Below are positions 1-37,607 of a DNA stretch of 37,607 nt, piece after piece. The stretch is from an uncultured Prevotellaceae bacterium (GTDB lineage Bacteria > Bacteroidota > Bacteroidia > Bacteroidales > Bacteroidaceae): positions 1 through 37,607 of the forward strand of contig ONJJ01000042.1 in assembly GCA_900318115.1 (NCBI GenBank). Direction: 5' to 3'. The notes under the pieces are model-generated. The model was not told the origin of the DNA. It searched no databases and saw only the letters and a program-made list of their open reading frames with translations. Position numbers and translations under genes: made by a program. The first letter of the stretch is position 1. Every line of letters starts with the position of its first letter.

Positions 1-3
1 TTG

Positions 4-52
4 ATTTTATATATTATATATTATATAATATATAATATATAATATATAAAAT
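4..52. repeat. Perfect AT-only inverted repeat (22-bp arms)
   Basis: Positions 4-25 and 31-52 are exact reverse complements, made only of A and T, with a 5-base loop (TAATA). It could extrude as a cruciform or, as RNA, act as a weak terminator for a gene left of the window. No T-tract function can be assigned without the neighbouring sequence. Confidence 0.8.
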
Positions 53-106
53 TTAGTTTCATTTTCTCTCTCCCTGCCCGTCCCCCTGAAATGGAAAAAC
101 ACAAAT

Positions 107-285
107 GTTGCGAGGTTGCGACGTTGCGAGGTTGCGACGTTGCGATGTGCAATAACATAAATGTTGCGAGGTTGCTACGTTGCTACGTTGCGAGGTTGCG
201 ACACCGCCGGGCGGGTGAAAGGTCAATTGTGCGATAGTGCAATAGTACGATAGTGTGATAATAAGATAGTGTAATTGTAAGATTT
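107..285. repeat. Arrays of 8-bp tandem repeats
   Basis: Two blocks of five GTTGCGAN-type octamers lie at 107-146 and 163-202, so the blocks start 56 bp apart. A third block at 230-285 has seven degenerate octamers of TGYGATAG type. All share an 8-bp period. The reading frames across them give only low-complexity peptides (TSQRRNLATSQ-like), so I do not call a gene. The rest of 1-440 shows no coding region. Confidence 0.75.
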
Positions 286-419
286 GGGCGCGTGTTTCTT
301 TCCTTTGCGAATGGTGGAATTGCCTGATAATGTGGCATATAGGATGGGGCGCAGGCGCGCACTCTCTCTTGTGAAAAATCAAGAATCGGCACTTTTCTGG
401 AACTTTTTCTCGAAAAGGC

Positions 420-450
420 TTGCGGGGGCGAAAAATAATTAGTATCTTTG
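420..450 (+). promoter_or_regulatory. Bacteroidales-type promoter for GH31 gene
   Basis: TTG at 420-422 (in CTTGCGG), a 20-bp spacer, then TATCTTTG at 443-450. This matches the known Bacteroidetes -33/-7 pattern. Transcription would start a few bases downstream, giving a leader of about 150 nt. Confidence 0.7.
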
Positions 451-480
451 TACCCGAAAACGAGCCACAAGACCGCGAAA

Positions 481-546
481 CTCCCCCACAAGACCTGCAA
501 AACTCCCCCACAAGACCTGCAAAACTCCCCCACAAGACCTGCAAAA
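481..546 (+). repeat. 22-bp tandem repeats in the GH31 leader
   Basis: Three identical 22-bp units (481-502, 503-524, 525-546) beginning CTCCCCCACAAGACCTGC, with degenerate copies on both sides (461-480 and from 547). They lie between the promoter at 420-450 and the start codon at 608, so they would be transcribed as a G-poor, C/A-rich leader with little secondary structure. Confidence 0.85.
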
Positions 547-607
547 CTCCAAACAGACCAGCCCATAAAAAACTCACAAAAATACACTAAGAACCACAAA
601 AACAAGC

Positions 608-3154
608 ATGAAAGAGATGAAAACAAGAATCATGACACTCATCTGGCTGCTGCTCTGCGCGTGCACTCTGGCAGCTCAGGAAACCTGGAACCCCGTTGCC
701 GACGAGGCCGCTGTGGTGCAGTCGGGCGGCATGCGCTTCACGGTGCTCACCCCGCAGCTCATTCGCATCCAGTACAGCCGGCAGCAGAAATTTGAGGACC
801 GCGCCACCTTCGCCGTGGTCAACAGGCGCCTGCCCGTGCCCGACTTCACCACGCGCGAGGAGGACGGATACCTCTACATCACCACCGACGCCCTGGAGCT
901 GCGCTACCGCGTGGGGTCCGTGCCCTCGCCGTCGGCCAAGAACACCAGCTCGCTGACCATCCGGCTGAATGTGGCAGGGCGCCAGGTGACCTGGTACCCC
1001 GGCAAGGACAACGCGCTGAACCTGAAAGGCACGCTGCGCACCCTGGACCAGGTGACGGGCGACAGCAACCGCGGACAGCTGGAGGACGGCATCCTCTCGC
1101 GCGACGGATGGGCCATCCTCGACGAGAGCCCGCGCACACAGCGGGGCGACGGCTCCACCACCTTTGCCTTCGACGGGCTGGTGAACGGATTCCAGTGGGT
1201 GGCAGAGCCTGTGGACAAGGCTGCCTACGACTGGTACTTCTTCGGCTACGGCCACGAGTACAAGCGCGCGCTGGCGGATTTCATCAAGGTGTGCGGCCGC
1301 ATCCCCATGCCACCTCTTTATATTATGGGCTACTGGTACAGCAAATACCAGCAGTACACCCAGCAGGACTTCACCGACCTGGTCAATGAGATCCAGGGCC
1401 ACAAGATACCCATCGACGTGATGATCTTCGACATGGACTGGCACCGCAGCGACCAGTGGACGGGATGGAGCTGGGACAAGAACAAGATTCCCAACCCCGT
1501 GGGACTCATCAGCTGGATGCACCGCAAGAACCTGAAGGTGTCGCTGAACCTCCACCCCGCCGACGGAGTGGCCTCCTGGGAGGACAACTTCCAGAAGGTG
1601 CGCGACGACATGCAGCTGGACGCCAGCGTCGATCGTGTGCCCTGGACGCTGGAGGACTCCACGTTCTATAAATCCGTCTTCGAGCGCATCATACGCCTGC
1701 GCGAGAAGGAGGGCGTGGACTTCTGGTGGCTGGACTGGCAGCAGAACCTGACGAATCCACGCATGAAGGGGCTGAGCGAGACGTTCTGGTGCAACCACGT
1801 CTTCTACAACGACATGAAACACGCCCGCCCGGAGCGCCGACCCGTCATCTACCACCGCTGGGGCGGCATGGGCAGCCATCGCTATCCCATCGGCTTCTCC
1901 GGCGACACCCACCCCGCCTTCTCCACCCTGGCCTATGAGGTCTATTTCACCGCCACGGCCTCCAACGTGGGCTTCGGCTACTGGGGCCACGACCTGGGCG
2001 GCCACAACTACGCGCCCACGAAGAACAACGACCCGGAGCTGTACCTCCGATGGATGCAGTTCGGAGTCTTCACACCCATCTTCCGCACCCATGCTAGCAA
2101 CCACCCCGACCTGGAGCGTCGCATCTGGAAATATTCCAACTTCCAGCAGCTGCGGGAGACCGTGCTGCTGCGCTACGAACTGATGCCGTACATCTACACG
2201 GCAGCGCGCCAGGCCTACGACACGGGCATCTCCATCTGCCGCCCGCTGTACTACGAGTGGCCGGAGGAGAACAATGCTTACCGCTACGAGGACGAGTACT
2301 ACTTCGGCGACGACATCTTGGTGGCGCCCGTGGTGACAGCTGCCGGAGCCGGAGGGCTGGCTCGACGCACCGTCTGGCTGCCCCGGGGAACGTGGTACGA
2401 CGTCTCGCGCGGACGCCTCGTGAGCGGCGACGTGGAGCAGACCGACAGCTACGCCCAGACGGAGATCCCCTACTTCCTCCGCGGCGGCAGCATCCTCGTC
2501 TGCAACCCGCCCATGATGCACCTGAAGGCTGTGCCAGAGTCGCTGATTCTGAAGGTGGTGCCTGGTGCCGACAGCGAGACCCGATACTACGAGGACGAGG
2601 GCGACACCGACGGCTACAAGCAAGGCCTGTGCGCCACCACACGCATGGCGCAGCAGCGCACTGCCGGCAAGATCCTCTTCACGATAGAACCGCGCCAGGG
2701 CTCCTTCCCGGGCATGATCCAGGAGCGCAGCTATCAGGTCGTCTTCCTCGCCGAGCAGAAGCCCGAGGGCGTCAGCATCAACGGAGTGCCCACCGACGAC
2801 TGGAGCTACGACGAGATGGCGGCGTGCGTCACCGTCCGTGTTCCCACGACGCGCTGCGACCAGGAGGTCAAGGTCGAGGTTGCGAGAAACACGACGGTTG
2901 TGAATGCGAAAAATACAGACAACGTCATCGACCTCTTCTATGACTCGCGCGCAGATGAGATGGTGGCCTCGATGGCCAGGAAGGCCAAGAGCGTGCGCCT
3001 GCAGGTGATCTCGGCCGACGGCAAGCCTGCCGCAGCGGGCAGCACCCGCAGTGCCGACCGCCTCACCCTCTCCCTGGCACAGCTGCCGCAGGGAGCCTAC
3101 GTCTGCCGGCTCGTGGCGGACGGACAGACCGTGACACGCAAATTCATCAAATAA
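608..3154 (+). CDS. Secreted GH31 family glycosidase
   Basis: 848 aa. The first ~23 residues are a signal peptide (MTLIWLLLCACTLAAQ core). The body is a GH31 (beta/alpha)8 enzyme: FDMDWHR near the start of the barrel, FWWLDWQQ with predicted nucleophile D376, and GFSGDTHP with predicted acid/base D433. A DUF5110-like beta domain follows (YYEDEGDTDGY near 658-668). The last ~70 residues (ending GAYVCRLVADGQTVTRKFIK) resemble a type A type-IX-secretion sorting domain, so export to the cell surface is inferred. GH31 members act on alpha-glucosides or alpha-xylosides or transfer glucosyl groups; the substrate cannot be fixed here. M4 (617) is an alternative start. The SusE/F-like gene follows after 19 bp, so the two are probably cotranscribed. 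Confidence 0.93.
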   Translation: MKEMKTRIMTLIWLLLCACTLAAQETWNPVADEAAVVQSGGMRFTVLTPQLIRIQYSRQQKFEDRATFAVVNRRLPVPDFTTREEDGYLYITTDALELRYRVGSVPSPSAKNTSSLTIRLNVAGRQVTWYPGKDNALNLKGTLRTLDQVTGDSNRGQLEDGILSRDGWAILDESPRTQRGDGSTTFAFDGLVNGFQWVAEPVDKAAYDWYFFGYGHEYKRALADFIKVCGRIPMPPLYIMGYWYSKYQQYTQQDFTDLVNEIQGHKIPIDVMIFDMDWHRSDQWTGWSWDKNKIPNPVGLISWMHRKNLKVSLNLHPADGVASWEDNFQKVRDDMQLDASVDRVPWTLEDSTFYKSVFERIIRLREKEGVDFWWLDWQQNLTNPRMKGLSETFWCNHVFYNDMKHARPERRPVIYHRWGGMGSHRYPIGFSGDTHPAFSTLAYEVYFTATASNVGFGYWGHDLGGHNYAPTKNNDPELYLRWMQFGVFTPIFRTHASNHPDLERRIWKYSNFQQLRETVLLRYELMPYIYTAARQAYDTGISICRPLYYEWPEENNAYRYEDEYYFGDDILVAPVVTAAGAGGLARRTVWLPRGTWYDVSRGRLVSGDVEQTDSYAQTEIPYFLRGGSILVCNPPMMHLKAVPESLILKVVPGADSETRYYEDEGDTDGYKQGLCATTRMAQQRTAGKILFTIEPRQGSFPGMIQERSYQVVFLAEQKPEGVSINGVPTDDWSYDEMAACVTVRVPTTRCDQEVKVEVARNTTVVNAKNTDNVIDLFYDSRADEMVASMARKAKSVRLQVISADGKPAAAGSTRSADRLTLSLAQLPQGAYVCRLVADGQTVTRKFIK

Positions 3155-3173
3155 AACTTCGGAGGACACACAC

Positions 3174-4145
3174 ATGAAAAAGAATATCATCATCACCACC
3201 ATACTGGCTGCCCTCGTGGGCGCACTGCCCGCAAAGGCGCAGAACGAACTCTGGATCACGGGCTCAGCAGTGCCCGGCGGCACACAGAAACTGGAGACCT
3301 TCCCCGACGGGCAGTTCAAGTTCGCCGGAGCACTGAAGGAGGGCGAACTGAAAGTCATCACCACCGACGGCGAGCAGGCCAACACCCAGTACCTGGCACC
3401 CCGCTACTTCGAATCCTATGTGGTCAACAAAGGGCTGGCCTACTCCAGGACGCGCAGTGCCGAGAGCGCTGCCTGGATCGTCCCCTTCGCCGAGGACCGC
3501 TACAAATTCGTCGTCGATACCAAGACGCAGACGCTCACGGGCGAGATCTTTGTGCCCTGGCGCGAGGTCTATCTGGCAGGAGGAGCCTGCGAGATAGGCT
3601 GGCAGGCCTTTGTCATGCTACCCTTCACGCAGGACGCCGAGGACCCCTATGTCTTCACCTGGACAGGAGAACTCCGGCAGCGCAACGAGTACGTAGAACC
3701 GCGACGCTTCAAGCTCCAGGGCCAGAACACCTGGGACCCCAAGAACCTGCATCCCTACACGCAGGACGAACCCTGCCTCACCTCCACGCAGATGCGCCAC
3801 GGAGGCGACGACACCAAGTGGGAGATCGACAAGGACGGAGTTTATCGGCTGACGGTCAATGTCTTCCGCGACACCTTCAAGGCGGAATACCTGGGAGAGC
3901 GAGCTGCCGACGCACCCACGCAAGTGGACGCGCTGCCCGAGGACGTGGACCTCGAAGTGGTGGGGAACACCTTGCGACTGCGCTGTGATGAGAAACTCAC
4001 CGTGGAGCTCCTGAGAACGGACTCCGTCAGGCTGACGTGGAAGAGTGGTACGGACATCACCATCACTGTCCCCTACAGAGGAGTCTATGTCCTTAAGGCG
4101 ACAGGCAAACACCACCATTTCGCCCGTAAGGTGGCCATAAATTAA
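3174..4145 (+). CDS. SusE/SusF-like secreted surface protein
   Basis: 323 aa. Signal peptide of about 22 residues ending AKA-QN. Two beta-sandwich repeats follow: about 23-125 (LWITGSAVPGG...) and 130-235 (VYLAGGACEIGW...), the WITGSA/YLAGGA openings being typical of SusE/SusF starch-binding modules. The C-terminal ~70 residues end GVYVLKATGKHHHFARKVAIN-like and look like a type IX sorting domain. No lipobox cysteine follows the signal, unlike classical lipoprotein SusE/F. A GGAGGA motif lies 8-13 bases before the start. Being directly behind the GH31 gene suggests glycan binding on the surface next to that enzyme. No SusC/SusD gene is present. Confidence 0.75.
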   Translation: MKKNIIITTILAALVGALPAKAQNELWITGSAVPGGTQKLETFPDGQFKFAGALKEGELKVITTDGEQANTQYLAPRYFESYVVNKGLAYSRTRSAESAAWIVPFAEDRYKFVVDTKTQTLTGEIFVPWREVYLAGGACEIGWQAFVMLPFTQDAEDPYVFTWTGELRQRNEYVEPRRFKLQGQNTWDPKNLHPYTQDEPCLTSTQMRHGGDDTKWEIDKDGVYRLTVNVFRDTFKAEYLGERAADAPTQVDALPEDVDLEVVGNTLRLRCDEKLTVELLRTDSVRLTWKSGTDITITVPYRGVYVLKATGKHHHFARKVAIN

Positions 4146-4219
4146 GTATTTTGTATTCTAAAAAGGTACGCGCGTGCACATTTTCACGGGAAATGTGCTG
4201 ATATGTCGTGGAAAATGCT

Positions 4220-4253
4220 TACCTTTGCGCCGCTTTATGCGGCCGTGGGCCGC
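4220..4253 (+). promoter_or_regulatory. Predicted etf promoter and leader hairpin
   Basis: TACCTTTG at 4220-4227 fits a -7 box; no clear TTG lies 20 bp upstream. Just downstream GCGGCC (4239-4244) and GGCCGC (4248-4253) form a 6-bp hairpin with a 3-base loop. GCGGC at 4239-4243 could alternatively pair with GCCGC at 4229-4233, although that arm may lie at or before the start of the transcript. Confidence 0.5.
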
Positions 4254-4289
4254 TGACAACGTCGAAACCAAACTGAAACAAATAGAAAT

Positions 4290-5162
4290 ATGAGTTTGAA
4301 AATCGTTGTGCTGGCCAAGCAAGTGCCAGACACCCGCAATGTGGGCAAGGACGCCATGACAGCCGAAGGCACCGTCAACCGCGCTGCCCTGCCCGCTATC
4401 TTTAATCCCGAAGACCTGAATGCCCTGGAGCAGGCCCTGCGCCTGAAGGAGCAGCACCCGGGCTCCACCGTGGGCGTGCTCACCATGGGTCCTCCCCGTG
4501 CCGGTGAAATCATCCGCCAGGGACTCTATCGTGGCGCCGACACCGGTTGGCTGCTGACCGACCGCCTCTTCGCTGGCGCCGACACCCTCGCCACTTCCTA
4601 CGCCCTCGCCACCGCCATCCAGAAGATTGGCGATGTGGACATCGTCATCGGAGGCCGTCAGGCTATCGATGGTGATACGGCTCAGGTGGGTCCGCAGGTG
4701 GCTCAGAAACTGGGCTTGAACCAGGTCACCTATGCCGAGGAGGTACTGAGCGTGAAGGATGGTAAGGCTACCATCAAGCGCGTCATCGACGGAGGCGTGG
4801 AGACCGTGGAGGCTCCCCTGCCAGTGGTCATCACCGTCAACGGAAGCGCTGCACCCTGCCGCCCTCAGAACGCCAAGTTAGTGATGAAGTACAAGCGCGC
4901 CACCTGCCCCATGGAGCGGCCGGCTGAAGGTACTCCCTACGACTATCTGTATGAGGAGCGTCCATATCTGACGCTGAACCAGTGGAGCGTGGCCGACGTG
5001 GACGGAGACCCCAATCAGTGCGGACTGGCTGGATCACCCACCAAGGTGAAGGCCGTCAAGAACATCGTGTTCCAGGCGAAGGAGTCGAAAACCTTGACGG
5101 CTTCTGATGCTGACGTCGAGGGAATGATCAAGGAATTGTTGGACGAAAAGATTATTGGATAA
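4290..5162 (+). CDS. etfB: Electron transfer flavoprotein subunit beta
   Basis: 290 aa, normal length for EtfB/FixA. The opening MSLKIVVLAKQVPDT and the NPEDLNALEQALRLKE segment are typical of the family, as is IVIGGRQAIDGDTAQVGPQVA in the nucleotide-binding region. EtfB pairs with EtfA to carry electrons from acyl-CoA dehydrogenases; in anaerobes such pairs can also bifurcate electrons. etfA begins 6 bp after its stop and an acyl-CoA dehydrogenase lies downstream, which supports one functional unit. Whether this pair is bifurcating cannot be read here. Confidence 0.95.
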   Translation: MSLKIVVLAKQVPDTRNVGKDAMTAEGTVNRAALPAIFNPEDLNALEQALRLKEQHPGSTVGVLTMGPPRAGEIIRQGLYRGADTGWLLTDRLFAGADTLATSYALATAIQKIGDVDIVIGGRQAIDGDTAQVGPQVAQKLGLNQVTYAEEVLSVKDGKATIKRVIDGGVETVEAPLPVVITVNGSAAPCRPQNAKLVMKYKRATCPMERPAEGTPYDYLYEERPYLTLNQWSVADVDGDPNQCGLAGSPTKVKAVKNIVFQAKESKTLTASDADVEGMIKELLDEKIIG

Positions 5163-5168
5163 CGAGAT

Positions 5169-6191
5169 ATGAATAACGTATTTGTATATTGCGAAATAGA
5201 AGGTACTCAGGTACAGGAAGTATCTCAGGAGCTGCTGACCAAGGGTCGCAAACTCGCCAATACGCTGGGTGTTGAGCTCCACGCCGTCGTTGCCGGTACC
5301 GGCATCAAGGGCAAGGTGGAAGAGCAGATTCTGCCCTACGGCGTCGACAAGCTCTTCGTCTTCGACGGCGAAGGACTGTTCCCCTACACCTCGGCTCCCC
5401 ACACCGACATTCTGGTGAACCTCTTCAAGGAGGAGCAGCCGCAGATCTGCCTCATGGGTGCTACGGTGATTGGCCGTGACCTCGGGCCCCGCGTCTCTTC
5501 ATCCCTCACCAGCGGCCTCACCGCTGACTGCACGGAACTGGAGATCGGCCCTTATGAGGACAAAAAGAATAATAAGGTATATGAGAATCTGCTCTATCAG
5601 ATCCGTCCCGCCTTCGGAGGCAACATCGTCGCCACCATCGTCAATCCCGAACATCGTCCTCAGATGGCCACCGTGCGCTCCGGCGTGATGCAGAAAGCCC
5701 TCTACGAAGGCGCTTGCCGCAAGGAAGTCGTCTATCCCGAGGTCTCGAAGTATGTCTCGCCTGAGGCTTACGTCGTCCGCGTGCTCGACCACCACGTGGA
5801 GGCCGCCCGCCACAACCTGAAGGGTGCTCCCATCGTCGTCGCCGGCGGCTACGGCATGGGCTCCAAGGAAGGCTTCGACATGCTCTTCGAGCTGGCAAAG
5901 GTGCTGCACGGAGAAGTCGGAGGTTCGCGCGCTGCCGTGGATGCTGGCTTCTGCGACCACGACCGCCAGATCGGCCAGACGGGCGTCACCGTCCACCCGA
6001 AGGTCTATATCGCCTGCGGCATCAGCGGACAGATCCAGCACATCGCCGGCATGCAGGATTCCGGCATCATCATCAGCGTCAACTCCGACCCCGATGCGCC
6101 CATCAACAAGATCGCTGACTACGTCATTGTTGGTACTGTTGAAGAGGTAGTTCCCAAGCTCATTAAGTATTATAAGCAGAACAGCAAATAA
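5169..6191 (+). CDS. etfA: Electron transfer flavoprotein subunit alpha
   Basis: 340 aa. The C-terminal FAD-binding half is clear: GGSRAAVDAG, RQIGQTG, ACGISGQIQHIAGM and NSDPDAPINKIADY appear in the usual order between about 250 and 325. The N-terminal domain (about 1-190) is the adenine-nucleotide-like fold shared with EtfB. It follows etfB after 6 bp and shares its promoter. Its stop codon is followed within 4 bp by a palindromic repeat and a GC-poor nuclease gene, which now separate it from the acyl-CoA dehydrogenase. Confidence 0.95.
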   Translation: MNNVFVYCEIEGTQVQEVSQELLTKGRKLANTLGVELHAVVAGTGIKGKVEEQILPYGVDKLFVFDGEGLFPYTSAPHTDILVNLFKEEQPQICLMGATVIGRDLGPRVSSSLTSGLTADCTELEIGPYEDKKNNKVYENLLYQIRPAFGGNIVATIVNPEHRPQMATVRSGVMQKALYEGACRKEVVYPEVSKYVSPEAYVVRVLDHHVEAARHNLKGAPIVVAGGYGMGSKEGFDMLFELAKVLHGEVGGSRAAVDAGFCDHDRQIGQTGVTVHPKVYIACGISGQIQHIAGMQDSGIIISVNSDPDAPINKIADYVIVGTVEEVVPKLIKYYKQNSK

Positions 6192-6194
6192 GAA

Positions 6195-6241
6195 GCCTCA
6201 CCCCCGCCCCCTCTCCGAAAGGAGAGGGGGGAGGAGGGTGA
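6195..6241. repeat. GC-rich palindromic repeat, copy 1
   Basis: The core is CCCCCTCTCC (6207-6216), loop GAAA, GGAGAGGGGG (6221-6230), a perfect 10-bp stem. Flanks GCCTCACCCCCG and GGAGGAGGGTGA extend the near-palindrome. The same element in inverted orientation is at 6791-6831. Together they bracket the DUF559 gene. As RNA it would be a very stable hairpin between etfA and the downstream genes; there is no T-tract. Confidence 0.9.
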
Positions 6242-6255
6242 ACACACAAAGATAA

Positions 6256-6636
6256 ATGTCGAACGATTGGATAAAGACTTCTGCTCCTGATAGATACCTG
6301 CTACTAAAGGATTTTGCGAAAAAGAACCGGCGGGCAATGACGGTGAGCGAAACCATACTTTGGAATGCACTAAGGGAACTGGCAGGTGGTTATAGGTTCA
6401 GACGGCAGCATCCGATTGGAGATTATATCGTGGATTTCGTATGCTTGAAAAGGAAACTGGTCATAGAGGTAGATGGTGGCTATCATGATCAACCTCAACA
6501 GCAGCAGGAAGACCAATGGCGCTCAGACTTTCTTGAGAAGATGGGTTACATGGTACTTCGCTTCAGCAACGAAGAAATAAACAATAACCTCAATGGGGTT
6601 TTAGAGAGAATAAAAAAAGAATTAATAAACGTATAA
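6256..6636 (+). CDS. DUF559 family PD-(D/E)XK nuclease-like protein
   Basis: 126 aa, full length for the small stand-alone DUF559 proteins, which are related to very-short-patch-repair endonucleases. Visible features are the helix SETILWNALR (31-40) with E32, then RFRRQHPIGDYIVDFVC with D60, and LVIEVDGGYH with E71, D73 and H77, in the order of a PD-(D/E)XK core. The gene is visibly poorer in GC than etfA and the dehydrogenase, a sign of transfer. It lies between two inverted copies of a palindromic repeat (6195-6241 and 6791-6831) and interrupts an etfBA-dehydrogenase unit. Biochemical function of such genes is unknown; nuclease activity is inferred from the fold. Confidence 0.88.
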   Translation: MSNDWIKTSAPDRYLLLKDFAKKNRRAMTVSETILWNALRELAGGYRFRRQHPIGDYIVDFVCLKRKLVIEVDGGYHDQPQQQQEDQWRSDFLEKMGYMVLRFSNEEINNNLNGVLERIKKELINV

Positions 6637-6643
6637 AGTTAAT

Positions 6644-8482
6644 ATGAACTATTATAGCGACCATCCTGAAATTGGATTTTATCTGAACCATCCTCTGATG
6701 GCTCGTATTGTCGAGCTGAAGGAAAAAGGTTTCGCTGACGCAAAAGAATATTCCGCCAGCTTATCTTCTGCTGCCGCAAACAACGCGCCAGCCTCCCCCC
6801 TCTCCTTTCGGAGAGGGGTCGGGGGTGAGGCCGCTCCCGTTGACCTCGGCGATGCCATCGAGAACTATCGCCAGATTCTCGACATCACGGGCGACGTGGC
6901 TGCCAACATCATTGCTCCCAACTCTGAGAGCGTGGACCTCGAAGGACCGCACCTCGAGAACGGACGCATGATCTACGCCTCCAAGACCTTCGAGAACATC
7001 GATGCCACGCGCAAGGCCGGACTCTGGGGAGTCTCCATGCCCCGTCGCTACGGCGGCCTGAACCTGCCGAACGTCGTCTTCTCCATGCTCAGCGAGGTCA
7101 TCTCTGCTGCCGACGCCGGATTCCAGAACATCTGGAGCCTGCAGAGCTGCATCGACACACTCTATGAGTTCGGCTCCGAGGAGCAGCGACAGAAATACAT
7201 CCCCCGCATCTGCGCCGGAGAGACCATGTCCATGGACCTCACAGAGCCCGATGCAGGCTCCGACCTCCAGCGCGTCATGCTCAAGGCCACCTACTCTGAG
7301 GAAGAAGGCTGCTGGCTCCTCAATGGCGTCAAGCGATTCATCACCAACGGCGACTCGGACATACACCTCGTGCTCGCTCGTTCCGAGGAGGGCACCACGG
7401 ACGGACGCGGACTCTCCATGTTCATCTACGACAAGCGCCAGGGCGGCGTCAACGTGCGCCACATCGAGCACAAATTGGGCATACATGGCTCCCCCACGTG
7501 CGAACTTACTTATAAGAACGCGCGCGCAGAGCTCTGCGGAAGCACCCGCCTGGGACTCATCAAGTACGTGATGTCTCTCATGAACGGCGCTCGTCTGGGC
7601 ATTGCCGCACAGAGTGTGGGACTCTCCCAGGAAGCTTACAACGAAGGCCTCGCCTATGCCCGCGAGCGTGCGCAGTTCGGACAGAAGATCATCGGCTTCC
7701 CCGCCGTTTACGACATGCTCTCACGCATGAAGGCCAAGCTGGATGCCGGACGATCGCTGCTCTATCAGACTGCTGCATACGTCGATATCTACAAGGCGCT
7801 GGAGGACATCGAGCGCGACCGCAAGCTCACGCCCGAGGAGAAGCAGGAGCTGAAGAAATACCAGCGACTGGCCGATGCCTTCACGCCTCTGGCCAAGGGA
7901 ATGAACTCCGAGTATGCCAACCAGAATGCCTACGACGCCATCTCCATCCACGGCGGTTCGGGCTTCATCATGGAGTACAAGTGCCAGCGCCTCTACCGCG
8001 ACGCACGCATCTTCAGCATCTATGAGGGTACCACCCAGCTGCAGGTTGTCGCCGCCATCCGCTATATCATCAATGGCACCATGCTCCAGAATATCAAGGA
8101 CCTGGCCGGCTCCCTGTGCTGCGATGGCGTCGAAGCTCCCCTCGCCGCTCCCTCAGCTTCCATTTCTGCCTCCTCCTCAGCCTCCCTCGCCGCCCTCAAG
8201 GCTCGCGTCGAAGCCCTCATCCCCGTCTACGAGGAGGCTCTCGCCACCGTCAAGGCGCTGGAGAACCAGGAGGCCATCGACTTCCTCTCCCGTCGCCTCT
8301 ACGACATGACCGCCGAGATCGTGATGTCCCTGCTCATCATCCGCGATGCTGCCCAGGCTCCCGACCTCTTCGAGAAGAGCGCCGTGGTCTATGTGGGCAT
8401 GGCTGAGGAAGACGTCCTGGGCAAGGCTGCCTACATCAAGAACTTCCAGCCCGCAAGCCTCGCCAATTTCCGTGCCGAGTAA
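6644..8482 (+). CDS. Acyl-CoA dehydrogenase with in-frame repeat insertion
   Basis: 612 aa, matching the ~570-600 aa Bacteroidetes acyl-CoA dehydrogenases that carry a C-terminal helical extension. The start MNYYSDHPEIGFYLNHPLM is typical. Flavin-fold signatures include MSMDLTEPDAGSDLQ and GVKRFITNGD in the middle domain, and IHGGSGFIMEYKCQRLYRDARIFSIYEGTTQLQ, where E461 is the predicted catalytic base. Residues 50-63 (ASPLSFRRGVGGEA) are encoded by a copy of the palindromic repeat found upstream. A second low-complexity Ala/Ser stretch at about 497-518 links the dehydrogenase and C-terminal helices. With etfBA upstream, it probably oxidises or reduces a short acyl-CoA; chain length is unknown. 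Confidence 0.92.
   Translation: MNYYSDHPEIGFYLNHPLMARIVELKEKGFADAKEYSASLSSAAANNAPASPLSFRRGVGGEAAPVDLGDAIENYRQILDITGDVAANIIAPNSESVDLEGPHLENGRMIYASKTFENIDATRKAGLWGVSMPRRYGGLNLPNVVFSMLSEVISAADAGFQNIWSLQSCIDTLYEFGSEEQRQKYIPRICAGETMSMDLTEPDAGSDLQRVMLKATYSEEEGCWLLNGVKRFITNGDSDIHLVLARSEEGTTDGRGLSMFIYDKRQGGVNVRHIEHKLGIHGSPTCELTYKNARAELCGSTRLGLIKYVMSLMNGARLGIAAQSVGLSQEAYNEGLAYARERAQFGQKIIGFPAVYDMLSRMKAKLDAGRSLLYQTAAYVDIYKALEDIERDRKLTPEEKQELKKYQRLADAFTPLAKGMNSEYANQNAYDAISIHGGSGFIMEYKCQRLYRDARIFSIYEGTTQLQVVAAIRYIINGTMLQNIKDLAGSLCCDGVEAPLAAPSASISASSSASLAALKARVEALIPVYEEALATVKALENQEAIDFLSRRLYDMTAEIVMSLLIIRDAAQAPDLFEKSAVVYVGMAEEDVLGKAAYIKNFQPASLANFRAE
6791..6831. repeat. GC-rich palindromic repeat, copy 2 (inside CDS)
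   Basis: CCCCTCTCC, TTTC, GGAGAGGGG core, with flanks GCCTC and TCGGGGGTGAGGC. Its reverse complement matches the element at 6195-6241 closely, so the two copies are inverted. It is read in frame as codons 50-63 of the acyl-CoA dehydrogenase. Confidence 0.9.
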
Positions 8483-8520
8483 GCCTGCGCGCAATTGATC
8501 AATCCAGCCATCAGGCAAAA

Positions 8521-8560
8521 CAAAGAAAGGGACCCTCCATCGGAGAGTCCCTTTCTTTGT
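8521..8560 (+). terminator. Strong terminator after acyl-CoA dehydrogenase
   Basis: CAAAGAAAGGGACCCTCC (8521-8538) pairs with 8542-8559 over 18 bp with one mismatch and a 3-base loop. The 3' arm carries CCCTTTCTTTGT, giving a U-rich exit. The hairpin lies 38 bp after the dehydrogenase stop. Confidence 0.85.
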
Positions 8561-8568
8561 CTAATCCA

Positions 8569-8660
8569 CTTCCCTTCAATCTGGGAAGCCTCGTTCCCTC
8601 CTTCCCTTCAACCTGGGAAGCTTCGTTTCCTCCTTCCCTTCAACCAGGGCGGCTCGTTGG
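8569..8660. repeat. 32-bp tandem repeats, pyrimidine-rich
   Basis: Two near-identical 32-bp units (8569-8600 and 8601-8632) beginning CTTCCCTTCAA, and a diverged partial third from 8633. They lie between the dehydrogenase terminator and the purN 3' end. A separate 8-bp stem (GCTGCGAC 8665-8672, GTCGCAGC 8676-8683) follows and might mark the end of purN. Confidence 0.75.
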
Positions 8661-8698
8661 CTGTGCTGCGACGTTGTCGCAGCCCTCCCTCCCCTCCG

Positions 8699-9271
8699 CT
8701 ACTTCTCAATCTCTTTCCACAGCTCCTCCAGCACCTCAGGGAAATGCGCCATTTCCAGCACGTGGACCTTGTCGGCGATGGTGTCTGGCGTGTCGTCAGG
8801 AGAGAGGGGAGTGCTGAACTGAGCGATGATCTCTCCGCCGTCGCACACGGGCGTGACGTAGTGAATGGTGATGCCCGTCTCCGTGTCGCCAGCAGCCTTC
8901 ACGGCTTCGTGCACATGATGTCCCCACATTCCCTTTCCTCCGTGCTTCGGTAGTAGGGCAGGGTGGATGTTCACGATGCGTCGGGGATATTCGTCGATGA
9001 GGTAGTCGGGCACCATGGGGAGGAAACCCGCAAGGACGATGAAGCGGATCTCATTGCTGCGCAGCAGGGGAAGCATCACATCCGGGTTGTTCAAGTCTGC
9101 CTTGGGCACCACACACGATGCCACACCCAACCTGCGGGCACGCTCCAGCGCATAGGCGTCGGCGCGATTGCTGATGACGAGTTTGCAGCAGACACTCTCT
9201 GAGTCGCTGAAGTGACGGATGATGTTCTCGCAATTCGTGCCGCCGCCGGACACGAAGATGGCTACGTTCAT
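8699..9271 (-). CDS. purN: Phosphoribosylglycinamide formyltransferase
   Basis: Third step of purine synthesis: transfers the formyl group of 10-formyl-tetrahydrofolate to GAR. The open frame runs to 9295 (198 aa). I prefer the start at 9271 because PurN proteins normally begin with MNVAIFVSGGGTN-like sequence, a GGA lies 7 bases before it, and the predicted promoter would leave almost no leader for the first ATG; 9280 is also possible. Catalytic residues are visible: N and H of NIHPALLP and D of VCDGGEII (109, 111 and 152 in the long frame), the positions expected from E. coli PurN. Single gene, divergent from the AAA ATPase. Confidence 0.95.
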   Translation of the reverse strand: MNVAIFVSGGGTNCENIIRHFSDSESVCCKLVISNRADAYALERARRLGVASCVVPKADLNNPDVMLPLLRSNEIRFIVLAGFLPMVPDYLIDEYPRRIVNIHPALLPKHGGKGMWGHHVHEAVKAAGDTETGITIHYVTPVCDGGEIIAQFSTPLSPDDTPDTIADKVHVLEMAHFPEVLEELWKEIEK

Positions 9272-9306
9272 TTTTTCCATGAGGCTCTTTTGCATTATTT
9301 GTGCCG

Positions 9307-9314
9307 CAAAGGTA
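9307..9314 (-). promoter_or_regulatory. Predicted -7 box of purN
   Basis: TACCTTTG on the minus strand, about 36 bases before the preferred purN start. No TTG is found at the expected 20-bp distance, so the call rests on the -7 box and position. Confidence 0.45.
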
Positions 9315-9397
9315 CATATTTCGTGTCAAAATCCCTTGCTTTTTATCTATAAAATGGCCTCTACATCATAAAGTAGCACTTTTTTCTGCTAAAACTC

Positions 9398-9428
9398 TTG
9401 GCGGTTTCGTAGAAAACCACTAACTTTG
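9398..9428 (+). promoter_or_regulatory. Promoter of the AAA ATPase gene
   Basis: TTG at 9398-9400 (in CTCTTGGCGG), a 20-bp spacer, then TAACTTTG at 9421-9428. This is a good match to the Bacteroidetes -33/-7 pattern. The CTCTTGNCGG context recurs at the promoter near 37216. Leader of about 85 nt. Confidence 0.7.
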
Positions 9429-9517
9429 TACCCGATTCGCCCGCTTATGGAAACGGAGGTGGGTGTGAAGAGAGAACTACAACAAGAAGTCTAACAACCT
9501 TATTAAACACGTACGCC

Positions 9518-11359
9518 ATGGAATTGATGAAACAGTTCAAGGCGCAGACGGTCTCCAGCATTGGAGGCTTCTTGCGTCAGCTAAGTGAGCGGAAAGATGT
9601 TGACATCCAGAAGTGCAGCTTCATCAAGGAGATGAACGAGACAACGGGCGTGTACATCGTGGCCAACGACAAGGAGGCCGTGGTGCTCGCCGTCGATGCC
9701 CGTCGGGAGGACGGAGAAGTCTATGTGGACGAATACCCTTATCATGGAGAAGAACCCATCTGGTCTTCACCTTCTTGCCGCCGTGTGAGCCCTATTTACC
9801 TCATGCGCCAGGTGATGAGTCTGCTCTCGCTCTGCTACAAGCGGGCGGACCTGCGCAACGTCGAGATCGGAGGTGCTTTGCTCTCCGTCAGCGAGTTGGT
9901 GGATGTCGGCGATTTCAAGAAACTTTTGGACCAGCTGAATATCTGCATCCTCGACGAACTCGGCAGCAAGGAGGATGCGCTGCTGCTGCGCGAGCACACG
10001 GCTGAAGGAAACATCAACCAACAGGTGCTCAGCGACTTGAGCAACAGCTACAACCTCATGGGGTTGCCCGACCTGGTGCACTCGGATGATTATGTCCCCA
10101 AGAATGTGGACAAGTCCACGACCGTGGAGCACCCGGATTTCGTGCTCCCCAACGTCGCCGAGGCCGATCAGAATTCAGAGGAGATGGATTCCTTCGAGCG
10201 TGATCTGCTGGAATTATTCGGTCCTCTGGAGTCCGTCAAGCCCCGCAATCCCTCCGCGGAGGATGATGAGGGCGACGATGCCGGCACCACCGCCTCCGAC
10301 TGCGACGAAGAGGATTCCTCCATCTTCGATGAGTCCGAGCTGGACTTCGACTTCGAGGAACTCGGGGGCGGCAAGCAGCATTCGAAGAAACCCGATGTGG
10401 AAGACGAACTCCTCGACAACTTCCATAAGCACATGAAGATGGTGCGCGAGGACCTGAACGAGCAGTATCCCAGCGGACCCTCGGGAACTTGCAATGTCCC
10501 CTCGCGCGTGGAAATCCTGCCTCCTGTGGCTTCCTCCGTCGCCAACGCCGAGTTCTCCCAGCTCGTGGGCATCGACGAAATCCGTGCTCAGATCGAGTCG
10601 CTGACTCTGATGTCCCAGTACAACCATCGCTTCGCGAGCCTGAACCCCGATGCGCAGAAGCACCAGGTCACGCTCCACGCCGTCTTCACCGGCAATCCCG
10701 GCACGGGCAAGAGCACAGTCTGCAAGCTCTATGGCACTCAGCTGCGCCAGGCTGGTGTGCTCCAGTACGGCCACGTGGTGGTGGTGGATCGCAGCTCCTT
10801 CGTGGGCGCCTGCTGGGGCGACGAGGAGAAGAATGTGCGGGCTCTGCTGCAGCTGGCGCGCGGAGGTGTGCTGATGGTGGACGAGGCCTACCAACTCTTG
10901 GGCGACGGACATCCCACAGACCCCGGACGCATGGTGTTGCCGCTGATGATGAACCAGCTGGCAGACCCCAAGTGGAGCGACATCGCCGTGGTGCTCTGCG
11001 GCTATCCTCGCCCCATGCAGAAGCTGCTGGAGCAGAATCCTGGCCTCAACTCGCGCTTCCCCAACCGCTTTAAGTTCAACGACTTCGACGTAGAGACGCT
11101 GGAGCAGATCACCCTCAACCGCATCGCCTCCTTCGGCTATCGCTTCGCTCCCGATGCCTGGGCCAAGTACCGCTGGTTCCTGCGCGAGGCCTACGATGCG
11201 CGCGATGAGCGCTGGCCCAACGCTCGCTTTGTCGCCAGCTGGCTGGAGCAAATCTATATCCAGCACGGAGTGCGTTGCGAGCGCCAGCAGCTGCGCCAGA
11301 ACGAGGACCTCTGCCTGCTCACTTCCGAGGACGTCACCTGTCCGAACACGAACTATTGA
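9518..11359 (+). CDS. CbxX/CfxQ-type AAA ATPase with unknown N-terminal region
   Basis: 613 aa. The C-terminal half is an AAA+ domain of the CbxX/SpoVK type: Walker A GNPGTGKS at 392-399, Walker B GGVLMVDEAYQLL with D455/E456, and sensor/arginine-finger segment VVLCGYPRPMQKLLEQNPGLNSRFPNRF. Residues 1-215 form a domain I do not recognise (contains YPYHGEEPIWSSPSCRRV and LLLREHTAEGN). Residues about 225-300 are a strongly acidic linker rich in D and E. CbxX relatives remodel partner proteins such as Rubisco or act in secretion, but no such partner is encoded here, so the client is unknown. It has its own promoter and terminator, hence a single-gene unit. Confidence 0.85.
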   Translation: MELMKQFKAQTVSSIGGFLRQLSERKDVDIQKCSFIKEMNETTGVYIVANDKEAVVLAVDARREDGEVYVDEYPYHGEEPIWSSPSCRRVSPIYLMRQVMSLLSLCYKRADLRNVEIGGALLSVSELVDVGDFKKLLDQLNICILDELGSKEDALLLREHTAEGNINQQVLSDLSNSYNLMGLPDLVHSDDYVPKNVDKSTTVEHPDFVLPNVAEADQNSEEMDSFERDLLELFGPLESVKPRNPSAEDDEGDDAGTTASDCDEEDSSIFDESELDFDFEELGGGKQHSKKPDVEDELLDNFHKHMKMVREDLNEQYPSGPSGTCNVPSRVEILPPVASSVANAEFSQLVGIDEIRAQIESLTLMSQYNHRFASLNPDAQKHQVTLHAVFTGNPGTGKSTVCKLYGTQLRQAGVLQYGHVVVVDRSSFVGACWGDEEKNVRALLQLARGGVLMVDEAYQLLGDGHPTDPGRMVLPLMMNQLADPKWSDIAVVLCGYPRPMQKLLEQNPGLNSRFPNRFKFNDFDVETLEQITLNRIASFGYRFAPDAWAKYRWFLREAYDARDERWPNARFVASWLEQIYIQHGVRCERQQLRQNEDLCLLTSEDVTCPNTNY

Positions 11360-11460
11360 GGCATTACCACCGCATGAGCATTTCTGCCCGTTTGCGACGA
11401 AGCCACCGCTCGGACGGAGCTCCTCACTCAGACTCCTCCTTCCACAAGGGATTGACAAGC

Positions 11461-11498
11461 ACATAGCCAGCCATCATCGTGGTTGGCTATGTTTTTTT
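11461..11498 (+). terminator. Terminator after the AAA ATPase gene
   Basis: ACATAGCCAGCC (11461-11472) pairs with GGTTGGCTATGT (11481-11492) with one wobble pair and an 8-base loop, followed by a run of seven T ending at 11498. Confidence 0.85.
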
Positions 11499-11607
11499 AC
11501 GGGCGAATAAGAGACCTCGGAACGTTGTGCTCCAGGAAAAAAACCTCTTTTCAGCTTCCTTCGAGTGAAAAATGAAGCAGAATGCGTGTAAATTAGAAAC
11601 TTTTTCC

Positions 11608-11615
11608 TATCTTTG
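11608..11615 (+). promoter_or_regulatory. Predicted -7 box of the DUF2461 gene
   Basis: TATCTTTG, 30 bases before the ATG at 11646. It overlaps a possible TTG start codon at 11613, which argues against that longer start. Confidence 0.55.
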
Positions 11616-11645
11616 CACCCACAAAGTTCATTTACGCACTTCTCC

Positions 11646-12305
11646 ATGCAACATATCTACACTTTTCTCCAGCAAATAGCCGAGCACAACGACCGCGACT
11701 GGTTCCATGCCCATCAGGCGGAATACAAGGCGGCGCGCGCTTCCTTCGAGAGCTATGTCCAGGAAGTCATCCTCCGCATAGCCTCCTTCGACGCCAGCGT
11801 GGCTTATCAGACTCCCAAGTCCTGCACCTACCGCTTCGCTCGCGACACCCGCTTCTCAGCAGACAAGTCGCCCTACAAGCGCCACTTTGGTGCCTTCGTC
11901 TGCTCCCATGGCCGCAAGAGTCCCCGCGGCGGCTACTATCTCCATCTGGAGCCAGGCAATTCCATGGTGGCGGGTGGCTCGTGGTGTCCCGATGCTCCGA
12001 TGCTGAAGCACATCCGCGAGACCATCGTCGATGACATCCACCGCTTCCGCGAAATCGTGGAGGAGCCCCGTTTCCGGGAACTCTACCCGGTGGTGGGAGA
12101 CGACCCCGTGAAGACCACTCCCAAGGGCTTCCCGCGCGACTTCGCCTTCCCCCAGTACATACGGCCGCGATACTACACCGTCTGGCATCCTATTCCAGAC
12201 TCACTCGTGGCGGAGCCCGACGGGCAGGACCGCATCGAGGAGATGTTCCGCGTCATGGCTCCCTTCAACCGTTTCCTCAACGAGATATTCGATGACTACG
12301 AGTGA
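11646..12305 (+). CDS. DUF2461 family protein
   Basis: 219 aa from the ATG at 11646; an upstream TTG (11613) would add 11 residues but sits in the -7 box. Family signatures are visible: FLQQIAEHNDRDWFHAHQAEYKAA at the N-terminus, YRFARDTRFSADKSPYKRHFGAF, GGYYLHLEPGNSMVAGGSW, and PKGFPRDFAFPQYIRPRYYTVWHPI. This matches the TIGR02453/DUF2461 family, whose role is unknown. The fold is not established from sequence here, and no catalytic residues are assigned. It stands alone between a terminator and a repeat array. Confidence 0.85.
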   Translation: MQHIYTFLQQIAEHNDRDWFHAHQAEYKAARASFESYVQEVILRIASFDASVAYQTPKSCTYRFARDTRFSADKSPYKRHFGAFVCSHGRKSPRGGYYLHLEPGNSMVAGGSWCPDAPMLKHIRETIVDDIHRFREIVEEPRFRELYPVVGDDPVKTTPKGFPRDFAFPQYIRPRYYTVWHPIPDSLVAEPDGQDRIEEMFRVMAPFNRFLNEIFDDYE

Positions 12306-12360
12306 AAAGTAAGAGAAAAAAGGAATAAGAAATTAAGGAAATAAGAACATCAGAAATTAT

Positions 12361-12500
12361 GTTCAGCTCTCCTGAAAAATATCACTCTGTTCAGCTCTCC
12401 TGAAAAGTATCACTTTGTTCAGCTCTCCTGAAAAGTATCACTTTGTTCAGTTCTCCTGAAAAGTATCACTTTGTTCAGTTTATATGAAAAAGTATCATCT
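12361..12500 (+). repeat. Five 28-bp tandem repeats entering the PL11 start codon
   Basis: Units at 12361-12388, 12389-12416, 12417-12444, 12445-12472 and 12473-12500. Units 1-3 contain the small inverted repeat TTCAGCTCTCCTGAA (5-bp stem, 5-base loop); unit 4 has one base change there. In unit 5 CTCC is replaced by TATA, creating TATATGAAAAAGTATCA, which is the start codon and first codons of the PL11 gene. No TAnnTTTG box was found between 12306 and 12484. Confidence 0.9.
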
Positions 12501-15500
12501 CTGTACCGTCCTTTTCGTTGCGATTCTATCGCAACTCCCTCTCCCCCTCCTGGCCGACCACGTGGACATCAAGTGGGCGATGGACAACAAGGACGACCTC
12601 TCCGCGATGACCATGACCGCTGGAGCTGCGGACTACCTCACGCCCTCCTTTGCCCTGGGCGCTAATCTCACAGCCACCGCTACGATGACCGCCAGCAACG
12701 CCGATGCAGGCTTCACCGCCGTGACCTACAATCCGCCTTTCGTGCAGCTGACACCCAAGACACGCGTGACCTCCAAGACCGCAGGCCACACCGTCACCTT
12801 CACCCTGAAACCTCAGACAGGCCACACCTTCAAGCCCACTACCATAGAGTTCGATGCTGTCAAGTGCGGCACGGATGGAGGCAACTTCGACGTTTACATC
12901 AAGAACGGAACCGCGGCGGAGAAGGCTCTGGAGACTGGCGTGGCTCCCCTGCGCAACAAGGTTGCCAGCGGTAATGCAGCGGGCTTCAGCCACCACACCT
13001 ACCAGCTTTCAGACCAACTCGTGCAGGCGGGCAAGGCCTTCCAGCTCATCCTCTACGTCTATAACTTCAACGGCCAGGACAACGAGAATCCCAAGTCTAT
13101 AGCCTTCCGAAACGTCGTCATCGGCGGCGAGACGGATGAAGCCATCTTCGATGCCAGCCACTACTTTACAGCGGCTTCCTGCTCTGCCGGCGACTTGCTG
13201 CCGGCCATCCGCAGCCTCCGCAATGGCGAGAGCACCACGTGGCCTGCCAAGCTTTTTGGCGACCCCACGGACTTCCAGGTCACCGCCGCCGAGGGCTACA
13301 CCGCCGACATCGCGTATAATAATAAGGTGTGCACCCTCTCGGCACAGAAGGACGGGCGCGAGGTCTTCAGCATCAGCGTGCGCTTCGTGGTCAGCTACCG
13401 CCAGCCTCGTGGCGAGGCCAAACCCCTGAACCGAGGGCTCGTGGCCGTGAAGGTCGGTGGCGGAGTCCTCGTCAGCTGGCGCTTGCGCGCTCAGGACAAC
13501 CCCCGTGACCTCCGCTTCCGCCTCTATCGCGGCAAGACACTCGTCACCAAGACTCCGGTGGCGGGCAAGACCAACTACCTCGACACGGGCGGCAGCTCCA
13601 GCAGCACCTACACCCTCGAAGTCGTCAACGGCCAGGGACAAGTCATCGAGCGCCAGGAGGGCGTCAAGGCCTGGGATAGCCAGGTGAAGTACATCACCCT
13701 CCAGGGAGGCGCTCCAACCGATCCGACCACGGCCGGAGCCACCTACACACCCAACGATGCCTCGTTCTGCGATATGGACGGCGACGGCGAGTATGAGATC
13801 ATCCTCAAGTGGGCACCCTCCAACGAGAAGGACGCCGCCAGCAGCGGCACCACCTCGCCGGCTTTCTACGCCTGCTACAAGATGAACGGCCAGCGCCTGT
13901 GGATGCTCCACACCGGCGCGAATATGTTCAACTCGGCCCATACAACACCCTACATCGCCTGGGACCTCGACGGCGACGGCTATGGCGAATTCATGGTCAA
14001 GACTGCCCCGGGAGCCATCGACGGCGAAGGCAACTACGTCCTCCTGGACGGCGATGACCCCAATGTCAACCTCAAGAGCGGACGAGGCAAGCAAGACCAC
14101 GGACCAGAGTACATCACCGTCTTCGACGGCATGACTGGTGCCGAGCTGAAGACCATCCCCTACCACACCGCCTACGCCGACGAGACCACGTCGTTCTGGG
14201 GAGACTCGAACCAGAACCGCTCCGAGCGCTATCTGGCTGCCATCGCATGGCTGGACGGCGAGCAGGGCAACCCCTCCGCCATCTTCGCGCGAGGCTACTA
14301 TAGCGGATGCAAGATCGGGGCCTACGACTGGGATGGCGACAACCTCACCCTGCGATGGCTGCATCGGGGCGAGAGTGCCAACAAGGGCACCGTGAAGTAC
14401 GCCGACGGCACCGTGAAGCAGCTCACCACCACCGTTTATGGCGAGGGATGCCACTGGATCAGCATCGGCGACGTCACCGGTGACGGGCGCCAGGAGATTC
14501 ACTACGGCTCAGGAGCCCTGAAGCACGACGGCACCACGCTCTATCGCACCGGACTGGGTCACGGCGATGCCATACATCTCGGCGACTTCATTCCCTCGAG
14601 ACCCGGCCAGGAGTACTTCATGGTCCACGAGCACAAACCCTATGGCATGGACCTCCGCGATGCCGCCACCGGCGAAATCCTCCTCCACAAGACCGCCGAC
14701 GACGACACCGGCCGCGGTATCATGGCCCACTTCAACTCCGAGAGTGAAGATGCTTACTGGCAATTCAGCGCCGACAACGGCCTCTACGACACCTCCGGCA
14801 AACTCATCGCCAGCAACGTCACCCATGGCGGAGGAGCCGGCCTGAGCTTCCGCATCTACTGGAACGGCGACCTCGCCGATGACTTCTACGGCAAGAACGT
14901 GCTGGAAGCTTGGAACCCCAATTCCGGAGGATTCGGACGTATGCAGGTCAATGGCGGCAACTACGTCATCGGCAACTACAACAACTCCTCGAAGCAGAAC
15001 CCCTGCGTCAGCGGAGACCTCTTGGGCGACTGGCGCGAGGAAATCGTCACCTGGCAGCAATCGGGCAATGACTATCAGCTCGTCATCAACGCCACCGACT
15101 TCCAGACCGACTACGCCATCCCCCACCTGATGGACGATCCTGCCTATCGCGCTCAGCTCATCAGCCAGAACGTGGTCTATAACCAGCCGCCTCATCTCTC
15201 CTATGACCTCCGTTCGCGCTACACCATCGAGCGTCAGGTGCCAGAGAGCGGATGGGACGCCCTCTACACATCCTATCCCGTCATCCTCCCCGCCGATATC
15301 ACGGCCTTCAATGTCACCGGCGTCAATGCGGAGGCCGACACGCTTCGCATGACGCGTCTGGCCAAAGGTGCCGTCGTGCCTGCCGGAGCCGCCGTGCTCT
15401 ATCGCGGCACCGCCGGAGCCACGGTGAAGTTCGTGCCCAGCGCCAAGTCCGCCGCGTCGGTCAACAAGACCTATCTCAAGGGCGCCCCCGTGGATAGTGT

Positions 15501-15834
15501 GCTCACCTCAGACGAGGCGGCCGATGAAATCTTCTACACGCTCCAGCCCGTGGCCGAGACCGGAGGCGTGGCCTTTGTCCGCGTGTCCGACGGCTCGCTC
15601 GTGGAGGCTGGCACCCCCTGGCTCCGAGTCAAGGGCAATGCCGAAGCACCCGCCTTGCCCCAGTACTATGTCACCAAGGAGAGCCTGCCCACCGGCATCC
15701 AGGAGCTCCCGACGCTGAATAATCAATCCCTGGATAGTCCATCCTTCGACCTCGGAGGCAAGCGCGTAGCCCAGCCCCGTCAGGGCGAGGTGTATATCGT
15801 CAATGGCAAGAAGATTATTACAAGCCAACGATAA
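12484..15834 (+). CDS. Secreted PL11 rhamnogalacturonan endolyase
   Basis: 1116 aa. Signal peptide of about 24 residues ending LLA-DH. Residues about 25-220 form an extra beta-sandwich (VDIKWAMDNKDDLSAMTM...), and 225-310 a further small domain. The PL11 catalytic region runs from about 314 (PLNRGLVAVKVGGGVLVSWRL) to about 930; it is recognised by KAWDSQVKYITLQGG, the calcium-type loops DMDGDGEYEIILKW and DLDGDGYGEFMVK, and HGDAIHLGDFIPSRPGQEYFMVHE. YesW-type lyases cut the rhamnose-galacturonate backbone of rhamnogalacturonan I. The C-terminus ends FDLGGKRVAQPRQGEVYIVN, a tail common on secreted Prevotella enzymes. Upstream is the 28-bp repeat array; a GH51 gene follows after 61 bp. Confidence 0.92.
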   Translation: MKKYHLCTVLFVAILSQLPLPLLADHVDIKWAMDNKDDLSAMTMTAGAADYLTPSFALGANLTATATMTASNADAGFTAVTYNPPFVQLTPKTRVTSKTAGHTVTFTLKPQTGHTFKPTTIEFDAVKCGTDGGNFDVYIKNGTAAEKALETGVAPLRNKVASGNAAGFSHHTYQLSDQLVQAGKAFQLILYVYNFNGQDNENPKSIAFRNVVIGGETDEAIFDASHYFTAASCSAGDLLPAIRSLRNGESTTWPAKLFGDPTDFQVTAAEGYTADIAYNNKVCTLSAQKDGREVFSISVRFVVSYRQPRGEAKPLNRGLVAVKVGGGVLVSWRLRAQDNPRDLRFRLYRGKTLVTKTPVAGKTNYLDTGGSSSSTYTLEVVNGQGQVIERQEGVKAWDSQVKYITLQGGAPTDPTTAGATYTPNDASFCDMDGDGEYEIILKWAPSNEKDAASSGTTSPAFYACYKMNGQRLWMLHTGANMFNSAHTTPYIAWDLDGDGYGEFMVKTAPGAIDGEGNYVLLDGDDPNVNLKSGRGKQDHGPEYITVFDGMTGAELKTIPYHTAYADETTSFWGDSNQNRSERYLAAIAWLDGEQGNPSAIFARGYYSGCKIGAYDWDGDNLTLRWLHRGESANKGTVKYADGTVKQLTTTVYGEGCHWISIGDVTGDGRQEIHYGSGALKHDGTTLYRTGLGHGDAIHLGDFIPSRPGQEYFMVHEHKPYGMDLRDAATGEILLHKTADDDTGRGIMAHFNSESEDAYWQFSADNGLYDTSGKLIASNVTHGGGAGLSFRIYWNGDLADDFYGKNVLEAWNPNSGGFGRMQVNGGNYVIGNYNNSSKQNPCVSGDLLGDWREEIVTWQQSGNDYQLVINATDFQTDYAIPHLMDDPAYRAQLISQNVVYNQPPHLSYDLRSRYTIERQVPESGWDALYTSYPVILPADITAFNVTGVNAEADTLRMTRLAKGAVVPAGAAVLYRGTAGATVKFVPSAKSAASVNKTYLKGAPVDSVLTSDEAADEIFYTLQPVAETGGVAFVRVSDGSLVEAGTPWLRVKGNAEAPALPQYYVTKESLPTGIQELPTLNNQSLDSPSFDLGGKRVAQPRQGEVYIVNGKKIITSQR

Positions 15835-15895
15835 TCACTTACAAGCCAGAGTCATTACTAAAGCATCAAAGATTATTACTAACAAATAACATCTC

Positions 15896-17977
15896 ATGAA
15901 ACTCAGACACCTTCTCCTCGGCGCGGCCGTCCTCGGCACCGCCAACTTTCAACTCCCGACACTCGATGTCCGACTTGGCGTAGTCCAGGCTGCCTCCAAT
16001 GTCATCACCGTCAACGCCAAGAAACCCGGCGCTCCCATTCAGAAGACCCAGTGGGGCATCTTCTTCGAGGACATCAACTTTGCGGCCGACGGCGGCCTCT
16101 ACGGCGAACTCCTGAAGAACCGTTCCTTCGAGTTCACACCCGACCACCTCATGGGCTGGCAGGCCTTTGGCAAGGTGGAAATCAAGAACGACGGCCCCTT
16201 CGATAAGAATCCTCACTATGCCCGCCTCACCTCTGCCGGACACCGTGACCTCTGGACGGGTCTGCAGAACGAGGGCTTCTTCGGCATCGGTCTGGAAAAG
16301 GATGCCGAGTACCGCTTCAGCGTCTGGGCACGCGTGCCCGACGGTCAGCCCCAGTGGCTCTGGATCCAGTTCGTGGACCAGAACACGATGGACGAGCACC
16401 AAGAGTTCACGAACACCGACCTGAAGGTTGACTCCCGCGAATGGAAGAAGTACACCGTAGTCATCAAGAGTCCCCGCACCATTGAGCGGGCCCAGCTGCG
16501 TCTGTTCCTCTGCGACGAGAAGCGCCGCTCCGGCTCCGGAGCGATGGACGTCGAGCACATCTCCCTCTTCCCCGTAGATACCTACAAAGGTCATGAGAAC
16601 GGTATGCGCCGCGATGTCGCCCAGGCTCTTGAAGACCTCCGCCCGGGCGTCTTCCGCTTCCCCGGCGGTTGCATCGTCGAGGGCACTACGCTTGAACTTC
16701 GCTATCAGTGGAAGAACTCCGTGGGTCCCGTGGAGAACCGTCCCATCAACAAGAACCGCTGGGAGAACACCTTCACCTACCGCTACTACGCCGACTACTT
16801 CCAGTCCTACGGCCTCGGCTTCTTCGAGTACTTCCAGCTCGCAGAGGAAATCGGAGCAGAGCCCCTGCCCGTCCTGAACGTAGGCATGGCATGCCAGTTC
16901 CAGAACGGCGAGGACGCCCATGCTCCCGCCACCAAGGCTGGCCTCCAGCAGTTCATCGACGACTGCATCGACCTCATTGACTTCGCCAACGGCGACCCCG
17001 CCACCAACGAGTGGGCCAAGCTCCGCGCCGATATGGGTCATCCCGCACCCTTCAACCTCAAGTTCCTGGCCATCGGCAACGAGCAGTGGGAGAAGCCCTA
17101 CTTCGACCGCCTGGCCATCATCGCTCCCGAAGTGCGCAAGGTGCATCCCGAAATCAAACTCATCGGCACCAGCGGCCCCAACGCCGAGGACGACCACTTC
17201 AAGAACGGATGGCCCGCCATGCGAGAACTGAAGGCAGACCTCGTCGATGAGCATTACTACCGCGATGTCAAGTGGTACCAGAACTGGATGAACCGCTACG
17301 ACGACCGCGAGTTCTACACCAAGGACGGACCGCGCGTCTTCGCCGGCGAGTGGGCCTGCCACGACCGCGGCAAGAAGTGGAACCACGCCGGAGCCAGCAT
17401 CTACGAAGCTGCCTTCATGACCAACATCGAGCGCAACGCAGACCTGGTGCACATGGCCACCTACGCGCCCCTCTTCGCACACGTCGATGGCTGGCAGTGG
17501 CGTCCTGACCTCATCTGGTACGACAACCTCCACACCGCCCGCACCGCCAGCTACTACGTCCAGCAGCTCTACATGACCAACCGCGGCACCAACGTCCTGC
17601 CCACCACCGTCAGCATCGACGGCGGCCAGGCCAGCGTGAATCCCGTTCCGAAGGGCGAGGACGGCGTCTTCGCCTCCAGCGTCATCGACACCCAGAAGCA
17701 GGAGATCATCGTCAAGGTCATCAACACCACCGGCGAGGCCCAGCCGCTGACCATCCAGCTCACGGGTCTCTCGAAGAAGCAGCTGGCAGCCATCGGCACC
17801 TCCGTCAGCGTCACCAGCCTCGATTGCTCTGACTACGATGCCGAGAACCAGCCCGGCCGCCCCGAGGTCGTCAGCCCCAAGAACTCCACCGCCACCCTCG
17901 TTGCCGACAAGAAGGGTGCCTCCCTCACCGCCCAGCTCCCCGCCAAGACCTTCCAGGTCTATCGCGTGAAGCTCTGA
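15896..17977 (+). CDS. GH51 alpha-L-arabinofuranosidase
   Basis: 693 aa. Signal region MKLRHLLLGAAVLGTANF with likely cleavage before AASNVITV. The N-terminal part has the GH51 hallmark QWGIFFEDINFAADGGLYGELLKNRSFE, and an inserted carbohydrate-binding-like beta domain at about 85-230. The catalytic barrel carries FLAIGNEQWEKPYF with acid/base E396 and VFAGEWACHDRG with nucleophile E485. A C-terminal beta-sandwich ends at KTFQVYRVKL with no sorting-like tail, so periplasmic location is inferred. It should remove arabinofuranosyl side groups from arabinan or arabinogalactan. It follows the PL11 gene with no promoter or terminator between, consistent with joint attack on rhamnogalacturonan I side chains and backbone. 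Confidence 0.93.
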   Translation: MKLRHLLLGAAVLGTANFQLPTLDVRLGVVQAASNVITVNAKKPGAPIQKTQWGIFFEDINFAADGGLYGELLKNRSFEFTPDHLMGWQAFGKVEIKNDGPFDKNPHYARLTSAGHRDLWTGLQNEGFFGIGLEKDAEYRFSVWARVPDGQPQWLWIQFVDQNTMDEHQEFTNTDLKVDSREWKKYTVVIKSPRTIERAQLRLFLCDEKRRSGSGAMDVEHISLFPVDTYKGHENGMRRDVAQALEDLRPGVFRFPGGCIVEGTTLELRYQWKNSVGPVENRPINKNRWENTFTYRYYADYFQSYGLGFFEYFQLAEEIGAEPLPVLNVGMACQFQNGEDAHAPATKAGLQQFIDDCIDLIDFANGDPATNEWAKLRADMGHPAPFNLKFLAIGNEQWEKPYFDRLAIIAPEVRKVHPEIKLIGTSGPNAEDDHFKNGWPAMRELKADLVDEHYYRDVKWYQNWMNRYDDREFYTKDGPRVFAGEWACHDRGKKWNHAGASIYEAAFMTNIERNADLVHMATYAPLFAHVDGWQWRPDLIWYDNLHTARTASYYVQQLYMTNRGTNVLPTTVSIDGGQASVNPVPKGEDGVFASSVIDTQKQEIIVKVINTTGEAQPLTIQLTGLSKKQLAAIGTSVSVTSLDCSDYDAENQPGRPEVVSPKNSTATLVADKKGASLTAQLPAKTFQVYRVKL

Positions 17978-18008
17978 GCCCTCGCTCCTTCCTTCTCTGG
18001 ACATCACT

Positions 18009-18050
18009 CTCCGCCAAGACCCGTGTGTGGGTCGGCGGGGAGTTTTTTTT
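18009..18050 (+). terminator. Terminator of the PL11-GH51 unit
   Basis: CTCCGCC(AAG)ACCC (18009-18022) pairs with GGGTCGGCGGGGAG (18029-18042) with small bulges, followed by eight T (18043-18050). Confidence 0.85.
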
Positions 18051-18131
18051 GTGTAGTCTCTCTTTTCCCAATATGTCAAACGCCTCCCCCCTGAAAGGTC
18101 TGGCGCGCTTTCGCTTTATTCCCGGCGCTCG

Positions 18132-18197
18132 CTCGCATCGGGTGTTACGTCCGGTCGTGTCGGCCACCACGTCCGCTCGTATCGGATGTCACGTCCA
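18132..18197. repeat. Three imperfect 22-bp tandem repeats
   Basis: Units 18132-18153, 18154-18175 and 18176-18197, sharing the pattern STCGYRTCGG followed by ACGTCC. They lie between two terminators, outside any likely transcript leader. Confidence 0.7.
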
Positions 18198-18205
18198 GAC
18201 GAAAG

Positions 18206-18240
18206 AATGCAGGCAGGATGTGTTGAGTCCTGCCTGCATT
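18206..18240 (-). terminator. Hairpin terminator for the POT gene
   Basis: AATGCAGGCAGGA (18206-18218) and TCCTGCCTGCATT (18228-18240) form a perfect 13-bp stem with a 9-base loop, 63 bp past the POT stop. On the minus strand it is followed by CTTTCG, so the U-tract is short. Confidence 0.65.
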
Positions 18241-18303
18241 TGAGTGTGTGTGTGATGGCCGTGGCTCAAGAGCGTTGCGCGCTCAAGTGGTCGCGGCGTT
18301 GCT

Positions 18304-19830
18304 TTATGCCACCTTCTCCAGACGCTTCATCATGGCGAACATGAAGAGGGCGCTGAGGAGGCAGAGGCCGGCGAAGACGAGCCAGACGGTGGTCAGCGAG
18401 AGATCGCCCCAGAGGATGCCGCCGACGCTGACGAGGAGGTTGCCGATGGCGGTGGCCACGAACCAGCCGCCCATCATCATGCCTTTGTACTTCGGAGGTG
18501 CCACCTTACTGACGAAGGAGATGCCCATGGGGGAGAGCAGCAGCTCGCCGAAGGTCAGCACGAGGTAAACGCTGATGAGCCAGTAGGGCGAGGCGGGGTA
18601 GGTGGCGGTGCCGGCTTCGATGGCGGCCTTCTGCTCGTTGGGCGTCAGCAGTCCTTGCGAGGCGAAGATCATCAGGCAGAAGGCCACGGCGGCCACGATC
18701 ATGCCGTAAGCTATCTTGCGAGGGGCCTTGGGCTCCTTGCCCTTGGCGGCTAAGGAACTGAAGATGGCCATGGACACGGGCGTCAGGGCAACGACGTAGA
18801 AGGGATTGAACTGCTGGAAAATGGGGGCGCTGATGTCCACGGAGCCTGTGGCCTGGGTGTACTGATAGCCGAGGAAGCAGCAGGCTAGGACGATGACGGC
18901 GGCAGCGATGCTCTTGCCCTTCGTGGTCTTGGACTGGAAGACGGAGAAGAGGCCGTAAACGATGAAGATGATGGCCACGAGGTTCCATACGTTGAAGGGC
19001 ATGGTGTGTACGCCCTCGGCGGTCTTCTGCGTGAATTCGTTGGCGAAGAAGGTGAGCGAGAGGCCGTTCTGGTGGAAAGCCATCCAGAAGAAGATGACGA
19101 CGGCGAAGACGAGAATGAGTGCGGTGATGCGCTGGCGCGTCTCGGCGGGCGTGAGTTCCTCTGCGGGAGCCTGCTCTGAGGCGGCGTCCTTCTTCTTGCC
19201 TCCCTCGACGTGGCGGAAGGTGGAGCGGAAGGCATAATAAATGGCGATGCTGAGGATGAGCGATGCGCAGGCCACGGCGAAGGCGAAGTGGTAGCTGTCG
19301 TTCTCGCTATAGCCCAGGCTGGTCTGCGCCCACTTCATGATCTCGATGGCGGCGGTGGGGGCGAAGAGGGCGCCGATGTTGATTGCCATGTAGAAGATGC
19401 TGAAACCTGCATCGCGGCTGGCGGCATAGCGAGTGTCGTCGTAGAGGTTGCCGACCATGACCTGGAGGTTGCCCTTGAACAGGCCCGTGCCGAAGCTGAT
19501 GAGCAGCAAGGCGGCGAACATTCCTGCCAGCGCCACTCCGCCTCCGCCGAGGGGAACGCTCAGCAGCAGGTAGCCCAGGAACATGATGAGGATGCCGATG
19601 GTGACCATGCGGCCGAAGCCGAACTTGTCTGCCAGGATACCGCCGATGAGGGGCAGGAAGTAAACCAGTCCGAGGAAGGAACTGTAGATGATGCCAGCTG
19701 CGTCGGGATCCAGACCGAAGTTGGCACGCAGGAAGAGGGCGAAGACGGCAATCATCGTGTAGTAGCCGAAGCGTTCGCCGGTGTTGGCCAGTGCGAGGGC
19801 GTAGAGGCCTTTGGGTTGGTTTTCGAACAT
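18304..19830 (-). CDS. POT/PTR family peptide MFS transporter
   Basis: 508 aa from the ATG at 19830. The frame is open for 63 more codons, but that part translates the repetitive leader, and MFENQPKGLYALALANTGERFGYYT is the usual start of Bacteroidetes members. Many hydrophobic segments fit 12-14 membrane helices, with the second helix region GGILADKFGFGRMVTIGILIMFLGY. POT proteins import di- and tripeptides with protons. The family motif ExxER is changed here to N16-T-G-E19-R20, so the first glutamate, tied to proton coupling, is missing; related Bacteroidetes transporters show the same change as far as I recall. Substrate is therefore less certain than the family. Confidence 0.9.
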   Translation of the reverse strand: MFENQPKGLYALALANTGERFGYYTMIAVFALFLRANFGLDPDAAGIIYSSFLGLVYFLPLIGGILADKFGFGRMVTIGILIMFLGYLLLSVPLGGGGVALAGMFAALLLISFGTGLFKGNLQVMVGNLYDDTRYAASRDAGFSIFYMAINIGALFAPTAAIEIMKWAQTSLGYSENDSYHFAFAVACASLILSIAIYYAFRSTFRHVEGGKKKDAASEQAPAEELTPAETRQRITALILVFAVVIFFWMAFHQNGLSLTFFANEFTQKTAEGVHTMPFNVWNLVAIIFIVYGLFSVFQSKTTKGKSIAAAVIVLACCFLGYQYTQATGSVDISAPIFQQFNPFYVVALTPVSMAIFSSLAAKGKEPKAPRKIAYGMIVAAVAFCLMIFASQGLLTPNEQKAAIEAGTATYPASPYWLISVYLVLTFGELLLSPMGISFVSKVAPPKYKGMMMGGWFVATAIGNLLVSVGGILWGDLSLTTVWLVFAGLCLLSALFMFAMMKRLEKVA

Positions 19831-19844
19831 AGTGTTTATTTTTT

Positions 19845-19908
19845 GGGGTTTATGGGTCGGATGGGGTTTATGGGCTTGATGGGGTCTGATGGGATTTATG
19901 GGCCTGAT
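19845..19908 (-). repeat. 18-bp repeats in the POT leader
   Basis: Plus-strand units GGGGTTTATGGGTCGGAT (19845-19862), GGGGTTTATGGGCTTGAT (19863-19880), a 10-bp partial (19881-19890) and GGGATTTATGGGCCTGAT (19891-19908). They sit between the -7 box at 19945-19952 and the start at 19830, so the POT mRNA would carry C- and A-rich, G-poor repeats. Confidence 0.85.
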
Positions 19909-19944
19909 GGGCGGAAGACGGTTGATTTTGCCCCAATTCGGGCA

Positions 19945-19952
19945 CAAAGATA
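19945..19952 (-). promoter_or_regulatory. Predicted -7 box of the POT gene
   Basis: TATCTTTG on the minus strand, about 115 bases before the start codon. No TTG at the normal 20-bp spacing. It is back-to-back with the sulP promoter region. Confidence 0.5.
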
Positions 19953-20026
19953 ACGAATAAATCAAGAAAGCGTGCACGTTTGGTCGGTTTTTCTTGCGTT
20001 TGCTTTCAAAAAAAGCCATTTCGCCG

Positions 20027-20034
20027 TACCTTTG
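20027..20034 (+). promoter_or_regulatory. Predicted -7 box of the SulP gene
   Basis: TACCTTTG, 23 bases before the ATG at 20058. TTTG at 19999-20002 is 24 bases upstream, a little further than usual. Confidence 0.5.
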
Positions 20035-20057
20035 CGGCGATTTTCAGAGGATAACAT

Positions 20058-21764
20058 ATGAAACCAAGCATTATTGAGAGCCTCAAGGGCTATAATCGTG
20101 AGTTGCTGACGAAGGACATTCTTTCGGGCATCATCGTGGGCATCGTGGCCCTGCCGTTGGCCATTGCCTTCGGCATCGCTTCTGGTGTCACTCCCGAGCA
20201 GGGCATCATCACCGCCATCGTGGCCGGCCTGATCATCTCGTTGCTGGGCGGCTCGAAGGTGCAGATCGGAGGGCCCACGGGCGCGTTCATCGTCATCATC
20301 GCGGGCATCATCGGTCAATACGGCACGGCAGGTCTGGCCGTGGCTACCATTCTCGCGGGCGCGCTCCTTATTTTGTTGGGCGCCTTCCGCCTGGGCACAA
20401 TCATCAAATACATCCCTTATCCCATTGTGGTGGGCTTCACCAGCGGCATCGCCCTGACCATTTTCACCACTCAGGTGAAGGACCTGCTGGGTCTGAGCAT
20501 CGAGGGTGAGGTGCCTGCGGACTTCATCTCGAAGTGGGTGTGCTACGCCCGCAACTGCCACAGCATCGATGCATGGAGTGCCGTCGTGGGACTGGGCAGC
20601 GTGGTGCTGATAGCCGGCTGGCCCTACATCAACCGGGTGAAATACGTGGGTGGTCACGCCTCGGCGCTGAACAAGGTGCCGGGCTCGTTGGTGGCCATCG
20701 TGGTGATGACGGTGGGTGTGCTCGTGCTGAAGCAGTATGGCCTGGCGGAGCACGTTGATACCATCGGCGACCGCTTCCGCATCAATGCTTCCCTGCCGGC
20801 GCCCGCCGTGCCCGAGATGTCGTGGGAGGTGGTGCGCCAGCTCTTCGCTCCGGCACTGACCATTGCAGTGCTGGGCGCTATCGAGTCGCTGCTCTCGGCC
20901 ACCGTGGCCGACGGCGTCATCGGCGACCGCCACGACTCCAACCAGGAACTCATCGCGCAGGGTGTGGCGAACTTGCTCTGCCCCCTCGTGGGCGGCATCC
21001 CCGCCACGGGAGCCATCGCCCGCACCATGACGAACATCAACAACGGAGGTCGCACGCCCGTGGCCGGAATCGTCCACGCCGTGGTGCTCCTGCTCATCTT
21101 CCTGCTGCTGATGCCCTATGCCCAATATATTCCTATGGCCTGCCTGGCCGGGGTGCTGGTCATCGTGGCCTACAACATGAGCGGATGGCGCACTTTCCGC
21201 CAGCTGCTGAGGAATCCTAAGTCGGATATCTCCGTGCTGCTCATCACGTTCTTGCTGACGGTGGTCTTCGACCTCACGGTGGCTATCGAAGTAGGACTGA
21301 TGCTGGCCTGCCTGCTCTGTATGCGCCGCATGGCCGAGACGACGCAGGTCAGTGTGCTCACCGATGAGATAGATCCCGCCGAGGAGGTAGATTTCGAGGC
21401 TACCAACCTGGAGCACTTCAAGATACCCGACGATTGTGAGGTCTATGAGATCAACGGACCCTTCTTCTTCGGTATCGCCAACCGCTTCGAGGAAATCATG
21501 GGGCGCATGGCCCAGCGGCCGCGCGTGCGCATCATCCGTATGCGTAAAGTGCCCTTCGTGGACAGCACGGGTATGCACAATCTGGAGAACCTCATTCAGA
21601 TGTCACACTCCGAGGGCATTCATGTCATACTCAGCGGCGTGAATCCCAAGGTCCACGAGGTGCTGGCCCGCAATGGATTCGAACGTCTGCTGGGAACGGA
21701 AAACATCCAGCCGCACATCAATCTCGCCCTGGAAAGGGCTCGGGAGGTGCTGCGGGAGCAGTAA
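20058..21764 (+). CDS. SulP family anion transporter with STAS domain
   Basis: 568 aa. The membrane part (about 20-405) begins with KDILSGIIVGIVALPLAIAFGIASGVTPEQGIITAIVAG, the typical SulP opening, followed by GGSKVQIGGPTGAFIVIIAGI and PVVGGIPATGAIARTMTNINNGG-type segments. A cytoplasmic STAS domain follows at about 450-560 (YEINGPFFFGIANRFEEIM, then VPFVDSTGMHNLENLI). SulP proteins move sulfate, bicarbonate or dicarboxylates; the sequence alone does not decide which. It is a single gene, divergent from the POT gene, ending at a palindrome that may terminate transcription. Confidence 0.92.
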   Translation: MKPSIIESLKGYNRELLTKDILSGIIVGIVALPLAIAFGIASGVTPEQGIITAIVAGLIISLLGGSKVQIGGPTGAFIVIIAGIIGQYGTAGLAVATILAGALLILLGAFRLGTIIKYIPYPIVVGFTSGIALTIFTTQVKDLLGLSIEGEVPADFISKWVCYARNCHSIDAWSAVVGLGSVVLIAGWPYINRVKYVGGHASALNKVPGSLVAIVVMTVGVLVLKQYGLAEHVDTIGDRFRINASLPAPAVPEMSWEVVRQLFAPALTIAVLGAIESLLSATVADGVIGDRHDSNQELIAQGVANLLCPLVGGIPATGAIARTMTNINNGGRTPVAGIVHAVVLLLIFLLLMPYAQYIPMACLAGVLVIVAYNMSGWRTFRQLLRNPKSDISVLLITFLLTVVFDLTVAIEVGLMLACLLCMRRMAETTQVSVLTDEIDPAEEVDFEATNLEHFKIPDDCEVYEINGPFFFGIANRFEEIMGRMAQRPRVRIIRMRKVPFVDSTGMHNLENLIQMSHSEGIHVILSGVNPKVHEVLARNGFERLLGTENIQPHINLALERAREVLREQ

Positions 21765-22070
21765 GGAACAAAGTAAGATCGCGGATTACGCGGATCTTCA
21801 CGGTTAGTCTTTCTTGGCATGTACGCCAGAGGATTTCTTTTAACCGTGGAAATCCGCGTAATCCGTGTTTTCTTTTTATAACGAGTTTTATAAAGAGGTC
21901 TTTGACCCAGGTCGGTCATTAGAGTTATGATGATAACCGTTGTTATTTTTAATCAGATGCCTTGTCGTTTTTGAGGGCGCAATGGGGTTCCATTGTAACC
22001 GAGAAACGATTAAGACAGATGAAAAAAAGAGGAATGGTTGGCGCGTAACGGTCTAATGACCGATCTGGGT
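21765..22070. other. Gene-free interval between sulP and ccsA
   Basis: Convergent 3' ends. It contains a long dyad (21782-21866) and a pair of 19-bp inverted repeats (21904-21922 and 22053-22071). No open frame with protein-like composition is present. Confidence 0.7.
21782..21871 (+). terminator. Long dyad after sulP, possible terminator and dispersed repeat
   Basis: Left arm 21782-21806 (GGATTACGCGGAT...CACGGTTA) and right arm 21841-21866 (TAACCGTG...ATCCGCGTAATCC) pair over about 25 bp with few mismatches and a 34-base loop. A TTTTCTTTTT run follows. The GGATTACGCGGAT core is a dispersed repeat I recall from many bacterial genomes. Confidence 0.7.
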
Positions 22071-22071
22071 C
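21904..22071. repeat. Pair of 19-bp inverted repeats, 168 bp overall
   Basis: GACCCAGGTCGGTCATTAG at 21904-21922 and CTAATGACCGATCTGGGTC at 22053-22071 match as reverse complements at 18 of 19 positions. The right arm ends in the ccsA stop codon. Inside is a small palindrome (CAATGG GGTT CCATTG). No target duplication was seen. Confidence 0.7.
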
Positions 22072-22841
22072 TAATACGTGTGTACGCTTCCGGTGGCGGC
22101 GGGGAGGTAGTTGATACCCCACCAGCACATCTGCAGCAGGCCGAAGCAGAGGATGAGCAGCAGATGAGCGTAGAGCACACGGTGTGTGGGCATCTGGCGG
22201 TAGTGCAGGTAGATGAGGTAGCCCAACCAGGTGATGGCGGCCCACGTCTCCTTGGGGTCCCATGACCAGTAGTGCCCCCAAGCCTCCTTGGCCCACAGGG
22301 CGCCAAAGAGCATACCGAACGTGAGGAACGTCAGCCCCGCGCGCACCGTGTCGTCGATGGAAATGGACAATCCCTGTTCCTTGTGCGGAGCCACCAGCCT
22401 GTAGATGGCCATCAGCGTGGCGGCGGACATCATCGCGTAGGCGAACATATATACAATCACGTGCGGGGCAAACCAGGGGCTCTGCAGGGCGGGCATCAGG
22501 GTCTGGGTGTGAATCTCAGGTTTGAAGAGGTTCACGCACACGAACACCGTGGCCAGCAACGTGCTGAAGGAGAGGATCCAGCGATAGTGCCAGCGGCCAT
22601 AGACCACAAGGCCCACGAGCGGGAGCAGGGCGGAGTACCACAGACGCGTCTCGCCCATCGTGCGGAGGGGAGGATGCTGCATCGTGATCCAGAGACCCAG
22701 GATGAAGATGAAGAAGAGAAGCAGGCCGGCGGCCGTGAAGCCGAAGGCGCCTTTTGACTTTTTGCGCCAAGCAGAAATGGCTCCGAACGCCCAGAACAGG
22801 ACGGAAGCGATGGCGAAATATGGAAATAGTGTCCAGGTCAT
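22071..22841 (-). CDS. ccsA: System II cytochrome c biogenesis protein CcsA
   Basis: 256 aa, about six to eight membrane helices. The tryptophan-rich heme-handling motif WGHYWSWDPKETW lies at 188-200, and H127 in APHVIVYMFAYA matches the conserved helix histidine. CcsA with ResB/Ccs1 brings heme to the outer face of the inner membrane and attaches it to CXXCH motifs of c-type cytochromes. The ResB gene lies 91 bp upstream on the same strand, and the two are probably one operon. In related Bacteroidales the pair often accompanies nitrite reductase nrfAH, which is not in this window. Confidence 0.93.
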   Translation of the reverse strand: MTWTLFPYFAIASVLFWAFGAISAWRKKSKGAFGFTAAGLLLFFIFILGLWITMQHPPLRTMGETRLWYSALLPLVGLVVYGRWHYRWILSFSTLLATVFVCVNLFKPEIHTQTLMPALQSPWFAPHVIVYMFAYAMMSAATLMAIYRLVAPHKEQGLSISIDDTVRAGLTFLTFGMLFGALWAKEAWGHYWSWDPKETWAAITWLGYLIYLHYRQMPTHRVLYAHLLLILCFGLLQMCWWGINYLPAATGSVHTY

Positions 22842-22932
22842 ATTTGGAATTAAAGGCGGGAGAACGGGGTTTTTAAAACATCATTCTGCGGCAGTAGGGT
22901 GTGTCTCAGAGCGGCGGGAGGTCGGGGGCTCG

Positions 22933-24003
22933 CTATGTCTCAGCGCGATAGTGCTCGTGCTCGTCGGATTCGTGGTGATGATGACTTTCGCCGAGAAATT
23001 CTTCGGCCATGCGCCGTTTTGCGGCCTCCTTCTGGCGCTTCTTGCGCTTCTTCTCGCGCTCGCGGCGGATTTCCTCTTCGCTCACCCCTTGGGCGCTGTA
23101 GCTCTTGTCGAAGAACATGAGCAGGACACCGCCCAGGAGCATGAAGATGCCTGTGTAAACGTACGGCAGCCATGGGTCGCTGACCAGCTCCAGGATGCTC
23201 ACCTGGGAGGCTGCGCCGGCGTTGGTGTCGTAGCCGTATTGGTAGATTTTCCAGCCCTGGAGGCTGAAGGGATGATTGACGTCAACGGTGGCGCTGATGC
23301 GTTGCTTGTTCTGCTTGGTCAGCAGGAGCTCGGAGGCGAAACGGCTGGGGGAGCCGTCGGCGTACTGCTCCAGGATGAAGCGCTTCAGCTCGATGCCGAA
23401 GGGGAGGGATACCACCCGCTGCTCACCGTCCACACCGCGCCATTCCTCTGAGCCCTGCTGAACGGTCATTCTCAGGCGTTGCATGTCAGGGGTTCCCATC
23501 GTGGCGGCCACGAGGGTGAGGAACAGACCACCGTGGTTGAGGATGAAGCCGATGTCCCGAAGCCAGGGGCGACGACCACCCTTGGGATGGCGGTGATTGA
23601 AGTAGATCATGTGGCTGATGCGACGCAGCGTCAGCAGTCCCAGCAGGAAACAGATGTAGGCGAAGATGAGTGCGAAAGGCCAGAAAGAGAGCATGTTCTC
23701 TATCCACTGGCCGCCGTCGTGCTGGGGAGTGAGCCCCATGACGATGGTCAGCAGGGCCGCGTAGGCCAAGGCGGGCACGGCCGCACGGTGTGTGGTCAGA
23801 AAATGGATGGAGTAGCTGTCTCGGCGAACAAGAAACACAATCGTGATGCCCAAAAGAAATACACCCAGCACCAGGACATTTATGGGCCAGGCAAAAGCAG
23901 ACCAGTCGATGGGTCCTGTAGCCAGTTGCATCAGTACTCCAGCGCCGATGATGGCGGCTCCGATGACGAAGCCTTCTTTCATAGACCAAGGTTTTGTCCA
24001 CAT
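22933..24003 (-). CDS. resB: System II cytochrome c biogenesis protein ResB/Ccs1
   Basis: 356 aa. Three to four N-terminal membrane helices (about 10-110) precede a periplasmic domain with FGIELKRFILEQYADGSPSRFASELLL and HPFSLQGWKIYQYGYD, characteristic of ResB, then a final helix near 285-310. The C-terminal ~45 residues form a basic stretch (REREKKRKKRQKEAAKRR) followed by an acidic, histidine-rich end (ESHHHHESDEHEHY). That tail is unusual and might bind metal or heme, which is only a guess. ResB works with CcsA (downstream, 91 bp) in heme transport and ligation. Confidence 0.92.
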   Translation of the reverse strand: MWTKPWSMKEGFVIGAAIIGAGVLMQLATGPIDWSAFAWPINVLVLGVFLLGITIVFLVRRDSYSIHFLTTHRAAVPALAYAALLTIVMGLTPQHDGGQWIENMLSFWPFALIFAYICFLLGLLTLRRISHMIYFNHRHPKGGRRPWLRDIGFILNHGGLFLTLVAATMGTPDMQRLRMTVQQGSEEWRGVDGEQRVVSLPFGIELKRFILEQYADGSPSRFASELLLTKQNKQRISATVDVNHPFSLQGWKIYQYGYDTNAGAASQVSILELVSDPWLPYVYTGIFMLLGGVLLMFFDKSYSAQGVSEEEIRREREKKRKKRQKEAAKRRMAEEFLGESHHHHESDEHEHYRAET

Positions 24004-24049
24004 AGAAGGAAAAGTGGTTCTTATAATAGACTATTTGCAATTTTGGGTG

Positions 24050-24080
24050 CAAAGATAACCTTTTTTGAACTTCAAACCAA
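24050..24080 (-). promoter_or_regulatory. Promoter of the resB-ccsA operon
   Basis: On the minus strand TTG (complement of 24078-24080), a 20-bp spacer, then TATCTTTG (complement of 24050-24057). It is back-to-back with the GH27 promoter. Confidence 0.7.
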
Positions 24081-24131
24081 CAAAAAGCATAAAAAAGTAA
24101 GAAAAAAAGAGGAAGAATGCAAAAAAATGAC

Positions 24132-24139
24132 TATCTTTG
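24132..24139 (+). promoter_or_regulatory. Predicted -7 box of the GH27-GH43 unit
   Basis: TATCTTTG, 47 bases before the ATG at 24187, in an A-rich stretch. No TTG at the standard distance. Confidence 0.55.
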
Positions 24140-24186
24140 TCCGCGAAAAGAATCACTTAACCCCTAAATAACAAAAACTAACCCTT

Positions 24187-25755
24187 ATGCGAAAGACAAT
24201 GTTACTTGCGGTGATGGCCATAGCCGGATCCGCTTTCGCACAGAGAACTCCCACCATGGGTTGGAGTTCCTGGAACACCTTTGCTCTGAACATCAACGAG
24301 GAACTCATCAAGGGTCAGGCCGATGCCATGCACCAGAACGGCCTCCAGGATGCTGGTTACCTCTATGTGAACATCGACGATGGCTACTGGGATGGTCGCG
24401 GCGAGGATGGTCATCTGCGCCTGAACACCAAACTCTTCCCCGGCGGAATGCGTCCCCTCGTGGACTATATCCATAAACTCGGGCTGAAAGCCGGCATCTA
24501 CTCTGATGCCGGAGACAACACCTGCGGAAGCGGAAACCGCCACGCCTGGGGCCTCGGAGTGGGCTTCGCGGGCCACGAAGAACAGGACTGCAAGCTCTAC
24601 TTCATCGACTGGGACTTCGACTTCATCAAGGTGGACTATTGCGGCGGCAACCACATGCATCTCGACGAGCGTGAGCAGTACACCAAAATCAGCAATGCCA
24701 TCAAGAATTGCGGTAAGAAGGACATTGTCTATAATATGTGCCGCTGGGCTTTCCCCGGCACCTGGGGAGCTGAGATCAGCGACAGCTGGCGCACCACGGG
24801 CGACATCTACGATGCCTGGAAGAGCGTGCGCGGTATCCTGGCCGAGAACCTCTATCTGAGCGCCTATTGCCACGATGGACACTACAACGATATGGACATG
24901 CTCGAAGTGGGCCGGTCCATGAGTCAGGTGGAGGACGAGACGCACTTCGGTATGTGGTGCATCATGAGCTCACCGCTACTCATCGGGTGCGACACCCGCA
25001 ATATTCGTCCCGAATCGCTGAAGCTCCTTTGCAACCGCGACCTCATCGCCCTCAACCAGGATCCCTTGCACCTGCAGGCCTATGTGGCCCAGAAGCAGGG
25101 CGAGTGCTTCATCCTCGTCAAGGATATCAAGAAACTCCAGGGCAAGGAGCGCGCCGTTGCCATCTACAATCCCAGCGATGCCGATCAGCACGTGACCCTG
25201 GATCCGGCGACCATCGACCTCGGCGGAGCCGTTCAGTACTACGACTGCTTTGCCCAGCAGGACTACGTCACCGACAAGAACCCCATTCGCCTGACCATTC
25301 CTGCCCACGGAACCAAGATCTTCCGTGCCAAGGGGCAGAAACGTATCCAGCGCCGCGTGTATGAAGCCGAGACCGCCCTCATGCCCGCCTATCAGGAGCT
25401 CCGCAACAACCAGAACGAAAAGTCCGCCGTCTTCGTCACCTCCGCTAACGCCAGCGGTGGCTACAAGGCAGGATGGCTGGGCTGCCGCCCGGACAATGAC
25501 ATCCAGTGGAACGACGTTTATGTCTGTAAGAGCGGAACCTACCGCATGACCGTCACCTTCTTCTCCGGCGAAGACCGTCAGATGGACCTGACCGTCAACG
25601 GACAACCCGTCACCACCCTGATGACCCACTCCCGCAACTGGACCGCTCCCGCTCAAGTCAGCCTGGACGTCTATCTGAAGAAGGGGCGCAACAGCATCCG
25701 GCTGAGCAACGCCTCGGACTGGATGCCCGACATCGATGTGATGACCATCGAATAA
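24187..25755 (+). CDS. GH27 alpha-galactosidase-like enzyme with C-terminal CBM
   Basis: 522 aa. Signal peptide of about 18 residues (AIAGSAFA-QR). The GH27 barrel begins TPTMGWSSWNTF and includes NIDDGYW, GLKAGIYSDAG, FIKVDYCGG with nucleophile D150, and ISDSWRTTGD with acid/base D199. The two aspartates of NIDDGYW favour alpha-galactosidase over beta-L-arabinopyranosidase, where the corresponding position is changed, but this is inference. A small beta domain follows the barrel, and about 385-522 (RRVYEAETALM...IDVMTIE) is a CBM35/CBM6-like module. No C-terminal sorting tail, so periplasmic location is likely. The GH43 gene follows after 103 bp. Confidence 0.9.
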   Translation: MRKTMLLAVMAIAGSAFAQRTPTMGWSSWNTFALNINEELIKGQADAMHQNGLQDAGYLYVNIDDGYWDGRGEDGHLRLNTKLFPGGMRPLVDYIHKLGLKAGIYSDAGDNTCGSGNRHAWGLGVGFAGHEEQDCKLYFIDWDFDFIKVDYCGGNHMHLDEREQYTKISNAIKNCGKKDIVYNMCRWAFPGTWGAEISDSWRTTGDIYDAWKSVRGILAENLYLSAYCHDGHYNDMDMLEVGRSMSQVEDETHFGMWCIMSSPLLIGCDTRNIRPESLKLLCNRDLIALNQDPLHLQAYVAQKQGECFILVKDIKKLQGKERAVAIYNPSDADQHVTLDPATIDLGGAVQYYDCFAQQDYVTDKNPIRLTIPAHGTKIFRAKGQKRIQRRVYEAETALMPAYQELRNNQNEKSAVFVTSANASGGYKAGWLGCRPDNDIQWNDVYVCKSGTYRMTVTFFSGEDRQMDLTVNGQPVTTLMTHSRNWTAPAQVSLDVYLKKGRNSIRLSNASDWMPDIDVMTIE

Positions 25756-25800
25756 GTTCCTTTCGACAGATTCAGAAAAGCAACACCTCTTTATATTCAT

Positions 25801-25833
25801 ACGCGCGAGGGAGCCATGGGCTTGCTCGCGCGT
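25801..25833 (+). promoter_or_regulatory. Intercistronic hairpin between GH27 and GH43 genes
   Basis: ACGCGCGAGGGAGCC (25801-25815), loop ATG, GGCTTGCTCGCGCGT (25819-25833): 13 of 15 positions pair. There is no T-tract. No TAnnTTTG box lies between the genes, so cotranscription with an mRNA-stabilising or partly terminating hairpin is likely. Confidence 0.6.
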
Positions 25834-25858
25834 CTATAACACCATTACAAGAACCACA

Positions 25859-28489
25859 ATGAAAATCAAAGTCCTCCTTTCTGTCCGGGGAATCAGAGCC
25901 CTGCTCTCTGCCGTGTGCGTTGCGCTCTCAGTGCAATCCATGCTCCATGCTGCCACCTACAAGAATCCCATCATCGCCGAAGATGCCCCGGACCCCTCTG
26001 TCATCAAGGGCAACGATGGCTACTACTACCTCTTCTCCACCGCCGAGCACGTCTATCGGAGTGCAGATTTAGTCCACTGGAAGTACGTGCGCCAGGCTTT
26101 CGGCGACAATCCGCGTCAGACCTTCGTTCCCGGAGTCAATGTTTACTGGGCTCCTTGCGTGACCAAGCAGGATGGTCGCTATGTCCTCTACTTCGCCCTC
26201 TCCACGTGGGGCGGTGGCGACACGGCTTCCATCGGCGTCGCCACCTCCGATCACCCCGGAGGACCCTACAAACTTGTGGGCGACGGAAAACTCTTCACCA
26301 GCGGCGAGGTCGGGGTGAACAACAGCATCGACCCGAACTACATCGAGGAGGACGGCCACAAGTACATCGTATGGGGGTCGTGGAACGGAATCTGGCTCAT
26401 AGAACTGACGGAGGACGGTCTGGCCGTGAAGGATATCACGAAGAAGACGCAGATTGCAGGCACTCGCTTCGAGGCACCTTATATCTACAAGCGGGGACGT
26501 TATTACTACCTCTTCTGCAGCATCGGAGCTTGTTGCGAGGGAGTGAACAGCACCTACGAGACCATCGTCGGACGGTCCACAAAACTCATGGGCCCCTACT
26601 ACGACAAGAACGGCAAACGACTGATGGACAACAACTATACGATTTTCCTCACGAAGAACTCACCCTGCATCGCTCCGGGCCATAACTCCCGAATCATCGA
26701 GGACGAGGCAGGAAGAACCTGGATGACCTACCATGGATATATGCGTAGCGACCCGGACAAGGGGCGTGTCGTCTGGCTCGACGAAGTCAAGTGGCGCAAC
26801 TCATGGCCTTACATCAGCGGCAACGGAGCATCGTCCGCAGAGCTGGAAGCGCCCACCGTGGCACCCTTCAGCCTGGATATGGACGAGGTCAAGACGGAAT
26901 GGGGAGTGGAGCAGGGAACGCTGGTGCCCGCAGACCTCAGTCAGGACGGCCAGAAGAGTCTGATTGTGGCAGGCCAGAAGACCGATTCCGAAGTCACTAC
27001 TCCCTGGAATGCGATTATCCGAAAGAGCGCAGACGGCCAGTGGGAAGCCACCGAGGGAGCACTCCAGACGGGACTGCGACCCACCATCGTGCCCGCCGAG
27101 CTGAACGGCGACGGACGCTTGGAGCTCGTGGCTCTCGGAACACCCCACGAGACGGGAAATCCTGGCGGAACGGCCAATGGTATCTATTTCATGAACACCG
27201 AGGGTGAACTCCAGAAAGCCGCCGATGTCCGCGGAGCAGACTTCTCTGTCCTGACCGCAGCTGCCGTGGCAGACGTCAATTCCGACGGACGGACGGATAT
27301 CCTTGCCGTGGGCCCCGAGGGAAAGAACTTCCTGCTTCTCGGAGCGGAGCCGGAGGGCGACCGCCAGGGAGCCTTTGCCTTTGTCGCCAAGCCCTTCGCC
27401 GACACCCAGAAGACCTACGAGCAGATCTACGCTTACGACTTCAACGGCGACGGCTCCTCCGATATCTTCGTCTGCTCGGCCGAGGCGGCAGAACTCTTCC
27501 TGAACGACGGCGCGGGCAATTTCTTGCCCACCGATTGGATGGCGACGAATCCGGCACCCGCAGATGGTGGCGTGGCCGTCGCCGACGTGAACTACGATAG
27601 CGCGTTCGACATCATTTTCGGAGGCGCCGCGTGTGCCGTCTGCATCAACGATGGCACGGGGCATTTCACGCTCTCTGATGACTCAAAGCTGACCCTTGAC
27701 TATCAGAACAACAGTTTCTCTGCCACCGCGGCCAACCTTTTCGACTGGGATGGCGACGGATATGCCGACTTCCTCTATCAGGGAGCCAGCCCCGCCCTGG
27801 CCATCACCACGGGCAGCATTTGGCTTGGCAATACGAAGGGAACTTTTGCGGAACGCCGCAGGTTTGCCTCCGGAAGCGGAGCCGCAACGACCTTCCTGGA
27901 CTGGGATGACGATGGCATACCGGACATCATCTCCGCCGGCAGGACCACAGACTCGCACTTCTTCCCCGCCATGTTAGGACCGGTCTTTGCCGTGACGCCC
28001 AACCCCTCCGCCAAGTCGCGCAAGCTGACCATCCTCGGAGGCCTGCAGAGCCAGGTGGACGGAAACGTCGTGCGCCTCTCCTGGGACCGTGGACTGAAGA
28101 ATCAGACCTATGAGCTCTTTGTCCGCGACGAACAAGGGCGCCTCTGGGGCAATGTGCGATCCTACGTCGAGGGAGAATTTGAGGGACTACGCAAGGTCCT
28201 CGACCACGGGAACATGGGCACCGCCGTCGCTGCCACCCTCGTACTGCCGAAGGGGCACTACACCTGGGGCGTACAGCGGCTGAATGCACGCTACGAGGGA
28301 TCGCCGTTCGCCACCGCCGAATTCACCATCCTGACAGACCATGTCGCCGAACTGCCTTCGGCCTCAAGCACCTCTGCGGCTGCACCTCTGCGATATAATT
28401 TACTCGGGCAACCCGCAACTCCGCAGCAAAAAGGCATTCTGCTCCTCCATTACCCCGATGGAAGCGTCCGTAAAACTCTTTCGAGATAG
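25859..28489 (+). CDS. GH43-like glycosidase with FG-GAP repeats
   Basis: 876 aa. Signal peptide to about residue 32 (SMLHA-ATYKNP). The five-bladed GH43 domain spans about 33-330: catalytic base D45 in APDPSV, pKa-tuning D158 in SIDPNY, and acid E205 in RFEAPY. From about 345 to 705 there are FG-GAP/VCBS-type repeats with calcium-loop patterns (DVNSDGRTD, DFNGDGSSD, DVNYDSAFD, DWDGDGYAD, DWDDDGIPD), likely a second propeller. About 720-830 is an Fn3-like module. The end LRYNLLGQPATPQQKG... is a sorting-like tail. GH43 members act mainly on arabinan or xylan; arabinan fits the neighbouring pectin enzymes. Confidence 0.88.
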   Translation: MKIKVLLSVRGIRALLSAVCVALSVQSMLHAATYKNPIIAEDAPDPSVIKGNDGYYYLFSTAEHVYRSADLVHWKYVRQAFGDNPRQTFVPGVNVYWAPCVTKQDGRYVLYFALSTWGGGDTASIGVATSDHPGGPYKLVGDGKLFTSGEVGVNNSIDPNYIEEDGHKYIVWGSWNGIWLIELTEDGLAVKDITKKTQIAGTRFEAPYIYKRGRYYYLFCSIGACCEGVNSTYETIVGRSTKLMGPYYDKNGKRLMDNNYTIFLTKNSPCIAPGHNSRIIEDEAGRTWMTYHGYMRSDPDKGRVVWLDEVKWRNSWPYISGNGASSAELEAPTVAPFSLDMDEVKTEWGVEQGTLVPADLSQDGQKSLIVAGQKTDSEVTTPWNAIIRKSADGQWEATEGALQTGLRPTIVPAELNGDGRLELVALGTPHETGNPGGTANGIYFMNTEGELQKAADVRGADFSVLTAAAVADVNSDGRTDILAVGPEGKNFLLLGAEPEGDRQGAFAFVAKPFADTQKTYEQIYAYDFNGDGSSDIFVCSAEAAELFLNDGAGNFLPTDWMATNPAPADGGVAVADVNYDSAFDIIFGGAACAVCINDGTGHFTLSDDSKLTLDYQNNSFSATAANLFDWDGDGYADFLYQGASPALAITTGSIWLGNTKGTFAERRRFASGSGAATTFLDWDDDGIPDIISAGRTTDSHFFPAMLGPVFAVTPNPSAKSRKLTILGGLQSQVDGNVVRLSWDRGLKNQTYELFVRDEQGRLWGNVRSYVEGEFEGLRKVLDHGNMGTAVAATLVLPKGHYTWGVQRLNARYEGSPFATAEFTILTDHVAELPSASSTSAAAPLRYNLLGQPATPQQKGILLLHYPDGSVRKTLSR

Positions 28490-28537
28490 GAAAAAATGGG
28501 TGCAGAGCTCTCCCGGGTGCGGATTTAACACAAAAAG

Positions 28538-28569
28538 TTTGGAGCACATAGGATTTATAACTACTTTTG
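28538..28569 (+). promoter_or_regulatory. Promoter of the CotH-like gene
   Basis: TTTG at 28538-28541, 20-bp spacer, TACTTTTG at 28562-28569, a near-ideal Bacteroidetes promoter. The leader to the ATG at 28601 would be about 25 nt. Confidence 0.75.
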
Positions 28570-28600
28570 CCCCGAAAAATAGTCCAAAAAGACTCATTCA

Positions 28601-31600
28601 ATGACCCGATACCTCTCAATTCTGGCCATCGTGTCGATGGTTTTCGTGAGCATCACAAATGCTCGCGCTTCCCAAGTTGAAGAACCCGTTGCCGCAGGGC
28701 AGGACACCACATTTATCTACATGCCCAACGGGCGTCTGGATGTCTATCCTCCAGACGTCGTTCAGGGTATTGAACAAGGTGAACAGACCATCGTCGTTAC
28801 GACCATCGACGGCAAGGCACATACCTATCAGCGAGTTGCCATCGAGTCCGTCAGCACTACGGCCCCCAAGAACAAGCCCTGGCTGACCTCCTTCAAGTTC
28901 AACAACAAATTCAATGGAGAACTCTCCGCCGATGTGCTGTGTGACTTCGGCGCCAATGGCGCTATCCAGGGCGTCGTCCCCACCATCGGCAAGTGGCTCT
29001 GCCCGAGTTTCCAGCGTTCGGACGACAATGCGCTGGCCTACGTGGGGCGCAAGCCGCAGCACAGCAAGGTATCGCGCCTGAGCTTCGCAGAACCTGTGGA
29101 CTACGTCATTACCCGTCCCGGATGGCAGGTCATTCAACTCAATGTGCCGGAGGACGGCGATGACCCCGAGCCCGACCCCGAGCCCGAAATTCCCGAGCTC
29201 GACGAGTCGGCCGTCAAGGTCAGCCTGACTCCCGAGATGCTCAGCACCAACGCCCCCACCACCATTGCCAACGAAGACCTCCCCTCGCTCCTCGACGGCA
29301 ACGATGCCACCTTCTTCCATTCCACGTGGAGCGGCAGCGGATACGAAGTACTGCCCCTGGACAGCTGTCCTTGGATTGAGATCGAACTCGCCGAGGCCAT
29401 ACAGAACTTCCAGTTCCGCTACGAGACGCGCCAGGCCGACTTGCGCTGGCCACTCTCTATCCGGCTGGACGTCAGCGACGATGGCACTACGTGGACGATG
29501 GTGGACGAGTACACGGCCGACGACGGCCTGCCCCAGGGACCCCTGCAATGGTGGACGTCGCCCGTCGTCACGCTGCCCGGTGCCACCAAGCACCTGCGCA
29601 TCGTCTGCACCGAGGCTGCCTACAAGAACTACCTCTGCATGGCCGAACTGGAGCTCTATAAGGTCACGCCCAAGACACCCGATCCTACGCCCGATCCCGA
29701 TCCCCAGCTGCCCGAAGGAGCTTCCTTGAGCTGGCAACCCTATGGTACACGCTACACCGTGTCCATCGACTTCCCCGTTGATCGCGCCGTCAGCGTTCCT
29801 GTTGTCCGCATCTACACCGACGAAGGCATCCTCCCGCCCGACAAGACCAACTACCTCACGGGCACCATCGAGATTGATGGAGGAGGTGTCTTCCCCGACA
29901 TGCCGGAAACGCCCATGCAAATCCGTGGCCGAGGCAACAGCTCGTGGGCCGGACAGTATGGCAAGAGCCCCTATCGCGTCAAGTTCGATTCCAAGAAGAA
30001 ACCCCTCGGACTGAAGAACGGCAAGAACTGGGTCCTCCTGGCCAACAGGCAGAACGGTTCCATGATGTCGAACGCTATCGGAATGAAGGTGGCCCAGCTC
30101 GCCGGAGCGGCCGGAGCCAATCATATCGTGCCCGTCGAACTCTATATCAATGGTGAGTATCGTGGCTCCTACAATTTCACAGAGAAAGTGGGCATCAGCA
30201 ACAATAGCATCGATTTGGACGACGAGAGCATGGCCGCCATGCTGGAACTGGACTCCTACTACGACGAGTCCCATAAGTTCCGCGGATATGAGTACGACAT
30301 GCCTTGTAACATCAAGTTCCCGGACTTCGACGACGACCCCCTCGAGACCACCTTGTCCGAAGGTGCCATCAAGGACGACTGGGACGACCTGCTCGAGGCC
30401 GTGGCCTTGCATCGCGACATCTCCAACTTCGCGCAGGTCGATACCCTCGCGGCTTTCTATCTCACCAATGACTTCATCCTCAACCAGGAACTGATGCACC
30501 CCAAGTCCACCTTTGTCTATAAGGAGCGCATCGGCGACCGCCGCAGCCTCTGGAAGTTCGGCCCCGTCTGGGACCTCGACTGGTCCTTTGGCTACGAAGG
30601 TTCATCCCGGTACTACCAGCAGGGAGCAGAGGACGACCTGACCACCCGTCGCTGGATGGAGTGCAACCAGTTCTGGATCGACCTGCGGCAGTGCGGCGAG
30701 AACTTCGACCGCGCCTACTACCTCGCATGGAGCCGGCTGCTGGCCCTCGGCGCCGTGGAGGAACTGCAGGATTACATCGATACCTACTTCGAGTATGCCA
30801 GTGCTTCCTTCCAGAACAACGCATCGGTCTGGGGCGACGGATGGGACTACACGTCCAACGCCTCCAGCGCCAAGACGTGGCTGAAGCGCCGTGCAAACTT
30901 CGTCTTCAAGCGACTGACGGCCTACGATGTCGAAGATGACCTGCCCGACTTGCAGGAATGGCAACCCTATGGCGTGTCCGACGAACCTGTGGAGGTCGAT
31001 AAGACACCCTACATCAAAGTCCGTGCGGCCGTGCAGAACCTGTTGGCGAATCATGATGCCTACGAGTGTCTGCCCACGACTAAGGAGACTCTTGAGATGG
31101 CCATCGTCGAGCAGAACAATGCCGTGGCCGCGGCCGAGAAGGACAAGGACGTCGCCGCTGCCGTCGCTGCCCTGCGCAGTGCCGTGGTCACCTTCCTCAG
31201 TGCCGATGAGCTCCATCTGCTCGCTCCCATCAGCCTGGACGACCTCTTCCTCACCAATCCCTCGCCCGTGGAGAGCCTCGATGGATGGCAGTCGGACTAC
31301 GAAGCCAACTTCTATCCCGCGACACACACGGCTGACTTCATCGAAGCCAGCGGAGCGGAACTCTACCAGAACGTGCGCTTGCCGGCAGGTGACTTCGTCT
31401 GGACGGGCGTGGCCATGACACGTAGCGGCTACACGGGCCAGCTCTTTGTCGATGATACCAACAAACGTATCGCCACGGCCTCTTCGCGCTCCGTCAACAG
31501 CCACGAGGAAGCACGTGCGTGGTTCGATAGCGGAAAGGGTGTCAACACCATCAACTTCACCCTCACGCAGCCCGAGACCAAACGCCTGGGATTGCGTGCC

Positions 31601-32365
31601 GACGATGGTGGTGGCGACCACTGGCTCGTGTGGTCCGACTTCCACCTCACCATGACCGCCAAGCCTTATGTTCCCATGGTCACCGAGGAACTCTACCTGG
31701 CGGCCAACAAGAGTATCACGGACGGCACGCGCTACCGCATCTTCACGCAGCACAACGGAAGCGGCTTCGGCAGCACGCGCTACTACCTCTCCCGAGACGG
31801 ACACCTGACCAGCGAACTGTCGGATCAGGACATCTTCCTCTTCACCGCCACCCAGGGTAATGTCGGAGGCGGCAACACAGACCTCTTTGTCAGCCCCGGC
31901 TGGCGCACGGACGCCTTCTTCACCAATCCCACGCTCAGCGAGAGCAGCCAGGGAGACATCGTGCCACGGGGCAACATCAGCGTGAACCCCGAGTTGGCAC
32001 GCGACAACTGGGAAGGACAGGTCTGGTATCTGAATGGAGAACTCTATGCCGTGCGTTCCACCAATGCCCCTGCCGGCTCCTGGGGTGCCGAGAGCTTCTG
32101 GACCGTGGAGGACATTGACTCCGACGGCTCGCCCGAGGCAGGCTATGCCTGGGCTCCTGGCTTCTACTGGCAGCTGGAGGAAGTGCCTTACGACGGCATC
32201 CTGCAGCCCGCCGTGGACGAGGCGTCCGGCGAAGCCATGGCTGCCCAGCCCGTCTATGACCTCACGGGCCGCCGACTCTCCGACCGCCTCGATCTCTTCC
32301 TCCGTGCGCCCCACGCCACAGGTATTTACCTCGTGGGAGGTCGCAAACTGAGGATCGACAAGTAA
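28601..32365 (+). CDS. Large secreted CotH-kinase-like protein with F5/8-type domain
   Basis: 1254 aa. Signal peptide of about 23 residues (TNARA-SQ). Residues 25-185 are an unrecognised beta-rich domain. An acidic DPEPDPEPE linker (~187-200) leads to an F5/8 type C (discoidin) domain (~205-360: PSLLDGNDATFFHSTWSG...), and a second DPTPDPDP linker follows. The CotH domain covers about 390-790: MQIRGRGNSSW, KSPYRVKFDSKKKPLG, WVLLANRQNGS, and GPVWDLDWSFGY with D658/D660 in the place of the metal-binding aspartates of CotH. A FIVAR-like helical stretch lies at about 805-870, then two beta domains and a sorting-like tail (PVYDLTGRRL...). CotH kinases phosphorylate secreted proteins in spore coats; the target here is unknown. 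Confidence 0.85.
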   Translation: MTRYLSILAIVSMVFVSITNARASQVEEPVAAGQDTTFIYMPNGRLDVYPPDVVQGIEQGEQTIVVTTIDGKAHTYQRVAIESVSTTAPKNKPWLTSFKFNNKFNGELSADVLCDFGANGAIQGVVPTIGKWLCPSFQRSDDNALAYVGRKPQHSKVSRLSFAEPVDYVITRPGWQVIQLNVPEDGDDPEPDPEPEIPELDESAVKVSLTPEMLSTNAPTTIANEDLPSLLDGNDATFFHSTWSGSGYEVLPLDSCPWIEIELAEAIQNFQFRYETRQADLRWPLSIRLDVSDDGTTWTMVDEYTADDGLPQGPLQWWTSPVVTLPGATKHLRIVCTEAAYKNYLCMAELELYKVTPKTPDPTPDPDPQLPEGASLSWQPYGTRYTVSIDFPVDRAVSVPVVRIYTDEGILPPDKTNYLTGTIEIDGGGVFPDMPETPMQIRGRGNSSWAGQYGKSPYRVKFDSKKKPLGLKNGKNWVLLANRQNGSMMSNAIGMKVAQLAGAAGANHIVPVELYINGEYRGSYNFTEKVGISNNSIDLDDESMAAMLELDSYYDESHKFRGYEYDMPCNIKFPDFDDDPLETTLSEGAIKDDWDDLLEAVALHRDISNFAQVDTLAAFYLTNDFILNQELMHPKSTFVYKERIGDRRSLWKFGPVWDLDWSFGYEGSSRYYQQGAEDDLTTRRWMECNQFWIDLRQCGENFDRAYYLAWSRLLALGAVEELQDYIDTYFEYASASFQNNASVWGDGWDYTSNASSAKTWLKRRANFVFKRLTAYDVEDDLPDLQEWQPYGVSDEPVEVDKTPYIKVRAAVQNLLANHDAYECLPTTKETLEMAIVEQNNAVAAAEKDKDVAAAVAALRSAVVTFLSADELHLLAPISLDDLFLTNPSPVESLDGWQSDYEANFYPATHTADFIEASGAELYQNVRLPAGDFVWTGVAMTRSGYTGQLFVDDTNKRIATASSRSVNSHEEARAWFDSGKGVNTINFTLTQPETKRLGLRADDGGGDHWLVWSDFHLTMTAKPYVPMVTEELYLAANKSITDGTRYRIFTQHNGSGFGSTRYYLSRDGHLTSELSDQDIFLFTATQGNVGGGNTDLFVSPGWRTDAFFTNPTLSESSQGDIVPRGNISVNPELARDNWEGQVWYLNGELYAVRSTNAPAGSWGAESFWTVEDIDSDGSPEAGYAWAPGFYWQLEEVPYDGILQPAVDEASGEAMAAQPVYDLTGRRLSDRLDLFLRAPHATGIYLVGGRKLRIDK

Positions 32366-32393
32366 AGGGCGAGGACAGTATATCCTTTTAGCG

Positions 32394-32440
32394 ACAGAGG
32401 CACAGAGAAATAATTTATCTCCGTGCCTCTGTGGCTTTTT
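32394..32440 (+). terminator. Terminator after the CotH-like gene, dispersed-repeat type
   Basis: ACAGAGGCACAGAGA (32394-32408) pairs with the segment TCTCCGTGCCTCTGT (32418-32432) with one mismatch, followed by GGCTTTTT. The CAGAGGCACGGAGA core is a dispersed palindrome I recall from many Bacteroidetes genomes. Confidence 0.75.
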
Positions 32441-32504
32441 GTGTCCCAAAAATAATTATCCGATCGAACTTTAGGATGTTCTTAAAAACATCCGAAGGTT
32501 TGAG

Positions 32505-32715
32505 TTATCCGACCTCAATCTCGGCATAATAGTAGATGAGATAGATGAGCGCGGCTATCAGGATGAATGTCAGGAAGCCCAGGACAAGCACCAGGGTGGT
32601 GCGCCAGAACGTGCCCCACCAGCCCAATGGTGTCCGGAGGCGTGCTCGTCGTCGTAGGTGGCAAGGGGCTGAGCCCACGTCTGGGCCACCGCCTGAGTCT
32701 GTTCAATAGTTCCAT
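32505..32715 (-). pseudogene. Decayed tandem copy of the DUF3667 gene
   Basis: It begins MELLNRLRRW like the intact neighbour (MELLNRLKRW). After a frameshift another frame reads QTWAQPLATYDDEH, matching QTWPQSLATYTYD. After a large internal deletion and another frame change, the end reads WGTFWRTTLVLVLGFLTFILIAALIYLI-like sequence, matching the RWGTVWRVLLTILIG C-terminal helix of the neighbour, and stops at 32505. So the zinc-ribbon cysteines and most membrane segments are gone. It lies 22 bp after the intact gene. Confidence 0.8.
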
Positions 32716-32737
32716 GAGAGATGCTGCTTATTTCGTG

Positions 32738-33610
32738 CTAAACTTCATCCAGGGGGATGGTTATCACGCCGGTCAAGTCCAGATAGACGGCATACAGCAT
32801 CCCGATGATTATGCCGATGAATATTGTAAAGCAGAGGCCGATGAGTATGGTCAGCAGGACCCGCCACACTGTGCCCCATCTGCTGTAGCCGAAGAGCTGG
32901 TGGTATGCCAAATAGAAGATCGGTAAGTACATGAGGATGAAGCCTCGTAGGTAGCCCGACACGCACGAACAGATTAGCATCGCGCTACATAAGTACGCCT
33001 GCATGAAGAAGCACTCGGGCACGGTAATCTTGGGGTATGAGCGCGAGCGGCGGAAGAGCCAGAACGTGGGCAGGATGAAGCACGAATGGAACAGCAGCGC
33101 ACCCCATCCGGAGTTCTCGTCACCCCATTCGAAGAATCTGTCCAACTGCTTGTAGAACAAGGTCTTATATTCTTTCATATATTCTCCATCTTCCGGGTTG
33201 ATGCGTTCCTCTCGGGGCTGTTCTTTTTCCCCATTGTAGGGAGAAACAAAATATTCGATGCTGAGTGTCAGCAAAGACACCAGCAACAGCAATTTGATGG
33301 GCGGAAAATAGCTCTGGCGGCGACCTTGAAAGTAATCACGCAATAGGTAACCGGGGCGGTAGCAGAGCTGCAGCAGAGTGCTGGGCACCGAGCGCCCCGA
33401 GAGATCCCAGACGTCCAGGATTCCTGTCAGCATACTCTTCCAGGTGAAACGTTGCATGTTGCTTTTCTGCCCGCAGTTGGGGCAGAAGTTTCCGGCATAG
33501 TCATGTCCGCAGTTGGGGCAATGGTGCTCGGTGGAAGCATCGTAGGTGTACGTGGCGAGTGATTGTGGCCACGTCTGGTGCCAGCGTTTTAGCCGATTCA
33601 GTAGTTCCAT
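32738..33610 (-). CDS. DUF3667 zinc-ribbon membrane protein
   Basis: 290 aa. The N-terminal zinc ribbon is CPNCGHDYAGNFCPNCGQK at about 31-49, two CxxC pairs, followed by a conserved segment (QRFTWKSMLTGILDVWDLSGRSVPSTLLQLCYRPGYLLRDYF). About five hydrophobic segments come next (~105-125, ~170-185, ~205-225, ~228-240 and ~250-275). This layout fits the DUF3667 family of Bacteroidetes membrane proteins; function is unknown. The ATG at 33610 is shared with the decayed copy downstream, showing a tandem duplication. A regulatory-domain protein gene lies 75 bp upstream on the same strand. Confidence 0.85.
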   Translation of the reverse strand: MELLNRLKRWHQTWPQSLATYTYDASTEHHCPNCGHDYAGNFCPNCGQKSNMQRFTWKSMLTGILDVWDLSGRSVPSTLLQLCYRPGYLLRDYFQGRRQSYFPPIKLLLLVSLLTLSIEYFVSPYNGEKEQPREERINPEDGEYMKEYKTLFYKQLDRFFEWGDENSGWGALLFHSCFILPTFWLFRRSRSYPKITVPECFFMQAYLCSAMLICSCVSGYLRGFILMYLPIFYLAYHQLFGYSRWGTVWRVLLTILIGLCFTIFIGIIIGMLYAVYLDLTGVITIPLDEV

Positions 33611-33645
33611 GAAGGTGAGTGCGAGTGCAGTGGAGGATTAAAGAG

Positions 33646-33670
33646 CAAGCCCGGGGGAGCCTCGGGCTTG
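33646..33670 (-). terminator. Weak hairpin between two minus-strand genes
   Basis: CAAGCCCG (33646-33653) and CGGGCTTG (33663-33670) form an 8-bp stem. On the minus strand it is followed by CTCTTTAATCC, so it is at best a weak terminator between the 33686 gene and the DUF3667 gene. Confidence 0.45.
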
Positions 33671-33685
33671 GTGGTTAGGGTATAT

Positions 33686-34774
33686 TCAGTCTTTAGCTTT
33701 CTTGAAAAGGACATCCAGCCGGCGCTGCAACTGGGGAGCCAGGGCGGGTACGCCGCGCTCCTGCTCGAGCTGGCGCATGGAGTCGAGGTTCATCTCGCGG
33801 CGGTTCTGCGCCTTACGTTCCTTCAGTTCTTTCTTGGTGACGTAGGCACGGTCTACATTGTAGGATTCCAGCCAGATGATGACATGCTGATATTTCTTAT
33901 TGGCCCTTGAGTAGCTGTCGAATTCATTGTGCCATTCCGACATCATGAAATCCTCGAAGGTACTCTTCCCCTCGTCGTCCATCTGATAGACGATGGTGCG
34001 GTTGTTGACCACGTTCTTGTCTTCTTCCATGCGTTTCAGCTTCTTCTCCTTTCCTTCTTCCTTGTATTTTTGTTTGGCCAAGGCTTCCATATCGATGGAG
34101 GTTCGGAGCAGGTGGCTCTCGAAATCCTGGATGCGTGTGCCGATGTCTACTCCATGGTAGTCCAGGCGCGTGCGCCCTGGGCCGGCGGGAGTACTGGTGA
34201 TTTCTCTCTTTCCAGAAGGAATCGACAACTCGGCGTAGCTTTCTATGGTGCTGCCTGCGAGCTTGTTAATCAGGACTTTCAGGAGTCCTATTTCAGCTTT
34301 GGAGAAATGGCGGCTGTCGGTATTCAGCTTCTTCTTCTTGACGTCGTAGACGTTGTCCACGAGTCCGGCGCGGTAGTAGGTGACCGTGTCGTCGCGCATA
34401 TAGAGCACTCGATAGTACGTCTGCACGTAGATGAAGTCCTTGGGGGTGACCGTCAGTTCGGGCATGTCGAAGTCCGTCTCCTCGAGGGCAACGGTTCTCG
34501 TGCCGGTAGTCGCAGGGTCGATGTTGATGGTTCGCGGCTTGAAGGCCACATGGGTGATGGTGACGGGTTTGCCCTCGATCTGATCGCTCATGGGGGTGAG
34601 GTCGGCGGTGCCGTCGAGGTTGCTGACACCCAGGACGGTGCCGTTGTGGTTGAGCACGTGGGCAAACCCTACGGGATTGCCTTCGTCGTCCGTTATGAGT
34701 AGTTGCTGCGCTGCGGCATGGAACGTATTGATCAGCAGCAGCAGGGTCAGGGACCAGAGTCTTTTCGGTTTCAT
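33686..34774 (-). CDS. Secreted protein with carboxypeptidase-regulatory-like domain
   Basis: 362 aa. Signal peptide of about 22 residues (NTFHAAA-QQ). Residues about 23-100 (LLITDDEGNPVGFAHVLNHNGTVLGVSNLDGTADL...) resemble the CarboxypepD_reg-like beta-sandwich common at the N-terminus of Bacteroidetes envelope proteins. The remainder (FIYVQTYYRVLYMRDDTVTYYRAGLVDNVYD, then a strongly charged KQKYKEEGKEKKLKRMEEDK stretch near 240-260) is not recognised. A similar layout occurs in Bacteroidetes proteins of unknown role with such an N-terminal domain. It lies 25 bp downstream of asnA on the same strand and may be cotranscribed with it. Confidence 0.7.
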   Translation of the reverse strand: MKPKRLWSLTLLLLINTFHAAAQQLLITDDEGNPVGFAHVLNHNGTVLGVSNLDGTADLTPMSDQIEGKPVTITHVAFKPRTINIDPATTGTRTVALEETDFDMPELTVTPKDFIYVQTYYRVLYMRDDTVTYYRAGLVDNVYDVKKKKLNTDSRHFSKAEIGLLKVLINKLAGSTIESYAELSIPSGKREITSTPAGPGRTRLDYHGVDIGTRIQDFESHLLRTSIDMEALAKQKYKEEGKEKKLKRMEEDKNVVNNRTIVYQMDDEGKSTFEDFMMSEWHNEFDSYSRANKKYQHVIIWLESYNVDRAYVTKKELKERKAQNRREMNLDSMRQLEQERGVPALAPQLQRRLDVLFKKAKD

Positions 34775-34799
34775 GTATCTCTTTTTCGAATAGTTCTGA

Positions 34800-35837
34800 T
34801 TAGATAAGGGGAATACCGGCTTGGCGGCACTCGCGGCGCATGGGCTCGGGCCAGATGCTGGACTGCGTCTCGCCGATGTGAGCCTTGTGCAGCAGCACCA
34901 TGCAGAGCCGGCTCTGTCCCAGACCTCCGCCGATGCTCAGTGGCAACTCCCCCTTGAGCAGGCGCTGGTGGAAGAAGAGGCTGCGGCGCTCCTCCTTGCC
35001 CTGCAGGGCCAGCTGGCGCTCCAGGGCTTCCTTGTCCACGCGGATACCCATCGAGGAGAGTTCGATGGAGCGGTCGAGTAGGGGATACCAGATGAGCAGA
35101 TCGCCGTTCAGGCCCTCAAAGCCGTCCTCGTTCGGCGTGGACCAGTCGTCGTAGTCCGGGGCGCGCAGGTCGTGCTCGCGCCCGTCCGCCAGCTTGCCTC
35201 CGATACCGATGATGAACACGGCCCCGTAGGCCTTGCAGATGGCGTCTTCGCGCTGCTTCGGCGTCAGGTCCGGGTACTGGCGGCGCAGCTCCTCGCTGTG
35301 GATGAAGTGCACCTCCTCCGGAAGGAAAGGCGTCAGCTGGGGATACATCTCGCTCAGGTAATACTCCGTGCGGAGGATGCAGCCGTAGATGCGTTCCACC
35401 GTGCGCCGCAGGTACTTCAGCGTGCGGTCCTCGCGCGTCATGGTGCGCTCCCAGTCCCATTGGTCCACGTAGATTGAGTGGATATTGTCCAGTTCTTCGT
35501 CGGCGCGCACCGCATTCATATCCGTGATGACGCCGTAGCCCGGCTGCACGTGGTATTCAGCCAGAGTGTTCCGCTTCCACTTAGCCAGGGAGTGTACAAT
35601 CTCGGCCGGCGCATCGTCCATGTCCTTGATGGGGAAGGTCACGGCGCGCTCCACCCCGTTGAGGTCGTCGTTCAGGCCTAAGCCCTTGAGGACGAACAGG
35701 GGAGCCGTCACGCGGCGCAGTCGCAGCTCGCTGCTGATGGAGCTGAGGAAGAAGTCCTTTATCTTCTTGATGGCCAGTTCCGTCTGCTGCAGATCCAGCA
35801 GCGGGCGGTAGCCTTCGGGTTTCAGTAGTTTGCTCAT
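34800..35837 (-). CDS. asnA: Aspartate--ammonia ligase
   Basis: 345 aa, close to the 330-aa E. coli AsnA. It makes asparagine from aspartate, ammonia and ATP. Recognised segments are GLGLNDDLNGVERAVTF, EIVHSLAKWKRNTLAEYHVQPGYGVITDMNAVR, HSIYVDQWDWE, FIIGIGGKLADGREHDLRAPDYDDW, and the class II synthetase motif SIGGGLGQSRLCMVLLHKAHIGE near the C-terminus. It has its own promoter at 35879-35909 and may lead a short operon with the downstream secreted-protein gene. Confidence 0.96.
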   Translation of the reverse strand: MSKLLKPEGYRPLLDLQQTELAIKKIKDFFLSSISSELRLRRVTAPLFVLKGLGLNDDLNGVERAVTFPIKDMDDAPAEIVHSLAKWKRNTLAEYHVQPGYGVITDMNAVRADEELDNIHSIYVDQWDWERTMTREDRTLKYLRRTVERIYGCILRTEYYLSEMYPQLTPFLPEEVHFIHSEELRRQYPDLTPKQREDAICKAYGAVFIIGIGGKLADGREHDLRAPDYDDWSTPNEDGFEGLNGDLLIWYPLLDRSIELSSMGIRVDKEALERQLALQGKEERRSLFFHQRLLKGELPLSIGGGLGQSRLCMVLLHKAHIGETQSSIWPEPMRRECRQAGIPLI

Positions 35838-35878
35838 TGTGTATTGCTATAGTTTCTTTTTAATTTCATTTTGCGCTG

Positions 35879-35909
35879 CAAAGGTACTACTTTTCTTTCA
35901 TATTGACAA
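35879..35909 (-). promoter_or_regulatory. Promoter of asnA
   Basis: On the minus strand TTG (complement of 35907-35909), a 20-bp spacer, then TACCTTTG (complement of 35879-35886). Leader of about 40 nt, A-rich. Confidence 0.7.
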
Positions 35910-36099
35910 GGATTTCGCCCAATTCTTTATCAAAAAGCTTCCGCCGCCCCATCTTTTATCAATAACTCTACTCTTCCGCTGCCTTGCTTTAGCCAATATC
36001 TCTACTCTAAAGGAACACGATGAAAATTTTTTCCTGAAACTATACACTATACACTAAACAGCCACAACGGATAAAAAATTATTTGAAACGTGAATTTCG

Positions 36100-36497
36100 C
36101 AGCACTTTAGCACTTTTTGGAGTTAATCTCCGTATAATCAGTTGGTTGTATAGTGCAAAAAAGGTGCTTTTGATGGCGCTTTAGTGCTTTTTGGTGGTCA
36201 CTTTGGCCATTTCTCCGTCTTTTTATGTCAAATATCTGCATAAAATACTCTTTTTTTGAGTCGAAAATGAGTCGAAAATGAGTCACAAATAAGTCGGAAA
36301 AGGGTCGGAAATAAGTCGGAAACTAGTCAGAAATGAGTCGGAAAAGTCCAAATTGAGCATCAAGTGATGCCTAAATTAACGCCATTTTGCCACTTTTGAG
36401 ATCAGAAAAGCACTTTAGCACCATCAAAACACCTTAAAAGCACTTTCTTAAATGACACATTCACATAGTATTAGCATACAAAAGTGCTAAAGTGCTG
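36100..36497. repeat. Concentric inverted repeats
   Basis: Outer arms CAGCACTTTAGCACTTTT (36100-36117) and its exact reverse complement (36480-36497). Inner imperfect arms at 36163-36194 and 36404-36433, sharing AAAAGCACT, AGC, CCATCAAAA and CACC in inverted order. Both pairs are centred at about 36298, inside the 11-bp repeat array. Confidence 0.85.
36258..36345. repeat. Eight 11-bp tandem repeats (iteron-like)
   Basis: Eight consecutive 11-bp units with consensus GAGTCGGAAAT; the first two are identical (GAGTCGAAAAT) and GTC is kept in all eight. An 11-bp period places each unit on about the same face of the helix. The array is centred at 36301, the middle of the surrounding inverted repeats. 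Confidence 0.88.
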
Positions 36498-36557
36498 TGA
36501 TTTTACAACTCTTTCGCATTATGGTAAAAACTTTGAACACTTTGTAGCAGTCATCTT

Positions 36558-36732
36558 CCAGCCCCCTCCTTCCTCTCACCCAGCTCCCTCCTTCCTCTCA
36601 GCCTGTTCCTTCCTTTCTCTCAGCCAGCCCCCTCCTTTCTCTCAGCCTTCCCCCTCTTTCCTCTCAGTCTGCTTCCTCCTTCCTCTCACCCTGCCTCTCC
36701 TTCCTCTCAGCCTGCTCCTTCCTCCTCCCTGC
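36558..36732. repeat. Polypyrimidine tandem array, ~22-bp period
   Basis: About eight degenerate units of 21-22 bp, each ending CCTTCCTCTCA or close to it. The plus strand is almost purely pyrimidine over about 175 bp, so it could form triplex (H-) DNA. Confidence 0.8.
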
Positions 36733-36834
36733 CAAGGCCGATATAACGTCCTTTCTTGACTTTGGGTCACTCAGAAGCCGCTGCTATCGGCATCCCATCG
36801 CCATCCAACCAAAGCCCCATGACGATCCAACCTT

Positions 36835-36922
36835 CATTCGGCCATGGCCGTTTAATCATTCGGCCACGGCCGTTTAATCATTCGGCCACGGCCGTTTAAT
36901 CATTCCGCCACGGCCGAATGAT
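36835..36922. repeat. Four 22-bp units with CGGCC-N-GGCCG-like palindromes
   Basis: Units at 36835-36856, 36857-36878, 36879-36900 and 36901-36922. The first holds the perfect palindrome CGGCCATGGCCG, the next two hold CGGCCACGGCCG. The fourth differs in its second half (CGGCCGAATGAT), so that CATTC and GAATG now face each other. Confidence 0.88.
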
Positions 36923-37215
36923 GATTACATCTATATCTTTCCTGTATCGCCTCGCCGTCTGTCATACTTCGCTGGGTGATCCTGCCTTGTTTGTGACGAG
37001 GGATAACCGTTTGGATACTGTGATATCATCGACGATTACTCGTGCTCGCTTCATGTCTTCTCTTAGAGAAATAGGCCTGATTATGAGTTCTGCGCCACAC
37101 TTGCAGCCTCCCGTCGTGCTATGAATGACAATTGGGGAAATACGACGAAATAGGTCAATATTGAGTCAAAATGACTTAAAATTAACAAATATCTTATGCT
37201 TTTTCGTCAAAACTC

Positions 37216-37246
37216 TTGCGGAAAATCTCAAAAAGGTGTATATTTG
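37216..37246 (+). promoter_or_regulatory. Promoter of the terminal ATPase gene
   Basis: TTG at 37216-37218 (in CTCTTGCGG), 20-bp spacer, TATATTTG at 37239-37246. The spacer contains the first copy of a 15-bp repeat (37224-37238) that directly abuts the -7 box. Confidence 0.7.
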
Positions 37247-37305
37247 CACCGCGTAAAATCTCAAAAAGGTGTAAAATATGGAAGCTCAGAAATCTCAAAA
37301 AGGTG
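37224..37305 (+). repeat. Three copies of AATCTCAAAAAGGTG
   Basis: Exact copies at 37224-37238, 37257-37271 and 37291-37305, starting 33 and 34 bp apart (about three helical turns). The first lies between the promoter elements, the second just after the expected transcript start, the third within codons 5-10 of the frame starting at 37278. Confidence 0.9.
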
Positions 37306-37607
37306 CGGATGACATCATTATGAAGCGTAAAATATATCAGCAACTCCTTGATTGGAAGGAGAAAAGGAGCGGTGAGGTGGCACTACTCGTAGAGGGAGCA
37401 CGACGTATCGGAAAGAGTTATATCGTAGAGGAATTCGCCAAGAATGAGTATGAGTCATATATCCTCATTGACTTCAATAAGGCTCCCCAAATGGTAAGAG
37501 ATTGGTTCGACCTCTATCTGGAAGACCTCGACACGTTGTTCCTCTATCTGAGCCAACACTATAAGGTAAGGCTCCATGAGCGCAAGTCGCTTATTATCCT
37601 TGATGAG
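37278..37607 (+). CDS. AAA family ATPase, DUF4143-type (3' truncated by window end)
   Basis: 110 codons are visible and the frame runs off the window. Walker A is GARRIGKS at 40-47 (from the first ATG), preceded by EVALLVE and followed by YIVEEFAKNEYESYILIDF; the Walker B LIILDE is the last visible sequence. This is typical of the large family of bacterial ATP-binding proteins with C-terminal DUF4143, whose role is unclear. The start could be 37278, which translates a copy of the 15-bp repeat, or 37320 (MKRKIYQQLLDW), which looks more like the family start. The C-terminal domain is outside the window. Confidence 0.8.
   Translation, partial: MEAQKSQKGADDIIMKRKIYQQLLDWKEKRSGEVALLVEGARRIGKSYIVEEFAKNEYESYILIDFNKAPQMVRDWFDLYLEDLDTLFLYLSQHYKVRLHERKSLIILDE

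Follow-up and report, generated by a model that had tools for sequence, protein, structure and literature searches.

Background

Several described systems approach the locus analysed here, as set out in the accessible portions of the papers cited. In REPtrons (REP/RAYT) one gene likewise lies between palindromes with a tagged foot, gene-less copies are scattered and copies occur within genes, and in Rickettsia palindromic elements (RPE) palindromes lie in frame within proteins, as they do here (PMC3733652). DUF559 has been placed in the EDxHD homing endonuclease family (PMC9403480); the DNA-binding region of its member I-Bth0305I is extended (PMC3943268). In E. coli a cytosine methyltransferase gene usually adjoins vsr, and the Caulobacter DUF559 protein VsrA has been read as a mismatch-repair enzyme (PMC12907096). 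A repeated segment of Legionella, reported as a recombination hotspot, also holds DUF559 (PMC12308824). No description of a DUF559-palindrome element was found in the open-access literature searched. Judging from sequence comparisons, the unit reported here is probably a selfish element, small and mobile, that combines a nuclease of homing type with ends resembling REP.

Element layout and nuclease

The unit is 637 bp long (6195-6831) and consists of a palindrome, a DUF559 gene and an inverted palindrome, within a window (the whole stretch of DNA analysed) of 37,607 nucleotides from an uncultured Prevotellaceae bacterium (contig ONJJ01000042.1). Its features and neighbours are as follows.

5169..6191, + strand: etfA, the upstream host gene (Pfam ETF, ETF_alpha)
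6195..6831, + strand: whole element with left palindrome, DUF559 gene, first ~49 acd codons and right palindrome, as an inverted repeat
6195..6234, + strand: left palindrome, a C-rich foot GCCTCACCCCCG and then the hairpin CCCCCTCTCC-GAAA-GGAGAGGGGG
6256..6636, + strand: DUF559 gene, 126 aa, predicted Vsr/EDxHD-type nuclease (PF04480, 125.7 bits)
6644..8482, + strand: acyl-CoA dehydrogenase (acd), the downstream host gene (Pfam Acyl-CoA_dh)
6644..6791, + strand: start of acd enclosed by the element in the window lineage, with identity to genome G162; relatives lack residues ~38-62
6792..6831, - strand: right palindrome, an inverted copy in frame within acd (peptide SPLSFRRGVGGEA)

Gene names (etf, acd, leuS, metH, recG, pheT, hsdR, argB, speA, leuB) are based on Pfam or NCBIfam, and the order etfB|etfA upstream on the window. 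The first-pass annotation had described a GC-poor DUF559 gene in a GC-rich etf-dehydrogenase unit with one palindrome on both sides in opposite orientation, and both observations held: G+C content is 0.42 for the DUF559 gene vs 0.58 for etfA and 0.60 for the dehydrogenase, and 6195-6234 and 6792-6831 form an inverted repeat of 40 nt per arm that is 98% complementary. The peptides it had attributed to the palindrome, SPLSFRRG and LTPDPSPKGEG, were found in the translations, with SPLSFRRGVGGEA in frame in the dehydrogenase. One correction applies: the right palindrome is not between genes but lies about 49 codons inside acd, so the unit also takes in the start of that gene. A clean insertion would not have included part of acd, a point against the mobile-element reading.

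The etfA stop codon ends 3 nt ahead of the left palindrome, and 6195-6241 folds as single-stranded DNA at -19.3 kcal/mol (z -4.6). An intrinsic terminator or attenuator was ruled out for the left palindrome, there being no T-run after it, and a match to a known RNA family was a chance one below threshold (24.2 bits vs a cut-off of 66). Rfam found no intron in 5900-7100 of the window at E ≤ 1. Between the ends DUF559 is the sole ORF with a tested Pfam match, the others being short mechanical ORFs, and no DDE, HUH, serine or tyrosine transposase was found.

The AlphaFold2 model of the DUF559 protein (pLDDT 88.6) has the predicted Vsr/EDxHD homing-endonuclease fold, its nearest Foldseek matches being 3hrl, 3r3p and 1vsr. 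I-Bth0305I (3r3p) matches by sequence (E 0.0045) and by structure (Foldseek E 5.7e-5, TM 0.81 by target length), and Vsr (1vsr, 1cw0) by structure with probability 1.00 and E of 0.015 and 0.017, respectively; the NCBIfam vsr match is weak and under its cut-off. E32, D60, E71, D73, H77, D86 and R89 are invariant in 145/145 DUF559 rows (four rows repeat others), and the 126-aa protein has no second separate Pfam domain. The median dN/dS is 0.09 (range 0.03-0.20) over 13 computable pairs, 12/25 pairs having been excluded (11 saturated, one with dS 0), which indicates strong purifying selection on the nuclease.

Palindromes and their association with DUF559

Pyrimidine-rich hairpins flank DUF559 on both sides at 120/179 loci vs 1/1496 control intervals, which were drawn prior to removal of four repeated loci, and at 1/97 other small ORFs. 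Four-helix (PF05635) genes, which are of similar size and in some cases sit at the same junction as DUF559, have them at 0/22. These counts bear out the enrichment of palindromes near DUF559 genes that the first-pass annotation had suspected, and extend the bracketing seen in the window to a general layout. An inverted-repeat score between left and right flanks of at least 20 was reached by 32/62 DUF559 loci vs 2/756 random intervals from the same stretches, and a score of at least 18 by 59/77 named loci vs 3/912 controls, or by 92/136 DUF559 loci after the repeated loci were dropped; in the phylum-wide set the signal is weaker (at least 15 in 7/24 loci). The repeated loci are four of the 80 named loci that are also family-set loci (L147=L070, L165=L093, L181=L049, L208=L065), and the main counts changed little when rerun without them; the phylum and plasmid sets may share loci with other sets. 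Flanks were too short at 1/63 family and 3/80 named loci, and 8/30 PF05635 and 5/29 phylum loci were dropped at contig edges.

Bracketed DUF559 genes also occur in Cyanobacteria, Deinococcota and Alphaproteobacteria, and DUF559 genes without palindromic ends exist too. The multi-genus set, for which 20 of 42 listed matches (59 records matched) were hand-picked to span genera, includes loci from Azospirillum (3), Sinorhizobium, Methylobacterium, E. coli, Photobacterium and Geobacillus that score 12 or less and never have two-sided hairpins. In the window's own genome 4/5 PF04480 matches are bracketed, one of these a truncated relic; the marginal match C28:136331 (20.7 bits, no ends) was judged false.

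Palindrome copies were located by an IUPAC pattern with the reversed pattern as control, which was preferred to a covariance model because MAFFT aligned the 3' stem wrongly. The pattern occurs in 15/29 genomes with DUF559, being missing from the other 14/29, vs 8/92 genomes without it. Gene-less palindrome pairs and solo palindromes are dispersed, and by these comparisons the element evidently occurs in full, gene-less and solo-palindrome forms. Palindromes at most 300 bp apart mostly have their feet outward (26 '+-', 1 '-+', 4 '++' and 2 '--' among the matches listed). The foot is C-rich, with a consensus of about AGRCYYHMCCCCC; 110 arms begin AGA, GCC, AGC or GAC, and of 180 parsed arms none has a foot that begins GTAG, with GTAG and CGTC contained in two each. 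The idea that the downstream frame is unusually open across the palindrome was rejected, as 70/78 are open there vs 58 and 52 of 78 in the other frames; frame openness by itself says little because those frames are open nearly as often.

These distributions bear on an unlikely alternative, in which it is the palindromes that move, through another enzyme (RAYT-like or of the host), and DUF559 is a passenger between two copies. It is favoured by the 31 pattern copies in the window's own genome, most of them without adjoining DUF559, and by G010 (23 copies) and G089 (28 copies), in which palindromes are many and DUF559 has no match. It does not account for the bracketing of one gene family in the three distant groups named above, nor for its absence from the PF05635 genes, and palindrome type follows the nuclease lineage across loci. 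Between different sites, palindrome similarity is 0.82 at 80-95% DUF559 identity (8 pairs) vs 0.28 at 45-55%, and arms are alike at 0.81 within a locus vs 0.30 between loci of one genome. A point on the other side is the modest Mantel correlation (r 0.23; highest of 500 permutations 0.13). Independent occurrence of nuclease and palindromes, which would have counted against the first-pass proposal, is not what is seen.

Sites and movement

Homology between copies at different sites (L154 5932-6423 and L158 5927-6417) stops at the palindromes, no more than 2 nt from where those of L154 end, which marks the two palindromes as the ends of the unit. The window and G162 match at 421/422 bases from 6193 to 6614 and are 83-94% identical per 100 nt outside, while 6644-6763 is 116/120 identical vs 88.6% in the acd core. 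In both comparisons nuclease and palindromes travel as one piece, as had been supposed, and the element at etfA|acd appears to have been exchanged recently, as a unit bounded at the palindromes, between related species. Among 192 other same-site pairs, which partly mix the junctions etfB|etfA (7 loci) and etfA|acd (11), no second clear recent transfer was found, so the case for recent transfer is the window/G162 pair; a rule that elements are more alike than flanks at the same site was rejected (median difference -0.056).

Judged by these alignments, the element sits at operon stop/start junctions or in frame inside host proteins. Junctions are seen in full, gene-less and empty states, and the empty sites sought in relatives exist: etfA|acd, speA|argB and two leuS sites have both empty and occupied alleles. 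Other Bacteroidota carry DUF559 in frame within leuS, metH, pheT and recG, mostly with adjoining hairpins, and no intein domain was found in 16 scanned ORFs (Pfam, E ≤ 1e-10). DUF559 is patchy (36/121 family genomes), and its 139 matches fall into 70 site clusters. With repeated loci removed, its tree groups by site: 71 rows from 10 sites need 19 changes, whereas shuffling gave a mean of 44.9 and never fewer than 40. The DUF559 genes of L130 and L058, both at the etf site, are sisters (SH-aLRT 96) although the host proteins of these loci are 76% identical. No clear target-site duplication was seen, direct matches at the ends being at least 3 nt long in 10/92 (shuffled mean 11.4), at least 4 nt in 5 (3.1) and, in small excess, at least 5 nt in 3/92 (0.8); insertion-type transposition with target-site duplication is unsupported by these counts.

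Loyalty of DUF559 to its sites, the same-site transfer, the I-Bth0305I fold and the lack of a clear duplication would all suit a pure homing endonuclease gene, spreading only by cutting empty sites, with the palindromes as by-products or insulators. We consider this slightly less likely still than a passenger nuclease, since the palindromes bound copies whose sites are unrelated, co-vary with the nuclease, scatter without it and lie mostly in one orientation. A resident host nuclease for repair or defence, beside hairpins acting to tune expression of the operon, with ordinary recombination behind the apparent mobility, would fit the purifying selection and the tie of Caulobacter VsrA to methylation and repair in the accessible text of PMC12907096, but is very improbable given the patchy presence over many site clusters, the copies inside leuS, metH, recG and pheT, and the near-identical tract between diverged flanks.

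Proposed mechanism and significance

On the preferred reading the unit would be selfish and mobile, with a nuclease of homing type between ends like those of REP, and DUF559 itself may drive its movement. The protein, a putative Vsr/EDxHD-type nuclease, would cut DNA; an unoccupied home-site allele would be nicked or broken, and repair off the occupied copy would install the element (homing). Recognition by DUF559 of its own ends, through their hairpin and foot, could allow occasional jumps to new sites, and gene-less palindromes could be mobilised by it in trans, as is thought for RAYT and REP. The palindromes would double as harmless ends, and the element would be tolerated inside coding sequence because they read as Gly/Pro/Ser-rich linkers when translated.

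We lean, with less assurance, towards a wider reading, in which DUF559-palindrome units form an undescribed pan-bacterial mobile class that invades conserved genes and resides in frame in essential proteins (leucyl-tRNA synthetase, for example) without splicing, persisting there because the palindromic ends encode tolerated linkers; the dispersed SPLSFRRG- and LTPDPSPKGEG-type peptides would then be its non-autonomous offspring. If true, this would give a function to DUF559, a large uncharacterised family, an origin to palindromic peptides dispersed among bacterial proteins, and a further way for a selfish element to inhabit essential genes without splicing. With an element shorter than 700 bp and a nuclease of 126 aa, DNA-hairpin recognition and homing are open to direct tests.

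Comparison with known systems

Insertion sequences and MITEs share terminal inverted repeats with the unit, in which neither a clear target-site duplication (92 cases) nor a DDE, HUH, serine or tyrosine transposase was found. To our knowledge, RPE carry no gene. Their termini are described as CGTC, unlike the DUF559 palindromes (accessible part of PMC3733652). The Legionella segment, compared by description only, is larger and has its own transposase, and palindromes are not mentioned in the accessible part of its report (PMC12308824). Vsr, the very-short-patch repair endonuclease (1vsr, 1cw0), has the same fold, and DUF559 differs in riding on a mobile unit.

With EDxHD homing endonucleases (I-Bth0305I, PDB 3r3p) the unit shares the nuclease fold, with E32, D60, E71, D73 and H77 invariant and of putative catalytic role, occupancy of conserved genes at sites empty in relatives, and horizontal spread to the same site. 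It differs in having its own palindromic ends and gene-less derivatives and in a nuclease with no second separate Pfam domain, as against the extended DNA-binding region of I-Bth0305I, and no self-splicing intron (window 5900-7100) or intein (16 ORFs) was seen.

In REPtrons the gene is RAYT, an HUH single-tyrosine transposase, and the foot is GTAG or CGTC; here the gene encodes a Vsr/EDxHD-type nuclease and the foot is C-rich, neither RAYT nor a GTAG/CGTC-tagged foot having been found (180 arms). Unlike in REPtrons, palindromes differ between loci of one genome and nuclease lineages stay at their sites. The resemblance to REP/RAYT suggested in the first-pass annotation therefore does not extend to membership, with no HUH transposase and no GTAG foot, and stands for the layout: a gene bracketed by inverted palindromes, with gene-less pairs and solo copies dispersed as non-autonomous forms.

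Element structure

The first-pass annotation had described a GC-poor DUF559 gene lying between inverted copies of a palindrome, and this was borne out, with an inverted repeat that is 98% complementary and a gene G+C content of 0.42 vs 0.58-0.60 in the neighbour genes. The features are:

5169-6191, etfA, upstream of the DUF559 gene
6195-6234, left palindrome, 40 nt
6256-6636, DUF559 gene between etfA and acd (PF04480, 125.7 bits)
6644-8482, acd, the acyl-CoA dehydrogenase gene, downstream of the DUF559 gene
6792-6831, right palindrome, inverted copy of the left

Each palindrome consists of an asymmetric foot and a hairpin, with the feet outward (left-copy foot GCCTCACCCCCG), and acd reads through the right palindrome in frame (peptide SPLSFRRGVGGEA). 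The closest named relatives in a DUF559 search are mostly Bacteroidaceae and Prevotella assemblies, many of them ruminant-derived by record titles. The source draft genome totals 3.33 Mb, with the window as its contig 62, and four of its five PF04480 matches are bracketed by inverted palindromes (one as a truncated relic), each bracketed locus having a palindrome sequence of its own; the fifth match is marginal and without bracketing palindromes. Gene-less pairs and solo palindromes were also seen in this genome by direct reading.

Bracketing of DUF559 genes

Palindrome bracketing of DUF559 genes is general and not a matter of chance. DUF559 matches are present in 36 of 121 genomes of the family and 78 of 148 of the phylum (Bacteroidota). 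An inverted-repeat score, comparing the left flank with the reverse complement of the right flank, was at least 20 at 32/62 family loci vs 2/756 random intervals from the same stretches, and at least 18 at 59/77 named loci (a separate collection) vs 3/912 controls; after removal of four named loci that duplicate family loci, the pooled count at 18 or above is 92/136. A hairpin test, requiring a pyrimidine-rich hairpin on each side of the gene and nothing more, was positive at 98/135 loci of these two sets without duplicates (controls 0/504 and 1/640), 7/20 plasmid and phage loci (control 0/160) and 15/24 phylum-wide loci (control 0/192). The phylum-wide set is weaker by inverted-repeat score (at least 15 in 7/24 vs 0/288). 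Size-matched PF05635 four-helix-bundle genes gave 0/22 positives in the hairpin test and other ORFs of 90-180 aa only 1/97, so the enrichment at DUF559 genes that had been anticipated holds against both random intervals and matched genes.

Outside Bacteroidota, a score of at least 18 was found at 9/20 hand-picked plasmid and phage loci (control 0/600), from Pseudanabaena (2), Deinococcus (3), Sphingomonas (3), and Sphingobium; the 11 loci below it are from Azospirillum (3), Sinorhizobium, Methylobacterium, E. coli, Photobacterium, Geobacillus, Synechocystis, Picosynechococcus, and a phage scaffold.

One palindrome pattern was searched in the 121 family genomes (reversed pattern as control, 0 matches) and was present in 23, comprising 15/29 genomes with strong DUF559 matches (>80 bits) vs 8/92 without; at least 5 copies were present in 12/29 vs 2/92, respectively. 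The two exceptions, G010 and G089, carry 23 and 28 copies, respectively, and have no DUF559 match at E<=0.001. Part of their copies are in tandem; four of the G010 copies lie in locus L255. Among the listed palindrome neighbours less than 300 bp apart, 26 have feet outward ('+-'), vs four '++', two '--' and one '-+'.

PF05635 genes are present in 55/61 genus genomes, and those at L121, L122, L126, L127, L129, and L256-L285 stand between inverted arrays whose short repeats are mostly AT-rich and locus-specific, with an inverted-repeat score of at least 15 at 16/22 loci vs 0/220 controls. These genes and their arrays look like a second, parallel element type.

Sites and transfer

The etfA|acd junction was surveyed in 61 genus genomes (30 loci, 25 readable) and contains a full unit in five, a relic in one, a gene-less palindrome pair in two, a gene reading as a four-helix bundle in five, other filler in four, and about 40 nt or less in eight. 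At speA|argB (30 loci, 25 readable), there are four gene-less pairs (one decayed), one single palindrome and one other filler, and 19 junctions have just 3-93 nt without this palindrome; full units are present there in L154 and L168. Empty sites in close relatives, which the first-pass annotation had proposed looking for, thus exist at both junctions. Several of the PF05635 genes described above lie in the etfA|acd junction, which in L113, L124, and L128 holds other short, gene-less repeat arrays, perhaps a gene-less form of the four-helix-bundle type.

Units lie at the stop of the upstream gene (median distance 0 nt; 73/80 within -45 to +10) and are co-directional with upstream (80/94) and downstream (78/93) genes of the operon, with no clear target-site duplication at the unit ends. 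The DUF559 tree clusters by site, with 19 changes for 10 sites in 71 rows, vs a mean of 44.9 and a minimum of 40 after shuffling. The etf operon offers two possible junctions; the DUF559 genes of etf loci L130 and L058 are sisters, yet their host proteins are just 76% identical, and L058 and the window have host proteins 95% identical and DUF559 53%.

Alignments indicate that the unit and the 120 bp of acd within it crossed species recently and that its flanks did not, because the window and G162, a genome of the same genus, have one mismatch in 422 bases at 6193-6614 and 83-94% identity per 100 nt outside the unit, except one gapped stretch (8100-8199). Identity is 86.6% in etfA and 88.6% in the acd core; the right palindrome is identical at 39/40 positions, and the first host mismatch past it is at 6841. 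The near-identity does not extend to a patch at positions 6615-6658, and G162 has an insertion of 36 nt. No second clear case was found among 192 other same-site pairs.

By sequence comparison, the palindromes are the ends of a discrete unit, with a median length of 526 bp (92 distinct units). L154 shares 87-90% identical DUF559 genes with L158 and L147, at different sites, and its DNA homology to L158 (5932-6423) ends no more than 2 nt from its palindromes (5933, 6421). The difference between L158 and L147 may be a local hop, because some neighbour genes are common to both in changed order.

DUF559 within host proteins

Many of the best phylum matches are domains within a long open frame, with host domains on both sides (Pfam, NCBIfam) in LeuRS (two separate places), MetH (one place, two genomes), RecG, PheT, HsdR, and Eco57I/ISP-type modification enzymes. 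Of 14 such loci, the hairpin test found hairpins on both sides in six (including pheT, recG, metH, and leuS), one side in six, and neither in two; the hairpins translate to linkers such as PLSLGEGQGER and VLPTGEDLGGAG. Interrupted leuS is the sole leuS above the cut-off in each of six genomes, both leuS sites are without DUF559 in aligned relatives, and the long protein presumably works unspliced. The leuS frames of G246 and G199 (L369 and L370; 1081 and 1062 aa, respectively) have small additional segments at the first of the two sites, possibly scars; these genomes have no DUF559 match. DUF559 is often found within restriction-modification genes (hsdR, several places; Eco57I- and ISP-type) or a BREX locus (L353, L358, L359, L363, L354, L355, L230). 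L048 (G021 contig 39, 47500-52327) has three DUF559 copies in 5 kb, one sharing a reading frame with leuB.

Nuclease, probable mechanism and known systems

The AlphaFold2 model of the DUF559 protein (pLDDT 88.6, pTM 0.84) matches 3hrl and the catalytic domain of the EDxHD homing endonuclease I-Bth0305I (3r3p; TM 0.81 by target length) and, more weakly, Vsr. E32, D60, F61, E71, D73, G74, H77, D86, and R89 are invariant in 145/145 rows, and median dN/dS is 0.09 (range 0.03-0.20; computable in 13/25 pairs). Published papers assign DUF559 to the EDxHD homing family (one genome paper, PMC9403480), report that a Caulobacter DUF559 protein causes a DNA-damage response in cells lacking a methyltransferase (PMC12907096), and describe a Legionella recombination hotspot in a repeated segment that carries both DUF559 and a transposase (PMC12308824).

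Arm similarity within a locus is 0.78 overall and 0.81 in the same-genome set, vs 0.30 between loci in either. Palindrome similarity at different sites rises with DUF559 identity, from 0.28 at 45-55% to 0.43 at 65-80% and 0.82 at 80-95%, the last from 8 pairs. Overall, a modest Mantel correlation of 0.23 exceeds all 500 permutations. The chief rival explanation, that DUF559 is a passenger between palindromes mobile on their own, accounts neither for this co-variation nor for specificity for the DUF559 family alone. The most economical account is that the DUF559 nuclease would home into its loyal site, and that the palindromic ends would allow rarer jumps to other sites and trans-mobilisation; we infer the nuclease step from the fold and conserved residues of the protein, together with site loyalty, transfer, and co-variation.

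No description of a palindrome-bounded DUF559 unit was found in the open-access papers searched. When tested against each known class compared, namely REPtrons (REP palindromes with a RAYT transposase), insertion sequences, and homing endonucleases borne on introns or inteins, the unit lacks a defining feature.
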